This document shows, in pieces, positions 1 to 64,000 of a stretch of DNA of 64,000 nucleotides (position 1 is its first letter; the number at the start of each line of letters is the position of its first letter). Origin of the DNA: Desulfobacterales bacterium (GTDB lineage Bacteria > Desulfobacterota > Desulfobacteria > Desulfobacterales > JAAELO01); contig JAAELO010000047.1 of assembly GCA_024226555.1 (NCBI GenBank), positions 1 through 64,000 of the forward strand. Direction: 5' to 3'. The position numbers were made by a program, and so were the translations under genes. The notes beneath the pieces are model-generated. The model searched no databases. It was not told the DNA's origin and saw only the letters and a list, made by a program, of their open reading frames with translations.

Positions 1-98
1 ACTTCAATGTTAGGTCTTGGTTTCCGGGGGAGTCGCTAATAACTCCTTTTTTATCAAACCACAGTTATTCAAAAAAATTCTAATTATTAGAGGTTCCC
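1..98 (-). repeat. GGGAACC-family MITE, partial, long-arm subtype
   Basis: Ends at 98 with the family terminus (TAGAGGTTCCC), followed by TATA. Positions 1-45 on the reverse strand match the long-arm extension (TTATTAGCGACTCC...GGAACCTAAC) also seen at 46831-46910 and 47868-47954. The other end lies outside or is degenerate, so a target duplication cannot be tested. The stretch 99-254 holds no recognisable feature. Confidence 0.7.
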
Positions 99-254
99 TA
101 TAGTTTGTGATAACAAATAGATGATCAGAGTTGACCATTTTAATAAAAAAACTAAATTAATTGAATGAATAAAATTTCGAAAATGAAACGGAAATTACAA
201 AAAATAAAAAGATATTTATTTCACATATTAGCATGTTGCATTTTATTAAAATAA

Positions 255-728
255 TTAAGGAGTCCAATCCATATCAAGACATTTTCTCACATAATTTTCT
301 TTTAACTCTTTTATATAATTATCCATCGCTATTCGGCACTCTTCCTGCGTAACCTTATCTCTTAAAAGAGTCTCATCATAAGCAACTTTAAGAGGAGTAT
401 CATCAATAATTTCATGTTCAACAGAATCTTTGTCAGGCAGTGGCATATCTTTACTAACAAGTTCACAGCCAACAATATGAGCCTGTCTTGAAACAACTGA
501 TCTTGCAACATCTACATGTTCGGCTTCAACAATTTTATTTAGTAACACCTCATATCTGTCTATTGGGTTTTTCTGACTCCCGGATGTTGACGGGTCTGCA
601 GACCATCTTTCAATCTGTCTATCTCCTCTTTGAAATAATGAGGTTAGAGTAGATTTTCCAAGATAGAAAATACAAGCTGAAAAAAATTCCCAGGTCTTGC
701 CAGGTAGGGTTGTCGGTTCACGTCTCAT
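255..728 (-). CDS. hypothetical protein, 157 aa, possible phage-type regulator
   Basis: A complete 157-residue reading frame on the reverse strand with normal acidic/basic composition and no membrane segment. The N-terminal third contains a run around residues 24-45 (GKSTLTSLFQRGDRQIERW) that looks like a helix-turn-helix-sized segment. It is followed by NPIDRYEVLLNK, a pattern reminiscent of small phage-regulator-like proteins of sulfate reducers; this is a weak recollection, not a domain assignment. The C-terminal part is acidic (EHEIIDDTP). It is divergent from the YbjN/PspA pair, with about 130 bp of very AT-rich shared upstream DNA that could hold both promoters. Function unknown. Confidence 0.55.
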   Translation of the reverse strand: MRREPTTLPGKTWEFFSACIFYLGKSTLTSLFQRGDRQIERWSADPSTSGSQKNPIDRYEVLLNKIVEAEHVDVARSVVSRQAHIVGCELVSKDMPLPDKDSVEHEIIDDTPLKVAYDETLLRDKVTQEECRIAMDNYIKELKENYVRKCLDMDWTP

Positions 729-858
729 TACGACCTCGCTTTAATCTCATTATTTGTTAGTTTGTAATTAACATTAATTCTTTGAAAATTATTAATTAGT
801 TTTTCATATAATTGCAAATTTTAAAACGCTTTTAAAATTTAAAATGGAGGTTTTCGTG

Positions 859-1248
859 ATGGAGAAATTTGATTTAGTACAACAATATTTAACAGATATG
901 AATATGAGCATTCTTAAAACAGATGAAAAGGAAGAACTCTTCATCGTTGATGACGAAGATAATGGTATTAAAAATATGGTTATAGATTGTGAAGAACCGA
1001 TACTGATTCTTGAACAAATTATTATGGATACACCTTCTGATAGTAATGAGTTTTACAGAGATCTTCTTCGAATGAACAGACAGTTGGTCCATGGTGCATT
1101 TGTACTGGATGAATCTGCATCGAAGGTTATTTACAGAGATACTCTGCAGATAGACAATCTTGATATGAATGAGCTTGAAGCTTCAATAAATTCTTTAAGT
1201 CTTGCGCTTTCAGAATTCGGTACAAAATTGATTTCATATGCACATTAA
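859..1248 (+). CDS. YbjN-like / CesT-fold protein upstream of PspA
   Basis: Small acidic protein of about 130 residues with the pattern of YbjN-type (type III chaperone-like fold) proteins: an alternating beta-rich middle (ELFIVDDEDNGIKNMVIDCE), the FYRDLLRMNRQLVHGAFVLDE segment, and a C-terminal helix. An in-frame ATG exists at 844, but the GGAGG at 846-850 lies inside that extension and is spaced correctly for the ATG at 859, so 859 is preferred. It lies 28 bp upstream of the PspA gene on the same strand, and such pairs recur in bacterial genomes. Likely role: a partner or chaperone in envelope-stress response. This is inference from family and context. Confidence 0.7.
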   Translation: MEKFDLVQQYLTDMNMSILKTDEKEELFIVDDEDNGIKNMVIDCEEPILILEQIIMDTPSDSNEFYRDLLRMNRQLVHGAFVLDESASKVIYRDTLQIDNLDMNELEASINSLSLALSEFGTKLISYAH

Positions 1249-1276
1249 AAAACAATTTAAGAAAAGGAGATAATAT

Positions 1277-1981
1277 ATGTCATTTTTCAAAAGAGTATTT
1301 AAAATAGGTGAAGCAAATGCACACGACCTTCTTGATAAAATGGAAGATCCAATCAAAATGACTGAGCAGGGTATTAGAGATCTTAAAACAGATCTACAAG
1401 AGGCTATGAAGGCACTTGCTGAGGTAAAAGCAATATCAATCAGAACCAGAAAAGAGTCAGACAGTAACAAGAAACTTGCTGCTGATTTTGAAAGAAAAGC
1501 GATGCTACTTCTTAAAAAAGCCCAGGATAATAGTTTGGATCTTGCAGATGCAGAAAGACTCGCAACAGAGGCGCTTTCAAAGAAGGCACAACATTCTGAA
1601 ACTGCTGTAAAACTGTCAGGCGAAGCTGAAAAACATGAAAAAATGGTTAATAACCTTCAGTCAAATGTAAACAAGATCAAATCTACTATCTCAACCTATG
1701 AGAACGATTTGACAACTCTGAAAGCAAGAGCAAAAACAGCTCATTCAACAAAAAAGATTAATGCTCAACTTGCAAAAATTGATTCATCAGGAACCATTTC
1801 TATGCTTGAAAAAATGAAAGCAAAAGTTGAAGAAGATGAGTCTCTTGCTGAAGCTTACGGAGAGATGAACACAGAAAAAACAATTGATGATGAAATAAAC
1901 AGTGCACTTGGATCAGGAACAGATCTTGAAGCATCATCCCAGCTTGCAGATCTAAAGAAAAAGATGGGAATAGCAGCATAA
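1277..1981 (+). CDS. pspA: PspA/IM30 (phage shock protein A) family protein
   Basis: 234 residues, almost entirely predicted coiled coil. The N-terminus (MSFFKRVFKIGEANAHDLLDK) followed by EDPIKMTEQGIRDL is the family signature (canonical: DPxKxxxQxIRDM). The C-terminus ends LADLKKKMG, also typical. PspA/IM30 proteins form ESCRT-III-like helical assemblies on the inner face of the cytoplasmic membrane and protect it during stress. A good RBS (AAGGAGA) precedes the start. Probably cotranscribed with the YbjN-like gene and ended by the strong terminator at 2050-2087. No pspF-like regulator is present nearby. Confidence 0.9.
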   Translation: MSFFKRVFKIGEANAHDLLDKMEDPIKMTEQGIRDLKTDLQEAMKALAEVKAISIRTRKESDSNKKLAADFERKAMLLLKKAQDNSLDLADAERLATEALSKKAQHSETAVKLSGEAEKHEKMVNNLQSNVNKIKSTISTYENDLTTLKARAKTAHSTKKINAQLAKIDSSGTISMLEKMKAKVEEDESLAEAYGEMNTEKTIDDEINSALGSGTDLEASSQLADLKKKMGIAA

Positions 1982-2049
1982 AGAAAGAATTTTAAAGAAA
2001 AACCTTTAAATAAATTCATTTACCCCTCGCAATAACTTGCGAATCCTCA

Positions 2050-2087
2050 GGCGGAATCAGATTGGCTGATTCCGCCCCCCTTTTTTT
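2050..2087 (+). terminator. intrinsic terminator after pspA
   Basis: A perfect 10-bp stem (GGCGGAATCA/TGATTCCGCC) with a 7-nt loop, then a C run and seven T residues (2081-2087). It separates the pspA unit from purC. Confidence 0.92.
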
Positions 2088-2190
2088 GCCACTAAAAGAT
2101 TGTTTTCACATATAATATTTGTTAAGTAGACACAAAAATGGATATAAATTATAATCTTCTGATTTGATAAAAAATAAAGGGTGATAAAAA

Positions 2191-3060
2191 ATGGATAAAG
2201 GTCTTTCTGGTTTAAATCTTATTAGGCAGGGTAAAGTTAGAGAACTCTACGATTTTGATGATAAAATTCTACTTGTTACAAGTGACAGAATATCAGCGTT
2301 TGATGTAATAATGCCTGATCTGATTGAAGGAAAAGGTAAAGTGCTTACTCAGATCTCACTTTTCTGGTTCAAGCAACTTGAATCTATAGTTAGAAATCAT
2401 ATTGTTACTGCAAATGTGGATGAATTTCCTGAAGAGTGCAAACCCCACAGAGATTATCTTGAAGGTAGAAGCATGTTCGTCACAAAAACTGAGCCTTTGC
2501 CTATTGAATGTGTTGTAAGAGGTTTTATAACAGGTTCCGGATGGAAATCTTATCAAAATGACGGTACAGTTTGTGGTATCAAACTTCCAGAGGGACTAAA
2601 AGAGTCGGAACAACTTGCAGAACCACTTTTCACTCCATCAACAAAAGCAGAAGTTGGTGAACATGATGAAAATATAAGTTTTGAAGAAGCTGTAAAACTT
2701 ATTGGTGAGGAAAAAGCAAATAAAGTTAAAGAGATAAGTATTGAGATATATAAAAAAGGCGTAGAGATCGCTGATAAATTAGGGATCATAATTGCTGATA
2801 CCAAATTTGAGTTTGGTATTTTAGATGATGAAATAATTCTGATAGATGAAGTTCTAACACCTGACTCTTCAAGATTCTGGCCTAAAGCAACTTATAAACC
2901 AGGTGGATCTCAAAAAAGTTTTGATAAACAATTCTTGCGTGATTACCTAAAAACTCTTGATTGGGATAAACAAGCTCCGGGACCAAATCTTCCCAATGAT
3001 ATAATTGCTAAAACCAGTGAAAAATATAATGAAGCAATGGAGCTCTTTCTTGGTTCATGA
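2191..3060 (+). CDS. purC: phosphoribosylaminoimidazole-succinocarboxamide synthase
   Basis: 289 residues, the usual length for the longer SAICAR synthases. Recognisable motifs are [22 protein letters not shown] near the start, the ATP-binding/aspartate region with [34 protein letters not shown], and [28 protein letters not shown] near the C-terminus. The enzyme joins CAIR and aspartate with ATP hydrolysis in de novo purine synthesis. RBS GGGTGA lies a few bases upstream of the ATG. First gene of a compact operon: the next start codon follows the stop by one base. No other pur gene is in the window. Confidence 0.96.
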
Positions 3061-3061
3061 G

Positions 3062-4015
3062 ATGAAAATAAAAATAGAGAAAGTAAAGCTTGAGGATATT
3101 GACTCTGATGAAAAATTCAGAGTCACCACAAACAATTGTATAAAAGAACTTTTGAGTTCAATCAAAGAGGATGGGTTAATAACCCCTCCTCTTTTGATTT
3201 TTGAAAAGAACAAATATCTAATTGTAAGTGGTTTTAGAAGATTATCTGCATGCAAAAAATTGAATGTTGCTGAAATAAATGCGATTGTTTTAGATGAACC
3301 AGATGAATTAAAACTTCATAAATATGCAATTTTAGAAAATTCAAAACATCGAAACCTTAATGTCATTGAGCAAAGTATTGCCGTTACCAGGCTTTTACCC
3401 TTTTTTGATGGGGCAGATAGTGCCAAAGAGATATCTAAAATAACAGGTATTCCTCAGAATCCATCATTAATTGACAAGCTCACACAAATTTCAAAACTTC
3501 CCACCAGGATTAAGAATTATATGTTGGATGATTCAATTTCAATGGTAATTGGGCTTGAGCTGTCAAATCTGGAAAATAGAGTTGCAATCAAATTTGCCGA
3601 TATATTCCATTTTTTAAAGATGTCTCTGAATATTCAAAAAGAGGTTCTGACGAATATTGTTGAGATATCACATCGTGAAAAAATATCACTTGATGATATT
3701 TTTAATACCAAAGAAATTTTTGATATTTTGGCTGACCAGGATAAAAACAGAAATGAAATAGCATCCTGTTTCAGGCAATATCTGAAAAAAAGAAGATATC
3801 CTGAACTATCAAAAGCCGAGAAATTCTACATTGATAAAACAAAAACTTTAAATTTGAAAAATATCAAACTTATACCTCCAAAATTTTTTGAAGGGGATAA
3901 CTATACTATTTCCATGAATTTTAAAACCACCTCTGATCTAACAAAATATGCCGAAGAGATAGATTCTTTAAGTCAAAATGAGATTATGGATGAGATCCTG
4001 AAAAGGGAGTATTAA
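3062..4015 (+). CDS. ParB/Srx-fold N-terminal domain protein, partner of SPL radical SAM
   Basis: About 317 residues starting at the ATG one base after the purC stop; an upstream in-frame ATG at 3005 lies inside purC and is not preferred. Residues about 1-110 form a ParB-like domain: SGFRRLSACKKL matches the GERRxxA box and LENSKHRNLNVIEQS matches the ENxxRxxLxxxE box, the nucleotide-binding motifs of ParB CTPases. The rest is helical, as in the ParB DNA-binding region, but no clear centromere-binding signature is visible. There is no parA nearby, so a chromosome-partition role is unlikely. Three bases separate it from the radical SAM gene, so the two products probably work together; the substrate is unknown. 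Confidence 0.8.
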   Translation: MKIKIEKVKLEDIDSDEKFRVTTNNCIKELLSSIKEDGLITPPLLIFEKNKYLIVSGFRRLSACKKLNVAEINAIVLDEPDELKLHKYAILENSKHRNLNVIEQSIAVTRLLPFFDGADSAKEISKITGIPQNPSLIDKLTQISKLPTRIKNYMLDDSISMVIGLELSNLENRVAIKFADIFHFLKMSLNIQKEVLTNIVEISHREKISLDDIFNTKEIFDILADQDKNRNEIASCFRQYLKKRRYPELSKAEKFYIDKTKTLNLKNIKLIPPKFFEGDNYTISMNFKTTSDLTKYAEEIDSLSQNEIMDEILKREY

Positions 4016-4017
4016 TT

Positions 4018-5127
4018 TTGCCAGTTACAAAATTATACATAGATAAAGAGGTTGAAGATTATTCAAATGTTAGAGAGTTCTCCTCAAGAATTGATCTTGA
4101 AGGTGAGATAGTTGATGATCAACAGGTAATTTTTGATATTATACAGGAAAGTTCTGACCCAATTCAGAAAGCAAAGGAAGTTATCTTTCTAACCCGTAAC
4201 AAAGGCGCCTTCATTAAAAAATGTCCGGGAACAAGCATATATACCTGTTGTGGTTATAAAATTCTTCATATTGGGACATTTTGTGATATGGATTGTTCCT
4301 ACTGTATCCTGCAAACCTATTTCCATCCTCCAATAATGCAGTATTTTGTGAACCACATCGATATGATGACAGAACTTGACCGGATATTTGAAGAAAAAGC
4401 TATCCATAGAGTTGGAACCGGTGAATTTACTGATTCACTAATATGGGAAAAATGGACAGATATAGCATCAAAGTTAGTAACAAAATTTTCAAAACAGAAT
4501 AACTCAATACTTGAATTAAAATCAAAAACAGTCAATATAAAAAAACTTGAAAATCTTAATCATAATGGGAAAACGATCCTTGCCTGGTCCATGAATACTC
4601 CACATGTCATAAAAGAGGAGGAAAAGGATACAACTCCTCTTAAAGCAAGGTTAAGAGCTGCCCAAAAAGTTGAATCATGGGGTTATAAATTAGCCTTCCA
4701 TTTTGATCCAATGGTATTCTACGATAATTGCCATGAAGAATATAAAGATGTAGTTCGACAAATTTTTAAAAATGTTTCCCCTGAAAATGTTGCTTATATA
4801 AGTATAGGTTCCTTCAGATTCATGCCGGATCTTAAACAGATCATCCAAAAAAGATTTAAAGAATCAACCCTTGTCTATGGTGAGTTTATACATGGTTTAG
4901 ATAACAAAATGAGATATTTTAAACCACTTCGCTTAAAAATGTATCAGGCAATTGTTTCTGAAATTAAGCTACTTGCTCCAGATGTACTGGTTTACTTCTG
5001 CATGGAGGATGATGAAATATGGGAAAAAACTTTTGGGTTTGTTCCTGATAAAGATGAGGGGCTTTCTAAGATGCTTGACAAGAGAGTTGCCAAACTCTGT
5101 GGTCTAAACAAAGGCCTATTAATTTAA
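4018..5127 (+). CDS. SPL-family radical SAM protein (spore photoproduct lyase-like)
   Basis: 369 residues. The radical SAM cluster motif CDMDCSYC (Cx3Cx2C) at about residue 91-98 follows the GYKILHIGTF segment, and VGTGEFTDSLIWE is characteristic of the SPL family. Spore photoproduct lyase repairs the thymine photodimer of spores; non-sporulating bacteria carry homologues of uncertain function, so the exact reaction is not claimed. The start is TTG at 4018, three bases after the ParB-like stop, with AAAGGGAG just upstream. A GGGAACC element begins directly at the base after the stop codon, so the transcript end may be this hairpin. Confidence 0.85.
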   Translation: MPVTKLYIDKEVEDYSNVREFSSRIDLEGEIVDDQQVIFDIIQESSDPIQKAKEVIFLTRNKGAFIKKCPGTSIYTCCGYKILHIGTFCDMDCSYCILQTYFHPPIMQYFVNHIDMMTELDRIFEEKAIHRVGTGEFTDSLIWEKWTDIASKLVTKFSKQNNSILELKSKTVNIKKLENLNHNGKTILAWSMNTPHVIKEEEKDTTPLKARLRAAQKVESWGYKLAFHFDPMVFYDNCHEEYKDVVRQIFKNVSPENVAYISIGSFRFMPDLKQIIQKRFKESTLVYGEFIHGLDNKMRYFKPLRLKMYQAIVSEIKLLAPDVLVYFCMEDDEIWEKTFGFVPDKDEGLSKMLDKRVAKLCGLNKGLLI

Positions 5128-5302
5128 GGGAACCTCTTCTTCTAATTAACATTTTTGATTTATTAAATTATTGATAGACTTGAGTTGTCGCTAATTTTTT
5201 GTAATTTGATTGAAATACAAGGCATTAAAATAAATAACGGAGTAGTATCGGTTAAAACAAAACTAAAGCCTTTTTGTTTTATAGGCGGTTATTAGAGAAC
5301 AA
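5128..5302 (+). repeat. GGGAACC-family MITE, degenerate copy
   Basis: Begins GGGAACCTCTTCTTC immediately after a stop codon; the interior contains the family core (ATTGAAATACAAGGCATT, AATAACGG) and it ends GGCGGTTATTAGAGAACAACC. Both arms carry a GTTGTC/GAACAAC variant. No convincing target duplication remains. The rest of the gap to 5553 contains a hairpin at 5293-5329 (GAGAACAACCATAAATT / AATTTATGATTGTTCTC) and otherwise featureless AT-rich DNA. Confidence 0.65.
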
Positions 5303-5553
5303 CCATAAATTAAATTTATGATTGTTCTCTATTTAGAAGCATAAACAGACCTTGTTTTGATTTTGATTTTGATATAAAATAACTCAAAATAGAATTAATA
5401 TCAGGTAGAATTAAAACTAACAGAGTTATCATTGCTTATCTGCAAACGTTATATGGCTTGATTGCTATCGCAAACTCAGATATTGAACTTCAATCGCATT
5501 CATTAAAGATTTACCACGTATTCAACATTTAAAAGCACTGTGAAAGGATTAAT

Positions 5554-6303
5554 ATGAGACTCTGTATTATATTAATAATATTTTTGCTTCCATTTCAGGT
5601 TCTTTGTAAATCATTAAAATTGTCAGCAGCACTTACCGTTGAGCCATATATAATAAAAGCTAATAATACAGGATTTGAGGTGGATATCGTTAGAGAAGCA
5701 TTTGCGCTGGAAGGATATAGTATTAAGATTATTTATCAACCGTTACGGCAAACAAAAATATCATTTAAAAAAAGGTATGTTGATGGTGCCATGACAGTAA
5801 AAGAAGACTATCCTGAGATAAAAGGAGCCTATTTATCAAATCAATACATAACATATCATAATTTTGTTGTTACGCTTAAATCCCGTGGGATAAAGATTAA
5901 AAAAATTGCAGATCTGGCAGATAAAAATATGATTGCTTTTCAACAAGCTAAGTTTGTATTTGGTGATGAGTTTAGAAAGATGGCTAAAAACAACCAGAAA
6001 TATAAAGAAATGTCCAATCAGGAATCCCAGATAATTATGTTTTTCCTCAATCGTACTGATGCCATACTATTGGACTATCATATTTTTAATTATTACAAAA
6101 ACAGGCTGAAAAATATTCCAACGAAGCAATCGGTTGTTTTTCATGAGTTATTCCCTGCCAGTATTTTTCGTATGGCCTTAAGAGAAGAAAAAGTACGGGA
6201 TGCCTTTAACCGGGGGCTTAGAAAGATAAAAAAATCAGGACGATACAAAAAAATTATTGCTTCATATATAGGATCAATAAATTCAAATAAGTTAATGCAA
6301 TAG
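5554..6303 (+). CDS. extracellular solute-binding protein, family 3 (PBPb fold)
   Basis: 249 residues with a signal peptide (MRLCIILIIFLLPFQVLCKS) and a short mature chain typical of family-3 periplasmic binding domains. The opening LSAALTVEPYIIKANNTGFEVDIVREAF is the standard first strand and ligand-cleft region, and the C-terminal GLRKIKKSGRYKKIIASY is the usual end. RBS AAAGGA precedes the ATG. It lies 84 bp upstream of a hybrid histidine kinase, and no permease or ATPase gene is near, so a sensing role (presenting ligand to the kinase) is more likely than uptake. Ligand unknown. Confidence 0.85.
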   Translation: MRLCIILIIFLLPFQVLCKSLKLSAALTVEPYIIKANNTGFEVDIVREAFALEGYSIKIIYQPLRQTKISFKKRYVDGAMTVKEDYPEIKGAYLSNQYITYHNFVVTLKSRGIKIKKIADLADKNMIAFQQAKFVFGDEFRKMAKNNQKYKEMSNQESQIIMFFLNRTDAILLDYHIFNYYKNRLKNIPTKQSVVFHELFPASIFRMALREEKVRDAFNRGLRKIKKSGRYKKIIASYIGSINSNKLMQ

Positions 6304-6387
6304 AAAAGGGTAATATATTAATAAATGAGAGTGTTTTACTATTGATTTTGTCCTTTTGTTCAACTGGATGGAATATGGAGAACATTT

Positions 6388-9087
6388 ATGCAATCTGAAA
6401 ATCGGATAGACATAAGAAATTCAATAGCTACAAAACTCCTGAAAATCGTCTTTGGCCTTTACCTCATAATTGCAATCGGTATTACACTTGGTCATATGGT
6501 CATTGAATACCATTATCAGAAAAAAAATATTATGCATGATTTAGAGAAAATTCAGAAAACATTTGAGCAGAGCTTTGCTATTGATATGTGGCAGTGGAAT
6601 CACGAGGCGCTTCGTTCATCAGTTAGGGGAATACTTGAAATTCCTGTGATTGTTGGTGTGAAGGTTAAGAATACAGAAGGTAAAAATTTAGCCGCCGGAG
6701 GAGTAATTATACAAGACAGGAAAATTCTAAATGTTAGTCAACAGGTTAATTTGTTCGGTTTCAATAATGAAGAGTTATTAATTAACGGGGATGAGGTGCA
6801 AAAATTTGAAGTTTTTATGCATAAATTCCCGATCAAATATTCTTATGATGGAAATCTTATACAATTAGGAGAGGCAACAATTTATTCCAGTTCTTCTGTA
6901 ATTTTCAGAACAGTGAAAATGGGCTTTTTGATGCTGGTAATTAATGCAGTACTGAAAACCCTTGCATTGTGGTTCATATTTCTTTGGTTTTCTACATTCC
7001 TGTTACGCAGACCACTCACATCTCTGGCGTCTGCTGTAAAAAATGTTAGTTTGGAAAACCTTGATTCCTTCAGGGTAAACATAAAGACATCAGGAAAAAA
7101 TGAATTAAAACTCATAGAAAATTCGTTTAATTCAATGATAATTAATCTTCATAATTCTATGGTTGAACAAAACCGGGCAGAGGAAGCTCTACATGATAGA
7201 GAAGCTCATTTAAGAGTATTGATAGAGACAATACCAGACCTAATCTGGGTGAAAGATAAAGATGGGATTTATATTTCATGTAATCGAAAATTTGAAAGTT
7301 TATTTGATGCAAAAGAAGAGCAGATTAAGGGTAAAACAGATTATGATTTTTACGATAAAAAAAAGGCGGATGTTTTTCGGGAAAATGATAAAACTGCAAT
7401 AGAAACTGGTGGTTCACACATTAACGAAGAAGAAGTTATTTATATGAGCGATGGACACAAAGAACTTCTGGAAACCATAAAAACACCGATGTTTAATCAG
7501 GACGGTGAGTTATTAGGTGTTTTAGGCGTCGCACGGGATATTACCGAACGTAAACAAGCTGAATATAGAATAGCACAAGAAAAAGAACAACTTTTGGTAA
7601 CACTTCGATCAATTGGTGATGGAGTAATCACGACCAGTATATCCGGTGAGATTGATTTAATAAATAAAGTGGCTGAAACGATTACCGGATGGACATACAA
7701 AGAAGCTCACGGCAAAGATGTGATGGAAGTGTTCAACATCATAAATGCTCAAACAAGAAAGGAGTGTAAAAATCCTGTTCAAAAAGTGCTTGAAGCTAAA
7801 ACAATTGTTGGTCTTTCCAACAACACTGTTTTGATAGCTCGGGATGGCGCAGAAATAATGATCGCAGACAGTAGCGCACCAATTTTTGATGTTAATTATG
7901 AAATATTAGGAGTTGTTATAGTATTTCGTGATGTTACTGAAAAGCATAAAATAGAATCACAGCTCCAACAATCACAGAAAATGGAAGCTATCGGAACTTT
8001 AGCTGGTGGGATTGCCCATGATTTTAATAATATGCTTGGCGTTATTACCGGCAATATTTCATATGCTATAACAATCCTGAATAAAGATGATGAATTATAC
8101 GAGGTTCTTTCTGATGTTCAGAAATCAACAAAACACGCTCAAAGTCTTACTCAACAACTTCTTACATTTTCAAAGGGTGGTGTTCCTATAAAGAAAGCCT
8201 CTGACATCAACCGTTTGATTAATGAATCTGCAATATTTTCAATGAGAGGTTCAAAGGCCAATTGTATTTTTGATTTTTCAAATGATTTATCGACAGCTGA
8301 AATAGATGAAGGGCAAATCAACCAGGTCATTGGAAATTTGATAATAAATGCAAACCATGCCATGCCAAATGGCGGGTCGATCAATATCCTAACAGAAAAC
8401 ACAGAAATTGAATCTGAAAGCATTCTTCCTTTATCAGCAGGGCAATATATAAAAATTGTTGTTGCAGATAAAGGTATTGGCATCTCACAAAAGAATCTCC
8501 AATATATTTTTGAACCCTATTATACAACAAAACAAAAAGGAAATGGTCTCGGTTTAGCAACGGCTTATTCAATTATTAAAAGTCATGGAGGGCACATTAC
8601 TGTTAGCTCCGAGATTGATAAAGGAACTGTTTTCAGCATATATCTACCTGCATCATCAAAGGGCATAATTGAAGTTGAGGATAAGGAAGAACGAAAACAC
8701 ACTGGTCAAGGTAAGATTTTGATCATGGACGATCAAAAATCAATATTGAAGATGGTTGAAAGAATGCTTGGTAAAATGGGTTATAAGGTTGTATCTGTTA
8801 CAGATGGGACCCAGGTGATAAAATTATATCGTGAAGCATATAAATCTGATAAGCATTTTGATTTAGTCATTCTCGATCTTACAGTACCAGGAGGAACGGG
8901 TGGGGCAAAAACAATTCAGGAGTTATTGAAAATAGACCCAAAAGTAAAAGCAGTTGTATCTTCAGGATATTCGAATGATCCAATTATGGCTAATTATGAA
9001 AGCTATGGCTTTTGCGGAGTTGTTCCAAAACCCTACACTATAGACCTTCTGACTGAGGTTTTATACAAGATATTAGATGTAAAATAA
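6388..9087 (+). CDS. membrane hybrid sensor histidine kinase (HAMP-PAS-PAS-HisKA-HATPase-REC)
   Basis: 899 residues. There is one membrane segment at about 18-40, a periplasmic sensor region of about 130 residues, a second membrane segment at about 175-205, and a HAMP-like linker. Two PAS domains follow (about 270-390, ending VLGVARDITERK, and 395-525, ending IVFRDVTEK). The phospho-accepting His is in GGIAHDFNN at about residue 545, with N and G boxes of the ATPase domain (NLIINANHAMPNGG, KGNGLGLATAYSI). The C-terminal receiver domain has Asp in LVILDLTVPGG (about 829). It probably reads ligand state from the adjacent binding proteins; the output partner is not encoded here. Confidence 0.93.
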   Translation: MQSENRIDIRNSIATKLLKIVFGLYLIIAIGITLGHMVIEYHYQKKNIMHDLEKIQKTFEQSFAIDMWQWNHEALRSSVRGILEIPVIVGVKVKNTEGKNLAAGGVIIQDRKILNVSQQVNLFGFNNEELLINGDEVQKFEVFMHKFPIKYSYDGNLIQLGEATIYSSSSVIFRTVKMGFLMLVINAVLKTLALWFIFLWFSTFLLRRPLTSLASAVKNVSLENLDSFRVNIKTSGKNELKLIENSFNSMIINLHNSMVEQNRAEEALHDREAHLRVLIETIPDLIWVKDKDGIYISCNRKFESLFDAKEEQIKGKTDYDFYDKKKADVFRENDKTAIETGGSHINEEEVIYMSDGHKELLETIKTPMFNQDGELLGVLGVARDITERKQAEYRIAQEKEQLLVTLRSIGDGVITTSISGEIDLINKVAETITGWTYKEAHGKDVMEVFNIINAQTRKECKNPVQKVLEAKTIVGLSNNTVLIARDGAEIMIADSSAPIFDVNYEILGVVIVFRDVTEKHKIESQLQQSQKMEAIGTLAGGIAHDFNNMLGVITGNISYAITILNKDDELYEVLSDVQKSTKHAQSLTQQLLTFSKGGVPIKKASDINRLINESAIFSMRGSKANCIFDFSNDLSTAEIDEGQINQVIGNLIINANHAMPNGGSINILTENTEIESESILPLSAGQYIKIVVADKGIGISQKNLQYIFEPYYTTKQKGNGLGLATAYSIIKSHGGHITVSSEIDKGTVFSIYLPASSKGIIEVEDKEERKHTGQGKILIMDDQKSILKMVERMLGKMGYKVVSVTDGTQVIKLYREAYKSDKHFDLVILDLTVPGGTGGAKTIQELLKIDPKVKAVVSSGYSNDPIMANYESYGFCGVVPKPYTIDLLTEVLYKILDVK

Positions 9088-9091
9088 CTAA

Positions 9092-9222
9092 AGGAAACCT
9101 CTAATAATTAATATTTTGGATGAAATGCAAGGCATTTCCAAAAGTAAGGAACCGATTTTATTACAGCTTTTATTTGAAAATAACAAAGTATTACGCCAAA
9201 AGAGGGGTTATTAGAGATTCAC
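9092..9222 (+). repeat. GGGAACC-family MITE, degenerate ends
   Basis: Starts AGGAAACCTCTAATAATTA, with a full family interior (GATGAAATGCAAGGCATTTCC, then AACCGATTTTATTACAG), and ends GGGGTTATTAGAGATTCAC. Both terminal GGG/CCC triplets have mutated and no clear 4-bp duplication is left, so it is an older copy. It lies just after the kinase stop codon. Confidence 0.85.
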
Positions 9223-9253
9223 AAATAAAGTCCGCATAGTTTCCTGAAATTCT

Positions 9254-9282
9254 TTGACTATTTTATGGCTATTTTATATAAT
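9254..9282 (+). promoter_or_regulatory. sigma70-type promoter for the second solute-binding protein
   Basis: TTGACT (9254-9259), a 17-bp spacer and a perfect TATAAT (9277-9282). The start codon is about 148 bases downstream, leaving a leader of roughly 140 nt with no obvious structure. Confidence 0.7.
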
Positions 9283-9429
9283 TTAGAGAATACCTTCTAA
9301 TACTCTGTATAATAGAATTAAGCATTGTTGATGTTTAAATTATCCTAACCAGCCCTGACTTGAAACCCTATTGAATCCTGAAAATAAAACAGTAAATTTT
9401 TGATTTATAAACCCATGGAGGAAAATATT

Positions 9430-10215
9430 ATGAAAAAACTTTTGTTTTTTAGTCTTGGATTATTGCTGATTATTTCAGCAGTAGTAGGAAATAATGAAAT
9501 AAAAGCTGCTTCAAAAACAATTACTCTGCGGGCAGATGTATGGTTTCCCTATAATGGCAAGCCTGGATCAAATAAACTTGGATTTATGATGGATATAGCT
9601 GTGGCTGCCTTTAAAGAAAAGGGATATAAGATAGATTATAAGACACTGCCCTGGAACCGTGCCATAAAAGAAGCACGTGCGGGGAAATTTGATGGAATAA
9701 TCGGGGCTTTTAAAGAAGATGCCCCTGACTTTAATTTTCCAAAAAATGAACTGGGTGTTTCGAAAACTGTTTTTTGGGTAAAAAAAAATGAGAAATGGAA
9801 ATATAAAAATATGTCATCATTGAAATCTGTGTCAATTGGTGTGATTAAAGATTATTCTTATGGTGATAAATTTGATGCCTATATTAAAAAAAATATGAAA
9901 AATATGAAAAAAGTTCAGGTTTCTTTTGGCAATGAAGCTCTTAAGAATAATATTCGTAAAGTTTTGAATGGAAGAACAATAGCCTTTGTTGAAGACCTCA
10001 TGGTTGCCAGCGCTGAATTGACGGATATGAAACTTGCAGGTAAATTTAAAACAGCAGGAATGCTTTCGGTAGATAAGGTATATATTGCATTTTCACCAAA
10101 ATCAGCAAACGCAAAGAAATATGCTGATATTTTATCTGATGCTGTAAAAAAATATAGAATGAACGGAAAGCTTAAAAAGATAATGGCTAAATATGGATTA
10201 AAAGACTGGAAATAG
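9430..10215 (+). CDS. extracellular solute-binding protein, family 3 (PBPb fold)
   Basis: 261 residues from the ATG at 9430, chosen because GGAGG (9417-9421) is correctly spaced and a classic signal peptide follows (MKKLLFFSLGLLLIISAVV). The mature part has the family-3 pattern: ITLRADVWFPYNGKPGSNKLGFMMDIAVAAF, then LPWNRAIKEARAGKFDGIIGAF, and a C-terminal YRMNGKLKKIMAKYGL. It is lysine-rich. A second paralogue-type binding protein near the kinase, with its own promoter and no transporter partners. Role as ligand sensor or scavenger is inferred. Confidence 0.87.
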   Translation: MKKLLFFSLGLLLIISAVVGNNEIKAASKTITLRADVWFPYNGKPGSNKLGFMMDIAVAAFKEKGYKIDYKTLPWNRAIKEARAGKFDGIIGAFKEDAPDFNFPKNELGVSKTVFWVKKNEKWKYKNMSSLKSVSIGVIKDYSYGDKFDAYIKKNMKNMKKVQVSFGNEALKNNIRKVLNGRTIAFVEDLMVASAELTDMKLAGKFKTAGMLSVDKVYIAFSPKSANAKKYADILSDAVKKYRMNGKLKKIMAKYGLKDWK

Positions 10216-10669
10216 ATTTTTGATAAGATGTGATTTGCGATTTCCTAATAGTGATAACCCAAAAATATAAAACATTACTTTTGATCATTGAATTCTGCCA
10301 AAGTTGTTTTTATTAGAAAACCAAGGTTTGTACATATGTAACATTTACTGCGAAGCGAGGGTTTAATCCCGCTTGCGGCGTCTATCGTAAAATTAACAAT
10401 AATACCCCGCTGCTTGCTGCGGGGATTTTTATTGTTGTTTTTGCACCTGTTCTGGATACCAAAGGTACACTGGTGGTGGTCGTTCATTGTGTAAACATTT
10501 GGCAAATAGCTATTAATCCACTTGGCATGAGCTGCGGGCAAGTTATAATTTTTTATTTACATAACTGTGAATTAATGTTAGAAAGTTTTAAAAATTCTAC
10601 TGAGCTTTACGCCTTACTTGATAGTTACTTTTAAAAAATATGATTATTGATTTATTCTGGTGAGAATTA
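10216..10669. other. non-coding stretch with a GC-rich hairpin
   Basis: No convincing gene. The main feature is CCCCGC(8-nt loop)GCGGGG at 10405-10424 followed by ATTTTTATT, a rightward intrinsic terminator that may serve the solute-binding gene. Around it is unusually GC-rich DNA (10346-10385). A reverse-strand frame at 10275-10541 has poor composition and runs through the hairpin, so it is not called. Confidence 0.5.
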
Positions 10670-10762
10670 ATGAATATAGAATCGATACATTTGAAGAAGT
10701 TTTCTCATCAGTTAAATAGTCCTGTTTCAAGGATGCCAATTTTCAAAGCACTATTAAAATAG
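10670..10762 (+). CDS. possible 30-residue peptide ORF or gene remnant
   Basis: ATG at 10670 with GGTGAG about 6-10 bases upstream, then 30 codons ending in TAG. The product starts MNIESIHLKKFSHQL and is basic. It sits 43 bp before the methyltransferase gene on the same strand. It could be a genuine small peptide, the start of a truncated gene, or chance. Confidence 0.25.
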   Translation: MNIESIHLKKFSHQLNSPVSRMPIFKALLK

Positions 10763-10805
10763 GAAACTCTAAAATCTGGTATGAATTACCTGAAAGGTCT
10801 TCAAT

Positions 10806-11672
10806 ATGCATAAAGTGAATACTGTGGATTTAGTAAAAAATGTTAGAGATATTTACCTTAATTTTAATAAAAATTATACTAATTATCTAAATATAGATAT
10901 TACAAAACAGGATAATATCTTCTTAAAAGAAATTTTTAATACAGATGTTTTGAATGACTATAGAGACAGCGTTGATGCGTTGAATAATATCTTAACAAAA
11001 AATGATAGCAAGGATAGTAAAAAAAAATCAGTCGTTTTTACAGAAGATTTTGACTTTAATTTAAGTGATCAGCAAAAGAAGTATAGTACTGAATTATTGA
11101 TAGACTCCATAAACTCAACTATAGATAACATAAAGAAAGACAATGAAAATATTAATATTTTATCTCTTGGTATAGGAGATGGGTCAACTGCACAAAAATA
11201 TTCAGATAAACTTGATAAAAAAGATATTTTTATAGGATGTGATATTCATGATAAATATCTTTTACTAGCAAAAGAAAATGTCTCGAACCTTAAAACGATA
11301 AAAATTGATTTAAATGATATTGGTTATAAAAACACTCTTCCTCTGTCAGGTCACTCTTTTGATATTATAGAGTGTTGTAATGTTTGTCATCATATAGAAA
11401 GTTTTCAATCCATAGTTAACGAAGTTTACAGATTGCTAAAACCAGGAGGCTTTTTTTATTATCTTGATTTAATAGATAAAACAAATGATCTTTCTGATGA
11501 AATGATATTTGAAGACAATCATGTTTATCCATCTTTCCATGGTATTGAGTTTTTCAGGTCTGCATTGGAAATAAAAAAATGTTTGAAAAAATTATTCGTT
11601 CTTAAAAAATATCAACGAATTGGTCCAGGTATTGCCTTTTATAAAGTTAAAAAACCAAATTTGGAAAAATAG
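10806..11672 (+). CDS. class I SAM-dependent methyltransferase
   Basis: 288 residues. Residues about 1-95 are a lysine/asparagine-rich helical region of unknown role. The Rossmann methyltransferase domain follows: ILSLGIGDGST (motif I, about 118), FIGCDIHDKYL (motif II), HSFDIIECCNVCHHIE (motif IV) and VYRLLKPGGFFYYLDLID (motifs V-VI), as in Methyltransf_11/25 families. RBS GAAAGG lies upstream. Codon usage is more AT-rich than in the neighbouring kinase, suggesting recent acquisition. Substrate unknown. A MITE-bounded unit starts 12 bp after the stop. Confidence 0.8.
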   Translation: MHKVNTVDLVKNVRDIYLNFNKNYTNYLNIDITKQDNIFLKEIFNTDVLNDYRDSVDALNNILTKNDSKDSKKKSVVFTEDFDFNLSDQQKKYSTELLIDSINSTIDNIKKDNENINILSLGIGDGSTAQKYSDKLDKKDIFIGCDIHDKYLLLAKENVSNLKTIKIDLNDIGYKNTLPLSGHSFDIIECCNVCHHIESFQSIVNEVYRLLKPGGFFYYLDLIDKTNDLSDEMIFEDNHVYPSFHGIEFFRSALEIKKCLKKLFVLKKYQRIGPGIAFYKVKKPNLEK

Positions 11673-11719
11673 GAAGTAATTATAGGGAACCTCTAATAAT
11701 TAGGATTTTGATTATTGAT

Positions 11720-12170
11720 TTAGCCGGCCTGTATTACAGAATTAAGTCCTTCTAAAACGCCATTGTTAATTTGAGATCTCTTCCACTCAAGATTATTGGT
11801 TCAAGACGAATATGAGCTGCCCAAAAACACCCTTGGAGTTCTAATGCTTGATGTTGATCGTTTTTAAATTTTTAATGATACTCACGGGACAGTGATCGCG
11901 TTTTAAAAGAGCTGGGTTCTCTATTAAAAAGCAATGTTAGAGTAGAAGATAGTATGTCGTTACGGAGGAGAAGAAATTACTGTAATCCTTATTGAAAGCC
12001 CCTTTGAAGCAACATGCAAAAAAGCAGAAAATTTATGTGTCAAATCAGGAATGATCTAGAAATTGTTCATCAGGGAAGATACCTGAATGTGATAATATCA
12101 ACTGGAGTTACGTCCTGTAGTTTTACCAGTAGATAAATATGAAATTCAAAATAATGATTATAATGAATAA
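11720..12170 (+). pseudogene. decayed GGDEF (diguanylate cyclase) fragment
   Basis: Translated pieces in shifting frames match a GGDEF domain in order: GLYYR near 11727, LPLKIIGSRR, then LGVLMLDVDRF at 11832-11864, NDTHG-like residues, VLKELGSLLKSNV, RYGGEEITVILIE at about 11958-11996, and a terminal IISTGVT piece near 12095, ending in TAA at 12170. Several stops and frameshifts interrupt it. The GGEE at the active site matches the catalytic GGDEF/GGEEF motif, so the ancestor was probably an active cyclase. It lies wholly within the MITE-ended unit. Confidence 0.75.
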
Positions 12171-12197
12171 ATTTTGTCAGTATAAGACATAAAAAAA

Positions 12198-12223
12198 GGT
12201 ATCAAATAATCTGATACCTTTTT
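12198..12223. terminator. bidirectional intrinsic terminator
   Basis: The 7-bp stem GGTATCA/TGATACC (12198-12218) is flanked by an A run on the left and TTTTT on the right, so it can work on both strands. It lies between the GGDEF remnant and the leftward membrane-protein gene. Confidence 0.75.
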
Positions 12224-12246
12224 ATTGTAATGACATTAGAGGTTCC

Positions 12247-12699
12247 CTATAGTTTATTTTTTTTTTCATCATCTTCATTTTTTGATTCAACCAACTCAAC
12301 AAGAAATTTACCCTCTTCAAGTGGCTTCATATTTAATACAAAACCTTCCGGAATATCTGAGTCCTGAATATTTATCTGTGCATCAAGCTGGTCATTAATA
12401 ATATTTTCATTTTTTTGACCCATATAATTCGAGATCTGAGATCCGGCAAAAAACAGAACTCCACCAACACTTGCAATTGGACCTGGGTATGCCTGCAACA
12501 TTTGAATAAATGTCATCCCTTCTCCAGCATTATAATAGATTTTATCCGGGCCAAAAATGATAAACAAAAACCCGACAACAGCAATTCCAATACCAGCATA
12601 CATTAAAATAGATAGTAACAGATTGTTTGTTTCTTCAGGAATATCTATTGTAATTTCTGAAGGAAGATTATCTATTGTAATTACCTGATTTGAACTCAT
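12247..12699 (-). CDS. hypothetical membrane protein, two TM segments
   Basis: 150 residues. An N-terminal segment of about 27 residues precedes two membrane helices (about 29-48, LLSILMYAGIGIAVVGFLF; and about 68-87, PIASVGGVLFFAG), followed by an acidic cytosolic tail. The RBS AAAGGAGC lies upstream of the ATG. The stop codon TAG is made from the last C of a MITE terminus plus its TATA target repeat, so the C-terminal end (KKNKL) may have been created by the insertion. No family recognised. Confidence 0.7.
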   Translation of the reverse strand: MSSNQVITIDNLPSEITIDIPEETNNLLLSILMYAGIGIAVVGFLFIIFGPDKIYYNAGEGMTFIQMLQAYPGPIASVGGVLFFAGSQISNYMGQKNENIINDQLDAQINIQDSDIPEGFVLNMKPLEEGKFLVELVESKNEDDEKKNKL

Positions 12700-13195
12700 T
12701 ATAGCTCCTTTATTTTCAATTATTTTAATAAGATTACTTAACCTTATTAAAATAAAAGAGCTATGAAGAGCATCACATCTTTATAGAAATATTGTAAGAA
12801 GATAATCTGGAAGCCATCAACATTTTCAGAAGAAAAAATACAAGGCTGAGAAAAAAACAATGGGTTGTTTTTTTTGAAAAAGCTGTAACAATGAATGTTT
12901 AGAAATGTTAATAAAACATGTTTATCAAGCTTTTAAACAGATAATTGAAGAAGGGAGAAGAGACAGGAATCTTATGGAATATTCAAAATCCTGAAATTTC
13001 ACAGGATAAATTCCAGTCCCAGACTGATATTTTTTAGAAATCTTGATGGAAAAATGTCATAATTAAAAGGGTCTCCATTGTAGGGTGGGAAAATGTTTAA
13101 TATAAAAAAGGATTCCCAAACCATTCATACTCTATAACTTTAACTTTTTCCTTAAATCAAATTGATTCCAGGGAAAGTCTCCAGGAAAGGATCAA
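12700..13195. other. non-coding stretch with MITE-core remnant
   Basis: Positions 12838-12868 (ATACAAGGCTGAGAAAAAAAC and following) match the interior of the MITE copy at 18812-18940, without termini. A possible short frame at 12907-12996 (starts MLIKHVYQAFKQ, 29 residues) may be a gene fragment. Nothing else is recognised. Confidence 0.5.
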
Positions 13196-13513
13196 ATGAA
13201 AAAGATAATTATATACTCACTCTTTGCCATTTTTATGTTAACATTTGTTAGTTCAAAAGTAGTTTCAAATGAGAGATCTTATCCTAAGGATGTTCTATCG
13301 TTTATTGAAAAAAGAGATTCCTGTGACCACTTCAGGGGTGAGCCTGTTTATAGCAAAGAAAGACAAGAATTCCTGATTAAGATGATGAACAAAACATGCA
13401 AAGGTACAGATAAACAACTTTCAGATCTAAAAAACAAATACAAAAATAATAAAGAGATCCTTAAGAAGCTAAATGAATATGATGATAATATTGAGGGAAT
13501 CTCTAATAACTGA
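13196..13513 (+). CDS. small secreted hypothetical protein; C-terminal tail from a MITE
   Basis: 105 residues with a signal peptide (MKKIIIYSLFAIFMLTFVSS). The mature part contains two cysteines in SCDHFRGEP and NKTCKGTD, a pattern seen in small periplasmic proteins of unknown function. RBS AAAGGA is upstream. The last codons (GISNN) and the stop lie inside the GGGAACC element starting at 13495, so the original end was replaced or extended by the insertion. Function unknown. Confidence 0.75.
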   Translation: MKKIIIYSLFAIFMLTFVSSKVVSNERSYPKDVLSFIEKRDSCDHFRGEPVYSKERQEFLIKMMNKTCKGTDKQLSDLKNKYKNNKEILKKLNEYDDNIEGISNN

Positions 13514-13650
13514 TCTTTTTGCAAAACACAGATATAACAAAAATAAAACTGTAAACTTTATAAAATAAAACCTTTTTTATAAACGAATCAACCCGTTATT
13601 TTTTGTTATGCCTTGTTTTTCATCAAAAATTCTAATTATTAGAGGTTCCC
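13495..13650 (-). mobile_element. GGGAACC-family MITE with central insert
   Basis: Full-length, reverse orientation, with exact 4-bp duplications TTGA (13491-13494 and 13651-13654). It carries a central A/T-rich palindromic insert at about 13530-13570 (CTTTATAAAATAAAACC and following), of the same type as the insert in the copy at 62744-62894. It overlaps the end of the preceding gene. Confidence 0.92.
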
Positions 13651-13742
13651 TTGAATCAAACTAAAGGGCTCTATATTCCCCCATGTATCCTACTTATTGG
13701 AGATACCTCTAAATTATTATTAAAAAAATATTTAAGAATAGC

Positions 13743-13771
13743 TTGACATTAAATTCTGTCTAATCTATAAG
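13743..13771 (+). promoter_or_regulatory. sigma70 promoter of the initiator tRNA
   Basis: Consensus TTGACA (13743-13748), a 17-bp spacer and TATAAG (13766-13771), ending 13 bp before the tRNA 5' end. This is near-ideal spacing for a stable RNA gene. Confidence 0.85.
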
Positions 13772-13784
13772 TGTGCTTCCTTGA

Positions 13785-13861
<77 letters not shown>

Positions 13862-13949
13862 AGTAATTCTATTTACAATTTCTTCTTTCTTTATTAATCT
13901 ATTTTCGATATTCTTCTTCATTACTTAACAAATCAATTAAGGATGCAAA

Positions 13950-14402
13950 ATGAAAACAAAAGACAAAATAGCTTTCTATCTTTATTTGTTTATTGGAATT
14001 ATCAGTATTGTTTTTGGTTTAAGGTATCTTTTTTGTGAAACAATCATGCCCTACCATGAGCAAGCTATTGGCATGCAATGGACAGAGCTTGGTTTAGGTC
14101 TGCAACTATTGTTAAATGGCTTGGTAAAGGTAGCTTCTGCTGCTTTTTTTATAGTTGGCATTTCATCAATAATTCTTCTATTGATTCCATTTAGAAAAGG
14201 CGAAAACTGGGCAAAATGGTCTATACCTTTTATTCAAATTGTTTTTTCCGGATTTGTTTTATATGCTTCATTAAAAATTGGTCTACTTACACAAGCTGCA
14301 ACACCATGGCCTGTATCAATCTTTACCTTATCAATAAGTGTTATTGCTTTTTTACTAACTGTCATTCCTTTAAAAAACAGTTGGAGTATAGAAAAAGAAT
14401 AA
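13950..14402 (+). CDS. hypothetical integral membrane protein, four TM segments
   Basis: 150 residues with four hydrophobic helices (about 10-27, 49-80, 90-108, 118-140) and short loops. Charged loops such as PFRKGENWAKWS lie between helices 2 and 3. It resembles small four-helix proteins of DoxX-like or unclassified families, but no diagnostic motif is visible. It stands alone between the tRNA and the convergent acyl-CoA ligase, and shares the terminator at 14428-14454. Function unknown. Confidence 0.7.
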   Translation: MKTKDKIAFYLYLFIGIISIVFGLRYLFCETIMPYHEQAIGMQWTELGLGLQLLLNGLVKVASAAFFIVGISSIILLLIPFRKGENWAKWSIPFIQIVFSGFVLYASLKIGLLTQAATPWPVSIFTLSISVIAFLLTVIPLKNSWSIEKE

Positions 14403-14427
14403 AGATTAGATTTCATTAATGATTATG

Positions 14428-14454
14428 CCACGCCCCAGATGACGTGGCTTTTTA
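14428..14454. terminator. intrinsic terminator between convergent genes
   Basis: Stem GCCACG/CGTGGC with a 10-nt loop followed by TTTTT and more T-rich sequence on the + strand. It ends the membrane-protein gene and may also serve the ligase gene from the other side. Confidence 0.85.
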
Positions 14455-14472
14455 TTTTTCATTAATCCAATC

Positions 14473-16149
14473 TTATTTGTTTTGATTTTCTGCACGAAGA
14501 TCTTTTCTTAATATTTTCCCAACATTTGTTTTTGGAAGTTCATCCCTGAATTCTATTTCAGTTGGAAGTTTATATTTTGCGAGTCTTTCACCACAGTATG
14601 ATATTAACTCTTCCTGGGTTGCAGTTTTTCCTTCCTTCATCACAACAAAAACCTTAATTGCTTCTCCCCTTGTAGGATGTGGAATACCAATTGCGCATGC
14701 TTCCTGAACCAGAGGATGTTCATAAAGAGCTTCATCAATATCTCTTGGATAAACATTATATCCACCTGAGAGAATTAAATCTTTTTTTCTATCAACAATG
14801 AAAAAGTATCCCTCTTCATCCATCTTGGCGATATCACCCGTATAAAGCCAGCCATCCCTTAAAGTATCTTCTGTAGCATCCGGCTTGTTATGATAACCCT
14901 TCATAACCTGAGGCCCTTTAACACAAAGTTCTCCCGGTTCACCAACCGGAACCTCATCAACGCCATTATCAAGATCAACTATCTTACACTCTGTATCAGC
15001 AACTGGTAATCCGATACTACCTATTTTCCACTTACCACCAAATGGGTTTATATGGGTAACAGGACATGATTCTGTAAGACCAAACCCTTCAGAAACAATA
15101 ACACCTGTTTTGCTTTCAAAATCTTTTATTATTTCAAGTGGAAGGGGGGCACTTCCTGAAAAGCAACCTTTAACAAAAGAAAGATCTGTTTTATCAATAT
15201 CAGGATGGTTAAGCATTCCAATATACATAGTTGGAACCAGAGGAACAAAACTTGGCTTAAATTTACGCATTGTATCAATTAATGGATCTGGTTGAGGCTT
15301 TGGAACAAGAACCAGATTCCAGCCTTTGGAGATCGCATAATTCATTGAAGTTGATAATCCAAAAATATGGAAAAAAGGAAGGGCTCCCATCATAACCTCA
15401 TCACCATCTTTGAATTCAGGAAACCATGCATTTACCTGCTGAACCTGCTTACTCAGGTTGCTGTGGGTAAGCATCACGCCTTTAGAGACTCCAGTGGTTC
15501 CTCCAGTATACTGATACATTGCAAGATCATCAAAATCAACATTAACTTCAGGAGGGTTTGGAGGATACTTTGCAATAATATCTTTCCATCTATATAAATT
15601 ATCTGCACTCTTAACATCTGCAGCAAGACCTTTTTTCTTACCTACTAAAGGAAACAAAATATTTTTTGGGAAGGGTAGATAGTCTCCTATTGAGGAGATA
15701 ACAATCTCCTTAATTCCGGTTTTTTCTCTTAAATCGATCATTCTGTTACCGAGTAGATCAAGTGTAATCAGTACTTTAGCTCCGGAATCATTGAACTGGT
15801 GCTCAAGCTCTTTATCAGTATATAAAGGGTTGTTCATAACTGTAACTGCACCTATTTTCATAAGAGCGTAATATGAAACAACACATGGAATAGTGTTAGG
15901 CAAAAGAATTGCAACACTATCTCCTTTTTTAATACCCATCTCATTTAAAAAAGTTGCAAATATGTTTACCATTTCAAGTAGTTTTGCATAGGTCAATGTA
16001 TAACCCTGAAATGTTAAAGCCGTTTTACCCGGGTATTTACTGGCTGAAAGTTCCAGAAGCTTTGGTAAACAGGATTTTTTATAATCCAGTTTTGATTGCA
16101 CACCTTCTGCATAATTTGAAAGCCATGGCTTGTCCTGATAGTTAGTCAC
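14473..16149 (-). CDS. long-chain acyl-CoA ligase (AMP-forming), copy 1
   Basis: 558 residues, full length for FadD-type enzymes. AMP-binding motif YTGGTTGVSKGVMLTH; A5 region SEGFGLTESCPVTH; hinge motif GWLYTGDIAKMDEEGYFFIVDR; and the catalytic-lysine end motif PKTNVGKILRKDLR. The enzyme activates fatty or related carboxylic acids through an acyl-adenylate. The start is GTG with AAAGGAG at the proper distance. It is the downstream member of a tandem pair of close paralogues, sharing long identical blocks. An organic-acid or fatty-acid growth substrate is plausible; chain length cannot be read from sequence. Confidence 0.92.
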   Translation of the reverse strand: MTNYQDKPWLSNYAEGVQSKLDYKKSCLPKLLELSASKYPGKTALTFQGYTLTYAKLLEMVNIFATFLNEMGIKKGDSVAILLPNTIPCVVSYYALMKIGAVTVMNNPLYTDKELEHQFNDSGAKVLITLDLLGNRMIDLREKTGIKEIVISSIGDYLPFPKNILFPLVGKKKGLAADVKSADNLYRWKDIIAKYPPNPPEVNVDFDDLAMYQYTGGTTGVSKGVMLTHSNLSKQVQQVNAWFPEFKDGDEVMMGALPFFHIFGLSTSMNYAISKGWNLVLVPKPQPDPLIDTMRKFKPSFVPLVPTMYIGMLNHPDIDKTDLSFVKGCFSGSAPLPLEIIKDFESKTGVIVSEGFGLTESCPVTHINPFGGKWKIGSIGLPVADTECKIVDLDNGVDEVPVGEPGELCVKGPQVMKGYHNKPDATEDTLRDGWLYTGDIAKMDEEGYFFIVDRKKDLILSGGYNVYPRDIDEALYEHPLVQEACAIGIPHPTRGEAIKVFVVMKEGKTATQEELISYCGERLAKYKLPTEIEFRDELPKTNVGKILRKDLRAENQNK

Positions 16150-16223
16150 AAATTTTCTCCTTTCGGATCGACTATCTGTTTAATAAATTATACAGATAGC
16201 ATGATTGTTAAAAAGAATTATAA

Positions 16224-17903
16224 TTATCTTTTCTGTTTCTCTTCAGCCCGAAGATCTTTTCTAAGTATTTTACCAACATTGGTCTTTGGAAGTTCATCTC
16301 TAAATTCAATTTCAGTAGGGAGTTTATACTTTGCAAGTTTTTCACTGCAATACTTGATAAGTTCTTCTGAAGTTGTAGTTTTTCCTTCTTTCATAACAAC
16401 AAAGACCTTTATTGACTCCCCCCTTGTTTCGTGTGGAACTCCGATTGCGCATGCTTCCTGAACCAGAGGATGCTCATAAAGAGCCTCATCAATATCTCTT
16501 GGATAAACATTATATCCACCTGAAAGAATCATATCTTTTTTTCTGTCTACAATAAAAAAGTAACCTTCCTCATCCATTCTCGCGATATCACCTGTATACA
16601 ACCAGCCATCTCTTAATGTTTCAGCTGTTGCTCCGGGATTATTATAATATCCTTTCATAACCTGGGGGCCTTTAACACAGAGTTCGCCAATCTCTCCCAC
16701 CGGAACTTCTTCATTACCAGTATCAATATCAACAATTTTAGACTCTGTATCTGAAATTGGAATACCAATACTTCCAACCTTCCACTTACCACCAAATGGA
16801 TTTACATGGGTTACAGGGCAGGATTCTGTCATACCAAAACCCTCAGATATTATAACACCTGTTTTTTCTTCAAACTCTTTGATTACTTCAAGCGGGAGAG
16901 GTGCGCTTCCTGAAAAACATCCTTTAATACATGACAGATCTGTTTTATCTATATCGGGGTGATTTAACATTCCAACATACATAGTTGGTACAAGGGGAGC
17001 AAAACTAGGTTTGAATTTTTGCATTGTTTCAAGCAGTGGTCCAGGTTGTGGTTTTGGAACCAGAACATTTTCCCAGCCCATACAAATAGCAAAATTCATA
17101 GAAGTGGATAAACCAAATATATGAAAAAAAGGAAGGGCTCCCAGCATTACTTCTTTACCTGAATTAAAGTCGTTAAACCATCCCAGGACCTGCTGAACCT
17201 GTTTACTCAAATTGCTGTGTGTAAGCATCACACCTTTTGAAACACCAGTTGTTCCACCGGTATACTGATACATTGCAACATCATTAAAATCCACTGAGAC
17301 TTCAGAAGGATTAGGTGAATAATTTGAGATAACCTCTTTCCATCTGTACACGTCATCAGCAGTTTTTACAGATGCAGCAAGACCTTTTTTCTTTCCAACC
17401 AAAGGGAATAAAAGGTTTTTAGGGAAAGGAAGATAATCACCTATGGAGGTTACAACAATCTCTTTAATACTTGTTTCCGGCCTTAAGTCGATCATACGAT
17501 TCGCCAAAAGGTCCAGAGTTATTAAAATCTTTGAACCCGAATCATTGAACTGGTGCTTAAGTTCCTTATCAGTATATAGGGGGTTATTCATAACTACGAT
17601 ACCACCTATCTTAAGAACAGCATAGTATGCTGCAACACAGGGAATAGTATTAGGTAAAAGAATAGATACACTATCACCTTTTTTGATCCCTTTATCATTT
17701 AGGAAAGTTGCAAATCGGTTAACCATTTCAAGTAGTTTAGCAAAGGTTATCTTGTAACCCTGAAATGTAAGTGCTGTTGATTCGGGAGATTTACTTGCTG
17801 AAATTTCCAGATATTCACTTATTAATGTCTCTTGATAGTCAAGTTCTGGCTTAACACCAGTTGCGTAGCATGAAAGCCATGGTTTTTCCTGATACTTAGT
17901 CAC
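16224..17903 (-). CDS. long-chain acyl-CoA ligase (AMP-forming), copy 2
   Basis: 559 residues, closely similar along its whole length to the adjacent ligase: same N-terminal pattern (PWLSCYATGVKPELDY), YTGGTTGVSKGVMLTH, GWLYTGDIARMDEEGYFF and PKTNVGKILRKDLR. GTG start preceded by AAGGGAG, the same arrangement as its paralogue. The two are separated by 74 bp and both read leftwards, so they are a tandem duplication, probably cotranscribed. Differences cluster in the N-terminal domain and in the PDxxTDL-type linker segments, so substrate ranges may differ. Confidence 0.92.
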   Translation of the reverse strand: MTKYQEKPWLSCYATGVKPELDYQETLISEYLEISASKSPESTALTFQGYKITFAKLLEMVNRFATFLNDKGIKKGDSVSILLPNTIPCVAAYYAVLKIGGIVVMNNPLYTDKELKHQFNDSGSKILITLDLLANRMIDLRPETSIKEIVVTSIGDYLPFPKNLLFPLVGKKKGLAASVKTADDVYRWKEVISNYSPNPSEVSVDFNDVAMYQYTGGTTGVSKGVMLTHSNLSKQVQQVLGWFNDFNSGKEVMLGALPFFHIFGLSTSMNFAICMGWENVLVPKPQPGPLLETMQKFKPSFAPLVPTMYVGMLNHPDIDKTDLSCIKGCFSGSAPLPLEVIKEFEEKTGVIISEGFGMTESCPVTHVNPFGGKWKVGSIGIPISDTESKIVDIDTGNEEVPVGEIGELCVKGPQVMKGYYNNPGATAETLRDGWLYTGDIARMDEEGYFFIVDRKKDMILSGGYNVYPRDIDEALYEHPLVQEACAIGVPHETRGESIKVFVVMKEGKTTTSEELIKYCSEKLAKYKLPTEIEFRDELPKTNVGKILRKDLRAEEKQKR

Positions 17904-18064
17904 AAATTATCTCCCTTCAAATGAAATTACTGCTGACAATAAAATATTTATCATAGCCCAATGGACTATGTGGAAACCTATTTGTTCTACTTATTTTTGA
18001 ATTGTTAAAAATGAATCTGTAATTTACTAACACAAAAAAAAACAAGGGACAATTTAAAAAAGAA

Positions 18065-18093
18065 AACCACACCTGGAAAAGACTGGTGTGGTT
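18065..18093. terminator. hairpin terminator after the B12-controlled gene
   Basis: The 9-bp stem AACCACACC/GGTGTGGTT with an 11-nt loop. On the reverse strand it is followed by TTTTCTTTTTTAAA, giving a leftward terminator for the gene at 18135-18389. Confidence 0.75.
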
Positions 18094-18134
18094 CAAATTG
18101 ATTTTGCTCTCTATAAACTATAATTCAATGAAAT

Positions 18135-18389
18135 CTAACAAATACGCATCTCTTTATCGGTTAATTGCAACGAGCCATCACTACCAAATTTAGCTAATTG
18201 ACATTTAATCGAGTGGTTTCCTTTTACGACAAGATTAAACCACGCTTCATGCAGATCTGATCTGCCGGAAGACTCTGAAACAAATTCAATTGTGTCATCT
18301 GTACCAATCATTTTAGCAATGTTTTTAGAATTAAGATTCAAATTTGTTGGTTCATTACCGGTGATGTATAGAATTAAACCTCTTTTCAT
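18135..18389 (-). CDS. 84-residue protein under cobalamin riboswitch control
   Basis: A small cytosolic protein starting MKRGLILYITGNEPTNLNL and ending LTDKEMRIC; one Cys at the C-terminus and one in the middle (IKCQL). No signal peptide, no membrane helix and no known domain recognised. RBS GGGAGAG precedes the ATG. It is the only gene downstream of a complete cobalamin riboswitch and its terminator, and is followed by its own terminator, so it forms a single-gene B12-repressed unit. By analogy with other B12-regulated genes it may concern corrinoid uptake or use, or replace a B12-dependent step, but this is inference only. Confidence 0.75.
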   Translation of the reverse strand: MKRGLILYITGNEPTNLNLNSKNIAKMIGTDDTIEFVSESSGRSDLHEAWFNLVVKGNHSIKCQLAKFGSDGSLQLTDKEMRIC

Positions 18390-18435
18390 AACTTCTCTCC
18401 CTGTTCTAAATAAGTTAAGAATGGAGTTAAAAGGC

Positions 18436-18482
18436 TCAAAAAAACAAAAAGCCCTTCAATTCCAACTATAAACTGAAGAGCT
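18436..18482 (-). terminator. riboswitch expression-platform terminator
   Basis: On the reverse strand, AGCTCTTCAGTT and AATTGAAGGGCT form a 12-bp stem with two wobble pairs and a 9-nt loop, followed by TTTTTGTTTTTTT. It lies between the cobalamin aptamer and the start codon, where a transcription-termination switch would be expected. Confidence 0.8.
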
Positions 18483-18552
18483 GCACCCGTTGTTCTTGAC
18501 TCTTATGTATTGTGCCTTCTATTCCTAAATCCCGGGAACAAGACAAAGATTA

Positions 18553-18682
18553 TGGCAGGTCTTCTGACTTTTGGCTAAACTTACTAACTGCGCCTTCCCA
18601 TTAATTATAACAGTGGCATTTACAGCTTTCATAACCAATTACAGCGGCGGGACCGTTCCCGATTTTCACGGGGATTCCCTTT
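18553..18682 (-). promoter_or_regulatory. cobalamin (AdoCbl-type) riboswitch
   Basis: Reading leftwards, the conserved core blocks appear in order: GGGAATCCCCGTGAAAATC, GGGAACGGTCCCGCCGCTGTAA, ATGCCACTG, GGGAAGGCGCAG, and finally AGTCAGAAGACCTGCC (the B12 box). All the invariant parts of the cobalamin aptamer are present. It should repress downstream transcription when cobalamin is abundant, through the terminator at 18436-18482. Confidence 0.95.
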
Positions 18683-18752
18683 TAATTTCATTCTATAAAA
18701 ACTGAAAAAATATTTTCGAGATAAGAATGAAACACCATAAACAATAGTAAAA

Positions 18753-18781
18753 AATCTATTAGAAATAAATGTCTGTGTCAA
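18753..18781 (-). promoter_or_regulatory. promoter of the cobalamin riboswitch transcript
   Basis: On the reverse strand: TTGACA (18781-18776), a 17-bp spacer, then TAGATT (18758-18753), placed about 70 bp upstream of the aptamer. The -35 is consensus and the -10 is weak. Confidence 0.55.
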
Positions 18782-18811
18782 CCAGATATCTCTGTAAGGT
18801 TGATAATAAAT

Positions 18812-18940
18812 GGGAACCTCTAATAATTAGGATTTTGATTGAAATACAAGGCTGAGAAAAAAACAACGGGTTGATTTTACTACAGTTAATTTTTTCAAAA
18901 ACGCAGTAGTTCGGTCAAAAGACAGTTCTTAGAGATTCCC
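18812..18940 (+). mobile_element. GGGAACC-family MITE
   Basis: Full-length 129-bp copy with exact AAAT duplications (18808-18811 and 18941-18944). Interior variant: ATACAAGGCTGAGAAAAAAAC and CAGTAGTTCGGTCAAAAGAC, the same sub-group as the copies at 50166 and 54041. Confidence 0.93.
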
Positions 18941-19069
18941 AAATATTAAACTGAGGATAGTATTCCATCATACATTTCATACAAAAAACAAAGGAGTATC
19001 ACTTACAAAATATTTTAATAAAAAATCAACTTTCAAATAATTTCATAATATCCAATCAAATTGTTTATT

Positions 19070-19085
19070 GGGAATCTCTAATAAT
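19070..19085 (+). repeat. GGGAACC-family terminus, solo fragment
   Basis: GGGAATCTCTAATAAT only; the rest of the element is missing. It lies between two fuller copies. The DNA from 18941 to 19147 is otherwise featureless. Confidence 0.55.
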
Positions 19086-19147
19086 AGTTTACAAAAACAG
19101 ATCTTTTATTTAATGATAATGCGAATCAGTTTTAACAAATATTTATA

Positions 19148-19275
19148 GGGAACCTCTAATAATTTTTATTTTGATGGAATACAAGGCATTTCTGAAAATA
19201 ACGAACCGATTTTATTACAGTTTTTTTTTAGAAATAACACAGTATTTTGCAAAAGAGGGGTTATTAAAGATAATC
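19148..19275 (+). mobile_element. GGGAACC-family MITE
   Basis: Copy with an intact left end and a mutated right end (AAAGATAATC), still flanked on both sides by TATA (19144-19147 and 19276-19279). The interior matches the AAAATAACGAACCG sub-group. A further half-terminus (AGTACCTCTAATA) follows at 19281-19293. Confidence 0.85.
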
Positions 19276-19398
19276 TATAGAGTACCTCTAATAGTATGTT
19301 TATGCTCTTTACATTCCAGACTTAGGTTCTGTAACAGTAAATATGATAATTCACTGTTATTTGTGGTTCATAACTCAAAAGAAAGGATGCTGAACTAA

Positions 19399-19800
19399 AT
19401 GAAAAAAACTTATAATACTTCTAAGTTGTACACATTTATAATACTACCTTTGTTTTTTATATTAACTTTAGGGTTCATAATTTTTGCAGCATATGATTTT
19501 TATATAAGCCAGGAAACAGAGTCCATTTTTTTGGTGATTGTACTAATAATAACAAACTATATTATGCTCAAAACATCTTATAAAATAGAGATTGATGAGA
19601 ATTCAATCTCTTTCTATTCTCTTCTTGGTAAAAGAGATGTAAGTCCTATTGATATTATAAAGATGACTGAAAGTGTTTTTTATCTAAAAATAAAATCTAA
19701 AAATGAAACCTTAATAGTTCCATTACTGATAGACAATTTTGGACAACTAAAAAAAACGATAAAAAGTCTAAATACTAACATTAAGTTTAAAAATGCTTAA
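19399..19800 (+). CDS. hypothetical membrane protein with a PH-like cytosolic domain
   Basis: 133 residues. Two N-terminal membrane helices (about 11-31 and 39-56), then a beta-rich domain (YKIEIDENSISFYSLLGKRDVSPIDIIKM, then FYLKIKSKNETLIVPL) and a terminal amphipathic helix. This architecture is that of bacterial PH-like (bPH) membrane proteins, but no decisive motif is present. It lies 21 bp upstream of the NIPSNAP-like gene on the same strand, so the two may be cotranscribed. Function unknown. Confidence 0.65.
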   Translation: MKKTYNTSKLYTFIILPLFFILTLGFIIFAAYDFYISQETESIFLVIVLIITNYIMLKTSYKIEIDENSISFYSLLGKRDVSPIDIIKMTESVFYLKIKSKNETLIVPLLIDNFGQLKKTIKSLNTNIKFKNA

Positions 19801-19821
19801 CACTGATTTAAAGGAGAATTA

Positions 19822-20157
19822 ATGGTTACCTGCTTTCTAAAATATACGATAGACCCGGCAAAAGTTGGTAAATTTAAACACTATGGTCAATTATGGATTG
19901 ATCTTGTAAACAAGATGGGCGGGCTTCACCATGGATATCTGATTCCCCATGAAGGACCAAACAATATTGGTTATGCAACATTTTCATTTCCAACCCTTGC
20001 AGCTTACGAAGAATATAGAAACAAAATACCGGATTGTGAGGATTGCCAGGCTGCTATGAAATATTCCCGCGAAACAAAGTGTGTAATAAGTTTAGAGCGA
20101 AATTTTTTTACTCCTGTTTTTGAAGGTTTGGAGGGTAAGGCAAAACTCTTTTATTGA
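19822..20157 (+). CDS. NIPSNAP-family (dimeric alpha/beta barrel) protein
   Basis: 111 residues. FLKYTIDPAKVGKFKHYGQLWIDLVNKMGGLHHGYLIPHEGPNN is the signature of the NIPSNAP family of ferredoxin-like dimeric barrels, and the ending ISLERNFFTPVFEGL is also typical. RBS AAAGGAGA precedes the ATG. Bacterial members are of uncertain function, commonly suspected to be monooxygenase-like or ligand-binding. Its end overlaps by seven bases the end of the convergent ankyrin gene. Confidence 0.85.
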   Translation: MVTCFLKYTIDPAKVGKFKHYGQLWIDLVNKMGGLHHGYLIPHEGPNNIGYATFSFPTLAAYEEYRNKIPDCEDCQAAMKYSRETKCVISLERNFFTPVFEGLEGKAKLFY

Positions 20158-20459
20158 TATGATGGTACCGGGATATTCCATAATCCTTTTCTGGCAATAG
20201 TATTTATATTTGCTTTGAATTCTATAAGTAGTTTAGCAACCTTGTAAGAATTTCGTGCACAGGCAATATGTAAAGGAGTAAAGCCGTTTTGGGTTTTAAT
20301 GTTTGGATTTGCACCTTTCTTAAGCAGAAATTCTGCAATATCTATATTCCTTTGTTCCACAGCCTGATAAAGTGCTGTTTTTCCACTCATATTTTTTATG
20401 TTTATATCAACCCCTTTTGAAAAAGAGGTTTTTATACCATTGATGTTTCCATTCATCAC
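20151..20459 (-). CDS. ankyrin-repeat protein, probably truncated at the N-terminus
   Basis: 102 residues made of about three ankyrin repeats: INIKNMSGKTALYQAVEQRN, then PNIKTQNGFTPLHIACARNS, and a last partial repeat INTIARKGLWNIP. The first residues (GINGIKTSFSKGVD-like) are also a half repeat, so the protein begins inside the repeat array. No signal peptide. A MITE copy ends 33 bp upstream of the start codon (20493), which may have removed the native 5' end. Protein-binding role presumed from the family; partner unknown. Confidence 0.7.
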   Translation of the reverse strand: MMNGNINGIKTSFSKGVDINIKNMSGKTALYQAVEQRNIDIAEFLLKKGANPNIKTQNGFTPLHIACARNSYKVAKLLIEFKANINTIARKGLWNIPVPSYQ

Positions 20460-20492
20460 ATCCCGATTAAATTGATCTTGTGAATTACTATA

Positions 20493-20623
20493 GGGAACCT
20501 CTAATAACTGCTCTTTTTGCGAAATACTTCGTTTTTACCAAAAAAAAACTGTTGTAAAGTCAGTTCGTTATTTTTTTGTCATGCCTTGTATTTCATCAAA
20601 AATTCTAATTATTAGAGGTTCCC
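20493..20623 (-). mobile_element. GGGAACC-family MITE
   Basis: Full-length 131-bp copy in reverse orientation with nearly perfect termini and exact TATA duplications (20489-20492 and 20624-20627). It sits upstream of the truncated ankyrin gene. Confidence 0.95.
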
Positions 20624-20812
20624 TATAACCTATTAATGGAAATAGTAGAAAAATGATTGAAAGAATAATAATCCTATTAACCCTATCATGCATAATTATC
20701 TGCCTTTATGTTTAAATTGTCTTCAGGTATAGTTATAAAAACATTCAGTTTTTTTCAATAAAAAGAGTTGTTGTAAAAAGGAAAAGACAAGATTGAAGGT
20801 TAGGTTCTCAAA

Positions 20813-22894
20813 TCAATCGAGGACTTCCCGTATTGTTTTAGCAAGTTCACTGGTTATAACTGGCTTACTTAAATATGCAGAGATACTGTGTTCATCTATA
20901 TTATCTTCATTAATACTTGTGTTAAAACCAGAACATATTATCACGGGAATATCATTTCTTATATCCCGAATCTCTTTTGTAAAATCAAGACCGTTTATTT
21001 TAGGCATGGCCATATCTGTTATAACAAGGTCATAGTCACCTGGGTTAAGTTTAAAATTTTCCAAAGCATCCACAGGGTTATCCACAGTATCAACACTGTA
21101 ACCTAAACGCTCAAGAGTTTTTTTTGACATCTCTGTAATTGAAATTTCATCATCAACAAATAAAATTGATTCACTACCAGTCAGAGTCATATCTTCTAAC
21201 TTTGGAATCTGGTAAGTATTACCCATTGTAGCAGGAAAATATACTTTAAAGGTAGCCCCTTCACCTTTTTGACTTTCAACAGTAATAGCGCCATCATGAT
21301 TCTTTACGATACCAAGAACAACAGAAAGACCCATTCCTGTACCTTTCCCAATTTCGCTGGTAGTAAAGTATGGATCAAAGATCCTTTCTATAATAGAAGA
21401 TTCAATACCATTCCCATTATCTCTAACCTGAATCTGAACATGTTTTCCTGGTTTCAGATCAGGAAGTGCCAAAACATCTTTTCTATTTAGAACCATCTCT
21501 TCTAAGGAAACAATAATTTGACCACTATCATTCCCTATGGATTTAGAAGAATTAATGCACAGATTCATTAAAATCTGATTAATCTGAGTAATATCTCCTA
21601 AAATGCTAATATTCTGACCTCTGATATCTTCTTCAATTTCTATTGTTGCCGGAATTGTGGACCTTAATAATTTCAAAGATTTTTTCAAAACAATGTCTAT
21701 CTCAATATTTTTTAAAATTTGATCGGTTTTTCTGCTAAAGTTTAATAATTGTTTCACAATCTCAGAAGCCCTTAAACCTGCATCCTTAATTGTTCTAATA
21801 TTATCATAGGAAGGGTTTGACTCAGGTATATCAAGCAGTGCAAGCTCAGTATTACCTATTACAATGCTTAAGATATTGTTAAAGTCATGTGCTATGCCAC
21901 CAGTAAGAGTTCCAATAGACTCCATTTTGTGAGATTGTCTAATCTGTGCTTCAAGTTTTTTCTTCTCTTCTTCAAGTCGTTTTTTTTCTGTATTGTCTTT
22001 TAAGATGCAATGGGTTTGCCTGAAAGAACCATCATTATTAACACCTATTTTTCCTTTAAACTGAGCATTTATAATCTGTTTATTTTTCTTTATCAAATCA
22101 AACTCAACAGATATCTTTCCATCCTTTTTAAAACACATGAAATTATCTGTAAAATAACGTTTATTGCCTTCATCATTAATGAAGTTTCCAAACCATTTAC
22201 CAATAATTTCATCCCTAGAATATCCCATCATGGAAAGCCATTCTTTGTTGATCTCTATGAAATTTCCATCAGAATCAAGGGATTGATAGGCAAAAGGCGC
22301 TTTCAAGAAAAGATCCCGATAAAAGGACTCAATATCTTTCTGTTTGGTTATATCCTGTAGGTTAGATATAAAATAGAGAGGTTTTCCAAAAGAATCTTTA
22401 ACCAGTGAACTTGAAACCTGCCCCCAAATGATATCTCCTTTTTTGTGGATAAACCTTTTTTCAAAAACAATATTCTTCTTTTTACCGGTGATGCTCGAAT
22501 TTATAAATTCTGTACTTAAATGTGAATCCAGGGGATAAGTGATATTATTAATTTTTTGTTTTTCAAGTTCATCTTTAGAAAAACCTGTAATATCGCTCAT
22601 TCTCTGATTTACCTTTAAAAATGAGCCGTCAACTCCAGCAAGGTAAACTCCTGTATTTGCATTTTCAAAGGCTTTTCTGAAGAGCTCTTCACTATCTTTA
22701 AGCTCTTTTTCTGTTTGTTTCCTTTTTTTTATCTCTTTTTTTAACCTGCTATTCCGGCTAAAAACGAGTAGTGTGATTAGGGCAAAAAAAGATGTTCCAG
22801 CAATCCTGTAATCAAGATTGTGGACAAATGCAGAATAGGCTGAAAAAAGCACAGTTAATAACAAAATTATGTAGAATAATATTTTTTCAAACAT
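20813..22894 (-). CDS. hybrid histidine kinase (TM-PAS-PAS-HisKA-HATPase-REC)
   Basis: 693 residues. Two short membrane helices at about 5-45, a coiled linker, and PAS domains at about 65-185 and 190-310 (each ending in DITKQK or DNTEKK-like sequence). The phospho-accepting His is in GGIAHDFNNIL at about residue 334. The ATPase boxes are LMNLCINSSKSI and GKGTGMGLSVVLGI. The C-terminal receiver domain has Asp in DLVITDMAMPKING (about 623). No periplasmic sensor domain is visible, so sensing is likely cytosolic through PAS. It is a lone gene with no DNA-binding regulator next to it. Same kinase class as the one at 6388, but of different sensor architecture. Confidence 0.93.
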   Translation of the reverse strand: MFEKILFYIILLLTVLFSAYSAFVHNLDYRIAGTSFFALITLLVFSRNSRLKKEIKKRKQTEKELKDSEELFRKAFENANTGVYLAGVDGSFLKVNQRMSDITGFSKDELEKQKINNITYPLDSHLSTEFINSSITGKKKNIVFEKRFIHKKGDIIWGQVSSSLVKDSFGKPLYFISNLQDITKQKDIESFYRDLFLKAPFAYQSLDSDGNFIEINKEWLSMMGYSRDEIIGKWFGNFINDEGNKRYFTDNFMCFKKDGKISVEFDLIKKNKQIINAQFKGKIGVNNDGSFRQTHCILKDNTEKKRLEEEKKKLEAQIRQSHKMESIGTLTGGIAHDFNNILSIVIGNTELALLDIPESNPSYDNIRTIKDAGLRASEIVKQLLNFSRKTDQILKNIEIDIVLKKSLKLLRSTIPATIEIEEDIRGQNISILGDITQINQILMNLCINSSKSIGNDSGQIIVSLEEMVLNRKDVLALPDLKPGKHVQIQVRDNGNGIESSIIERIFDPYFTTSEIGKGTGMGLSVVLGIVKNHDGAITVESQKGEGATFKVYFPATMGNTYQIPKLEDMTLTGSESILFVDDEISITEMSKKTLERLGYSVDTVDNPVDALENFKLNPGDYDLVITDMAMPKINGLDFTKEIRDIRNDIPVIICSGFNTSINEDNIDEHSISAYLSKPVITSELAKTIREVLD

Positions 22895-23154
22895 ATTTTT
22901 TTTTTAAATAAAGGTTTTCTAAATTATTCAAATTAATATTAAGGATCATTTAATTTGGAACACAGATAAATAACAAAATAATATGAGGAGTTTCTATTAT
23001 TTTAAATAACTAATAGAAAAAGTTACATTAAGGAAATATTTTTTTGCTATTAATCAAATCGCAGTTTTTATTAACATAAACCAATAACCATGTAAACAAC
23101 TAAGAGTGCAATATGAAACAATAACTTGATTCTTCGCTTGATGATGAGAGAAAA

Positions 23155-23181
23155 ATGAGCAATTCGGATTAAATTGCTCAT
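23155..23181. terminator. hairpin downstream of the DUF350 gene
   Basis: Stem ATGAGCAATTT-type: ATGAGCAATT at 23155-23164 pairs with AATTGCTCAT at 23172-23181. On the reverse strand it follows the DUF350 stop by about 30 bases, and T-rich sequence (TTTTTCTCTC) follows. The gap 22895-23212 is otherwise AT-rich and without a gene. Confidence 0.6.
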
Positions 23182-23200
23182 CTATTAAGAAGTATTTTAA

Positions 23201-23216
23201 GGGAACCTCTAATTAA
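23201..23216 (+). repeat. GGGAACC-family terminus, solo fragment
   Basis: GGGAACCTCTAATTAA preceded by TTAA, abutting the stop codon of the reverse-strand DUF350 gene (TAA at 23215-23213). Confidence 0.55.
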
Positions 23217-23437
23217 TTTAATCCTAATCCAATTACAAGCCCCACTGAAATACCCAGACTTATAAAGATTGAACCAATAATAATTCCTACTGCAATATTT
23301 CCCTTTTCCAATTGAGCACTTGTATCAAAAGGAGTGATAAAATCAAAAAGTTTATAACCTCCCACCATAAAAACAAGGGCAAGTAATGTTCCGACAATCG
23401 TGTAGACTAAATTTAATAATATAATATCGTATTCCAT
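23213..23437 (-). CDS. DUF350 (YjfL-type) membrane protein
   Basis: 74 residues, two membrane helices (about 8-30 and 48-72). The pattern GGYKLFDFITPFDTSAQLEKGNIAVGIIIGS is diagnostic of DUF350: the first helix, a D.ITPF loop and an NxAxGI second helix. The ATG overlaps the stop of the upstream lytic transglycosylase gene (TAATG), indicating translational coupling. DUF350 proteins are often found with envelope or glutathionylspermidine-synthase-like genes; the exact role is unknown. The stop codon abuts a MITE terminus. Confidence 0.85.
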   Translation of the reverse strand: MEYDIILLNLVYTIVGTLLALVFMVGGYKLFDFITPFDTSAQLEKGNIAVGIIIGSIFISLGISVGLVIGLGLN

Positions 23438-24036
23438 TATTTTAAAACTCCTTTTATATATTTAATTCTCTTTACATAACCTATTGTTTCTTTACTGTGT
23501 TTACCTGTAACTTTTGGTAAAGTTCTAACTATGGAACTCCACAGATTTTCATCAATGAAAATAAATAAAGCTGCAATTTTCTGAGCTTTTATAATATTAC
23601 CCAATCCTGCGTTATAGGAACCGAACATAAAATCGAGCCTGTCCTGAAAGGGTCTTTTCGCTTTCCAGGATTTCCATAACTTCCTGTTATAAAAAATACC
23701 TGCTGCAATATTCCATCGAGGACTGTAGCTTCTCTTTCCTCTAAGAAATCTGTTTTGGCTTTTAATTTCCTCAAAAGTTGCAGGCATTATCTGCATGACT
23801 CCTTTTGCACCAACATGGGATTTGGCTCTTTTTTTAAGTCTGGATTCTGCTATGGCTTGTGCTTTGAAATGACGCCAGTTAAAACCTGGCCCAAAGAAAC
23901 GTTTGGTATACTTTCGGAAGTATTTATCATATTTTTTTACCTTATTATACTTTTTATAAGGATTTGATGCGTATGATATCGAGGGAAGAGAAACTACAAA
24001 GATAAGTAAAACAAATATTATAATATTTTTTCTCAT
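23437..24036 (-). CDS. lytic transglycosylase (SLT domain), MltF/Slt-like
   Basis: About 199 residues. Signal peptide at the N-terminus (MRKNIIIFVLLIFVVSLPS). The catalytic domain has the SLT signature: Glu in AIAESRLKKRAKSHVGAKG (A.AESxxxxxAxSxxGAxG), then MQIMPATFEEI, and FGSYNAGLGNI. It cleaves peptidoglycan glycosidic bonds to anhydromuropeptides in the periplasm. An in-frame GTG lies two codons upstream (24042), but ATG at 24036 gives the cleaner signal peptide. Translationally coupled to the DUF350 gene. Confidence 0.9.
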   Translation of the reverse strand: MRKNIIIFVLLIFVVSLPSISYASNPYKKYNKVKKYDKYFRKYTKRFFGPGFNWRHFKAQAIAESRLKKRAKSHVGAKGVMQIMPATFEEIKSQNRFLRGKRSYSPRWNIAAGIFYNRKLWKSWKAKRPFQDRLDFMFGSYNAGLGNIIKAQKIAALFIFIDENLWSSIVRTLPKVTGKHSKETIGYVKRIKYIKGVLK

Positions 24037-24198
24037 AAGCACTTTTTATAAAATTATTTAATTATTAGAAAAAATGCAAAGCTACTATTGTTTTGTAATT
24101 GAGTCAAATGATTTATTATGCATTTGACCCAATTATAAAGTTTCACAACTCAGTAAAATATTAATTATCAATAAATTTAAATAGATACAACCTTAGAG

Positions 24199-25737
24199 TT
24201 AAATAACATCCTCAGTTGTAACTGAATTTGTTTTTAGATATTCAAGTCTGTTCAAACCATTTACATATGCCTTTGCACTCGCAGTAATAATATCAGGATC
24301 AGAACCCCTTCCAAGGGCAACTAATCCATCTTCTCTTAAACGAACGGTAACCTCACCCTGTGAATCTGTACCATCTGTCAAAGCTGCCACTGTAAACCTC
24401 AATAGTTCTGCATTTGTACCGGATATTATTTTAATTGCATCAAAAGCAGCGTCTATTGGTCCGTTTCCTTCTCCAGCAGCCCTATGTGATCTACCATTAA
24501 TTGATAGTTTAACAGTTGCTGTGGGAAGAACTGTTGTTCCACTTGAACCATGAAGATACTCCAACTGAAAGATATCACTGCTTCTTAATATTCCATCAGC
24601 AACAAGAGCTTCCAAATCTTCATCAACTATGGTTTTCTTTTTATCAGCAAGGTCTTTAAACTTTTTAAACACAACCTTAAGTTCATCCTCTGAAAGGTCA
24701 AAACCCATGGTCTGAAGATGGGAATAAAGAGCATGTTTTCCTGAATGTTTTCCTAAAACAAGCTTAGTACTGTGAAGCCCAATGGTTTCTGGCTGCATGA
24801 TCTCATAGGTCATAGGATTTTTTAACATTCCATCCTGATGGATACCTGACTCATGTGCAAAAGCATTGGCTCCAACAATAGCCTTGTTTGGCTGAACCAT
24901 AATACCTGTAATTGTACTTACCATCTTACTTGCAGCATAAATGTGCGTTGATTCTATTCCGGTTTTGCAATTCATATAACTTTCACGGGTTTTAAGAGCC
25001 ATTACAATCTCTTCAAGAGATGTATTTCCAGCACGCTCACCAATACCGTTAATTGTAACTTCTGCCTGCTTTGCACCGGCTTTTATTGCAGCAAGAGTAT
25101 TGGCTGTTGCAAGTCCCAGGTCATTGTGACAATGAACACTTAAAATAGCCTTATCCATATTTTTTGTATTTTTCATTACATAACTTACAAGCTCTGAAAA
25201 CTCTTCAGGAACTGCATACCCAACTGTATCAGGCAAATTAACAGTTGTCGCTCCTGCATCGATCACAGCTTCAAAGATTTCACAAAGAAAATCCTTATCA
25301 CTTCTTGAGCCATCTTCAGCTGAGAACTCAACACTTTCTGTTAATGATTTTGCAAACTTTACTGCTTCAACTGCTTGCTTAACAACAGCATCGCTCTCCA
25401 TATTAAGCTTGTATTTCATATGAATGTCGGATGTTGCTATAAAGGTATGAATTCTTGGTTTCTCTGCATGCTTAACAGCATCCCAGGCTTTCTGTATATC
25501 ACTTTCAGATGCTCTGCAAAGACCTGCAACTTCTGCTTTCTTTACCTTTTTAGCAATAGCTTTTACAGCTTCAAAATCACCAACTGATGCTGCCGGAAAA
25601 CCAGCTTCGATAACATCAACCCCAAGTTTTTCCAGTTGAGTCGCCATCCTAAGCTTTTCCGGCGTATTCATACTGGCACCCGGGGATTGTTCCCCATCTC
25701 TCAAAGTCGTATCAAATATTATTATACGTTCACTCAT
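24199..25737 (-). CDS. leuA: 2-isopropylmalate synthase
   Basis: About 512 residues. DTTLRDGEQSPGASM at the N-terminus, HCHNDLGLATANTLAA (metal-binding HxH), the NGIGERAGN motif, then HESGIHQDGMLKNPMTYEIM and the C-terminal regulatory domain with GEGNGPIDAAFDAI and DGTDSQGEVTVRL. It condenses acetyl-CoA with 2-oxoisovalerate, the first step of leucine synthesis, and is normally feedback-inhibited by leucine. The ATG at 25737 is preferred over 25752 because GGAG lies 9 bases before it. Last gene of the branched-chain operon; leuB and leuCD are not in the window. Confidence 0.95.
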   Translation of the reverse strand: MSERIIIFDTTLRDGEQSPGASMNTPEKLRMATQLEKLGVDVIEAGFPAASVGDFEAVKAIAKKVKKAEVAGLCRASESDIQKAWDAVKHAEKPRIHTFIATSDIHMKYKLNMESDAVVKQAVEAVKFAKSLTESVEFSAEDGSRSDKDFLCEIFEAVIDAGATTVNLPDTVGYAVPEEFSELVSYVMKNTKNMDKAILSVHCHNDLGLATANTLAAIKAGAKQAEVTINGIGERAGNTSLEEIVMALKTRESYMNCKTGIESTHIYAASKMVSTITGIMVQPNKAIVGANAFAHESGIHQDGMLKNPMTYEIMQPETIGLHSTKLVLGKHSGKHALYSHLQTMGFDLSEDELKVVFKKFKDLADKKKTIVDEDLEALVADGILRSSDIFQLEYLHGSSGTTVLPTATVKLSINGRSHRAAGEGNGPIDAAFDAIKIISGTNAELLRFTVAALTDGTDSQGEVTVRLREDGLVALGRGSDPDIITASAKAYVNGLNRLEYLKTNSVTTEDVI

Positions 25738-25920
25738 TTTGTTCTTCTCCATTTCATTACTCTTTGAAATTATTTAAAAATTTCATATCAAAATTTCTAT
25801 TGTTGATTAATTTCAAGAAAGATAGGTGCTTTTAATATGAAGGAATATGTATTAATATTTCGAATATTAAAATTGCCTATCTCAGAAATCAACCAAAAGA
25901 GATATTTTAAATGAGTAATG

Positions 25921-25957
25921 ACCGCAGGGTGATGTTCTCGTTCTTATCTCCTGCGGT
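25921..25957. other. intercistronic hairpin between cimA and leuA
   Basis: The 8-bp GC-rich stem ACCGCAGG/CCTGCGGT with a 21-nt loop, without a T tract. It lies in the 251-bp gap upstream of leuA; it could be a processing or regulatory structure. No leader peptide rich in Leu is obvious. Confidence 0.5.
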
Positions 25958-26003
25958 ATATATCCTCACTTCTGAAATCAAAGGGAACTCCTCTTTTTCT
26001 AAC

Positions 26004-27596
26004 TTACTTTGAAAGTTTATATTGAAAGCTATCTGTCAACGCCTGCCAACTAGCTTCAATGATATCTTCTGAAAATCCAACTGTTGTCCAGATATGATCT
26101 TCATCTCTAAATTCGATTAAAACACGAACCTTTGCAGCAGTACCATCTCTTCCATCAAGTATCCGTACTTTATAATCAACAAGATGTATAGCTTCAAGCT
26201 CATCTTTGTAGAATTTTTTCAACGCTTTTCTAAGTGCATTATCCAAAGCATTTACAGGCCCATGCCCTTCAGCTGCAGTTATTTCCTCAATATCATTTAC
26301 TTCTATTTTTACCGTTGCAAAAGAGTGACAGGCATTGTTACCATCCTTTTCGTATGCAATTCTAAATGATTTAAAGTCAAAGCATGGATCAAATTTCTTA
26401 GTCATTTTTTCCATAAGGATTCTAAATGATGCATCTGCAACATCATACTGAAACCCCATGTTTTCAAGGCGTTTTATCTCCGCTACTATCTTCTTGCTAT
26501 CCATTCCGTTGGCATTAAGATCAATACCAAACTCTTTTGCCTTGTATTCTATATTACTCTTACCAGCCTGATCAGAAACAAGAATTCGTCTATAGTTTCC
26601 AACTTCTTCAGGCTCTATATGTTCGTAAGCTTTTGGAATTTTCATTACAGCACTTACGTGAATTCCACCTTTGTGAGCAAAAGCACTTTTACCAACAAAG
26701 GGTCTGCTGTTAAGTGGTATCATATTTGCTATTTCACTAATAAACCTTGATACTTTATGCAGGTATGTAAGATTCTCTTCCGGAATACACCAATTGTTCA
26801 TTTTTAAACACAGTACCGGAATACAGGAAGTCAAATCTGCATTACCACATCTTTCTCCATAACCATTGATTGTTCCCTGAACCATAACAGCCCCTTTATT
26901 AACAGCTGCAATTGTATTTGCAACCGCCATGGCACAATCGTTATGGGCATGTATTCCTATTTTTACAGGAAGTAGTTCATCATTGTCTTTATATTTTTCA
27001 GTTAGATGTTGTTTTACATCTAATACTATATCTTCAATTTCATTGGGAAGGGTTCCGCCATTTGTATCACAAAGGACAAGAAATCCTGCCCCCCCCTCAA
27101 GCGCTGCTGCAAGTGTTTTTAAAGCATATTCTCTGTTATTTTTGTAACCATCAAAGAAATGCTCTCCATCATATAAAACCTCTCTGTTATTCGATTTGAA
27201 AAATGAAACTGTATCATTTATCATTGCGAGGTTCTCTTCTAAAGTGTTTTCCATAACATCTTCAACATGAAGATCCCATGTTTTACCAAATATCGTTATT
27301 GCAGGTGCACCGCTTTTAATAAGAGCTATAAGCAACTCATCTTTATCTGCTTTTATATTTGGTCTTCTTGTTGAACAAAAAGCGGTAAGTTTTGAGTTTT
27401 TAAACTCAATATCTTTAGCAAGTTCAAAAAATTTATCTGCTCCCGGATTTGATCCTGGCCATCCGCCCTCAATATAGTGAATACCAAGTTTATCCAGTTT
27501 TTTTGCTATCTTAACCTTATCTTCAGGAGTAAAACTAATGTTCTCCCCTTGGGCTCCGTCCCTTAGTGTCGTATCCAGTATATAGACTTGTTCCAT
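26004..27596 (-). CDS. cimA: (R)-citramalate synthase
   Basis: 530 residues. DTTLRDGAQGENISFTPEDK, then YIEGGWPGSNPGADKFF, GIHAHNDCAMAVANTIAAV and NGYGERCGNADLTS are the hallmarks that separate CimA from isopropylmalate synthase. The C-terminal LeuA-like regulatory domain (AAEGHGPVNALDNALRKAL) is present. It condenses pyruvate and acetyl-CoA to citramalate, giving 2-oxobutyrate and then isoleucine without threonine. It sits between ilvC and leuA on the same strand, so all three branched-chain pathways are fed from one operon. Confidence 0.95.
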   Translation of the reverse strand: MEQVYILDTTLRDGAQGENISFTPEDKVKIAKKLDKLGIHYIEGGWPGSNPGADKFFELAKDIEFKNSKLTAFCSTRRPNIKADKDELLIALIKSGAPAITIFGKTWDLHVEDVMENTLEENLAMINDTVSFFKSNNREVLYDGEHFFDGYKNNREYALKTLAAALEGGAGFLVLCDTNGGTLPNEIEDIVLDVKQHLTEKYKDNDELLPVKIGIHAHNDCAMAVANTIAAVNKGAVMVQGTINGYGERCGNADLTSCIPVLCLKMNNWCIPEENLTYLHKVSRFISEIANMIPLNSRPFVGKSAFAHKGGIHVSAVMKIPKAYEHIEPEEVGNYRRILVSDQAGKSNIEYKAKEFGIDLNANGMDSKKIVAEIKRLENMGFQYDVADASFRILMEKMTKKFDPCFDFKSFRIAYEKDGNNACHSFATVKIEVNDIEEITAAEGHGPVNALDNALRKALKKFYKDELEAIHLVDYKVRILDGRDGTAAKVRVLIEFRDEDHIWTTVGFSEDIIEASWQALTDSFQYKLSK

Positions 27597-27650
27597 TGTA
27601 TTGTATGTGCCTTTTTAGAAAAAACTGTGTATTGGTTTCAGATATTAAGA

Positions 27651-27688
27651 GACTCGCAGGGAATTACAAGCCCCCTGCGAGTTTTTTT
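27651..27688 (+). terminator. strong hairpin in the ilvC-cimA gap
   Basis: GACTCGCAGGG/CCCTGCGAGT stem followed by TTTTTTT on the + strand. In the direction of the operon (reverse strand) the T run comes first and only CTCTTAAT follows, so full termination there is less certain. It may block antisense transcription or act as a partial attenuator before cimA. Confidence 0.7.
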
Positions 27689-27728
27689 ACTCAATAAACT
27701 TTAGGAAATCCCTAAAAACTGTCTATTT

Positions 27729-28775
27729 CTATCTGTTTGAAGGGCGAAGCTTACGTACAGCAACTCCTGCTTTCCACATTTCAGAATTTTTAATTTCATC
27801 AAGCTCTGCATCAAGTTTTTCTCTGTAATCATCAGCAGTATTTTTCTCCATAACGATTTCAGTCTCTTTACCGGTTTTAACACTGTTATAAAGATCTTTA
27901 AAAACAGGAGCAACTGCATCACGGAATTTTGGAGCCCAGTCAAGAGCACCTCTTTGAGCTGTTGTACTGCAATTTGCAAACATCCAGTCCATTCCGTTTT
28001 CACCAACAAGTCTGATAAGACTCTGAGTTAGTTCTTCAACAGTTTCATTAAAAGATTCACTTGGTGAATGTCCGTTTTTTCTTAGCTCACTATACTGAGC
28101 TTCCATTATACCAGCAAGGCAACCCATAAGAACTCCACGTTCTCCGGTAAGGTCACTGTAAACTTCTTTTTCAAATGTTGTTTCAAACATGTAGCCTGAA
28201 CCAATTGCGATACCCATAGCTTTACATCTGTCAAGAGCTTTTCCTGTGAAATCCTGGAATACAGCAAAGCTTGAGTTAAGACCACTTCCCTCAAGGAAGT
28301 TAACACGAACACTTCTTCCTGATCCTTTTGGAGCAACAAGGAAAACATCAACATTTTCAGGTGGAATAACTTTTGTGATCTCCTTATATGTTACTGAAAA
28401 TCCGTGTGAGAAATATATTGCATCCCCCTCATTCAGACATTCCTTAACCTTTGACCATAACATTGACTGCGCTGCATCTGAAAGTAGATACTGGATAATA
28501 GTTGCTTTCTTAGCTGCTTCCTCAATTGGAAACAGAGACTCTCCTGGTACAAAACCATCTTTAACAGCTTTATCCCATGAAGGACTGTTTTCACGCTGAC
28601 CAACAATAACGTTAATACCATTATCTCTCATATTAAGAGCCTGCCCAGGTCCCTGAACACCATAACCAAGAACAGCTACTATCTCATCTTTAAGTACTTC
28701 CTGAGATTTAGCAAGAGTATATTCTTCAGATGTGATCACTTCTTCCATTACACCACCAAAATCGATCTTAGCCAC
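27729..28775 (-). CDS. ilvC: ketol-acid reductoisomerase
   Basis: 348 residues. The Rossmann loop is GYGVQGPGQALNMRDNG rather than the common GYGSQGHAHALNLRDSG. Further motifs are LVAPKGSGRSVR and the metal-binding ETTFEKEVYSDLTGERGVLMG. It isomerises and reduces acetolactate and acetohydroxybutyrate. The loop type (VQGPGQ) is that of the Bacteroidetes-like group and may alter cofactor use. GTG start with AGGAGG 8 bases upstream. Spacing to ilvN is 106 bp. Confidence 0.94.
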   Translation of the reverse strand: MAKIDFGGVMEEVITSEEYTLAKSQEVLKDEIVAVLGYGVQGPGQALNMRDNGINVIVGQRENSPSWDKAVKDGFVPGESLFPIEEAAKKATIIQYLLSDAAQSMLWSKVKECLNEGDAIYFSHGFSVTYKEITKVIPPENVDVFLVAPKGSGRSVRVNFLEGSGLNSSFAVFQDFTGKALDRCKAMGIAIGSGYMFETTFEKEVYSDLTGERGVLMGCLAGIMEAQYSELRKNGHSPSESFNETVEELTQSLIRLVGENGMDWMFANCSTTAQRGALDWAPKFRDAVAPVFKDLYNSVKTGKETEIVMEKNTADDYREKLDAELDEIKNSEMWKAGVAVRKLRPSNR

Positions 28776-28881
28776 AACTTCCTCCTTTAAGCATATTGCT
28801 TAATTGTTTTTTATGGTAGCCCCTGTTAAATTATTTTCCAGAGGTTGCCTTTTTGAATTTATTTGCATTTTTAAAAAAAAA

Positions 28882-29373
28882 CTAATCTTTAAGATTATTT
28901 CTTCCAATTACTACTGATCCTGTTCTTACAATCTCCATAATGCCCATTGGTTTTAAAAGCATTAAAAATGCTTCGAGTTTTTCAATGCTGGCACTAATTT
29001 CAATCGTAAAATGATCAATTCCCACGTCTACTACTTTACTTCTGAAAATATCTACAATTCTTAAAATTTCTGCTCTGTTTTCAGATTTTGCATGGACCTT
29101 AATAAGTGCAAGTTCCCTTTGAACATATTTTTGATCCGTTAAGTCATAAACTTTTATAACATTTATTAATTTATGTAACTGTTTTTTAATTTGTTCAATG
29201 ATTACTCTATCAGCTGTTGTGATCATAGTTATTCTGGAAATATCCGGTTCAATTGTTTCAGCAACTGAAAGGCTATCGATATTATACCCACGACCAGAGA
29301 ATAGGCCAGCAATCCTTGAAAGTACACCAGGTTCATTATCTACTAAAATTGACAGAATATGTTTTTCTTCCAT
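28882..29373 (-). CDS. ilvN: acetolactate synthase small (regulatory) subunit
   Basis: 163 residues, the usual length. The ACT domain starts ILSILVDNEPGVLSRIAGLFSGRGYNIDSLSV, with the valine-site glycine and asparagine in place, followed by the second ferredoxin-like domain (ELALIKVHAKSENRAEILRIVDIFRSKVVDVG). It binds valine and gives feedback control to IlvB. Located 19 bp downstream of ilvB, in the normal order. Confidence 0.96.
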   Translation of the reverse strand: MEEKHILSILVDNEPGVLSRIAGLFSGRGYNIDSLSVAETIEPDISRITMITTADRVIIEQIKKQLHKLINVIKVYDLTDQKYVQRELALIKVHAKSENRAEILRIVDIFRSKVVDVGIDHFTIEISASIEKLEAFLMLLKPMGIMEIVRTGSVVIGRNNLKD

Positions 29374-29392
29374 ATTTTGTTTCCTTTATCTT

Positions 29393-31084
29393 TTAAACCA
29401 GAAGCATCTGGGTTATGGCTTTTCCCGCAGGAACCATTGGGTAAACATTTTCTTCTCTTTCAACAACAAATTCCATGATCACAGGTCCTTTAGTTTCAAG
29501 ACCTTCTTTTAAAACAGCTTCAACCTGATCTGTTGTTTCAGCTCTTAATCCCTTTGCTCCATATGCCTCAGCAAGTTTCACAAAATCCGGATTATGATCA
29601 AGGGTTGTAGATGAATAAACACCATCATAGAAAAGTTCCTGCCACTGGCGAACCATTCCAAGGTACCTGTTATTCAAAATAACAATTTTAACAGGAAGTC
29701 CATATTGAACGGCGGTTGCCATCTCCTGAATATTCATCTGAATACTACCATCACCAGCAATATCTACTACCATTTTATCGGGACATCCGACCTGTGCTCC
29801 AATGGCTGCAGGAAGGCCAAATCCCATAACTCCCAGACCACCAGAAGTGATGAAGTGATGAGGCTTATTAAAATGATAGTATTGTGCAGCCCACATCTGG
29901 TTCTGTCCAACCTCTGTGGTAATAATCGCATCCCCATCAGTAAATTCATGAAGTTTCTCAATAACATACTGTGGTTTTATCTGACCATTATGATCATACT
30001 TTAAAGGAGTTGTACTTTTCCAGTCAGAAATTTTCTGAAGCCATTCATCTTTATTGATTCCATTTAAAGATGCTTTGTCTTCCTCCTCATCAATCTTAAC
30101 ATTCAGATACTGAAGCGCTAAATTACAATCCCCAACAACCGGAATCTTTACTGGCACATTTTTCTGGATAGATGTGGGATCGATATCTATCTGAACAACC
30201 TGTGCATTCTGAGCAAACTCATCTGTTTTACCAGTAACCCTGTCATCAAAACGTACACCAATTGCAATTAAAAGGTCACATTCAGAAATTGCCATATTGG
30301 CTCTATATGTTCCGTGCATACCAAGCATACCAAGCCATAACGGATCTGTTCCTGGAAAACTTCCAAGACCCATTAATGAACCAGTAACCGGAATATTAGT
30401 AGCTTGTGCAAATTTTGTCAGCTCCTCAGAAGCTCCTGAAATAATTGCACCACCTCCGGCAAAAATAACAGGCTTTTTAGCTTCTTTAATAAGATCGATC
30501 ACTTTACAAAGCTGTTTTTTATTTGGTTTGTATGTTGGATTGAAAGAACGCATCTTTAAAAGATCCCTTTCAACCCACTCGGTTTTAGCAATTGTTACAT
30601 CTTTTGGAATATCAACAAGAACTGGTCCTGGTCTACCTGTTCTTGCAATATGAAAAGCTTCCCTAAGAGTTTTTGCAAGCTTTTTAATATCTTTTACAAG
30701 ATAGTTATGTTTTGTGCATGGTCTTGTAATACCAACTATATCCACTTCCTGAAATGCATCGTTTCCAATAAGAGCTGAACTTACCTGCCCTGTGATAACA
30801 ACCATTGGTATAGAATCAGAGTTTGCTGAAGCAATTCCTGTTACTGCATTTGTAGCACCAGGACCCGATGTAACCAGTGCAACACCGACTTTCTGAGTTG
30901 CTCTTGCATATGAATCTGCTGCATGAACAGCACCCTGTTCATGACGCACAAAAAAGTGTCTTAAATCGGTCTTTGCCAGTGCATCGTAAATATCCAGGAC
31001 AGCTCCGCCGGGATATCCGAATATTGCATCAACCTCTTCCTCCTTGAGAACTTTCATTATGATCTCAGCACCTGTTAGTTCCAT
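29393..31084 (-). CDS. ilvB: acetolactate synthase large (catalytic) subunit
   Basis: 563 residues. The N-terminal TPP domain has the catalytic Glu in [17 protein letters not shown]. Central FAD-associated domain follows, and the C-terminal TPP/Mg motif is [20 protein letters not shown] with [16 protein letters not shown]. It condenses two pyruvates, or pyruvate and 2-oxobutyrate, for Val/Leu and Ile synthesis respectively. Second structural gene of the operon; a 187-bp gap with a strong hairpin separates it from ilvD. Confidence 0.96.
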
Positions 31085-31140
31085 AGGTTTTGCCTTTCAA
31101 TGTTAAATTATAATAATTTCTCTAAATAATGAGCCGTTGT

Positions 31141-31169
31141 GCACTCCTGAGGGGTTTCCTCAGGAGTGC
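31141..31169. other. intercistronic hairpin between ilvD and ilvB
   Basis: A 12-bp perfect stem, GCACTCCTGAGG/CCTCAGGAGTGC, with a 5-nt loop. No T tract in either direction. A likely mRNA processing or stability element separating the ilvD and ilvB messages. Confidence 0.65.
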
Positions 31170-31271
31170 CTCATCATTGATTCATTCAGGTAGTATTGGT
31201 AATACTATCAATGTAACAAGATTCACACGTTTTGCATCATTTCCAATTAAACATTTGCCAAGTTTTTTTTA

Positions 31272-32939
31272 TTACTTAACAATCGCCCCTTCACTTGCTG
31301 AAGAGACACTTTTTGCATATCTTGCCATATACCCTTTGGTAATTTTGGGTTCTGGCTTAACCCAACCTGATAATCTTTTTTCAATCTCAGCATTGCTTAG
31401 ATCAAGTTCAATTTTCTTGGCTGGAATATCGATTTTAATAATGTCACCCTCTTCAACTATTGCGATGACACCACCGTGGGCAGCTTCTGGTGAAACATGT
31501 CCAATTGAAGCGCCCTTGGTTCCTCCTGAGAAACGTCCATCTGTAATAAGAGCCACATCAGCATCAAGTTTCATCCCTGCTATTGCTGAAGTCGGGGTGA
31601 GCATCTCTCTCATTCCTGGTCCACCCATTGGCCCTTCATAGCGAATAACTATGACATCTCCCTTATTAATTTTTCCATCCATAATCGCTTTGGATGCATC
31701 ATCCTCAGATTCAAAAACCCTTGATGGTCCTTCATGTTTTAGCATGGAATCTAAAACAGCAGATTGCTTAACAACACAACCACCTGTTGCAATATTTCCA
31801 AAAAGAACTGCGAGTCCTCCCTCTTTATGGTAGGGATTATCTATTGGTCTGATCACATCAGAATCAAGAACTCTTGCTTTTTCAAGGTTTTCACCAAGTG
31901 TCTTACCTGTTACAGTGATACAGCTTTTATCCAGTAAACCTTTCTTATCAAGTTCAGTATAAACACCATATATACCACCTGAACTGTTAAGATCCTCTAT
32001 GTGATCTTTACCTCCAGGGCTTAATGAGCATAGATGAGGTGTCTTTTTGCTAACTTCATTTATTTTATCAAGAGGAATTTCAACCCCTGCTTCATGTGCA
32101 ATAGCTTTCAGATGAAGAACAGTATTTGTTGAGCATCCAAGAGCCATATCCATGCAGAGTGCGTTATTAAAAGCACTTTCTGTTAGAATTTTTGATGGAG
32201 TGATATCCTTTTCAATAAGCTCCATGATCTTCATGCCTGCTTCTTTTGCAAGTCTTTGTCTTGCAGACATAACAGCAGGAATGGTTCCGTTTCCAGGAAG
32301 ACCAAGGCCAATAGCCTCAGTTAAACAGTTCATAGAGTTTGCTGTGAACATACCTGCACATGATCCGCATGTTGGGCATGCTGCATCCTCAATCTCATAC
32401 ATCTCTTCCTCAGTCATCTTACCGGATTTTACAGCTCCAACCGCTTCAAAAGCAGATATCAGATCTATTTTTTTATTTTTATCCTTTGGATGACGTCCTG
32501 CTAACATCGGTCCACCACTAATAAAAATTGTTGGGAGATCAAGCCTTGCTGCTGCCATAAGCATACCTGGTATAATCTTATCGCAGTTACCAACCATAAC
32601 AAGAGCATCGAGAGCATGTGCTGTTGCCATAACTTCAATGCTATCTGCAATCAGCTCCCGGCTTCCTAACGAATAGTGCATCCCCATGTGATTCATAGCA
32701 ATCCCATCACAAACCCCGATCACACCAAATTCAACAGGAGTACCACCTGCCATATAAATCCCGTTTTTAACAGAATCTGTTATCTGATTCAGATGAACAT
32801 GACCTGGAATAATCATGTTCGATGCATTAGCAATACCTATTAAAGGGTTTCCAATCTCTTTGTCGGTATAACCCATTGCCTTGAATAGAGAACGATGTGG
32901 TGACCTTTCGATTCCTTTTTTTGAATTATCACTTTTCAT
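31272..32939 (-). CDS. ilvD: dihydroxy-acid dehydratase
   Basis: About 555 residues. Iron-sulfur ligands are in [12 protein letters not shown] and [18 protein letters not shown] (the ILVD/EDD signature), and the C-terminal signature is [28 protein letters not shown]. It dehydrates dihydroxy acids in Val/Ile synthesis. Two ATGs are in frame; GGAG lies 6 bases before the one at 32939, while it directly abuts 32945, so 32939 is chosen. First structural gene after the attenuator. Confidence 0.95.
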
Positions 32940-32951
32940 TTTCATCTCCGT

Positions 32952-32999
32952 AAAATAAAAAAAGCCATTATCAGCATGTTGCGGGCTGATAATGGCTTT
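32952..32999 (-). terminator. ilv attenuator (terminator and competing antiterminator)
   Basis: On the reverse strand, AAAGCCATTATCAGC...GCTGATAATGGCTTT forms a strong stem followed by a T-rich run (TTTTTTTATTTT). An upstream copy of GGCTGATAATG, overlapping the leader stop codon at about 33021-33034, can pair with the first arm instead, giving the antiterminator. Ribosome position on the leader decides which forms. Confidence 0.88.
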
Positions 33000-33028
33000 G
33001 TTTGGTTATATACTCTAAACTCGCATTA

Positions 33029-33115
33029 TCAGCCGTCGCCCTCGACAGTAAGTATGACACCTACGACGAGGAGAATAATTGTAATGCTGAGAATGTTTAT
33101 TAAGTAATTTTTCAT
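33029..33115 (-). CDS. ilv operon leader peptide (28 aa)
   Basis: A 28-codon frame from ATG (33115) to TGA (33029). Fifteen of the 28 residues are Ile, Leu or Val, including ITIILLVVGVIL, then a short Gly/Asp-rich end. This matches the leader peptides of ilv operons that sense charged tRNA for Ile, Leu and Val. The stop codon overlaps the antiterminator arm, as in enteric attenuators. The RBS is weak (AAAG). It lies between the promoter at 33146-33174 and the terminator at 32952-32999. Confidence 0.88.
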   Translation of the reverse strand: MKNYLINILSITIILLVVGVILTVEGDG

Positions 33116-33145
33116 AGTCTTAAATCTTTGTTAAGTTTTTAAGGA

Positions 33146-33174
33146 CAAATACCAGTAACAATTTGATATGTCAA
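33146..33174 (-). promoter_or_regulatory. sigma70 promoter of the ilv operon
   Basis: TTGACA (33174-33169), a 17-bp spacer and TATTTG (33151-33146) on the reverse strand. It would start transcription about 25 bases before the leader ATG. The remaining sequence to 33358 is AT-rich and holds no other evident site. Confidence 0.7.
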
Positions 33175-33358
33175 GCGTTTTGTAACCATAAAATATTGTT
33201 TTTTGCTTAACATTAGTTAAGTATAACTAAACTTTTTTAGCAAGTAATATCTCCATTAACACCTATATAACTACAAAATCTTTAAATAAACAATGTTTTC
33301 TGTTATTGTTATATTATCTTATTATTAATAAGATGAATTTCAGATCAGGAGGGCAATA

Positions 33359-34327
33359 GTGCGAACTGATTCAATAAAAACCAACAAAACTAATATCGAA
33401 ACAAAAGATGTAAATAAAAAATCTACAGGGTCAAACAAAGCTTTTAAATCTGTTTTTAAAAAAGAGATCGAAAATTCCGAATCAAATCTTGTTAAGATAG
33501 GTTCCCTATCTAAAAATCAAACAGTTTCAGATCTTCTTATCAAAAATTCAAAGTTCAAACAGGATTGCTGGAATATAATCCACGATAAGGTTAATAGCGA
33601 TAAACCGTTTAAGAGAATTCAGAGTGGAACTGATATCTTCCTCAATCCTGAAACCAATGAACTTGTTTGGGGAAAAGAGCTTAAAAAAGATTCAAAAGTA
33701 CACCTTGCATCACCTGAAAAAACACACAAACCTGTTAAGAAACTAACGCCACAAATATCAAACGCTGTGAAATCGTACATGGGTAAAGAATACAAAACCA
33801 TGGATTGCTTTGAGCTACTCGTAAATGGTCTTAAAAATATGGGAGTTCAATATTATGGAAAAGGCGGTTTAAGAGAAGAATTAATTGGAATGGCAAATAA
33901 AGAGGGCCGGCCTCGTTACTCATATCTTAATGGGGAAGGAATCATAAAAGCATCCGGATCTGAAATATATAATAAATCCATTATTGGTATCCATAAAAAC
34001 TACACAAAGCAGGCAGAAAAAATCTACAATGAGATAAAACCTCATCTCTCGAAGGACCAAATACTTTCTTTTTCTACAAATTCAAGTGGACATACAGGAA
34101 TAATATCAAAAAATAAAAATGACTGGACCTATATAAATTCTGGCAAACTTGATAATAGCATAAATAGTGAAACCAAAATAAAAGGTGTTGGCGAAGAAAA
34201 GCTCAGAAATGAATTTATAAACTGGTTTAAAAGAGCCTACAATAAAAAAGAGGGACTGACTATCAGTCTTGGCCAGTTAAACCAGATGAAACTTGCAGTT
34301 TATGGCGGTTCCACAATTAAAGCTTAG
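33359..34327 (+). CDS. NlpC/P60- or CHAP-like putative peptidoglycan hydrolase
   Basis: 322 residues. GTG start with a strong AGGAGG (33347-33352). No signal peptide. Residues about 50-120 resemble a LysM-like segment (SDLLIKNSKFKQDCWNIIHD to GTDIFLNPETNELVWG). The C-terminal domain has a Cys in GKEYKTMDCFELLVNGLKNMG (about 145) and a His in TNSSGHTGIISKN (about 238), the spacing of a Cys-His papain-like (NlpC/P60) fold. Such proteins occur with flagella or secretion as cell-wall enzymes; no such genes are adjacent. Assignment is tentative. Confidence 0.6.
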   Translation: MRTDSIKTNKTNIETKDVNKKSTGSNKAFKSVFKKEIENSESNLVKIGSLSKNQTVSDLLIKNSKFKQDCWNIIHDKVNSDKPFKRIQSGTDIFLNPETNELVWGKELKKDSKVHLASPEKTHKPVKKLTPQISNAVKSYMGKEYKTMDCFELLVNGLKNMGVQYYGKGGLREELIGMANKEGRPRYSYLNGEGIIKASGSEIYNKSIIGIHKNYTKQAEKIYNEIKPHLSKDQILSFSTNSSGHTGIISKNKNDWTYINSGKLDNSINSETKIKGVGEEKLRNEFINWFKRAYNKKEGLTISLGQLNQMKLAVYGGSTIKA

Positions 34328-34382
34328 ATTTTTTACTTCGGTTAACTAAATGCCCAAACTTTTAGAAGTGCTTTAATAACCT

Positions 34383-34482
34383 TTATTTTATAACTTCATA
34401 GTGGACAACAAAATCATCTGGTTCCAATTCATACCTGAAATCTTCAGGATAGAGTCTCTTGCAAAGATCAGAAATTAATATT
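34383..34482 (-). pseudogene. C-terminal fragment of an unidentified gene
   Basis: Reverse-strand frame reading LCKRLYPEDFRYELEPDDF, then VVHYEVIK and a stop, without a start codon. The acidic, protein-like composition makes a coding origin likely. It lies just downstream of the leftward gene at 34501. Parent family not recognised. Confidence 0.4.
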
Positions 34483-34500
34483 ATAAAAATAACGTATCAA

Positions 34501-34935
34501 TCAAGGCCTGAAACTTCCTGTTTTATCATCCTTCATAGGAAAAGCACCAACCCAAAAACGGTATTTGGTTTCAGAAATTTTAAATAAATCACTAAACACT
34601 GAAAACTTCAAATTATCTTTATCTTGATAATAAACAACAGGTTCCACCCATTCGTATCCAACACTTATATTATCAGGCCACTCAAGGAAATGGCGTATTG
34701 ATTCAACCCTCAATATTCTGTCATCACCCACATGATATTCTAAAGTATTATAATTTTCCCATGCCGCACCATAATAAAGATCATAATTCTTTTTATCCTC
34801 TATAATGGTTACGTATCCCTCATATTCATTGGGAATAACAATTACTACCGGATATATCCTTGTTTTATAATAAATCAGGAAACCTGAAATCATTATCAAA
34901 ACTAAGAACAATGAAAGATATTTTAAATTCTTCAT
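34501..34935 (-). CDS. hypothetical membrane-anchored protein
   Basis: 144 residues with one N-terminal hydrophobic helix (MKNLKYLSLFLVLIMISGFLI, positively charged start, no lipobox Cys), followed by a periplasmic beta-rich domain with many aromatic residues (VGYEWVEPVVYYQDKD, YRFWVGAFPM). No family recognised. The weak RBS and close MITE (35009) suggest that it forms its own small transcription unit. It may be the fuller relative of nearby small secreted proteins of this accessory zone. Confidence 0.6.
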   Translation of the reverse strand: MKNLKYLSLFLVLIMISGFLIYYKTRIYPVVIVIPNEYEGYVTIIEDKKNYDLYYGAAWENYNTLEYHVGDDRILRVESIRHFLEWPDNISVGYEWVEPVVYYQDKDNLKFSVFSDLFKISETKYRFWVGAFPMKDDKTGSFRP

Positions 34936-35008
34936 TTCACTTTTATCCCATGATAATACTTATTTTGCAAAAAAGAAATTTTATGGTAAAAAAATATAAA
35001 TATCTTTA

Positions 35009-35171
35009 GGGAACCTCTAATAATAAGAATTTTGGATAAAATACAGCGTTTATAAAAGCTTTTAGTTTTATAGAATCTCTGCATTTCCAAAAATAACGAA
35101 CCGATTTTATTACAGTTTTTTTTTGGAAATAACAAAGGATTTCGCCAAAAGAGCAGTTATTAGAGGTTCCC
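35009..35171 (+). mobile_element. GGGAACC-family MITE with nested 35-bp insert
   Basis: 163-bp copy with exact TTTA duplications (35005-35008 and 35172-35175). An insert at 35046-35080 (starts GCGTTTATAAAAGC, ends AGAATCTCT) breaks the AAGGCATTT motif of the left arm. The same insert is at the same position in the copies at 46672 and 61328. Confidence 0.95.
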
Positions 35172-35190
35172 TTTAACAAAAGGTGTATAA

Positions 35191-35997
35191 ATGCAAAAGA
35201 GTAGCTTAATCATACTTATCTTAATAAGTTTACTTATACTTAGTGGGCCCAAAATGAATGATAAAAAATTTAAAAATTATTCAATATCAAATAATGATGT
35301 ATATTATGTCAGGTTCAGCCCTAAAACAAAACTTGAAGGAGCAGACCCTGCAACTTTCACTGTTTTTGATAAATCAAAATTCAATTACAGATATTTAACA
35401 GAACTTGCTGCCGATAAAAGTGGTTTCTATCTATACGATCAAAAAATCCCATTTGAAAACGCACATCAGGTCAGGATATTAGCCCCATATAGTAACGGCT
35501 ATTGCATGTATCTCTTTTCCCATAAATCTAAGCTGTTTAGAATTAATAGTAATGACAAGAGGGTTGATGCAGTTAAAAACAGCGGAGGCGATTTTATTGC
35601 CATCCCTACTAATAAAGATAATATATCTTCCCACTATTTTAAAAAGAGTGATGCAGTCTGTTTCTATGATATTCACACCAATCAGATGATTAAGTTAGAA
35701 GATGCAAACCCAAAAACATTCCATGGATATTCTCAAAGATACGGTTTTAACCTTTTCTGGGGTAAAGATGACAAATTCGTTTATAGCGAGGGATCAAAAA
35801 TTAAAGATGCTGACATTAAAACATTCAAATATGCAGGATGGATATACGCTAAAGATATAAACCGTGTTTATGTTCTGGGTAGAAAATGGACAGTTATAAA
35901 GGAAGCAGATCCTTCAACTTTTGAAGTAGTCAAAGGCAGAGGGATTGATGCAGTTGATAAAAAATATGCATACAATAATGGTCATATTGTGAATTGA
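35191..35997 (+). CDS. DKNYY-domain protein, secreted
   Basis: 268 residues with a signal peptide (MQKSSLIILILISLLILSG). The mature part consists of repeated short beta units of the DKNYY type: DKSGFYLYDQKI, DDKFVYSEGSKIKDAD, DINRVYVLGRKWTVIKEAD and DKKYAYNNGHIV. DKNYY proteins are cell-surface or lipoprotein-like with unknown function. RBS AAAGG precedes the ATG, and the MITE at 35009-35171 ends 19 bp upstream, so its promoter must lie within or before the element. Confidence 0.75.
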   Translation: MQKSSLIILILISLLILSGPKMNDKKFKNYSISNNDVYYVRFSPKTKLEGADPATFTVFDKSKFNYRYLTELAADKSGFYLYDQKIPFENAHQVRILAPYSNGYCMYLFSHKSKLFRINSNDKRVDAVKNSGGDFIAIPTNKDNISSHYFKKSDAVCFYDIHTNQMIKLEDANPKTFHGYSQRYGFNLFWGKDDKFVYSEGSKIKDADIKTFKYAGWIYAKDINRVYVLGRKWTVIKEADPSTFEVVKGRGIDAVDKKYAYNNGHIVN

Positions 35998-36081
35998 AAT
36001 ATTAAAGAAAAAAAGTAAATCCCTTATATTTTACAAAATATATTTTCCTTAAAAGGTGCGTTGACAAACCGTTAACACACC

Positions 36082-36411
36082 CTATGTAACTGATTGAATA
36101 AAATCTTTTCCACTTTTAGAAAAATCCCACCCTATATCAATAGCATTCTTGATGAAATGTACAATATGCTTTGGAGTGATTGTTGGATATGAATTCTTAT
36201 CAATTTCCTCACTAACAATATCTGGAAAATTTAACCATAAATCACTGGTAACAAGCCCTTTTAGTATTAACTTACAACCATTATGTTTTTCGCTTTGAAT
36301 GGTAATATTAAAATCAAATTCACCCTCATCTTTCCAGGATATCGATATCACATATCGATACACGATACCTTCTACAACAATTTTCCTTGATTTGTTTTTC
36401 GGTAATGCCAT
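36082..36411 (-). CDS. hypothetical protein (MALPKNKSRKI family)
   Basis: 109 residues, soluble. The start MALPKNKSRKIVVEGIVYRY and the C-terminal YPTITPKHIVHFIKNAIDIGW are recognisable in a widespread family of small uncharacterised bacterial proteins (recalled, not searched). Five bases separate it from the upstream gene at 36417-36824, so they form a two-gene unit. A possible immunity or accessory role in this island is speculation. The gap 35998-36081 holds nothing notable. Confidence 0.6.
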   Translation of the reverse strand: MALPKNKSRKIVVEGIVYRYVISISWKDEGEFDFNITIQSEKHNGCKLILKGLVTSDLWLNFPDIVSEEIDKNSYPTITPKHIVHFIKNAIDIGWDFSKSGKDFIQSVT

Positions 36412-36416
36412 ATATT

Positions 36417-36824
36417 CTATTCTTTTCTTATTGAAATTATTGATGTTCTGTTTTCTTTTAAAAACTTAATAAGGTAATCCAAATCTTCTTTTGTAGGTTC
36501 TCCATACTTTTCATTTGCTCTAAATTTAATACAAGATAATGCATGAATTGTATCCGAGAGATCTTTTATCACTGAAGGTTTTTCTTCTATATAAAAGCCT
36601 GCTGTTTCATTCCATTCTTTCAAAATTTGAATATATTTCGTTTTCTTTCCAAAAAAATACAAATCATAAATTTTTTTTGCAATCCAATCAAATTCAAACT
36701 CATCCATTACAAATGATGAATTAGTACTTGTTTCAAAAATTACATAATCTTTAAAAACACCATAAGGTGGAGGCTCTTTTGCCCATTTTGTATTGTATTG
36801 TTCACTCTTCTTATTCATAAACAT
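36417..36824 (-). CDS. hypothetical protein, upstream partner of the MALPKNKSRKI gene
   Basis: 135 residues, soluble, rich in aromatic residues and Lys/Glu; no membrane segment. Sequence such as FVMDEFEFDWIAKKIYDLYFFGKK suggests a helical fold. No family recognised. It heads a two-gene reverse-strand unit with 36082-36411. The pseudogene at 36831-37150 ends directly upstream, so this gene may have lost its native promoter region. Confidence 0.55.
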   Translation of the reverse strand: MFMNKKSEQYNTKWAKEPPPYGVFKDYVIFETSTNSSFVMDEFEFDWIAKKIYDLYFFGKKTKYIQILKEWNETAGFYIEEKPSVIKDLSDTIHALSCIKFRANEKYGEPTKEDLDYLIKFLKENRTSIISIRKE

Positions 36825-36830
36825 TAATTA

Positions 36831-37150
36831 GTTTCAGCAAGTAGTACATAGTTTTTACCATTCTTTATACATTTCGGGCATGTTGTGTACCACATAAACC
36901 ACCTCTTGATGTTCATTCCTTTACTTTTAACCCAGAGACTCAAAATCTTTACACCATTTCCCAGTATCTTTATAAGGTCCTTCAAAAACCTTGCTAAACA
37001 AATCAGTTGTTAAAGTAACATTTTCCCCATCAGAAATCTCCTTATCGACAGCAAGGTAAGCATCCATATTCCACTTTTGAAGTATGTAGATTGATTCTCT
37101 GCATCATATACATAATAATCAGAATGATGATATAGCGAGTGGTATATAAT
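36831..37150 (-). pseudogene. GyrI-like small-molecule-binding protein, decayed
   Basis: The reverse strand reads, in two frames, YHHSDYYVYDAENQSTYFKS, then AYLAVDKEISDGENVTLTT, FSKVFEGPYKDTGKWCKDFE, a stop, and finally WFMWYTTCPKCIKNGKNYV. This matches the C-terminal half of GyrI-like (SOUL/AraC-effector fold) proteins ending in TTCPKC...GKNYV. A frameshift near 37075 and a stop near 36945 make it non-functional. Confidence 0.65.
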
Positions 37151-37249
37151 GATTAGAAAAACTTTTTTTCTTATGTTTTCTCCTCATAAATAATTTATTC
37201 AAAATGAGAATATAAAATATAGGAATCATTGTAAATAAAATAAACTTAA

Positions 37250-37379
37250 GGGAACCTCTAATACTTAGAATTTTTGATAAAAAACAAGGCATAACAAAAA
37301 ATAACGGGTTGATTTTACTACAGTTTTATTTTTGTTATAACGATGTGTTTCGCAAAAAGATCAGTTATTAGAGATTCCC
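37250..37379 (+). mobile_element. GGGAACC-family MITE
   Basis: 130-bp copy with exact TTAA duplications (37246-37249 and 37380-37383). Interior of the CAAGGCATAACAAAA / TTTTGTTATAACGATG sub-group, as at 55127 and 57912. Confidence 0.95.
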
Positions 37380-37476
37380 TTAACTTATCTCTTTGGATAG
37401 GAAAATAGATCTTTTGCAAAAAGGAAATTTTTACATCTGCCCTTTTTTCAAATTATGAATTTAAATTTTATTTCAT

Positions 37477-37824
37477 TCATGCCTTTTTTTCAATTTTCCT
37501 TGTTTTTAATGATTCCTCTCTTGTTCTATCATTTATTTTATAAAGATAGATCTGATCTGCATCTTTCATATCCAGTTCAGGGTTATTTTTGCAGCCGATT
37601 TGAGTCAGGTAGTTTTTCAGAAAATCGATATGGTGTTTAGGACATTTTTCGCTAAGAATCCATCCAATTTCGAGTATATCCACATTGTGTATGGTCAGGA
37701 AGCTATGTTTAGGGTTATTTGTTAAGCCAACATACCACTCATTATTACTTCCTCCAAACATTCTCATGCAGCTAATAAATGAACTCACATTACTGGTCAG
37801 GTCTGGTTTAGTGTAGATGTACAT
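37477..37824 (-). CDS. hypothetical protein, possibly GIY-YIG-like
   Basis: 115 residues. NNEWYVGLTNNPKHSFLTIH has the spacing of a GIY-YIG-type nuclease start (here EWYVGLT...), but the second Tyr/Arg/Glu motifs of active enzymes are not convincing. The C-terminus is basic. It could be a degraded or non-catalytic member, or an unrelated fold. It lies next to a MITE copy and a REP-like repeat, in an area of gene decay. Confidence 0.45.
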   Translation of the reverse strand: MYIYTKPDLTSNVSSFISCMRMFGGSNNEWYVGLTNNPKHSFLTIHNVDILEIGWILSEKCPKHHIDFLKNYLTQIGCKNNPELDMKDADQIYLYKINDRTREESLKTRKIEKKA

Positions 37825-39085
37825 GGTTTTCCTTTTTGATTTTTGTTTTTATGAAATTATAAAATATTCAAACAGCAAGACCTCCTGGATTCCTGATACT
37901 CATCTAAAAACAAGTTTTTTTCTCAGTTCTGGAATGACGACCGATCTTTAATTTTTACACAATCTGTTTGTTAAACCCTAAAATAGAAATGTAGTTTTTC
38001 AAACATTTCTATGTGTCTCTTTTATGGACGTTAATCTTGAAGACAATCGAGTAAAAATGGTTTTCATTTTTTTTATGCAATGCTTTATCAATCAAAAGTT
38101 TAGCTTCCGGCAGGAGGTTTTGCTCTTACGGCTTTTTAAATGATTTTAAAAAATATTTAAAAAGCGGAAGCAGGCAAGCGGCTTCCCTACAAGAATTGTT
38201 TTTTCTAATAGAACAAGCAGTTCTTACAAAACAATTATTAGAAAAAAGGTATGGAAGGGAGCAATTTCTCCCATACCTGTCAACGCCTCTTTCATATGTA
38301 GTTTAAGTGTGTACTATCTCTTTCACACGCAAATCTGGTGTTTCGCTGAAGAAAATCTTCAGTTACGTTTTTTTTAATTGAAAAAGCTGGAATTAAAAAA
38401 TTTTAACAAAAATAAAAACTAAGGCTTTTTGTTAAATGACCAGATCAATTCACTCAATATTAAGACCAGAGAAGCGCTGAATAAGGCCTGATATACAAAA
38501 CAGAAAGCAATTGTATGGGGCTTTGGTCGTGCTTTATCTCTGTGATTAATAATGTTTGAGTGAAAAAACTGCCCCAACGTGTGAAAGAGGCGTTGACGGA
38601 ATGGTGGACTTTCTGTAAAAAAGAAAACAGACATGGTTGTTTCTCCGTTGTAGAAATAATTGTGTTCAGAGTCTTAGCGGGGGCCGTGAACCTCTGCTTT
38701 GACTCGCCTGTGTAAATCTAATTACTACCCTAATATAATACTTACCAATATTTCAAGCTTAAAATTAATTTATTTTTACTTCAATTTAAAATTTGTTTTC
38801 AAATTTGAAAAATTGAGATCAAAGATTGTGTTTTTTAATACCCCTATGGTCATTTTTAATTGCTGTAAAATATCTATTCAAAGCCAGGAATCTTTCATCA
38901 ATTTTAAACACTCGATATCAAAAGCATCCCAGAACATATCACAGTGAATCTTTGATTATTAAAATTCAATTATATTTCAATATTTTGCTTCTAAATATAT
39001 ATTTTCCAAACTGTGGACAGGTAAATTTGGATAAAGGGATCCTGGTGTTCCTTTTAATAAATATTAATATGAAAAGAGGTAAAAC
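37825..39085. other. gene-poor accessory stretch
   Basis: About 1.26 kb with no convincing gene. It holds a REP-like sequence at 37872-37932 (GGATTCCTGATACTCATC ... CTGGAATGAC), a hairpin at 37988-38016, a hairpin GGTATGG/CCATACC at 38249-38278, and the inverted pair at 38279/38582. The reverse frame 38419-38634 (71 codons) lies inside that inverted pair and looks like the remnant of a repeat. The last 380 bp are extremely AT-rich. Confidence 0.5.
38279..38597. repeat. 319-bp segment bounded by 16-bp inverted repeats
   Basis: GTCAACGCCTCTTTCA at 38279-38294 and its exact reverse complement TGAAAGAGGCGTTGAC at 38582-38597. The interior is more GC-rich than its surroundings. It could be a small mobile or integron-like cassette, or the remnant of a palindromic repeat. 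No target duplication is obvious. Confidence 0.55.
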
Positions 39086-41716
39086 ATGAAAATCGAGTAC
39101 AAATTTGTAAACACATCTTCTGAGAAAATGAATCTTTATAAATTCAGGAAAAAAGTTTTTGTTGATGAAGAGGAACGATTTACAAGTGATAAAGACTATA
39201 TTACTGACCAGTTTGACAGCTTTGACGAAACATTGAATGTTGCGGCTTTTATGGATAAGGAGATTATTGCTGCTGTCCGGTTAACAATGGAGGATGAATC
39301 CGGACTACCCGTGGATTTACAATGGGATTTTTTAGAATTTAAAAAAAAATGTAATGACCGTTTTGCCAGTATTGGATGGTTATGCAGTACCCGGAAACAC
39401 AGGAATGAGACCGGATTAATTAAAGGACTAATTAAATTTGGAGTTTCTGAATTAAAAAAAAGGAGTTATGAGCATATTTTAGCAGTAATTCACCCACCAA
39501 TTTATGGTCCCCTTAATTCCTACTTTGGATTCAAAAAGATAGGACCACAGTTTCAGGATAAAATCTTAAAAGTTGATATGATTCCTGTATATAGTTTAGC
39601 GGATGATATTCTTTCAGGTGTTAACGGGGAAATCCCTCAAAAATTTGATAGTTTTTCATTAGATTGCAAAGAGCAAAGTAATGATGGTCAACCTGATAAA
39701 AATATAATTAAAATTGAGAAAGAAAATCTGTTAAAAAAATCAATGATTCATGGGAAATATCATTTTTTTGAGCAGGCATTTTCAAGAAATATTGGTATTT
39801 TTACTATGGCTGAACAGGAAAAAATTCTTAATTCGAGAATAGCAATTCCGGGACTGGGAGGTGTTGGAGGTCAACATTTAATAACGCTTGCGAGAGCTGG
39901 TTTTGGTAATTTTAATATTGCTGATCTGGATTATTTTGAACCTGTGAATACAAACAGGCAGTATGGAGCAAAGGTAAGTACTTTTGAGAAATCAAAAACT
40001 GAGACTATGTATAAAGAGGCTATGGATGTAAACCCTTTTCTTGATATCAGGTGTTTCGAAAATGGTGTATCTGAAGAGAATATAGATGAGTTTCTTAAAG
40101 ATGTGGACCTGGTTGCTGATGCAATGGACTTCTTCAATTTTGATATTAGAAGGTTAATATTCAAAAAAGCACAGGAGAAAAACATACCTGTAATAACTGC
40201 TGGCCCACTTGGATTTAGTTCTGCATTGCTTATTTTTATGCCTGATAAAGGAATGTTATTTGATGAATATTTCAATATAAATGATGATTTGAGTCTTGAA
40301 GATAAACTGATCAGGTTTATTGTTGGCCTTGCTCCAAAAGCAACGCAGGCATCATATATTGACCCTTTATCTATAAGTATGGAAAACAGGAGGGGGCCTT
40401 CTACGGGTGCAGCCTGTCAACTATGCAGCTCAGTTATTACAACTGAGGCAATACGAATCATTCTTAAAAAAAGAGGAGTAAAACCGGTTCCCTCTTATTT
40501 TCAGTATGATCCATATGCCGGGAAATTTCACAGGGGTTTTCTTTTCGGAGGAAACAGACATCCTCTTCAGAAGCTCAAATATTTTATGGTTAAAAGAGTA
40601 CTCTCTAAAAATGAGATGATTACAGGTCCTAAGGAGATACCCAATATTCCTGTGACTGGGAAAATGTGTGATGAAACTGTTAAATATCTGATATCTGCAG
40701 GAATGCAGGCACCATCTGGAGACAATTGCCAACCCTGGAAATTTGAATATTGTGAACCATACCTTTTGGTGTTCCTTGAACCTAATGCTGATAATTCGTT
40801 CTTCAACTTAAATCAGATTGCATCTTATATCGCGTGCGGGGCTGCAGTTGAAAATATACTTCTGGCAGCCGGAAGGTTTGGTGTTTCAGGAAATGTTGAA
40901 TATCTACCTGAAAAAGATCAGCCCTTTTTGGTAGCAAAAATTCATCTGTCATATGAAAACAAAAAAGAAGACCCTCTTCAACGGTTTATCTGGACAAGAC
41001 ATACAAACAGAACAAATTTTAATCGTAAGCCATTATCTGAGCCAGACCTGAATACTTTAGAAAGTAGTATATCTGATTTTCCGGATGTTTCTCTTAAACT
41101 AATAACCAAAAGAAAAGATATAAACGATCTGGCAGATGTAGTTTTTGATGTTGATAAAATAAGGTCTGAGCGTAAGGACCTCCATGAGCATCTAACAAAA
41201 ATGATTAGATATACAGATCTGGATGCATTGTTAAGAAAGGATGGGTTTCCACTTAAAAACCTTGAAGCTGGAGCATTGGGTAATTTGTTTCTTAAACTCA
41301 GTAAACCGTGGCTGGTGATGAACTTCCTGAATAAAAGAGGCATGGGTAAAATGGTTTCAATTGCGGCATCGCAAGGAGTTAAGCAGGCATCTGCAATAGG
41401 TCTTTTAAAAATTAATGGAAATTCAACTAAAGATTTTATAGTTGGCGGGCAATCGCTTGAAAGATTGTGGTTAGAGTGCACTCGGCAGGGTATCTCATTT
41501 CAGCCAATGACTGCTGTTACACTTTTCAGGCATAGATGGAATCTTGGACTAAAAAATGATTTTGCTATGGCTCATCAGCAACTTTTAGGTAAAATCTGGC
41601 CTGTTTATGAATCATTATTTGGTGCTAATCCAAATGAATCACATATAATGCTGTTCAGGTTGGGTTATGGAAAACTAATATCCCGTAGAACCTATAGAAA
41701 AGAGATTAAAATTTAA
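39086..41716 (+). CDS. GNAT-like / E1-like (ThiF) / nitroreductase three-domain fusion
   Basis: 876 residues in one frame. Residues about 1-190 resemble the N-acyl amino acid synthase or autoinducer-synthase GNAT group (LYKFRKKVFVDEEERF; ASIGWLCSTRKHRN). Residues about 220-500 are an E1/ThiF/MoeB adenylation domain: nucleotide loop GLGGVGGQHLITLARAGFGNFNI-type at about 255, with DLDYFEPVNTNRQ. Residues about 530-870 are nitroreductase-like (SAGMQAPSGDNCQPWKFE, FIWTRHTNRTNF, ASAIGLL, YGKLISR). ThiF-nitroreductase fusions are known (mycobacterial Rv1355c/MoeY type); here an acyltransferase-like domain is added. Substrate unknown. It is a single-gene unit with a terminator at 41744. Confidence 0.8.
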   Translation: MKIEYKFVNTSSEKMNLYKFRKKVFVDEEERFTSDKDYITDQFDSFDETLNVAAFMDKEIIAAVRLTMEDESGLPVDLQWDFLEFKKKCNDRFASIGWLCSTRKHRNETGLIKGLIKFGVSELKKRSYEHILAVIHPPIYGPLNSYFGFKKIGPQFQDKILKVDMIPVYSLADDILSGVNGEIPQKFDSFSLDCKEQSNDGQPDKNIIKIEKENLLKKSMIHGKYHFFEQAFSRNIGIFTMAEQEKILNSRIAIPGLGGVGGQHLITLARAGFGNFNIADLDYFEPVNTNRQYGAKVSTFEKSKTETMYKEAMDVNPFLDIRCFENGVSEENIDEFLKDVDLVADAMDFFNFDIRRLIFKKAQEKNIPVITAGPLGFSSALLIFMPDKGMLFDEYFNINDDLSLEDKLIRFIVGLAPKATQASYIDPLSISMENRRGPSTGAACQLCSSVITTEAIRIILKKRGVKPVPSYFQYDPYAGKFHRGFLFGGNRHPLQKLKYFMVKRVLSKNEMITGPKEIPNIPVTGKMCDETVKYLISAGMQAPSGDNCQPWKFEYCEPYLLVFLEPNADNSFFNLNQIASYIACGAAVENILLAAGRFGVSGNVEYLPEKDQPFLVAKIHLSYENKKEDPLQRFIWTRHTNRTNFNRKPLSEPDLNTLESSISDFPDVSLKLITKRKDINDLADVVFDVDKIRSERKDLHEHLTKMIRYTDLDALLRKDGFPLKNLEAGALGNLFLKLSKPWLVMNFLNKRGMGKMVSIAASQGVKQASAIGLLKINGNSTKDFIVGGQSLERLWLECTRQGISFQPMTAVTLFRHRWNLGLKNDFAMAHQQLLGKIWPVYESLFGANPNESHIMLFRLGYGKLISRRTYRKEIKI

Positions 41717-41743
41717 TTGGTAGAGAAGCTTTAAAATTACGAG

Positions 41744-41773
41744 TTGTGGCGGAAAAATGATTCCGCCATAACT
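41744..41773 (+). terminator. hairpin after the GNAT/ThiF/nitroreductase gene
   Basis: GTTGTGGCGGAA pairs with TTCCGCCATAAC (11 of 12) around a 6-nt loop; a short T-containing tail (TTTAAAACC) follows. A weak-tail intrinsic terminator. Confidence 0.65.
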
Positions 41774-41844
41774 TTAAAACCTATGAAATTGATAGTTGAC
41801 AATTAATGGTGTTTAAGCGATATCTGTTTTTTATAAACGCTATA

Positions 41845-41860
41845 GGGAACCTCTAATAAT
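41845..41860 (+). repeat. GGGAACC-family terminus, solo fragment
   Basis: GGGAACCTCTAATAAT after TATA (41841-41844). It sits just upstream of the RBS (AAAGGA) of the gene at 41878. Confidence 0.55.
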
Positions 41861-41877
41861 TTTATAAAGGATTAAAA

Positions 41878-42180
41878 ATGAAAAAAAACATTGTAGTTTG
41901 CATTATCATATTACTTTTAATAATACCTTCAATTTCTTTTGGATCAGGCTTGATAAAAATCTTCAAAAATGACTCAAAATACTATGTAGCTCCTGTAGAA
42001 TCCATACTTTATATTAAATATCAAAGTAGAGATAAAACCTTGATAATTAATTTCTACGATAAAATGAAGAGTGTATTAATAAGAGATATCTTAAATGAGG
42101 AAGCGGATAAATTGATTCAAAAAATTTATAATCCAAATCGAAAAAAAACTTTGCTGATTGAAGTAGACGTTTTTAAATAA
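41878..42180 (+). CDS. small secreted hypothetical protein
   Basis: 100 residues with a signal peptide (MKKNIVVCIIILLLIIPSIS, cleavage near FGS). The mature part is basic and beta-rich (KYYVAPVESILYIKYQ, KTLLIEVDVFK). No family recognised. Bounded by a MITE terminus fragment upstream and by another directly after the stop codon (42182), so the gene is clasped between two element ends. Lengths and composition resemble the other small secreted genes of this region. Confidence 0.6.
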   Translation: MKKNIVVCIIILLLIIPSISFGSGLIKIFKNDSKYYVAPVESILYIKYQSRDKTLIINFYDKMKSVLIRDILNEEADKLIQKIYNPNRKKTLLIEVDVFK

Positions 42181-42181
42181 A

Positions 42182-42200
42182 GGGAACCTCTAAAAACTGG
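42182..42200 (+). repeat. GGGAACC-family terminus, solo fragment
   Basis: GGGAACCTCTAAAAACTGG starting 2 bases after the stop codon at 42180, followed by a short ATTTGATTGAAAAC piece of the core. Confidence 0.55.
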
Positions 42201-42239
42201 AAATTTGATTGAAAACTTATATTTTGCATATTTTCTGAA

Positions 42240-42300
42240 TTTGTGAGATTCCTGATACGCTACAAAAAACAAGTTTCTTGTAGCGTTCTGGAATAACATG
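42240..42300. repeat. REP-like palindrome
   Basis: GTGAGATTCCTGATACGC, then CTACAA...TTGTAG inner stem, then TTCTGGAATAACATG. The outer GATTCCTGATAC / CTGGAATAAC frame is shared with 37872-37932, so this is a second, low-copy palindromic repeat family. Confidence 0.55.
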
Positions 42301-42322
42301 TAGTTCCATGGTGCTAAGCTTG

Positions 42323-42757
42323 TTAAATCAGCCCTCTTTTCTTCAATGAATCAAATCTCGTTTCAGCAATAAACCCATAAATAAATGAGAGACATCCTGC
42401 ATCTAAAGTAATTTCAAAAGCAATTAATAAAGTAAGTAAAGGGATCATCCCTGATTGTAAAGAAAATTGTTCTGAGATCGAAAAAAGAAAAGCAATTGAT
42501 AAAACTATCTTTATTAGTAGTGAAGCTATAATTGAGAAACTTACAAGTTTAGCCTCTTCTGATTTTGTTGGTAGTCTTTTATGGTTATGAAGAAATGTTA
42601 TTATAGTAAAAAAAGCTGCGCCTAACAATGGTACGATAGCGATGCTTATTTTAGAAAATTCTAAAAAGTCTAAAATTACATTCAAAATAATAGCTGATAA
42701 TAAATATATGGTACTGAATATTATAACATACTTGAAAACATTAACTTCCTTATTCAA
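42323..42757 (-). CDS. integral membrane protein, possibly ABZJ_00895 family
   Basis: 144 residues, four membrane helices (about 8-28, 37-54, 75-96, 104-124). The short loop HNHKRLPTKSEEAKL between helices 2 and 3 resembles the ABZJ_00895 family of small membrane proteins (F..N.R.P...E). Function of that family is unknown. A MITE copy at 42803 lies directly upstream of its start, so the promoter is probably within the element or in the 45 bp between. No cotranscribed neighbour. Confidence 0.6.
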   Translation of the reverse strand: MNKEVNVFKYVIIFSTIYLLSAIILNVILDFLEFSKISIAIVPLLGAAFFTIITFLHNHKRLPTKSEEAKLVSFSIIASLLIKIVLSIAFLFSISEQFSLQSGMIPLLTLLIAFEITLDAGCLSFIYGFIAETRFDSLKKRGLI

Positions 42758-42802
42758 AATACTGCCCCTTTATATTAATTTTAGTAAACAGAGTCCCTAT
42801 AG

Positions 42803-42931
42803 GGGAATCTCTAATAACTGTCTTTTAGCCGAACTACAGCGTTGTTCGAAATAAAAAACTGTTGTAAAATCGCCTCGTTATTTATTTCTTACCCTTGTAT
42901 TTCAATCAAAATCCTAATTATTAGAGGTCCC
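42803..42931 (-). mobile_element. GGGAACC-family MITE
   Basis: 129-bp copy in reverse orientation. ATAG flanks both ends (42799-42802 and 42932-42935). One base is lost from the right terminus (GAGGTCCC). Confidence 0.85.
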
Positions 42932-42971
42932 ATAGTTTAAAAAAGAAGAAATGACAAGATAATTAAGTATA

Positions 42972-43040
42972 GGGAACCTATAATAATTTGAATTGTGGAT
43001 AAAATACAAGGCATTACAAAAAAAATAAAGAGTAGAACAT
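42972..43040 (+). repeat. GGGAACC-family MITE, left half only
   Basis: Starts GGGAACCTATAATAATTTG and runs through ATAAAATACAAGGCATTACA, then stops at unrelated sequence. The right half is missing. It lies between two other copies in a 580-bp cluster (42803-43375) with no gene. Confidence 0.75.
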
Positions 43041-43088
43041 GACTCAGAAAAGATTCCCTAAAAAAGCAGATCCTCTGGATTCCCTTAA

Positions 43089-43219
43089 GGGAACCTCTAA
43101 TAATTTAATTTTTGGATGAAATTACAAGGCATTTCAAAAAATAACGAGCCGATTTTATTACAGTTTTTTTTTGGAAATAACAAAGTATTTCGCCAAAAGA
43201 GAGGTTATTAGAGATTCCC
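43089..43219 (+). mobile_element. GGGAACC-family MITE
   Basis: 131-bp copy with exact TTAA duplications (43085-43088 and 43220-43223). Interior AAAAAATAACGAGCCGATT and GGAAATAACAAAGTATTTCG, the sub-group of 35009 and 19148. A reverse-strand frame running through it is an artefact of the repeat. Confidence 0.95.
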
Positions 43220-43331
43220 TTAAATAAATATACTTGTCTTTTACATAACCAAACGATTTTACAGTGATCTTGTCTCTTGATTTGTTTTTTATCTGATATT
43301 TTGATATTCCGGTATATGAAAACAGACTTAA

Positions 43332-43375
43332 GGGAACCTCTAATAATTATAATTTTGGATGAAATATGAGACCGG
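43332..43375 (+). repeat. GGGAACC-family left arm fused to the start of the 1098-aa gene
   Basis: GGGAACCTCTAATAATTATAATTTTGGATGAAATATGAGACC: the family interior GATGAAATACAAGGC reads GATGAAATATGAGACC here, which produces the ATG at 43366. TTAA precedes it (43328-43331). Confidence 0.75.
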
Positions 43376-46300
43376 AAAATCAAAGAATTAAATCACAAAG
43401 AGCTGCTGTTTCCCGCGGCAAAATGTATCTGAAAGCCAATTTAGGCTGGCTGTCAGGTTTTCCTGTTAGTAGAGGGAGTGAATATGTAGACTGGGTCTCT
43501 GTTCCGAAAACAGGTGAAATTGTTGTTAACACAATAAAACTAACGGGAGAACATCTTCATGATGCTACCTATACATATAATAAATTAGTTAACAATTTTC
43601 CGCGGGCACTATCTGGAATAGTTGAAAATAAAGATATATGGATTGACAGGGTTCCTAAATTATTTGATCTTTTAAAGAACTCTATACATCAAAACGAAGA
43701 TTATCCAGAATCCCTTTCAATGATTAAAAATGTTTTCCCTTCCAAAATAGTTAAAAAAAATAATGAATTATGCAGGAAAGCAAAAGATTTAGAGATAGTT
43801 ATAAATTCATTTAGCTGGCTTGCTTTTATTTACCCTGATGAATTTTCCAAGGCGCTCGACTGGCTTGATTTAAATCAAAAAGTAGTAAAAAATATTGTAA
43901 ACAATGCAAAAGATTATGATGGAATTGTTACAACTATTCTGTTGTACAGAATCCATCAGAGTGATGGTAAAAGCAAAGTTAATGTGCTAACTGCCTGTTT
44001 AGGTAATGAATCCATATTTGATGTACTAACCCATGGATCTGGTTTAACAGATAAGTATATTGCTTTTTTAAGCCAGGTAAAAAAGGGTGTTAAAAATATA
44101 AAAATACCTGAAAAACCAAAACCTGATTTTGGTTTGAATTTAGTTCAATTTATTTGGTGGCTTTCCGGGCAAGATCAATCAACACGTCGTCGTGCTCTTA
44201 CACTTTTCCCCATTCTTATTCCAGATAATTTTGTTGAAAATTGGAATCAGTGGTGGAAAAAAATTCAACCTCTTATAATAAAAACCCATGGTATTGCCTC
44301 TGGTAGAAATCCTGATCTGGTAAAAAAATCAGCAATGGAGATGCGCAGTGAATTAAAAAAATTAAAAGAGAACATACCGGCATCTCTTTCTCCAGATAGA
44401 TTCATCAGTATAATAAAGAAAATATCTGAATCAAATAATATTGCTCTTTATAAAAAAAGTCTCCCTGTTTTTAAGAAACTGCCGGTTATCGAGAATAATT
44501 GCCTTGTAAGAGTTGCATTTTTGCAAAAATTTATTGAGTTAAGAAAGTATTATCCAAATGGAACGGCACTGTTGGGACCTTTTAAAACATACCTTTCAAA
44601 ATATTCTAATCAAGAGGGGTTCCTGCGTCCATGGTTAGTAAACTCAAAAATTACCGGGGATGTTTTTGAAGAAATTTTATATGAAGCAAAAGATCAAAAA
44701 ATCTGGCCCCTTATTTTTAACTCCCTTGCTCAGATAATTTCATACTCAGACAAATTCAATTTTGATGATTTTGATTTGTTGGTATCCCTCGTAAAAGTTA
44801 CAAAAGATTCATCTGTTGCCACATCTTATATGAAGCAGTTTATCGTTGTGGATAAACAGGGAGGGTATTTTTCTGAAGATCAACTTAGATGTATTTATTT
44901 GATGGATAAGAACAATAACAAAGCTGGATCTATTGTTGAAAAAATGGAAAAGCTGGATCTGGAAGAAAAGAATTATACAAAATTAATTTCAATTATTGAG
45001 GAGCTGGAAAAAGCCGGTTGGGAAGATTTAGCACTTAAGAGTTTTGAAGATGGTAATCTTAAAGTATTAAATACTCTGGGAATCAGATATTTTCTTCTGA
45101 AAAAACTAAAAATTGAAACCTGTCCGGTTAAAAACCCTGCTGAATATATCAGGCCCCAGTGGAGTAAAAATTATCCTGAAGATCTGATACCAGAGCTTAG
45201 CGTTTTAGATTATGTTTCTTCAGAAGCTGAAAAAAAGGCTTATAAAATACTATCTGGCAATTTCCCATCCAGAGAAAAAACTCTTAAAGAAATTGAAGTT
45301 ATTAAAAAGTTAATTGAGAAAAAACCAGAGAATAATACACTAAATGAAAGGCTTATTAATCTTTGTAACCGCCTTGATGGAAATCCAAACAAAATTTCGG
45401 ATCAGCAGATAGGAAAATTACGTGGAAAGTTGGAAAGGGCTGTTCGAACATCTGTTATTCAAGGCTGGTTAGAGAATGTTTCAGAACAGTTAGCCCGTGA
45501 ATATGATAAGTCTCTTGATCTTAAAACCTTCAAAGAGTTTTTTGATGATAATGTAAACACTGAGATAATTGGAAGTATTTTAAATCTACCTAAATCTTTT
45601 AGAGATATCGGTATAAAATTAATTAAAAGAGGTTTAACAAATTCTGATGTAAACCTTTCTGAACATGTGGAAAATAAGAATTACATTAAACAAATTAATC
45701 AGAAAGGGATTAAAACTGAGCATTGGTTAAATCCACCTTCTCCATATCAAAAAGAGGGAAAAGATGGACAGTTTGTAACTATTTCATTTGAAACAGATCC
45801 CATTGAAATTTTAAAAATGGGCCACTACTTCAAAACATGTCTAAGTCCCGGAAGTTTCAATTTTTTCTCTGCTGTTTCGAACGCAGCAGATATAAATAAA
45901 CACGTTGTTTATGCGCGTGATAAAAATGAGAAAGTAATTGGGAGATGTTTATTTGCTTTAACAAATGAAGGTATGATTCTGACTTTTAATCCATACTGCC
46001 ACGACAATTCAATTAAATTCGATGAAATGATGGGTGAACTTGCTGAGCGATTGGCTGAAAAAATGAATACTATTGTTGCTTCAGACAGAGAAGTTCCTTC
46101 TCTTGTATCAAATAAATGGTATGATGACGGTTCAATAAACTTATGTAATCGCTATTCTTTTCTTCACTATGATTCAGAATTCAGAAATTCTCTTTCAAAC
46201 ATAAAAATTGAGGATTTTATACAAGAGCTTGAAAAACTGTTTTCTCCCCTTCCATTAAATGAGCTTACTTTACCTTTGGTTGTGGAGTTTAATGAAATTC

Positions 46301-46662
46301 AGGATAGACCGGAATTGATCCTTCCACTTTTACCAGCTATCAGTTCATGTGATACACTTTCAGATATCATGAAAATTAAAAGTGCTAAATTAGCCTTTTT
46401 AGCAGGAGAAAAATCATATTCTATTCATCTCCTGAAAAAGAGAGCTGAAAAATATCTTTTAAGTGAGGGCAAAAACCTGTGGAGACTGGATTATCAGTTG
46501 TTAGAAATTCTTGGGGAAATAAATCCCTCAGCTGCTCTCAGAGTTCTTAGAAAAACGAGGGAAAAGGATGTGAAAAAAGATGAAAATGAAACAGACTCAG
46601 AAAGAAAAAGACTCCTTTCCATGGTTTATGAGCAACTGGGGAGGAAATATAATTCCTTTTAA
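43366..46662 (+). CDS. 1098-residue orphan protein with helical repeats and conserved C-terminal domain
   Basis: One long frame, soluble, mostly alpha-helical up to about residue 770, as in HEAT-like or TPR-like scaffolds. A more conserved domain occupies about 775-960: WLNPPSPYQKEGKDGQFVTISFETDP, HYFKTCLSPGSFNFFSAVSNAADINKH-type core, VVYARD, VIGRCLFAL, and a C-terminal ELAERLAEKMNT. Cys, His and Asp/Glu residues in this core look catalytic or metal-binding, but the family is not recognised. The start codon and RBS-like TTTTGGATG lie in MITE sequence, so an earlier start may have been cut off. A single-gene unit. Confidence 0.7.
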   Translation: MRPENQRIKSQRAAVSRGKMYLKANLGWLSGFPVSRGSEYVDWVSVPKTGEIVVNTIKLTGEHLHDATYTYNKLVNNFPRALSGIVENKDIWIDRVPKLFDLLKNSIHQNEDYPESLSMIKNVFPSKIVKKNNELCRKAKDLEIVINSFSWLAFIYPDEFSKALDWLDLNQKVVKNIVNNAKDYDGIVTTILLYRIHQSDGKSKVNVLTACLGNESIFDVLTHGSGLTDKYIAFLSQVKKGVKNIKIPEKPKPDFGLNLVQFIWWLSGQDQSTRRRALTLFPILIPDNFVENWNQWWKKIQPLIIKTHGIASGRNPDLVKKSAMEMRSELKKLKENIPASLSPDRFISIIKKISESNNIALYKKSLPVFKKLPVIENNCLVRVAFLQKFIELRKYYPNGTALLGPFKTYLSKYSNQEGFLRPWLVNSKITGDVFEEILYEAKDQKIWPLIFNSLAQIISYSDKFNFDDFDLLVSLVKVTKDSSVATSYMKQFIVVDKQGGYFSEDQLRCIYLMDKNNNKAGSIVEKMEKLDLEEKNYTKLISIIEELEKAGWEDLALKSFEDGNLKVLNTLGIRYFLLKKLKIETCPVKNPAEYIRPQWSKNYPEDLIPELSVLDYVSSEAEKKAYKILSGNFPSREKTLKEIEVIKKLIEKKPENNTLNERLINLCNRLDGNPNKISDQQIGKLRGKLERAVRTSVIQGWLENVSEQLAREYDKSLDLKTFKEFFDDNVNTEIIGSILNLPKSFRDIGIKLIKRGLTNSDVNLSEHVENKNYIKQINQKGIKTEHWLNPPSPYQKEGKDGQFVTISFETDPIEILKMGHYFKTCLSPGSFNFFSAVSNAADINKHVVYARDKNEKVIGRCLFALTNEGMILTFNPYCHDNSIKFDEMMGELAERLAEKMNTIVASDREVPSLVSNKWYDDGSINLCNRYSFLHYDSEFRNSLSNIKIEDFIQELEKLFSPLPLNELTLPLVVEFNEIQDRPELILPLLPAISSCDTLSDIMKIKSAKLAFLAGEKSYSIHLLKKRAEKYLLSEGKNLWRLDYQLLEILGEINPSAALRVLRKTREKDVKKDENETDSERKRLLSMVYEQLGRKYNSF

Positions 46663-46671
46663 TTGCCTTTA

Positions 46672-46910
46672 GGGAAGCACTATAATAATTGGTATTATGA
46701 TTCAAATACAGCGTTTATAAAAGTTTTTAGTTTTATAGAATCTCTGCCTGAGAATAAAATAACGAGGCGGTTTTACACAGTTTTATTTTTTAGAATAATT
46801 CTATTGTTTTGTTTTATAGGCAGTTATTAGCGATACCTCCAGAAAAGATACTCTGGAACCTAACTTACTAATAACACTAAAAAAATAAAAAGTGTTACTT
46901 TGAAGAAATT
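46672..46910 (+). repeat. GGGAACC-family MITE, insert-bearing, with long-arm extension
   Basis: Starts GGGAAGCACTATAATAATT after TTTA, contains the nested insert at 46711-46745 (same position as at 35009), and continues past TTATTAGCGATACCTCC into the extension with CCAGAAAAGATACTCTGG and AACAC...GTGTTAC hairpins, which also occurs at 47868-47954. It is a hybrid of two subtypes. Confidence 0.75.
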
Positions 46911-47029
46911 AGCCTAAAATATATGGTTTTATTTCACTTTTACATGTATAAGAAACGCAATTGTTGCCGGTGCGTTGATAGAGTTTTATCACACCTTGCA
47001 AAACTTTATTAATTACAGGAGAACAATAA

Positions 47030-47350
47030 ATGAAAAAACGCTTGCGAAAGAAGCTTTACCTTGGTGAATTCAAGGAGCTCGGCTTTGAAATTGCGATAGA
47101 GCTAGAAAAAGGAATGGACGAAGAGCAACTGGATAATTTTATATCTATCTTTGCTGAAGAAGCACTCGATAAAAACGGCCTTGATATCGAAGGTGGCGGA
47201 AATACATCAGATATCTTTGGCATGATCATTCTTAACAAACGCGGAAGTGTCAGTGAAGAGCAGAGATTGTTTGTTGAAGCCTGGCTCAAAGACAGAAAAG
47301 AGGTTACAAAAACCACCGTTGGCCAACTTGTGGATGCCTGGTACTCTTAG
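47030..47350 (+). CDS. YggL family (50S ribosome-binding) protein
   Basis: 106 residues. The start MKKRLRKKLYLGEFKELGFE and the LDNFISIFAEEALDKNGLDIEGGG segment are the YggL (DUF469) signature. E. coli YggL binds the large ribosomal subunit; its precise role is unsettled. RBS GGAGAA precedes the ATG. A good terminator follows at 47382-47427. It is composed of normal, non-decayed sequence within an otherwise MITE-rich area. Confidence 0.88.
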   Translation: MKKRLRKKLYLGEFKELGFEIAIELEKGMDEEQLDNFISIFAEEALDKNGLDIEGGGNTSDIFGMIILNKRGSVSEEQRLFVEAWLKDRKEVTKTTVGQLVDAWYS

Positions 47351-47381
47351 CAGAATACCATCGCAGAACCCATATATAAAA

Positions 47382-47427
47382 AAAGGTTCTATTGTGGAAA
47401 AAACAGACAATAGAACCTTTCTATTTT
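47382..47427 (+). terminator. intrinsic terminator of the YggL gene
   Basis: AAAGGTTCTATTGT/ACAATAGAACCTTT, a 14-bp perfect stem with an 11-nt loop, followed by CTATTTTG. Confidence 0.85.
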
Positions 47428-47458
47428 GAGGACCTCTGATAATTAGGATTTTTAATAA
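47428..47458 (+). repeat. GGGAACC-family left terminus, mutated
   Basis: GAGGACCTCTGATAATTAGG then ATTTTTAATA, leading directly into the ATG at 47458. A degenerate left end of the family. Confidence 0.55.
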
Positions 47459-47850
47459 TGGGAAATTTGACTCCTTCGAAAGACCAATTAAACGAATTAA
47501 CAAATTCCAACTACAAAGGACCTGTTGTTATGGTCAATCTTTTGAAATTCAAAAGAGTTGATGGAAAGGCCAACGAAAGTTATAAGTCCTATCAGAAGTA
47601 TATGCACAAAACGGCCCCATTCCTTAAAAAAGTGAATGGTAAACTGATATATATTGGCGAACTTGCCCAGGTTTTTATTGGTGATGACAGTGATAATTGG
47701 GATCTTTGCTTATTAGTAAAGTACCCATCAGGTAAAGCATTTATAGAGATGATAACAGATCAGGAATATTTAAAAATACAGAATTATAGAGAGAATTCAC
47801 TTGAAAACTCTGCATTACTGGTAACAAAACCAACTATAGGGAACCTATAA
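47458..47850 (+). CDS. DUF1330-family protein, flanked on both sides by MITE ends
   Basis: 130 residues. PVVMVNLLKFKRVDGKAN and SYQKYMHKTAPFLKKVNGKLIYIG are the pattern of DUF1330 (dimeric alpha/beta barrel), followed by DLCLLVKYPSGKAFIEMITDQEYLKIQNYREN. Function of the family is unknown. The start lies at the end of a MITE terminus (47428-47458) with no clear RBS of its own, and the last codons (TIGNL) plus the stop are inside the element at 47839. The original protein probably ended near residue 125. Confidence 0.75.
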   Translation: MGNLTPSKDQLNELTNSNYKGPVVMVNLLKFKRVDGKANESYKSYQKYMHKTAPFLKKVNGKLIYIGELAQVFIGDDSDNWDLCLLVKYPSGKAFIEMITDQEYLKIQNYRENSLENSALLVTKPTIGNL

Positions 47851-47954
47851 TAATTAAAAGGCGGTTATTAGCGACTCCTCCAGAATAGATAATCTGGAAC
47901 CTAACTGCCTAATAACACATAATATATAAAAAGTGTTACTTAGAAGAGATTCCC
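47839..47954 (+). mobile_element. GGGAACC-family MITE, long-arm subtype
   Basis: 116-bp copy with exact TATA duplications (47835-47838 and 47955-47958). The termini are GGGAACCTATAATAATT and AAGAGATTCCC, but the interior is a different pair of hairpins (CCAGAATAGATAATCTGG; TAATAACAC...GTGTTACTTA). It is the best-preserved example of the subtype also seen at 1-45 and 46831-46910. Confidence 0.9.
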
Positions 47955-47977
47955 TATATAAATACAGGAGTATTAAA

Positions 47978-49036
47978 ATGACAACCGATGTTTACAGACA
48001 ACTCCAGGAGAGACTTGATCTATACTCAATGGGATTTCCAAAAGCTGAATCAGGGGTTGATATTGAAATTTTAAAGTATTTGTTTAGTGTTGAGAATGCT
48101 CAACTTTTCCTTGCCTTAAGCCATGCTCTTGAACTACCAGCTGTAATAGCAGAACGTATTAATCAACCTGAAGCCGAAGTGGCAATGCAACTTGAGGAGA
48201 TGGCTGAAAAAGGTCTGGTTTTTCGACTTAAAAGAGATAAAAGTAAATATGGCGCGATACCTTTTGTTCATGGATTGTTTGAATTTCAGGTTGATAATCT
48301 TAAACCAGATTTTGCTAAAATGGTTGGAGACTATTTTGAAGAAGCCTTCGATTTGGCAATGCAAAAGAGCGCTGATAACTTTTTAAGAGTTGTCCCAGTT
48401 AATAAGTCCCTTGAAATCAGAAATAATGTCGCAAGTTATGAAGATGCTGTTGAGATATTAAAGGGCAAAGATAAAATAATAATTGCTGATTGTATTTGCA
48501 GAAAGAGAAGAGATATTCTTGATGAGGGATGTGGAAAACATCTTGAAGCATGTTTTATGTTTGGTTCCATGGGAGAATACTACCTTGATAAGAATATGGG
48601 AAGAGTTGTTTCTCTTGATGAGGGAATAGAGATATTAAAAGAGTGTAGAGAAGCTGGGCTTGTAACCCAACCAGCTACGGCACAGAATCCAGCTGGAATG
48701 TGCAACTGTTGTGGAGATTGTTGCGGAGTTCTAAGTGCCATAAAAAAACATCCAAACCCTGCTGAAATTATTTTCTCAAACCATGTTGTTTCTGCAGATA
48801 CTGAGGAATGTACGGCATGTGAACTTTGTCTTGAAAGATGCCAAATGGAAGCCCTTGTTTTGACTGATGTAATTGAAGTTTTGGAACACAGATGTATTGG
48901 TTGCGGTCTTTGTGTCACAACCTGTCCAACAGAAGTCCTTTCTCTTATGGAGAAACCTGAAAAAGAACAGAGAGTCCCTCCTGTTTCTATGGCTGAACAG
49001 ATGATGGTTATGGCTCAAAATAGAGGTATCATTTAA
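47978..49036 (+). CDS. winged-helix / 4Fe-4S ferredoxin-type protein
   Basis: 352 residues from the ATG at 47978, preceded by AGGAG (47966-47970); an upstream in-frame start at 47933 lies in MITE sequence and is rejected. Residues about 30-100 look like a winged-helix domain. The middle holds CICRKRRDILDEGCG (about 175) and CNCCGDCCGVL. The C-terminus has two [4Fe-4S] motifs, CTACELCLERCQMEAL and CIGCGLCVTTCPTEVL. Such proteins are frequent in sulfate reducers, with a presumed redox-sensing or electron-carrying role. Partners are not evident here. Confidence 0.85.
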   Translation: MTTDVYRQLQERLDLYSMGFPKAESGVDIEILKYLFSVENAQLFLALSHALELPAVIAERINQPEAEVAMQLEEMAEKGLVFRLKRDKSKYGAIPFVHGLFEFQVDNLKPDFAKMVGDYFEEAFDLAMQKSADNFLRVVPVNKSLEIRNNVASYEDAVEILKGKDKIIIADCICRKRRDILDEGCGKHLEACFMFGSMGEYYLDKNMGRVVSLDEGIEILKECREAGLVTQPATAQNPAGMCNCCGDCCGVLSAIKKHPNPAEIIFSNHVVSADTEECTACELCLERCQMEALVLTDVIEVLEHRCIGCGLCVTTCPTEVLSLMEKPEKEQRVPPVSMAEQMMVMAQNRGII

Positions 49037-49053
49037 AAGCAATATAACTTAGA

Positions 49054-49068
49054 GGGAACCTCTAATAA
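49054..49068 (+). repeat. GGGAACC-family terminus, solo fragment
   Basis: GGGAACCTCTAATAA immediately before a terminator hairpin. It may have truncated the methyltransferase remnant that follows on the other strand. Confidence 0.5.
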
Positions 49069-49073
49069 AAATG

Positions 49074-49101
49074 GGCAGGTGTAATATCTGCCTGATTTTT
49101 T
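49074..49101 (+). terminator. intrinsic terminator after the 4Fe-4S gene
   Basis: GGCAG(9-nt loop)CTGCC followed by TGATTTTTT. Short stem but a good T run. Confidence 0.65.
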
Positions 49102-49261
49102 ATGCACCTAAATCAAGAACTTTGATTTTATCGTCTTTTTGAGAAGAGATCAGTTCAAGAGAAGCTCCATAAAAATCATCAAAGCAAGGTATTAATCTTT
49201 TTCTTTCTATATCATAATCTTTTGCAACTTTATCAAAACCTTTTTTGATACTCAAAATCAA
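49100..49261 (-). pseudogene. N-terminal fragment of a SAM-dependent methyltransferase
   Basis: Reverse-strand frame from TTG (49261, RBS AAGGGG) reading SIKKGFDKVAKDYDIERKR, then LIPCFDDFYGASLELISSQ, KDDKIKVLDLGA and a stop. This is the start of a small methyltransferase up to motif I (LDLGxGTG), cut within that motif. Everything after it is gone, replaced by a terminator and MITE terminus. The rest of the gap to 49434 is AT-rich without a gene. Confidence 0.7.
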
Positions 49262-49434
49262 TACCCCTTGAATTTTAATAGTTTATAAAAAACTCTATTA
49301 ATTAATTTTTAGTTAATAAAGAGAAACAGGTCAAGGTTGTTTTACTTTTCCTTCAAAAAAGCTTGTAAAAATGATTCCTGCATATTATCAAATTACCCGA
49401 TTTTAAATATTAAATTAAAGGGAGTGTGTTTGCT

Positions 49435-50106
49435 ATGGCAGGATTCAATGCTCATTTAACATCAGGGGCTGTTACTGGAACAGGATTAGGATTAATTGGT
49501 CTTACCACAGGATATTTAAGAACTACTGAGACAATAGCTATTGCTATAATTGGAACAATAGGTGGACTTCTTCCTGATATTGACAGTGATACAGGAAAAC
49601 CACTACAACTTCTTTTTCAACTTATATCAGTTATGATTCCCGTTTTTTTGTATCCATATTTTCTTGAACATTTCACAGATGGAGTTCCTTTCTCAATCTG
49701 CTATTTTTCAATGTTCTACCTGTTCATCAATTATGTGGTTTGTCCATTTATAAAAAAGCTAACAGCTCACAGGGGGGTAATGCACAGCATCCCCTTTGCA
49801 ATTTTGTGTGGTGAGATTGCTTATCTTTCATTACTCAAATCAAGCGATTCTTTTGCATTGTTCGGAAGCCTTGCTATTTTTTTAGGATCTATGACCCATC
49901 TTACATTGGATGAATTTCACAGTCTGAAATTTACAAAAGGAATAATTCCAACCTTTAAAAGATCCAGTGGAACAGCTCTTACATTCACGGCACCTGATTT
50001 TGTTAGTATTTCAACTGTATATTTTCTAATGATATCATTTGGTTCCCTTATTGTTATGAGATTTTATGAAATTCCCGTTTTGAGTGAACTTTACAATCAA
50101 ATATAG
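49435..50106 (+). CDS. membrane metal-dependent hydrolase (YdjM/DUF457 family)
   Basis: About 224 residues with five to six membrane helices. GGLLPDIDSDTGKPLQ and LTAHRGVMHSIPFAIL carry the conserved D/H metal ligands, and LGSMTHLTLDEFHSL the last one; this is the YdjM (LexA-regulated inner-membrane hydrolase-like) pattern. Substrate unknown. The ATG at 49435 is chosen: GGGAG is at 49420-49424; the GTG at 49426 is too close to it. The last base of the stop codon is the first of a short MITE terminus fragment (TAGGGAATCTAATTAGG). Confidence 0.85.
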   Translation: MAGFNAHLTSGAVTGTGLGLIGLTTGYLRTTETIAIAIIGTIGGLLPDIDSDTGKPLQLLFQLISVMIPVFLYPYFLEHFTDGVPFSICYFSMFYLFINYVVCPFIKKLTAHRGVMHSIPFAILCGEIAYLSLLKSSDSFALFGSLAIFLGSMTHLTLDEFHSLKFTKGIIPTFKRSSGTALTFTAPDFVSISTVYFLMISFGSLIVMRFYEIPVLSELYNQI

Positions 50107-50165
50107 GGAATCTAATTAGGGATTTCCATAATCTAAAATTAATATTTGTGATCCGTTTAATAATT

Positions 50166-50295
50166 GGGAATCTCTAATAATTAGAATTTTTATTGAAATA
50201 CAAGGATGAGAAAAAAATAACGAGGCGATTTTTCACAGTTTTATTTTTTAGAATAACACAGTAGTTCGATCAAAAGGCAGTTATTAGAGATTCCC
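50166..50295 (+). mobile_element. GGGAACC-family MITE
   Basis: 130-bp full-length copy with GGGAATCTC/GAGATTCCC termini. The flanks agree in three of four bases (AATT and AATA), so the duplication has mutated. It marks the left edge of the ATP-grasp/helicase pair. Confidence 0.88.
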
Positions 50296-50365
50296 AATAA
50301 CAAATCATTGGAAATAGTATCTAAAAAAGTTTAATATAAGAAAACTTTTTATAAAGGTATTTGAA

Positions 50366-51205
50366 ATGGATAACAAACCACCAAATATAACACTTATTGA
50401 TGATACAGTATGGGTTATTGATCAACCAATAGGAATGGCTCAGTATGATTTCCGTTTTGAGGACCATTTTGTATGCAAACATCCATATCAGCTTGACTCA
50501 GAAATTACAGCAATTGCAAGGATGGGCGCTGCCAATGACTATGCAAAACGTTATGAAAAAATGGAAAACTGGGGAATCAAATTAATTCATACCCCTGAAG
50601 AATATGATTTAACAAGTTATCTTCCAAACTGGTATCCTTTAATTGAAAAGTTTACACCAAAAAGTATCTGGTATGAAAAACCTCCTTCAGTTAAAGAGAT
50701 AGAAAATGAATTTGACTGGCCAATATTTGTAAAAGGTGAGCGTCAAACAAGTAAACATAGCAGACATAAATCAATTATTGAGTCACCTGAGCACTATTTG
50801 GAATTAATTGAAATATGGAAAAGGGATAAAATATTACATTGGCAAAAAATGGTTTGTCGTGAATTTATTCCCCTTGAACCTGTTGCAAAAACTGATCCTG
50901 ATATCTTTCCGAAAAGTTATGAATTCAGATCTTTCTGGTGGAAAAACAGTTGTGTGGGTATAGGGCCATACTGGTTCTCAGAAAATTATAAGCTTGATAC
51001 CAGACATGAGGAAGAAGTAATAAAAATCGGATCAGAAGTTGCTGAACTGTTAAATGTAAAATTTCTTGTGATAGACATTGCTTACACAAAAAATGGGGAA
51101 TGGATAGTAATAGAGTGTAATGATGGACAAGATTCCGGTTATGCCGGTAACAATCCAAGATTTCTATGGAATAATATCTTAAATATCGAGAAAGAAGAGC
51201 TTTAG
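50366..51205 (+). CDS. ATP-grasp domain protein (R2K-like clade)
   Basis: 279 residues. The N-terminal part is a small alpha/beta domain; the ATP-grasp core has PIFVKGERQTSKHSRHKSII (ATP-binding Lys), WQKMVCREFIPLEP, and the metal-binding end WIVIECNDGQDSGYAGNNP. The overall pattern resembles the R2K clade of ATP-grasp proteins, found with phage- or conflict-related loci. Such enzymes form amide or ester bonds by acyl-phosphate intermediates; the substrate is unknown. It lies 54 bp upstream of the helicase gene on the same strand. Confidence 0.75.
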   Translation: MDNKPPNITLIDDTVWVIDQPIGMAQYDFRFEDHFVCKHPYQLDSEITAIARMGAANDYAKRYEKMENWGIKLIHTPEEYDLTSYLPNWYPLIEKFTPKSIWYEKPPSVKEIENEFDWPIFVKGERQTSKHSRHKSIIESPEHYLELIEIWKRDKILHWQKMVCREFIPLEPVAKTDPDIFPKSYEFRSFWWKNSCVGIGPYWFSENYKLDTRHEEEVIKIGSEVAELLNVKFLVIDIAYTKNGEWIVIECNDGQDSGYAGNNPRFLWNNILNIEKEEL

Positions 51206-51259
51206 AAATATAGTTTTGTGAAGTTTGAATTTAGAGCTAACTAAATTTTGTGGAGTAAA

Positions 51260-53977
51260 ATGGACAATATAAATAACAGAATTAAGTATTTCAGGGATTG
51301 CTACAGATCCGATAATCGGGATATGGTGTTGAACGATTTCTTTAGTCTTGATAATACCCATCTCGAAAATAAAGAGGAACTAATAAACGGTTCCATGGTT
51401 CGGATACCCTGTAATGTTCCTGAAACGCTAAAAGCAACAAAGCTCTACAGTAAAGAGAAAGACCTTATATATTGTTCTCTTTTTATAGTTGGCAAGATGT
51501 TCTCGAAGAACAACAGGCTAATAAAGATTTGTGCTCCTCTTCTTTTCTATCCTGCTACTTTGGAGCAAGATGGTGAGTTCATATACCTTGCAATAGACAA
51601 ATCTAAAAGAAGGTTTAACTTCTCAATAGTAAATGCGATAAAAGATGAGCAGGATGAAAACAGCTCTATTTACGATGAAATTACAGATTGCTTTACTTCT
51701 GAAGAGGTCGCAAATACTGAAATTGGACTTATTACATCCATTCTTGAAAAATATATTCCGGGTTTAAATACAGATTCTGTTCTGATGTTTCCTGAACTTG
51801 TTCCATTAGAAAAACTAAAAAAAATGCTTCAGCCATCTTCATTAAAGAAGCAGGTTAATTTTAAACTGATACCTGCATCAGGAGCTGGTCTTTTCAAAAA
51901 ATCTGTTGATACAATGGGTGTTTTAAATGAACTTAAGGAGATCTCTAAAAGGAGCTCTTTTTCAAAACCACTGGGTTCACTTATTGGGGATGAAGATTTT
52001 ACAGAAGGAGTATATGAAAAAGGAAGGGTTCCTTCAGTTCTTAATTTACCCCAGGAAAAAATTATAAGGGCTGCTACAAAATATCCCTTCAGCCTGATAG
52101 TCGGGCCTCCGGGCACAGGGAAATCCTATACAATAGCATCTCTTGCAGTTGAGCATATCAGTAAAGGGAAATCTGTTCTTATAGCCTCCAAAACTAATCA
52201 GACTGTTGATGTTATCTTCGATAAGATCGAGACCCAGTTAGGTCTTGATAATGTTATTGTTCGCGGCGGAAAAAGTAACCATTTAAAACAGTTAAAAAAC
52301 CACTTAAGAAATATTCTAAGTGGTATGAAGATAAGTAAAAGCTCATCAGAAACTGATATAACAAATATTAGAGAACTTGAATTAATTGATAAAAAAATTA
52401 ATAAACTTGAAGCGATTTTTCAGAAAAGAGTCGAAAAAGAGAGTGTTTGGGGGAATTTCTTTGCTGAAAATGGTGATTCAAACGGTTTTTTTAAATCACT
52501 ACGTAAGAAATATATCTCTTTCAGAATGAAAAAACTAAGGCCTTTATGGGAGATAATTGAAAGGCTTGAAAATAGTCTAAATGCTGAAAATTCAAAAACA
52601 GTTGAATATATTCAGAACAAATATGAAGAAACAATAAAAGCTACCTTAACAACCAGAAGAGAGGATCTGAAAAAGTTTCTCCAGGGCATAAGTGCAAGAT
52701 TAGGAATTAAGCAGGAGGAGTTATTCAGAGACACAGATTTTAAAGTAATACTTTCTGCTTTCCCGGTTTGGCTTGTAAAACTATCTGATATCTACAAAGT
52801 TCTGCCATTAAAAGAGGAGCTTTTTGATCTTGCAATCATTGATGAATCTACCCAGTGTGATATTGCGACGATAATACCTGTTCTGATGCGTGCTAAAAAT
52901 GTTGTTTTTGCAGGAGACCCGAACCAGTTAAGGCATGTCTCTTTTCTTTCCAGGAGCAGACAAAAAAGCCTTATTGAAAAATATGGACTTCCATCAGATA
53001 TGATGGAGTTTTTCAATTACCGGGACAAAAGCATACTGGATATCGTTTTTGATAAAACAAAAGATCAAAATCAGGTAGTATTTTTGAACGAACATTATAG
53101 AAGCACTCCCGAGATTATATCTTTCAGCAATAAAACTTTTTATAACGATGCAATAAGAGTTATGACAAGTAAACCCAATATACCAGAGAAAGAGGGCGTT
53201 TTTCTTCTAAAGTGCGATGGTATAAGGGATGAAAAGGGTTATAATGAAATTGAGGCTGGTCTTATTCTTGATAAGGTAAGTGAACTTTTTAATGAGCAAA
53301 AGAGTTTAAAGAAAGGGGTGTGCGAAAGCATTGGAATTCTTTCACCCTTTAGAAGTCAGGTTGATTATTTGATGAAAGAGGTCAGCACAAGATTCAGTTA
53401 TGATCAAATCGAAAAACATAATCTTATGGTGGCCACAGCCTACGGCTTTCAGGGAGAAGAAAGAGATGTTATGTTTTTATCATTTGTACTTGATGAAAAA
53501 AGCCATAACTCTGCATTCATCCACATAAATAAAAGAGATGTTTTTAATGTATCTATTACAAGGGGCAGATCCATACAATATGTTTGTACTTCTTTAAATC
53601 CTGATTCATTAAAACAGAATTCAATTTTAAGATTGTATCTTGATAGTATTAAAGAAAATAATAGTGATGGAACTAAACTTAATGCAGTTGTTGATAATTT
53701 CTCTAAAGAGGTGGAAAAAGAACTGCAAAAATTTAATGTACAAACCTATACAGCTTATCCCGTTGCAGGTCTTGAGATAGATGTTATAATTCAGTCCGGT
53801 AATAAAACATTTGGTATTGATCTTATCGGATATCCCGGAGAGTTTGAAAACGCATTTTCCCTCGATAGATATAAAATGCTTAAAAGAGCAGGTCTAAGAA
53901 CTTTTCCTTTGCCATATGTTAATTGGGTTCTGGACAGGGACAGATGTATAGACGAAATTAAAAATCTGATGCTCTAA
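51260..53977 (+). CDS. SF1 helicase (UPF1/AAA_11-AAA_12 type) with C-terminal nuclease-like domain
   Basis: About 905 residues. N-terminal 230 residues of unknown fold. Walker A is VGPPGTGKSYT at about 284; a coiled insertion lies at about 375-480; Walker B is LAIIDESTQCD; motif III is VFAGDPNQL; motif IV is LNEHYRS; motif V is VATAYGFQGEERD; motif VI is FNVSITRGRS. The last 100 residues (VAGLEIDVIIQSGN, then FGIDLIGYPGEFENAF) look like a restriction-nuclease-type fold of the kind fused to such helicases, but the expected catalytic Lys after GID is absent. Chosen start is ATG at 51260, with GGAG 4 bases before. Confidence 0.9.
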   Translation: MDNINNRIKYFRDCYRSDNRDMVLNDFFSLDNTHLENKEELINGSMVRIPCNVPETLKATKLYSKEKDLIYCSLFIVGKMFSKNNRLIKICAPLLFYPATLEQDGEFIYLAIDKSKRRFNFSIVNAIKDEQDENSSIYDEITDCFTSEEVANTEIGLITSILEKYIPGLNTDSVLMFPELVPLEKLKKMLQPSSLKKQVNFKLIPASGAGLFKKSVDTMGVLNELKEISKRSSFSKPLGSLIGDEDFTEGVYEKGRVPSVLNLPQEKIIRAATKYPFSLIVGPPGTGKSYTIASLAVEHISKGKSVLIASKTNQTVDVIFDKIETQLGLDNVIVRGGKSNHLKQLKNHLRNILSGMKISKSSSETDITNIRELELIDKKINKLEAIFQKRVEKESVWGNFFAENGDSNGFFKSLRKKYISFRMKKLRPLWEIIERLENSLNAENSKTVEYIQNKYEETIKATLTTRREDLKKFLQGISARLGIKQEELFRDTDFKVILSAFPVWLVKLSDIYKVLPLKEELFDLAIIDESTQCDIATIIPVLMRAKNVVFAGDPNQLRHVSFLSRSRQKSLIEKYGLPSDMMEFFNYRDKSILDIVFDKTKDQNQVVFLNEHYRSTPEIISFSNKTFYNDAIRVMTSKPNIPEKEGVFLLKCDGIRDEKGYNEIEAGLILDKVSELFNEQKSLKKGVCESIGILSPFRSQVDYLMKEVSTRFSYDQIEKHNLMVATAYGFQGEERDVMFLSFVLDEKSHNSAFIHINKRDVFNVSITRGRSIQYVCTSLNPDSLKQNSILRLYLDSIKENNSDGTKLNAVVDNFSKEVEKELQKFNVQTYTAYPVAGLEIDVIIQSGNKTFGIDLIGYPGEFENAFSLDRYKMLKRAGLRTFPLPYVNWVLDRDRCIDEIKNLML

Positions 53978-54040
53978 TTTATAGCTTACATTCATACTAA
54001 TCAATGGAATTAATTTGATTTAATGATATAATTAAATATT

Positions 54041-54171
54041 GGGAACCTCTAACAATTAGAATTTTGATTGAAGTACAAGGCATTTAGAAAAAATAACGAG
54101 GCGATTTTACAACAGTTTTCTTTTTCTAATAACACAGTAATTCGATCAAAAAGCAGTTTTTAGAGATTCCC
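54041..54171 (+). mobile_element. GGGAACC-family MITE
   Basis: 131-bp copy with exact TATT duplications (54037-54040 and 54172-54175). The right edge of the ATP-grasp/helicase pair. Confidence 0.93.
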
Positions 54172-54210
54172 TATTTTTCATTATTAGTAACTTTTAAAAA
54201 AGTGAAAGCT

Positions 54211-55101
54211 ATGAAACCCATCTATCTGAGAACTGATTTAAAAACTATAGGTGCAAAAAAAAAGAAACTTTTCGCAATGCTTGAGAGCTGTTCTATTTGC
54301 CCAAGAAAGTGTGGTGTAAACAGGCTTAAAGATGAGAAAAGTTTCTGTGGGATAGGCATTGATACTATTGTTGCAAGTTATCAGAAGCATTTTGGCGAAG
54401 AAGCTCCTCTTGTGGGGAGAAATGGTTCGGGAACAATATTCATGTCAGGATGCAATCTACTATGCAGTTTTTGCCAGAACTACGACATAAGTCACCATAT
54501 TGCCGGAGTAAGAACAAGTCATAAACTTCTTTCAGACATGATGATAAAGCTTCAGAATTCAGGATGTCACAATATAAATTTTGTAACACCAACACATGTA
54601 GTTCACAATATTGTTGCAGCTGTGGAAATTGCTATAGAAAAAGGGCTTAATATCCCTCTTGTTTATAACTCAAGTGGATATGATAGTATTGAAACCATTA
54701 AAATTCTTGATGGCATAATAGATATCTATATGCCGGATTTTAAGTTTATGAATTCGAAAACTGCTGAAGATACCTGTGATGCTTCTGATTATCCGGAAAT
54801 TGCATTAAATGCAATTAAAGAGATGCAAAGGCAGGTTGGTGATCTTGTCGTAAGCGATGAAGGAATAGCAGAAAAAGGTCTTATAATCAGACACCTTGTT
54901 ATGCCAAATGATGTTTGCGATACAAAGGCGGTCATGGAAAAAATAGCAGATGAGATATCATTGAAAACTTTTATAAACGTAATGGCCCAGTACAGGCCTC
55001 TTCACAAAGCATCTGGCAACAATTTAATATCAAAGGCAATTAATAGTGAAGAGTTTTCTGAAGCTTTAGCAATTGCAAAGAAAGTGGGGCTAAAAGTCTA
55101 A
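54211..55101 (+). CDS. radical SAM protein, PflX-like (PFL-activase-related)
   Basis: About 296 residues. N-terminal cysteine region CSICPRKCGVNRLKDEKSFCGIG, then the radical SAM motif SGCNLLCSFCQNYDISH (Cx3Cx2C, about residue 84-91), and YMPDFKFMNS further on, as in PflX/YloQ-type relatives of pyruvate formate-lyase activase. No glycyl-radical enzyme is nearby, so its partner is unknown. ATG at 54211 is preferred to the GTG at 54202. A MITE separates it from the helicase. Confidence 0.85.
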   Translation: MKPIYLRTDLKTIGAKKKKLFAMLESCSICPRKCGVNRLKDEKSFCGIGIDTIVASYQKHFGEEAPLVGRNGSGTIFMSGCNLLCSFCQNYDISHHIAGVRTSHKLLSDMMIKLQNSGCHNINFVTPTHVVHNIVAAVEIAIEKGLNIPLVYNSSGYDSIETIKILDGIIDIYMPDFKFMNSKTAEDTCDASDYPEIALNAIKEMQRQVGDLVVSDEGIAEKGLIIRHLVMPNDVCDTKAVMEKIADEISLKTFINVMAQYRPLHKASGNNLISKAINSEEFSEALAIAKKVGLKV

Positions 55102-55126
55102 AATAAGTCGGGATCTATTAACTAAT

Positions 55127-55255
55127 GGGAACCTCTAATAATTAGAATTTTTGATGAAAAACAAGGCATAACAAAAAACAACGAATTGATTTTACTACAG
55201 TTTTTTTTTGTTATAACGATGTGTTTCGCAAAAAGATCAGTTAGTAGAGATTCCC
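55127..55255 (+). mobile_element. GGGAACC-family MITE
   Basis: 129-bp copy with exact TAAT duplications (55123-55126 and 55256-55259). It ends 16 bp before the next start codon; the RBS AAGGAT lies just beyond the duplication. Confidence 0.95.
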
Positions 55256-55271
55256 TAATAAGGATAATTGA

Positions 55272-56255
55272 ATGAAAAAAACATTTCGTTTTACACTGAT
55301 CTTCGCACTGTTTTATACTTTAACTCAACTCCTGTTTATAAACTCTATACTGGCAAAAAACCGTAAACTTAATATTGCAATGCTTCTCTGGAGGGGTGAA
55401 ACGTTAGCTGAAACAGGATTTAAAGATGGACTAAAGGAATTGGGATATAAAACACAATATACCATTTTTAATGCGAAGCAGAGTAGACCAAATATGGCTC
55501 GTATTCTAAGAGTTGATCTGTTTCCTTCTCTTAAGAGATATGATTATGTATATTCTTTTGGTACTACAACTTCCAAAATGACCAGAACATTAATTAATAA
55601 TAGAATTCCTCATATATTCAATATTGTAACAGCTCCGTTAGAATCTGGAATTGTAAAAAGTATGAAATCATCGGAAGAAAAAGTAAGTGGTGTCAGTCAC
55701 AGGATTTCACTTCTATTACAGATGAAAGCTGCTTTAAAAATTAAGAGATTTAAAAAAGTTGGTTTTTTTTTCAATCCAAGAGAGAAAAATTCGGATATAA
55801 TCTGGAAAAAACTTCAAAACATTTCAAAGGTTATGAATTTTGATATTGTAATTTTCCCATGTCCACCAGGAACAAACAGGGTTATGAAATTTTTGAAGCA
55901 GATAGTTAACAAAAATGTCGTGGTAGATATGGTTTATCTTCCCCTGGATAGTTTTATAGTTTCAAATGCCTCATTAATAGGTAAACAATTAAGAATTGCT
56001 AAAATTATGAGCATGGGTGCTCAAAAAGAATATATTGATAGTGGTGCTTTGTTAGGAATAACTCCTGATTATTATCAATTGGGAAAAGCAGCTTCGAAAA
56101 TATTGGACAGACATCAGCATGGAGAAAAGCTTGGTCGTATTCCCATACAAACAGTACAAAAGCCTAAACTGTTGATTAATGAAAAAACCAGAAAATTACT
56201 TAATATTAAAATTCCTGACAAGTTATTGAAGGGAGCTACAATCATTGATAAATAG
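55272..56255 (+). CDS. ABC transporter substrate-binding protein (TrpX/ABC_sub_bind type)
   Basis: 327 residues with a signal peptide (MKKTFRFTLIFALFYTLTQ). The pattern LNIAMLLWRGETLAETGFKDGLKELG, then YVYSFGTTTSKMTRTL, IPHIFNIVTAPLESGIV, and the ending GRIPIQTVQKPKLLINEKT fit the ABC_sub_bind (PF04392-like) family of periplasmic binding proteins. No permease or ATPase gene is adjacent, so it is an orphan binding protein like the others in this window. Ligand unknown. Confidence 0.85.
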   Translation: MKKTFRFTLIFALFYTLTQLLFINSILAKNRKLNIAMLLWRGETLAETGFKDGLKELGYKTQYTIFNAKQSRPNMARILRVDLFPSLKRYDYVYSFGTTTSKMTRTLINNRIPHIFNIVTAPLESGIVKSMKSSEEKVSGVSHRISLLLQMKAALKIKRFKKVGFFFNPREKNSDIIWKKLQNISKVMNFDIVIFPCPPGTNRVMKFLKQIVNKNVVVDMVYLPLDSFIVSNASLIGKQLRIAKIMSMGAQKEYIDSGALLGITPDYYQLGKAASKILDRHQHGEKLGRIPIQTVQKPKLLINEKTRKLLNIKIPDKLLKGATIIDK

Positions 56256-56259
56256 TATT

Positions 56260-56928
56260 TCAAAGTCCGTTTCTTAAAGAAAACTTTAAATATTTTATTG
56301 TTCTACCTTCTAAAACATATCTTTTCTCGTAGGTCGTCTGTATTTTTAAAAGATCATTTTTAATCAGATCAGATCTATATAGATCATTAGTTGATTCAAT
56401 AAGAGTTGCGTGTTCTTTTACCGTCTCAAGGGAAAAATTATATAAAATATCACAATCTGTTTTCAGATGAATAACACCATCATCTTTTAAAATATGTCTG
56501 TAAACATCTAAAAATCTTTCTGAAGTAAGCCTTTTATTTCCATTCTTTAAACCAGGATGTGGGTCTGGAAATGGTATCCATATCTCATCAAAGAGGTTCT
56601 CCGGGAAAAAAGTATCGATATGTTCAACCTGAATTCTATAAAACCTGATATTCTGTAAATTTAGTTCCTTAGCCTTTCTTGAACCAATTATCAGGCGTTC
56701 CCCTTTGATATCAACGCCTATGAAATTTTTCTCAGGAAACAGATCAACCATTCCAAGAGAGTATTCACCACGGGCGCAACCCAATTCGAGAATATTTTTT
56801 TCAGATGTTTTAAAAATACCATTGTATTCAGAACTCAATGTGAGAGGATTACCTGATTTTACACTAACTTCGGTAATGATATCGGTGTTTGATGCTTCAT
56901 TATGTCTTTTATTTCTCTTTCTTCCCAT
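56260..56928 (-). CDS. trmB: tRNA (guanine-N7-)-methyltransferase
   Basis: About 222 residues. LELGCARGEYSLGMVDLFPEK (SAM motif I), FIGVDIKGERLI, FDEIWIPFPDPHPGLKNGNKRLTS (family signature FPDP) and GVIHLKTDCDILYNF identify TrmB, which makes m7G46 in tRNA. The frame extends upstream to 57063, but that extension runs through a MITE-like remnant (57014-57047); the ATG at 56928 (MGRKRNKRHNE) gives the normal N-terminus. It converges on the ABC binding gene (end to end, 4 bp). Confidence 0.9.
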   Translation of the reverse strand: MGRKRNKRHNEASNTDIITEVSVKSGNPLTLSSEYNGIFKTSEKNILELGCARGEYSLGMVDLFPEKNFIGVDIKGERLIIGSRKAKELNLQNIRFYRIQVEHIDTFFPENLFDEIWIPFPDPHPGLKNGNKRLTSERFLDVYRHILKDDGVIHLKTDCDILYNFSLETVKEHATLIESTNDLYRSDLIKNDLLKIQTTYEKRYVLEGRTIKYLKFSLRNGL

Positions 56929-57013
56929 CCGGCGAAAATGCCACGAACTTTGAAAAAAATCAATGCAAAATTTAATATTATGTTCTTGGATCTGATGTTT
57001 ATAAAAATTAATA

Positions 57014-57047
57014 GGGAATCTACACCTAAAGACAGGAGTTGGTTCCC
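57014..57047. repeat. 34-bp internally deleted GGGAACC-type element
   Basis: GGGAATC at the left and TGGTTCCC at the right, within AATA/TATT flanks that extend the inverted repeat. The family interior is absent. It lies just upstream of trmB. Confidence 0.45.
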
Positions 57048-57102
57048 TATTACTATTAAACAAATTTAACAGAATTTCTTTATTACATTAAGGACTGACA
57101 AA

Positions 57103-57546
57103 CTATGCAACCTTTTCTCTACTACGTACCTGAATTTCCTGATACGCATTTGTAAGCCTACTGGCAAAAACATTGCCAATTCTTCTTAAAACTGCCAGGC
57201 CAAAATCGGGATGTTTATTAAAAATTCTGTTCAATTTTTCCTTATCAATTCTAAATAGTTCTGAATCGACATCACATACTGCAGATGCTGTATAGATCCC
57301 ATTTTCAACCATACTTGACCAGCCAATAACCTCCCCTGGTTGAGAGAGTTTGTAAATCATATCAATACTCTCATCAATTACAAGATTTACTGACCCCTTG
57401 CGAAGAATATAGAGAGAATCAGCCCTTTCATTAATTCTAAACAAGACTTTACCCTTAATAAATGCCCCATCTATACAAATCTCAGCGATCTGTTTAACTA
57501 CACCAAAATCAAGCCCTTTAAAAAGATTTATCTCCTGAACTATCAT
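57103..57546 (-). CDS. cyclic-nucleotide-binding-domain protein (CRP-type sensor domain only)
   Basis: About 147 residues. A single cNMP-binding beta-roll: FKGLDFGVVKQIAEIC, GKVLFRINERADSLYILRKGSVNLV, and the phosphate-cassette region QPGEVIGWSSMVENGIYTASAVC (GE present; the usual Arg is replaced by S/A), then a C-terminal helix with KLNRIFNKHPDFGLAVLRRIG. No helix-turn-helix is present, so it is not a complete CRP-type regulator. ATG at 57546 is chosen (RBS AAAGGATGG). Probably a nucleotide-responsive partner protein; target unknown. Confidence 0.8.
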   Translation of the reverse strand: MIVQEINLFKGLDFGVVKQIAEICIDGAFIKGKVLFRINERADSLYILRKGSVNLVIDESIDMIYKLSQPGEVIGWSSMVENGIYTASAVCDVDSELFRIDKEKLNRIFNKHPDFGLAVLRRIGNVFASRLTNAYQEIQVRSREKVA

Positions 57547-57795
57547 TTTGCACCATCCTTTCAATAAATTTTTTCTTGGTTATGATAAAGCATGTATGAC
57601 ATAAGAGTATAGAAGGCAGACCATCATAAAACAGTTTGAAAAGAATTGTTAAAGCACAGATATCAGAAGCAGTACATTTTAACTTCGGATGTGAGATGTT
57701 CTGTTAGTAGTGAAATTTATATAATTTTATCAGATTTTTTGAGTAATTTCAATCCAAAGCAAGCAACATTAAAATAATAATATTAAGGAGTTACC

Positions 57796-58447
57796 ATGCA
57801 GAATAAAAAAAATAATTCAGAGACGGATAAAAATTTTGCAGCAGTATGTGGTCTGAATTGTGAGGCATGTACCCTATATATTGGTACAACAGAAGATCCC
57901 GATAGACTTAAGGGAACCTCTAATAACTGATCTTTTTGCGAAACACATCGTTATAACAAAAAAAAACTGTAGTAAAATCAATTCGTTGTTTTTTGTTATG
58001 CCTTGTTTTTCATCAAAAATTCTAATTATTAGAGGTTCCCTTAAGGAGATTGCCAAAAGATTTAAACTCCCAATCGAGGAGATGAAATGTTACGGTTGCA
58101 GATCAGATAAAAGAGGTCAATATTGCAAAGCATGTAAAATGTATGCCTGCGCTGTTGAAAAAGGAATTAATTTTTGTAGTGAATGCGATGAGTATCCATG
58201 CAGTGATATTAAACAGTTTCAATCTGAAAGACCTCACAGAATAGAACTTTGGGATAGCCTTTCAAGGATTAAAGAAGTTGGATATAAGAGCTGGTTAAAA
58301 GAAAACAGAGAAAACTATAAATGCCCTGAATGCAAGGTTATCAACTCAGCATATGATCTCAAATGTAGAAAATGTGGTGAAGAACCAAGCTGTGGTTATG
58401 TGTTAAAACATAAAGATGCGATTGTTGAGGTTTTGAAAAATCTATAA
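57796..58447 (+). pseudogene. DUF3795 (Cys-rich) gene interrupted by a MITE
   Basis: The 5' part (57796-57911, RBS AAGGAG) encodes 39 residues ending CGLNCEACTLYIGTTEDPDR, then LK. The 3' part (58045-58447) continues EIAKRFKLPIEEMKCYGCRS and so on, with many Cys pairs (CKACKMYAC, CSECDEYPC) and a C-terminal zinc-ribbon-like CPECKV...CRKCGEEPSC. Between them lies a 129-bp element with TTAA on both sides. Removing the element and one TTAA joins the parts in one frame (CTT AAG GAG). As it stands, translation ends at a TGA inside the element after 44 residues, so the gene is inactive. Confidence 0.93.
57912..58040 (-). mobile_element. GGGAACC-family MITE inserted in a gene
   Basis: 129-bp copy in reverse orientation, exact TTAA duplications (57908-57911 and 58041-58044), nearly perfect terminal inverted repeats. 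It is the best evidence in this window that the family moved recently, because the target gene is otherwise intact. Confidence 0.97.
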
Positions 58448-58458
58448 TAAAGGATAAA

Positions 58459-58484
58459 GAGGTGAGAATACTTATTCTCACCTC
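58459..58484. terminator. hairpin between convergent genes
   Basis: GAGGTGAGAAT/ATTCTCACCTC, a perfect 11-bp stem with a 4-nt loop, without a marked T run. Shared by the DUF3795 gene and the convergent hydrolase gene. Confidence 0.7.
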
Positions 58485-58497
58485 ATGGATCTACTTA

Positions 58498-59607
58498 TTA
58501 GTATAGATAATCAGCAAAAAAGGATAGTGTATCTTCAATCACTTTATTACGAATAATGTCTTTTTCCATAAACAGTTCATGCATGGAGTCATTTAGATAG
58601 TATTTAGTCTCACAACTTCCACCTGCATTGTTCATATCAATTTCCACATCGGTATAAACTTCTGTATCTACAATTTTATCATCTTCAGCCACCAGAATAA
58701 GCATTGGTGTTTTCATCAAAGCAACATTTTCAGGATCTCTTGCAACTCTTGAATCTTTCATTGATTCATAGACAAAGTTAAAAGCATGTCCATTAACGTC
58801 CAGTTCATTACAATTTTCCTGCCTGATATCATTCCAACTTGTCCAACGTTCAGGGCTGTTTGTAACTTCATTGTTTTTAAATTTTGCTGGAATCAAAAAT
58901 TTATTTGTTGCTCCAATGGATTCACCGAAGTATGATTCTCCAGCAGCATATAACTTACCTAATCCCAGCTTAACAGCTGTTTTAGCTATTTTATAGGCGA
59001 CTTCATCTTCCAAATCACCTGTCCAGGGTTTTAACATTGGAGAAGACATTACAGCAGCATCAAAGGTATCAGGATTTTTTTGCATATAACGAAAAGTTAT
59101 GCAACCACCAAGTGAGTGGGAAATCAAAAGAAGTTTTGGAGGATTGTCAGCTTTTACTATAGTCTCTATAAACACAGAAAAATCAGTTACATAGTCGTCA
59201 AAATCTTTAACATAATCTTTATAGTGATTAAAAAGCATTCTCTCTGAATAACCCTGACCTCTCACATCCATAAGAAAAACATCATAACCTTTCTCTCTGA
59301 AAATTTTTAGATCATAAACAAGTTCAGCATATTTACGATATGACTCTGTATCACCATGTTGAATTACTAAAGCTCCACGATATGCATTATCAGATGAGTT
59401 CTTATTAAGCCTGTCATATTTTACATATGCAATTTTAATATCATCAACCCCTGTGAATGATCCAAAATAACCGCTTAAATAATCAGGCTTAACCAGATTA
59501 TTATATTGATCCTGGTAATCACCTTCTGATACTGCAAGACCAGATGCCGGAATACCTATAAGCAAAATTAAAGCTGCTAAAACATAAACAAAAAAATTGT
59601 GTTTCAT
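58498..59607 (-). CDS. secreted alpha/beta hydrolase, monoglyceride lipase/lysophospholipase-like
   Basis: 369 residues with a signal peptide (MKHNFFVYVLAALILLIGIPASG region). Alpha/beta-hydrolase features: oxyanion strand GALVIQHGDTES, DVRGQGYSERM, nucleophile elbow LLISHSLGGC (Ser), acid in MLILVAEDDKIVD and His in DSMHELFMEKD. It fits the serine aminopeptidase S33 / lysophospholipase L2-like group, acting on lipids outside the cytoplasm. RBS GGGGGAAA precedes the ATG. Exact substrate not determinable. Confidence 0.87.
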   Translation of the reverse strand: MKHNFFVYVLAALILLIGIPASGLAVSEGDYQDQYNNLVKPDYLSGYFGSFTGVDDIKIAYVKYDRLNKNSSDNAYRGALVIQHGDTESYRKYAELVYDLKIFREKGYDVFLMDVRGQGYSERMLFNHYKDYVKDFDDYVTDFSVFIETIVKADNPPKLLLISHSLGGCITFRYMQKNPDTFDAAVMSSPMLKPWTGDLEDEVAYKIAKTAVKLGLGKLYAAGESYFGESIGATNKFLIPAKFKNNEVTNSPERWTSWNDIRQENCNELDVNGHAFNFVYESMKDSRVARDPENVALMKTPMLILVAEDDKIVDTEVYTDVEIDMNNAGGSCETKYYLNDSMHELFMEKDIIRNKVIEDTLSFFADYLY

Positions 59608-59864
59608 CTTTCCCCCTTAAAGATTAGTCATTAAACTAACATCAATCCGATACTATGTATGCAAGACATTGCAAAATCAGTGTATAGATAGCCTTGTAAA
59701 AATATTATTTAAAAACAATAATAATTTCTCACGAATATGTATACCGTCACTATTATGTATGCAATTTTAAATTGTACTTATCAGAGATTTTAATACTGGT
59801 AAACACATTAGTTAAAAAATTATATTTAAGCATTAATCATATGCATTAAATCATTTCATTTTTT

Positions 59865-60653
59865 TTATAATACATCTATTTTTTGAAAAAAATCTTTAAC
59901 CACCTTGTTTACTACATTATAATTTTCCCATGCCGGGAAAGCACCAGCTGAAGAAATTATTTTTTTTATTGAATATGGAAGATCCCCTTCTAATTTATCA
60001 GCAGCTCTTTTAAAATCCGGCATGTCATTTTCTCCATTGTAAACCAGTACTGGTTTCTCAATCCGTGCAAGATTATCTGCAACATTTGTTACCTCTTTTG
60101 GAATTGTTTCACATAACCATGGTAACCCCTGAAATTTTAAATTCTCATATTCAGTTACACGACATTTTTCGTATTTGTTAATATATGAAAACCAATCAGC
60201 ATTTTTATACCAATCTGTAATTGCCACATCCACCCCATTTTTTTGAACAATGGTCTTGGCCTTCTCTAAAAGTTCTGAAACCCTTGGCATTGAATAACCT
60301 GGGAGAAAAGTCCCTTCTAAAACAAGCGATTCAATTAACGTAGGATATCTGAGTGATAACACAAGGCCAATTGCTGAACCCGTATGTGTACCCCAATAGT
60401 TAGTTCTTGCAATTTCTGCTTCTTTTAGAGAAGAAAAAATATCATCTGCGTACTCTTCAATGCCAAAAGGTCCGCTTTTGATCTCTGATTTTCCGTGACC
60501 TCTTAAATCCAACAGGAAAATATTAAAATTCTTCTTAAACTCTTCAATCTGTTTTGAGAAATATTTGTGATTATGTGAAAAACCATGAATCATTGTTAAC
60601 CAGGGTTTCTCTTTTGAGGTTTCAATTTTTTTATAAAAGATTCTATTATTCAT
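59865..60653 (-). CDS. alpha/beta hydrolase-fold protein with His at the nucleophile elbow
   Basis: 262 residues, no signal peptide. MIHGFSHNHKYFSKQ (oxyanion region), FLLDLRGHGKSEI, and the elbow reads WGTHTGSAIGL, so the usual GxSxG Ser position is His (GTHTG). The acid is in VLVYNGENDMPDF. A subgroup of the fold is known to carry GxHTG, but its chemistry is not assigned here. The ATG and an SD-like AAGGGA directly upstream come from a GGGAACC-type terminus (60651-60664), so the present start region is mobile-element-derived. Confidence 0.75.
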   Translation of the reverse strand: MNNRIFYKKIETSKEKPWLTMIHGFSHNHKYFSKQIEEFKKNFNIFLLDLRGHGKSEIKSGPFGIEEYADDIFSSLKEAEIARTNYWGTHTGSAIGLVLSLRYPTLIESLVLEGTFLPGYSMPRVSELLEKAKTIVQKNGVDVAITDWYKNADWFSYINKYEKCRVTEYENLKFQGLPWLCETIPKEVTNVADNLARIEKPVLVYNGENDMPDFKRAADKLEGDLPYSIKKIISSAGAFPAWENYNVVNKVVKDFFQKIDVL

Positions 60654-60778
60654 TAAAGGTTCCCTTAATTACCATTTTTGTTTTTTTTCAAAGGTTATTG
60701 TAAAGATGTAATATACAAAAAAAAAGATTTTTTTTATCTGTTTAATGGTATTGTTTTCAAAAAAGGAGTGAATAAAAT

Positions 60779-61261
60779 ATGGATCTTAAAATTTTTACTG
60801 TGGGCGGCACAATAGATAAAATATATTTTGACGGAAAGAGTAAATATGAGGTTGGACAACCAACAATCGTAAAGCTTTTAAAAGAAGCTGGTGCTACTGT
60901 TGATTATGAGATTGAGAGCCTTCTTTATAAGGATAGTCTGGAGATGAATGACAGTGACAGGGCTCTTATTCATGAAAACGTAATGAAACAGACCTGCGAT
61001 AAAATTCTTATTACCCATGGAACTGATACCATGATCGATACTGCAAAAAAACTTAAAGATATAGAGGGGAAAACAATAGTTATTACAGGATCAATGTCCC
61101 CGTCTATTTTCAGGGAAAGCGACGCTTCTTTTAACATTGGAAGTGCTGTAACAGCCTCTCAAATATTGAGCCCAGGTGTTTACATTGCCATGAATGGCAA
61201 AATTTTTGATCCTCTGACTTCCCGAAAAAATGTTGAAAAAAACAGATTTGAAGATCTTTAA
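60779..61261 (+). CDS. single-domain (N-terminal) asparaginase-like protein
   Basis: 160 residues that cover only the N-terminal domain of type I/II asparaginases: KIFTVGGTIDKIYF (first catalytic Thr), LITHGTDTMIDTAKKL (second Thr-Asp pair) and VITGSMSPSIFRESDASFNIGSAV. It ends where the linker to the second domain would begin. Such one-domain proteins occur in several bacteria and may act on small amides or be regulatory; a catalytic role is not proven. RBS AAAGGAG precedes the ATG. A terminator follows at 61268. Confidence 0.88.
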   Translation: MDLKIFTVGGTIDKIYFDGKSKYEVGQPTIVKLLKEAGATVDYEIESLLYKDSLEMNDSDRALIHENVMKQTCDKILITHGTDTMIDTAKKLKDIEGKTIVITGSMSPSIFRESDASFNIGSAVTASQILSPGVYIAMNGKIFDPLTSRKNVEKNRFEDL

Positions 61262-61267
61262 TAAAGA

Positions 61268-61299
61268 AAAGGGTTGCACCAATTTAGCGCAACCCCTTT
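61268..61299 (+). terminator. intrinsic terminator of the asparaginase-like gene
   Basis: AAGGGGTTGCGC-type stem (GGGTTGC/GCAACCC) with an 11-nt loop, followed by CCTTTGTT. Confidence 0.75.
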
Positions 61300-61327
61300 G
61301 TTAGGAACACAGAATTATTAAAAAAAT

Positions 61328-61491
61328 GGGAATCTCTAATAATTGATCATTTTCCGAAATACTTTGTTATATCCAAAAAAAAACTGTTGTAAAATCGCCT
61401 CGTTATTTTTTGTTATGCAGAGATTTTATAAAACTAAAAGCTTTTATAAACGTTGTATTTCATCAAAATTTCCTAATTATTAGAGGTTCCC
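61328..61491 (-). mobile_element. GGGAACC-family MITE with nested insert
   Basis: 164-bp copy, reverse orientation. The nested insert occupies about 61419-61452 (AGAGATTTTATAAAAC and following), corresponding to the position in the copies at 35009 and 46672. The flanks (AAAT and TAGT) no longer match, so it is older. It ends 5 bp before the thiolase stop codon. Confidence 0.88.
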
Positions 61492-61496
61492 TAGTT

Positions 61497-62678
61497 TTAA
61501 TTTTTCTGATACATAGTTACTACTGCTGCTCCACCTAAGCCTATATTGTGTTGCAGTCCTATTTTTGCATCATCTACCTGACGTGAGCCACACTCTCCTC
61601 TTAATTGCCAAACAAGCTCGGCACATTGCGCAAGTCCCGTAGCACCAAGAGGATGACCTTTTGAAAGAAGTCCACCCGATGGGTTTGTTACAACTTTTCC
61701 ACCATATGTATTATCACCATCTTCAATAAATTTTTCTGCAGTTCCTTCAGGTGTTAAACCAAGGCCTTCGTATGTAATTAATTCGTTTGCTGTAAAACAG
61801 TCGTGAAGCTCAACAACATCTACCTCTTCAGGGCCAACACCTGCTTGCTCATAAACATCCTTGGCAGCAGCGCTTGTCATATCATACCCTACAATTTTCA
61901 TTGCGCTTTTGTCTTCAAAGGAGCTGGTAAAATCAGTTATCATGGATTGACCTGAAATAAAAACAGAGTCGGATATTCCATGTTGAGCAGCAAATTCATC
62001 AGAACAAATTATGGCAGCTGCAGCTCCACATGTTGGAGGGCAGCATTGAAAACGAGTAAGCGGACCAAACTGGTGTGGAGATTCCATAATCTCTTCAAGT
62101 GAAAGAAGATTTCTAAAAACAGCCCGTTCATTATTCTCAGCATGTTTTCTTGCCTTTACTGCAATTTTACCAAAAGTTTCAGGCTTTGTTCCATATTTTT
62201 CCATATACTCAACGCCCGCACCACCAAAAAGCATAGCGGCAGGAGGAGCACCCTCAACGGGTTCCTGAATTTCAAAAAGTTTTGTAAAAAAAGTTTCCAT
62301 GGGCATTGGTCGATCCATAAAAGTTGATCCCAATGCTCCCGGAGTCATCTGTTCAAATCCCAATGCAAGGGCACATTCCGAAACCCCGCTTGCAACAGCC
62401 TGTCTTGCAAGATAAAGAGCATTTGAGCCTGTTGAACAATTATTATTAACATTGAAAATTGGAATACCGGTCATTCCAACATCATAAAGAATTTTTTCAC
62501 CCGCACAACTATCTGCATAAACCCATCCTGTATATGCCTGATCAATTTCGTCATAATTAATCCCTGAATCCTTCAAAGCATCCCTGACTGCTGAAAGCCC
62601 CATGGTTGTGTATGGAATTAACTCTTTTGGAGTTGTAAAGTTTGTCATACCCACGCCAATTACATTTACTTTTCTCAT
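61497..62678 (-). CDS. thiolase (SCP2-type acetyl-CoA acyltransferase)
   Basis: 393 residues. The nucleophile Cys is in NVNNNCSTGSNALYLARQAV (about residue 85); VELHDCFTANELITYEGLG carries the second active-site region; and GGLLSKGHPLGATGLAQ is the C-terminal thiolase motif. The overall pattern is the SCP-x/SCP2 thiolase branch used in beta-oxidation or related acyl-CoA cleavage. No accompanying beta-oxidation gene is at its left, but an acyl-CoA dehydrogenase lies upstream (right) on the same strand. Likely one degradation unit. Confidence 0.92.
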   Translation of the reverse strand: MRKVNVIGVGMTNFTTPKELIPYTTMGLSAVRDALKDSGINYDEIDQAYTGWVYADSCAGEKILYDVGMTGIPIFNVNNNCSTGSNALYLARQAVASGVSECALALGFEQMTPGALGSTFMDRPMPMETFFTKLFEIQEPVEGAPPAAMLFGGAGVEYMEKYGTKPETFGKIAVKARKHAENNERAVFRNLLSLEEIMESPHQFGPLTRFQCCPPTCGAAAAIICSDEFAAQHGISDSVFISGQSMITDFTSSFEDKSAMKIVGYDMTSAAAKDVYEQAGVGPEEVDVVELHDCFTANELITYEGLGLTPEGTAEKFIEDGDNTYGGKVVTNPSGGLLSKGHPLGATGLAQCAELVWQLRGECGSRQVDDAKIGLQHNIGLGGAAVVTMYQKN

Positions 62679-62743
62679 CTTAATCCTCAGTCTTATTATT
62701 TAAATTAAACTGCTAAAATAGAAAATCTTGTTAAATGACTATT

Positions 62744-62894
62744 GGGAACCTCTAATAATTAGAATTTTTGATGAAAAACAAGGCATAACAAAAAACAACG
62801 AGTTGATTCGTTTATAAAAAGCTTTAGTTTATAAAGTTTACAGTTTTTTTGTTATATCTGTGTTTCGCAAAAAGATCAGTTATTAAAGGTTGCC
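62744..62894 (+). mobile_element. GGGAACC-family MITE with central insert
   Basis: 151-bp copy with a central palindromic insert at about 62807-62845, the same type as at 13530-13570. Flanks TATT and TACT agree in three of four bases. It lies between the thiolase and acyl-CoA dehydrogenase genes. Confidence 0.85.
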
Positions 62895-62913
62895 TACTTA
62901 TGTTTTACAAATT

Positions 62914-64000
62914 TTACCCACCAAAAGAGACTTCAGGTGTATCCATAATAACATCACTACTAGCTTGCACAGCATCCATCTTACCCATTGTCACAGGTAT
63001 TATTGATTCAATAAAATATTTGGCTGAATTAATCTGGCCCTGATAAAAAGCAGCATTCTTGTTTTTCTCAATTTTTTCTTTAAGCAGATCACCATCAAGG
63101 CCCTTGGTGATTTTTTCAAGAGCAGGTTTTGCAGTAACAGCTCTCCATAGAAGCATCCATGCCATAACAGTATCACCAACAACATCAAGAAAAGGAGATG
63201 CAAATGAAAAAGCTACTTTATATTCAGGAGACATAGCCTTCTTTCCCAAATTCATTGCTGTTTCACCTAAACGATTAACAGCTTTTTCAAGAATAAATGC
63301 CATATTATCGAGATTGTTCTCTTTCGCATCAGCAATTGTTTTTTGAATATCAGAAAGTAAATTCATAAAAACAACACCGTTTTTCATTCCTAATTTTCTA
63401 CCAAGGAGATCAAGTCCCTGAATTCCATTTGTACCTTCATAAATTGAGTTAATTTTAGAATCACGCATCAATCGCTCTATTGGGTAGTCTTTAGTATAAC
63501 CATATCCGCCATAAACCTGCATAGCCTGTACAGTACATTCAAATCCACGATCGGTGCAGTAGGATTTAAGAACTGGTGTTAATAGTTCAACCATATCTAT
63601 ATAACTGCTTCGTTCATCTTCATCTGAACAATTGGCTTTATCAAGAAGAAGGCTAATGTAATATACGGCACTTCGCATTCCTTCCATGTGTGATTTCATC
63701 CATAGCAACATTCTTCTAACATCCGGATGTTTAATTATCGCAACTGAAGGGGCTGAATGCTCCAGCATATCTGAAAGGTCTCTTCCCTGTACTCTCTCTT
63801 TTGCATAGTTTACTGCGTAAAGGTAAGCGCAGGAGGCGTTATAAAGTCCAAGAGCAGCGACGTCTAATCTGGCTTCATTCATCATGCTGAACATAACCCG
63901 CATTCCCTTATTCTCTTCACCTAACAATTCACCTATACATTTCCCTTTACTACCAAAAGACATCTGGCAGGTAGGGCTTGCATGAAGACCCATTTTTTCT
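62914..64000 (-). CDS. acyl-CoA dehydrogenase, C-terminal part (5' end beyond window)
   Basis: Runs off the right edge; about 362 residues are visible. MVMMFSMMNEARLDVAALGLYNASCAY-type sequence is the flavin/substrate domain, and YGGYGYTKDYPIERLMRDSKINSIYEGTNGIQ is the family signature with the catalytic Glu. The remaining 150 residues form the extra C-terminal domain of the longer acyl-CoA dehydrogenases (AidB/DmdC-like group). It reads leftwards ahead of the thiolase, with a MITE in between. It should oxidise an acyl-CoA to the enoyl-CoA, passing electrons to ETF. Confidence 0.9.
   Translation of the reverse strand, partial: EKMGLHASPTCQMSFGSKGKCIGELLGEENKGMRVMFSMMNEARLDVAALGLYNASCAYLYAVNYAKERVQGRDLSDMLEHSAPSVAIIKHPDVRRMLLWMKSHMEGMRSAVYYISLLLDKANCSDEDERSSYIDMVELLTPVLKSYCTDRGFECTVQAMQVYGGYGYTKDYPIERLMRDSKINSIYEGTNGIQGLDLLGRKLGMKNGVVFMNLLSDIQKTIADAKENNLDNMAFILEKAVNRLGETAMNLGKKAMSPEYKVAFSFASPFLDVVGDTVMAWMLLWRAVTAKPALEKITKGLDGDLLKEKIEKNKNAAFYQGQINSAKYFIESIIPVTMGKMDAVQASSDVIMDTPEVSFGG

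Follow-up and report, generated by a model that had tools for sequence, protein, structure and literature searches.

A new family of small proteins in the B12 regulon of Desulfobacterota

In the survey of delta-proteobacterial B12 elements by Rodionov and colleagues (PMC545781), the targets given in the part of the text accessible to us are cbiK-cbiL, btuCDF, other B12 transport loci and nrdDG, and the gene described below is not mentioned in that part. The elements presented there comprise a complete aptamer, a promoter and a terminator, as does the riboswitch analysed here; however, their targets are known, whereas the latter controls an unnamed protein family. A similar case, as portrayed in the available section of another report (PMC8941943), is provided by the BtuH-like accessory B12-binding proteins of Bacteroidetes, in which a once-unknown accessory protein stands among B12 transport genes. 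BtuH, however, belongs to another family and another phylum, while the present family appears to be cytoplasmic and its corrinoid binding is putative. The class II small chelatases (CbiX/CbiXS, CfbA and SirB; PF01903 and PF06180) are comparable in that their fold is weakly similar to that predicted for the family and that cbiK is often adjacent to the family gene, and we place the family in the same pathway. Nevertheless, these chelatases have about 120 residues or more, compared with 84 in the family protein, and carry an HG motif and a second histidine, both of which are missing from the family, as is any profile similarity. No description of the family was found in a large library of open literature, an absence that is no proof that nobody has seen it.

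The gene lies in a stretch of 64,000 nucleotides (hereafter the window), formed by positions 1 to 64,000 of contig JAAELO010000047.1 of a Desulfobacterales bacterium (GenBank assembly GCA_024226555.1), and its features are listed in Table 1. The search against Rfam revealed a full cobalamin riboswitch on the minus strand (RF00174, 113.9 bits, E 8.9e-28, with a gathering threshold of 31.5 bits), and the aptamer covers all model positions from 1 to 189. The intrinsic terminator between the aptamer and the gene exceeded 200 of 200 shuffled sequences in stability, while for the terminator behind the gene an equally good fold was obtained in one of 200 shuffles. The sequence AGGGAG is found upstream of the ATG codon. 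The second terminator makes the unit monocistronic, and the next gene on the same strand, acyl-CoA synthetase-like by eye, starts beyond it at position 17903. The earlier note on this DNA had described a complete cobalamin aptamer with a promoter and a terminator platform, followed by a small gene with its own terminator, and all of these elements are present, as judged from Rfam, the consensus match and the shuffle comparison. Its description of the gene as the lone target is correct for this locus in the window genome, but not for many other genomes.

Table 1. Features of the riboswitch locus in the window and targets of the other cobalamin riboswitches of the same genome
Feature	Position	Strand	Remarks
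Candidate promoter	18753..18781	-	Consensus match 10/12; functional proof not implied
Promoter elements: -35 TTGACA, -10 TAGATT	18781-18776 (-35); 18758-18753 (-10)	-	Sigma-70-like, 17-nt spacer
Cobalamin riboswitch aptamer, RF00174	18537..18754	-	One of six in the home genome
Intrinsic terminator, expression platform	18450..18482	-	13-bp stem, then T tract TTTTTGTTTTTTT
Shine-Dalgarno-like AGGGAGAG	18395..18402	-	5 nt 5' of the ATG
84-codon gene	18135..18389	-	ATG at 18389, end at 18135; new Desulfobacterota protein family
Intrinsic terminator 3' of the gene	18065..18093	-	9-bp stem, 11-nt loop, T-rich tail
Riboswitch before cbiK-btuCDF-cbiA	C821
Tandem riboswitch pair before two TonB receptors, with btuFCD divergent	C47, ~77 kb
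Riboswitch before DUF3450-ExbBD	C303
Riboswitch before ThiC-like gene and cobT	C622

Window positions 18806-18946 and 19139-19290, immediately 5' of the riboswitch promoter, carry a repeat of some 130 nt that has inverted ends (GGGAACCTCTAA...TTAGAGATTCCC). It looks like a MITE-type element, since about 40 near-full copies with 85-98% identity are present in the genome (46 matches in all). Two neighbouring genes on the minus strand, at window positions 14473-17903, are both acyl-CoA synthetase-like and closely resemble each other, apparently as a result of tandem duplication.

The home genome contains six cobalamin riboswitches, and the five others all serve known B12 functions. The ThiC-like gene and cobT under one of them (C622, L180 5459-7979) form a candidate unit for the synthesis of the benzimidazole lower ligand; the ThiC-like protein scores above the ThiC cut-offs and below the cut-off of the BzaB exception model. 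Repeatedly, a single transcription unit was found to be preceded by cobalamin riboswitches in tandem, at L010, L048, L050, L055 and L139, as well as in the home genome (C47:76854-77522).

No relative of the 84-residue protein was found in Pfam, NCBIfam or the PDB, and a comparison of 14 family members with protein-family models at E up to 1 yielded weak matches to unrelated families only. A scan of genome contigs with the window protein alone likewise returned no relatives, an alignment of relatives being needed. Among 57 other genomes of the order, 13 relatives were identified, each a single-copy protein of about 84-87 residues with 30-46% identity to the window protein. Profile searches of sampled genomes detected the family in 52 of 291 from the class and in 48 of 395 from the phylum Desulfobacterota, the latter count taking in a few weak matches with E from 1e-4 to 1e-3, of which at least one (L163) is false. 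The named family records are Desulfobacterales, Desulfobacteraceae or Deltaproteobacteria MAGs and one contig binned as Dehalococcoidia (MNYE01000081.1). The latter may be misbinned, since the family is otherwise absent from the 250 other genomes of that phylum searched; in all 251 genomes, only the source contig and two partial matches (E about 1e-4) were obtained, and the partial matches were rejected as open frames resembling response regulators by eye. No family member was found in viral contigs and plasmids. The family is unnamed and new, and it is spread across one bacterial phylum. The earlier note had called the protein an orphan, which is wrong given a phylum-wide family of 81-87 residues.

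Most members have 81-87 residues and are preceded by strong ribosome-binding sites. Conservation is highest at M1, K2, G4, I6, Y8, an aromatic AW motif near position 50 and G57. Two motifs of the window's class, GHFD and Cys63, are not conserved across the phylum and are missing in whole subgroups, and the histidine of GHFD is missing in the window protein as well. Several of five divergent members (L054, L055, L056, L057 and L058, E from 1e-13 to 6e-5), all with the riboswitch still present, are devoid of the RLCG-type C-terminus.

A cobalamin riboswitch was found upstream on the same strand at 101 of about 106 distinct family loci, a count that covers nearly all fetched family loci. At 88 of these, the window included, it lies 22-429 nt 5' of the start codon, and at 13 further loci it is located farther up the same gene run, where cbiK or a TonB receptor frequently intervenes. 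At L096 the riboswitch is a fragment truncated by the end of the contig, and none was found at four loci: L015/L105 (contig end), L047 (a fragment without the N-terminus), and L087 and L137 (preceded by BtuF/CbiZ). Twelve of the 13 relatives from the order have the riboswitch on the same strand, and the thirteenth is at a contig end. In each of three batches of 20 loci the riboswitch was present at 19; in one of them the twentieth was L163, an internal stretch of an open frame of at least 335 residues, which was discarded as a false profile match and, having no cobalamin riboswitch, serves as a negative control. Even L165-L167, found only at E of about 2e-4 to 5e-4, have the riboswitch. An intrinsic terminator is located between the aptamer and the gene in 58 of the 72 leaders scanned (one leader with negative spacing was left out), and in many leaders a AGCCCTTCAA...TTGAAGGGCT stem is close to that of the window terminator.

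Per-genome counts gave 200 cobalamin riboswitches in 40 gene-bearing genomes, i.e., about five per genome, and approximately one in five of the cobalamin riboswitches of carrier genomes serves the family gene. The probability of finding one by chance on the same strand within the distance given above for the family loci was estimated at about 3 in 10,000 per locus. Since the riboswitch is shared by 101 of about 106 family loci, its association with the gene is not due to chance, and membership of the family in the B12 regulon is near certain. The check named in the earlier note, i.e., whether homologues are also preceded by cobalamin riboswitches, was overwhelmingly positive.

Recognised B12 genes are located beside the family gene at 53 of 83 loci in a hand tally, with neighbour identities confirmed with Pfam for representatives, while at more than one third of these loci no such gene is adjacent. 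The neighbours include CbiK (31 loci), TonB receptors (15), BtuC (11), BtuD (9), BtuF (7) and BtuF-CbiZ (5), and in one subgroup (L173) the start of the family gene overlaps the stop of cbiK. On contig MNYE01000081.1 (L087, 333-815), a short MeaB fragment corresponding only to positions 86-138 of PF03308 precedes the family gene in frame. Behind the gene lie cbiZ and the gene for a membrane protein, maybe COG3366-like, with no Pfam family.

In cobalamin riboswitches with a terminator platform, the ligand-bound aptamer favours termination, and for this reason the gene would be switched off with B12 and expressed at B12 shortage. When adenosylcobalamin is plentiful, the aptamer would bind its ligand and the terminator at 18482-18450 would form, silencing the gene; when B12 is scarce, transcription would read through, and the 84-residue protein would be produced together with the rest of the cell's B12 regulon, namely cbiK-btuCDF-cbiA, the TonB receptors, ExbBD and the ThiC-like/cobT unit. 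The protein probably stays in the cytoplasm, since no signal sequence is visible. Genes for corrinoid uptake, salvage or handling are by far the commonest company of the family gene, which suggests a role in these processes. Taken together, the protein is probably a B12-repressed small soluble protein serving corrinoid (B12) acquisition or intracellular corrinoid/cobalt handling, although B12 regulation indicates the timing and not the biochemical action of the family protein. The B12-related function put forward in the earlier note is well supported by the riboswitch linkage of homologues and by the dN/dS values given below, while the kind of function suggested here is inferred.

Two AlphaFold2 models, built for different queries from overlapping alignments (38 and 29 rows), reached pLDDT values of 87 and 90 and agree on a beta-alpha-beta-alpha-beta-beta arrangement. 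Foldseek gave no significant match for either model (no E below 0.08). When the best 1000 Foldseek chains per model were re-aligned with VIA-align, SirB, CfbA, CbiX or CbiXS led both lists, chelatases occupying the top 8 rows for one model and 14 of the top 18 for the other. These matches are weak, with Z of 4.3-5.0 over 66-76 residues, values that can come from a common arrangement alone; the best was to SirB with cobalt (Z 5.0, 3.1 A over 76 residues). Comparison of the family with the CbiX and CbiK alignments by hhalign gave probabilities under 1%, the same as for controls, and the window protein matched none of PF01903, PF06180 and the NCBIfam chelatase models. In chelatases, one histidine follows strand 1 (the HG motif) and a second follows strand 3, but the family has no conserved histidine in either segment; its only conserved histidine, that of GHFD, does not occur in the window protein or in other classes. 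Formal membership in the class II chelatases was rejected on profile comparison and catalytic residues, and the idea of a metal site formed by the GHFD histidine and Cys63 was weakened, as neither is kept across the phylum. The family was not filed under the chelatases because of the weak Z, the non-significant Foldseek results, the lack of hhalign similarity and the missing catalytic histidines; from the models, a chelatase ancestry may be regarded as a lead. More speculatively, the protein could be an accessory or carrier rather than an enzyme, with a corrinoid or cobalt bound on a chelatase-like alpha/beta fold devoid of the metal-insertion histidines. The specific version in which a cut-down chelatase fold without metal insertion acts as a corrinoid-binding carrier under B12 starvation, holding or passing corrinoids inside the cell, is a tentative possibility.

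Alternatively, the protein could be a dedicated partner of CbiK in de novo B12 synthesis, either as a pseudo-chelatase subunit or as a donor of the cobalt to be inserted into sirohydrochlorin, as might be proposed from the frequency of cbiK, which exceeds that of all other neighbours (31 of 83 loci), the gene overlap in L173 and the weak fold likeness to sirohydrochlorin chelatases. However, among the 291 genomes of the class the family occurs independently of both CbiK, detected in 27 of 52 carriers and 143 of 239 non-carriers (Fisher p=0.35), and CbiC, detected in 27 of 52 and 123 of 239, respectively (p=1.0). Neither gene is present in 24 carriers, complete genomes included, such as G077 with a single contig and 99% completeness; incompleteness of the MAGs may explain part of these absences, but several such carriers are 96-100% complete. 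In addition, the CbiK proteins of these operons have a signal sequence, while the small protein shows none. Since CbiK and CbiC occur independently of the family and about half of the carriers are without one or the other, de novo synthesis is not required, and the function of the family is not tied to it. A main role as cobalt-insertion partner is therefore unlikely and was set aside, the carriers being without CbiK/CbiC about as often as non-carriers.

A B12-sparing or repair factor, made at cofactor scarcity for B12-dependent enzymes such as methylmalonyl-CoA mutase, methionine synthase or ribonucleotide reductase, appears quite unlikely. Riboswitches of this group also control B12-independent isoenzymes (NrdDG, according to the accessible part of PMC545781), and the L087 gene stands in frame behind a MeaB fragment, but no B12-dependent or substitute enzyme recurs near the family gene, the recurring neighbours being uptake, salvage and synthesis genes. 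It is more doubtful still that the protein is a small trans-acting regulator tuning the B12 regulon or TonB/ABC uptake via protein-protein contact. Its very small size, its consistently stand-alone nature, the rule of one copy per genome and, in the window genome, transcription separate from the uptake genes would fit such a regulator; however, no DNA- or RNA-binding motif was recognised, and the conserved positions are mostly glycines of the fold type and aromatic residues.

The dN/dS between related family members is about 0.05-0.44, mostly 0.1-0.25, and well below 1 in every pair where it could be computed, which shows that the 84-codon frame is translated and under purifying selection. The reading as a leader ORF or spurious frame behind the riboswitch, suggested by its shortness and the lack of a database family, is refuted by these values and by the phylum-wide conservation of length (81-87 aa) and start position, the strong ribosome-binding sites and the confident structure models, and has a negligible probability. 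The earlier note had tied the failure of its proposal to a lack of riboswitches elsewhere combined with an untranslated frame; the opposite was found on both counts, i.e., riboswitch linkage and dN/dS below 1.

Returning to the proposed role in corrinoid acquisition or handling, the small size, solubility and confident models of the family make binding and knockout tests easy. Riboswitch linkage can also validate very remote family members, as the switch is present even at E of about 1e-4. If the carrier reading is true, the protein would represent a type of B12-handling protein inside the cell that has so far not been described in bacteria. The tight and broad linkage to the riboswitch means that the protein does something these anaerobes need at B12 shortage, and that the pathway of B12 uptake and handling, as now drawn for these bacteria, misses a part.

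Follow-up and report, generated by a model that had tools for sequence, protein, structure and literature searches.

A MITE, a non-autonomous DNA transposon presumably mobilised in trans, has almost certainly inserted at a CTTAAG site within a DUF3795 gene of this Desulfobacterales bacterium, splitting the gene and probably knocking it out. The locus lies in the window, meaning the whole 64-kb stretch of DNA analysed, where the element and the parts of its host gene are arranged as follows, together with the closest sibling copy that was found:

55127 to 55255, minus strand: closest sibling copy found, 98% identical (2/129 differences), with its own target site duplication (TSD), TAAT
57796 to 57907, plus strand: 5' part of the DUF3795 gene, containing the first Cys cluster and reaching up to the first TTAA
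57908 to 57911, plus strand: left TTAA copy of the target duplication, within CTTAAG (motif gaCTTAAG)
57912 to 58040, plus strand: MITE of 129 bp with no coding capacity of its own, bounded by 15-bp perfect terminal inverted repeats (TIRs), GGGAACCTCTAATAA
57912 to 57926, plus strand: left terminal inverted repeat, 15 bp, perfect
58026 to 58040, minus strand: right terminal inverted repeat, 15 bp, perfect
58041 to 58044, plus strand: right TTAA copy of the target duplication, adjoining the 3' end of the element
58041 to 58447, plus strand: 3' part of the DUF3795 gene with the remaining Cys clusters and a C-terminal zinc-ribbon-like part, its frame intact to the stop

The proposal of the earlier note that a MITE interrupts a Cys-rich DUF3795 gene was borne out, since the 129-bp element with its perfect TIRs sits between the two gene halves. 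Read directly, the gene begins with the ATG at 57796, is split after codon 38, and continues after the second TTAA in a frame that stays open to the stop ending at 58447. The in silico excision that the earlier note described also held: without the element and one TTAA (133 bp), a single open frame of 172 amino acids results. This joined frame has one DUF3795 match (Pfam, cut-off 22.6 bits) of 67.7 bits (E 1.3e-18), spanning profile positions 2-82 of 83; taken separately, the halves score 21.2 bits (5', below the cut-off) and 44.4 bits (3').

Relatives of the protein are encoded at 13 loci in named genomes. Failure of the joined protein to match its homologues across the junction had been set beforehand as a possible refutation; instead, ten independent uninterrupted homologues, 56-67% identical, align without gaps over the junction, where DPDRL meets KEIAKR. 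Cys18, Cys22, and Cys25 of the first Cys cluster are invariant in this alignment, and the host protein departs only once (Tyr to Asn) from columns invariant elsewhere, compared with one to five departures in the intact homologues. The joined match, the alignment, and the single departure together indicate that the insertion struck an intact gene, which has shown no visible decay since, in agreement with the earlier claim for both halves.

The insertion probably disables this otherwise well-preserved gene. The 133 bp are not a multiple of three and shift the frame by one, and the 5' frame, read into the element, meets a stop at 57928-57930, leaving a 44-amino-acid ORF that ends at 57930. The frame shift and the stop within the element thus knock the gene out, with a probable loss of its function. 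Of the Cys clusters, the 5' fragment retains the first only, and this one is missing from the 3' fragment. The same genome also encodes several DUF3795 paralogues of greater divergence (about 26-37% identical), so the loss of the split gene may be tolerable. Alternatively, the element could be tolerated or even used, the 3' part being translated as a new, shortened protein either from an internal start or from the GTG at 57860, which is out of frame and opens a 195-amino-acid ORF that crosses the element. The element is indeed open in the ORF at 57860-58447 and the 3' half is undecayed, but the first conserved Cys cluster (Cys18, Cys22, Cys25) would be missing from such a product, its upstream part would be read out of frame, and promoter-like sites near the junction do not exceed chance, which makes this reading very unlikely beside a simple knockout.

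The anatomy of the inserted element is that of a MITE: it is short and without a transposase gene, it carries TIRs and a target duplication of constant length, and it exists in many dispersed copies. Its outermost bases are GGGAACC from 57912 and GGTTCCC up to 58040, and on folding, its strand closes into an almost complete hairpin (-44.9 kcal/mol, z -10); no RNA family was matched at the locus in Rfam. Other paired family elements, up to about 270 bp long, are likewise non-coding and fall into size classes near 129, 160, 190, and 250 bp. From this anatomy, a DDE-type transposase probably acted in trans with a 4-bp stagger. In the proposed mechanism, the enzyme would recognise the GGGAACCTCTAATAA ends, cut a (C)TWWA(G) target with 4-bp staggered ends, and insert the element into the CTTAAG site inside the chromosomal DUF3795 gene, after which gap repair would produce the TTAA duplication. 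What the locus documents is insertion, which the earlier note offered as evidence of mobility; the frame was restored in silico, and no case of precise natural excision was seen.

Target preference was examined in a sample of 193 paired elements from 1.14 Mb of genome read. An exact 4-bp duplication is kept in 96 of 191 sampled copies; 37 of 75 paired elements carry one at the expected position, compared with 0-2 of about 76 (about 1%) at displaced offsets. The duplicated sequences among the 96 are TTAA (24), TATA (14), TTTA (13), TAAA (9), and others in smaller numbers, and the pooled consensus is the palindromic (C)TWWA(G) (91 sites; since both strands were combined, part of the symmetry is built in). 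Given this preference, the CTTAAG in the DUF3795 gene is a favoured site. The TTAA duplication read from this locus is therefore correct for the DUF3795 copy but does not extend to the family, whose rule is a 4-bp duplication of the TWWA type (TTAA, TATA, TTTA, TAAA, and others). With TTAA making up only 24 of 96 duplications, a piggyBac-like obligate TTAA target was excluded. The IS5 group of the IS5 family generates a 4-bp YTAR target duplication; it was rejected as a partner because TATA, TTTA, and TAAA duplications, which depart from YTAR, are common here and because PF13586 and PF05598 have no match in the genome.

Other candidate partners were sought among the transposase genes themselves. 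Pfam matches in the genome comprise PF01609 (six), PF07592 (two), PF13701 (two, below the cut-off), and PF13546 (one), and no family ends surround any of these genes on contigs over about 3 kb; the other transposases of the genome have their own ends, different from those of the MITE family. The ISAzo13 family produces target duplications of 0-4 bp, and it was dismissed in turn, as neither gene at the two PF07592 loci has a pair of matching ends. Clustering of solo ends across 1.14 Mb revealed no autonomous element, and long TIR pairs spaced 400-2,600 bp apart enclose ordinary genes, such as one for a methyl-accepting chemotaxis-like protein, with no recognisable transposase. Since the readable sequence consists of contigs over about 3 kb, a collapsed autonomous copy could sit on shorter ones. 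Separately, two PF01609 transposase genes (L034:106-2217 and L035:494-2851, open frames of 640 and 699 amino acids) are apparently enclosed by inverted repeats that begin with CCC, with TTAA on either side, and seem to belong to TTAA-targeting insertion sequences.

The family to which the element belongs is very large. TIR-like sites number 42 within the window, against 0.68 expected. In the whole genome (7.69 Mb, 904 contigs), the exact 15-mer GGGAACCTCTAATAA termini occur 623 times (none for the reversed control), the exact 16-mer GGGAAYCTCTAATAAY termini 1,171 times, and GGRAHCTCTAATAA sites with up to two mismatches 3,210 times (533 for the control). The family thus amounts to at least about 600 element equivalents and, on a looser count, to roughly 1,300, or about 2% of the genome. 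Such abundance invites the suspicion of an assembly artefact, in which a repeat was misplaced between the gene halves or an insertion carried by a minority of a mixed population was assembled. The fragmentation of the genome into 904 contigs and the many hundreds of repeat copies, some at contig ends, lend themselves to this explanation, but a misjoin would link unrelated flanks, while here two in-register halves of one gene meet a perfect TSD; an artefact is accordingly considered highly improbable, and a genuine insertion is retained, which may be polymorphic within the population.

Across 388 other genomes of the order, the GGGAAYCTCTAATAAY termini were encountered at one site only, indicating that the expansion is lineage-specific. 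No relatives of the element were found in plasmids or phages. Exact TIR matches in viral contigs occur in 34 stretches with one match apiece, which by our own estimate lies within chance; no second TIR-like site (up to two mismatches) stands beside any of these 34, and the empty-site 22-mer has no match in viral contigs. The window also holds a second type of repeat, GGGAATCTCTTCTAAGTAACAC...GGAGTCGCTAATAA, at 47840-47954, with further, nearly identical copies at L180:4593, L179:472, L081:17001, and L184:88; this looks like a further MITE family, either related or nested. At L162:14192-14230, L169:3802, and L084:16511, MITE copies appear nested in or abutting other copies.

Family copies differ by 18% on average. 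Some 130-bp copies recur without any difference at six or more distinct loci (duplicates from overlapping loci were removed by coordinate), and these, together with the 98% identical sibling, indicate recent rounds of transposition. The sibling lies only 2.8 kb from the DUF3795 copy in inverse orientation; local hopping as a general pattern was nevertheless rejected, as neighbours among 109 copies were no more alike than shuffled ones. The DUF3795 insertion itself is probably recent as well, and the undecayed gene and the identical copies elsewhere uphold the recent activity suggested in the earlier note. The relatives found include no genome of the same genus or family that might carry the empty site. 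An old insertion kept by chance would be compatible with the 2 of 129 bases by which the element differs from its closest sibling, placing it outside the identical copies, but the host gene departs from invariant columns just once, within the range of intact homologues, and both TIRs and TSD are perfect, so that an old event is unlikely and a recent one preferred.

Among surviving copies, insertions into genes are rare and most copies are intergenic, the DUF3795 copy being among the few gene breakers. Removal restores a frame of at least 100 amino acids for only 8 of 95 copies with an exact duplication, and several of the eight look spurious; by contrast, 78% of randomly chosen positions in that DNA fall inside such frames. 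A second good case of gene interruption is the copy at window 20493-20623 (TSD TATA): the affected gene encodes ankyrin repeats, and the copy separates a likely signal peptide of 22 amino acids from the mature part; its removal yields a 135-amino-acid frame with ankyrin matches. Elsewhere in the window, a cobalamin riboswitch (18537-18754, minus strand; Rfam RF00174, 113.9 bits) adjoins a family copy at 18812-18940.

MITE insertion in or beside genes is known and ordinary in kind, while the family described here is unusually large. The Chunjie MITE of Geobacter uraniireducens is 235 bp long and present in 38 full and 57 partial copies, one in a phosphate-uptake operon and the other full-length copies intergenic (PMC10969869). 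Like Chunjie, the present family is non-coding with TIRs and direct repeats, but it differs, by description, in its range of 129-250 bp and its hundreds of copies. In Candidatus Thiomargarita nelsonii, a MITE with 10-bp direct repeats and a 19-bp TIR interrupts hupL, a gene with other lesions, and no parental IS was identified in ISfinder (PMC4853749). High copy number, an interrupted conserved gene, and the lack of a recognised parent are shared with that case; the 4-bp repeats, the 15-bp TIR, and the otherwise intact DUF3795 gene are not. ERIC and Correia elements are similarly abundant, mostly intergenic, and classed as MITEs (PMC10969869), and the highest count cited in a 2024 review is 711 ERIC copies in Photorhabdus luminescens (PMC10969869). 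Likened by description, ends and targets aside, the present family differs in its 1,171 exact termini and roughly 600 to 1,300 element equivalents.

A copy number comparable with, or exceeding, the 711 of ERIC is a more noteworthy feature than the interruption of a gene. It is possible, though doubtful, that few single MITE expansions on record for prokaryotes are larger, that this one is restricted to a single lineage, and that the transposase family behind it has yet to be connected with (C)TWWA(G) targets and GGGAAYCTCTAATAA ends. From the split gene, the exact ends of this very abundant family and its 4-bp duplication can be read off, which renders the boundaries of its other copies certain and provides a clear target for the transposase search.
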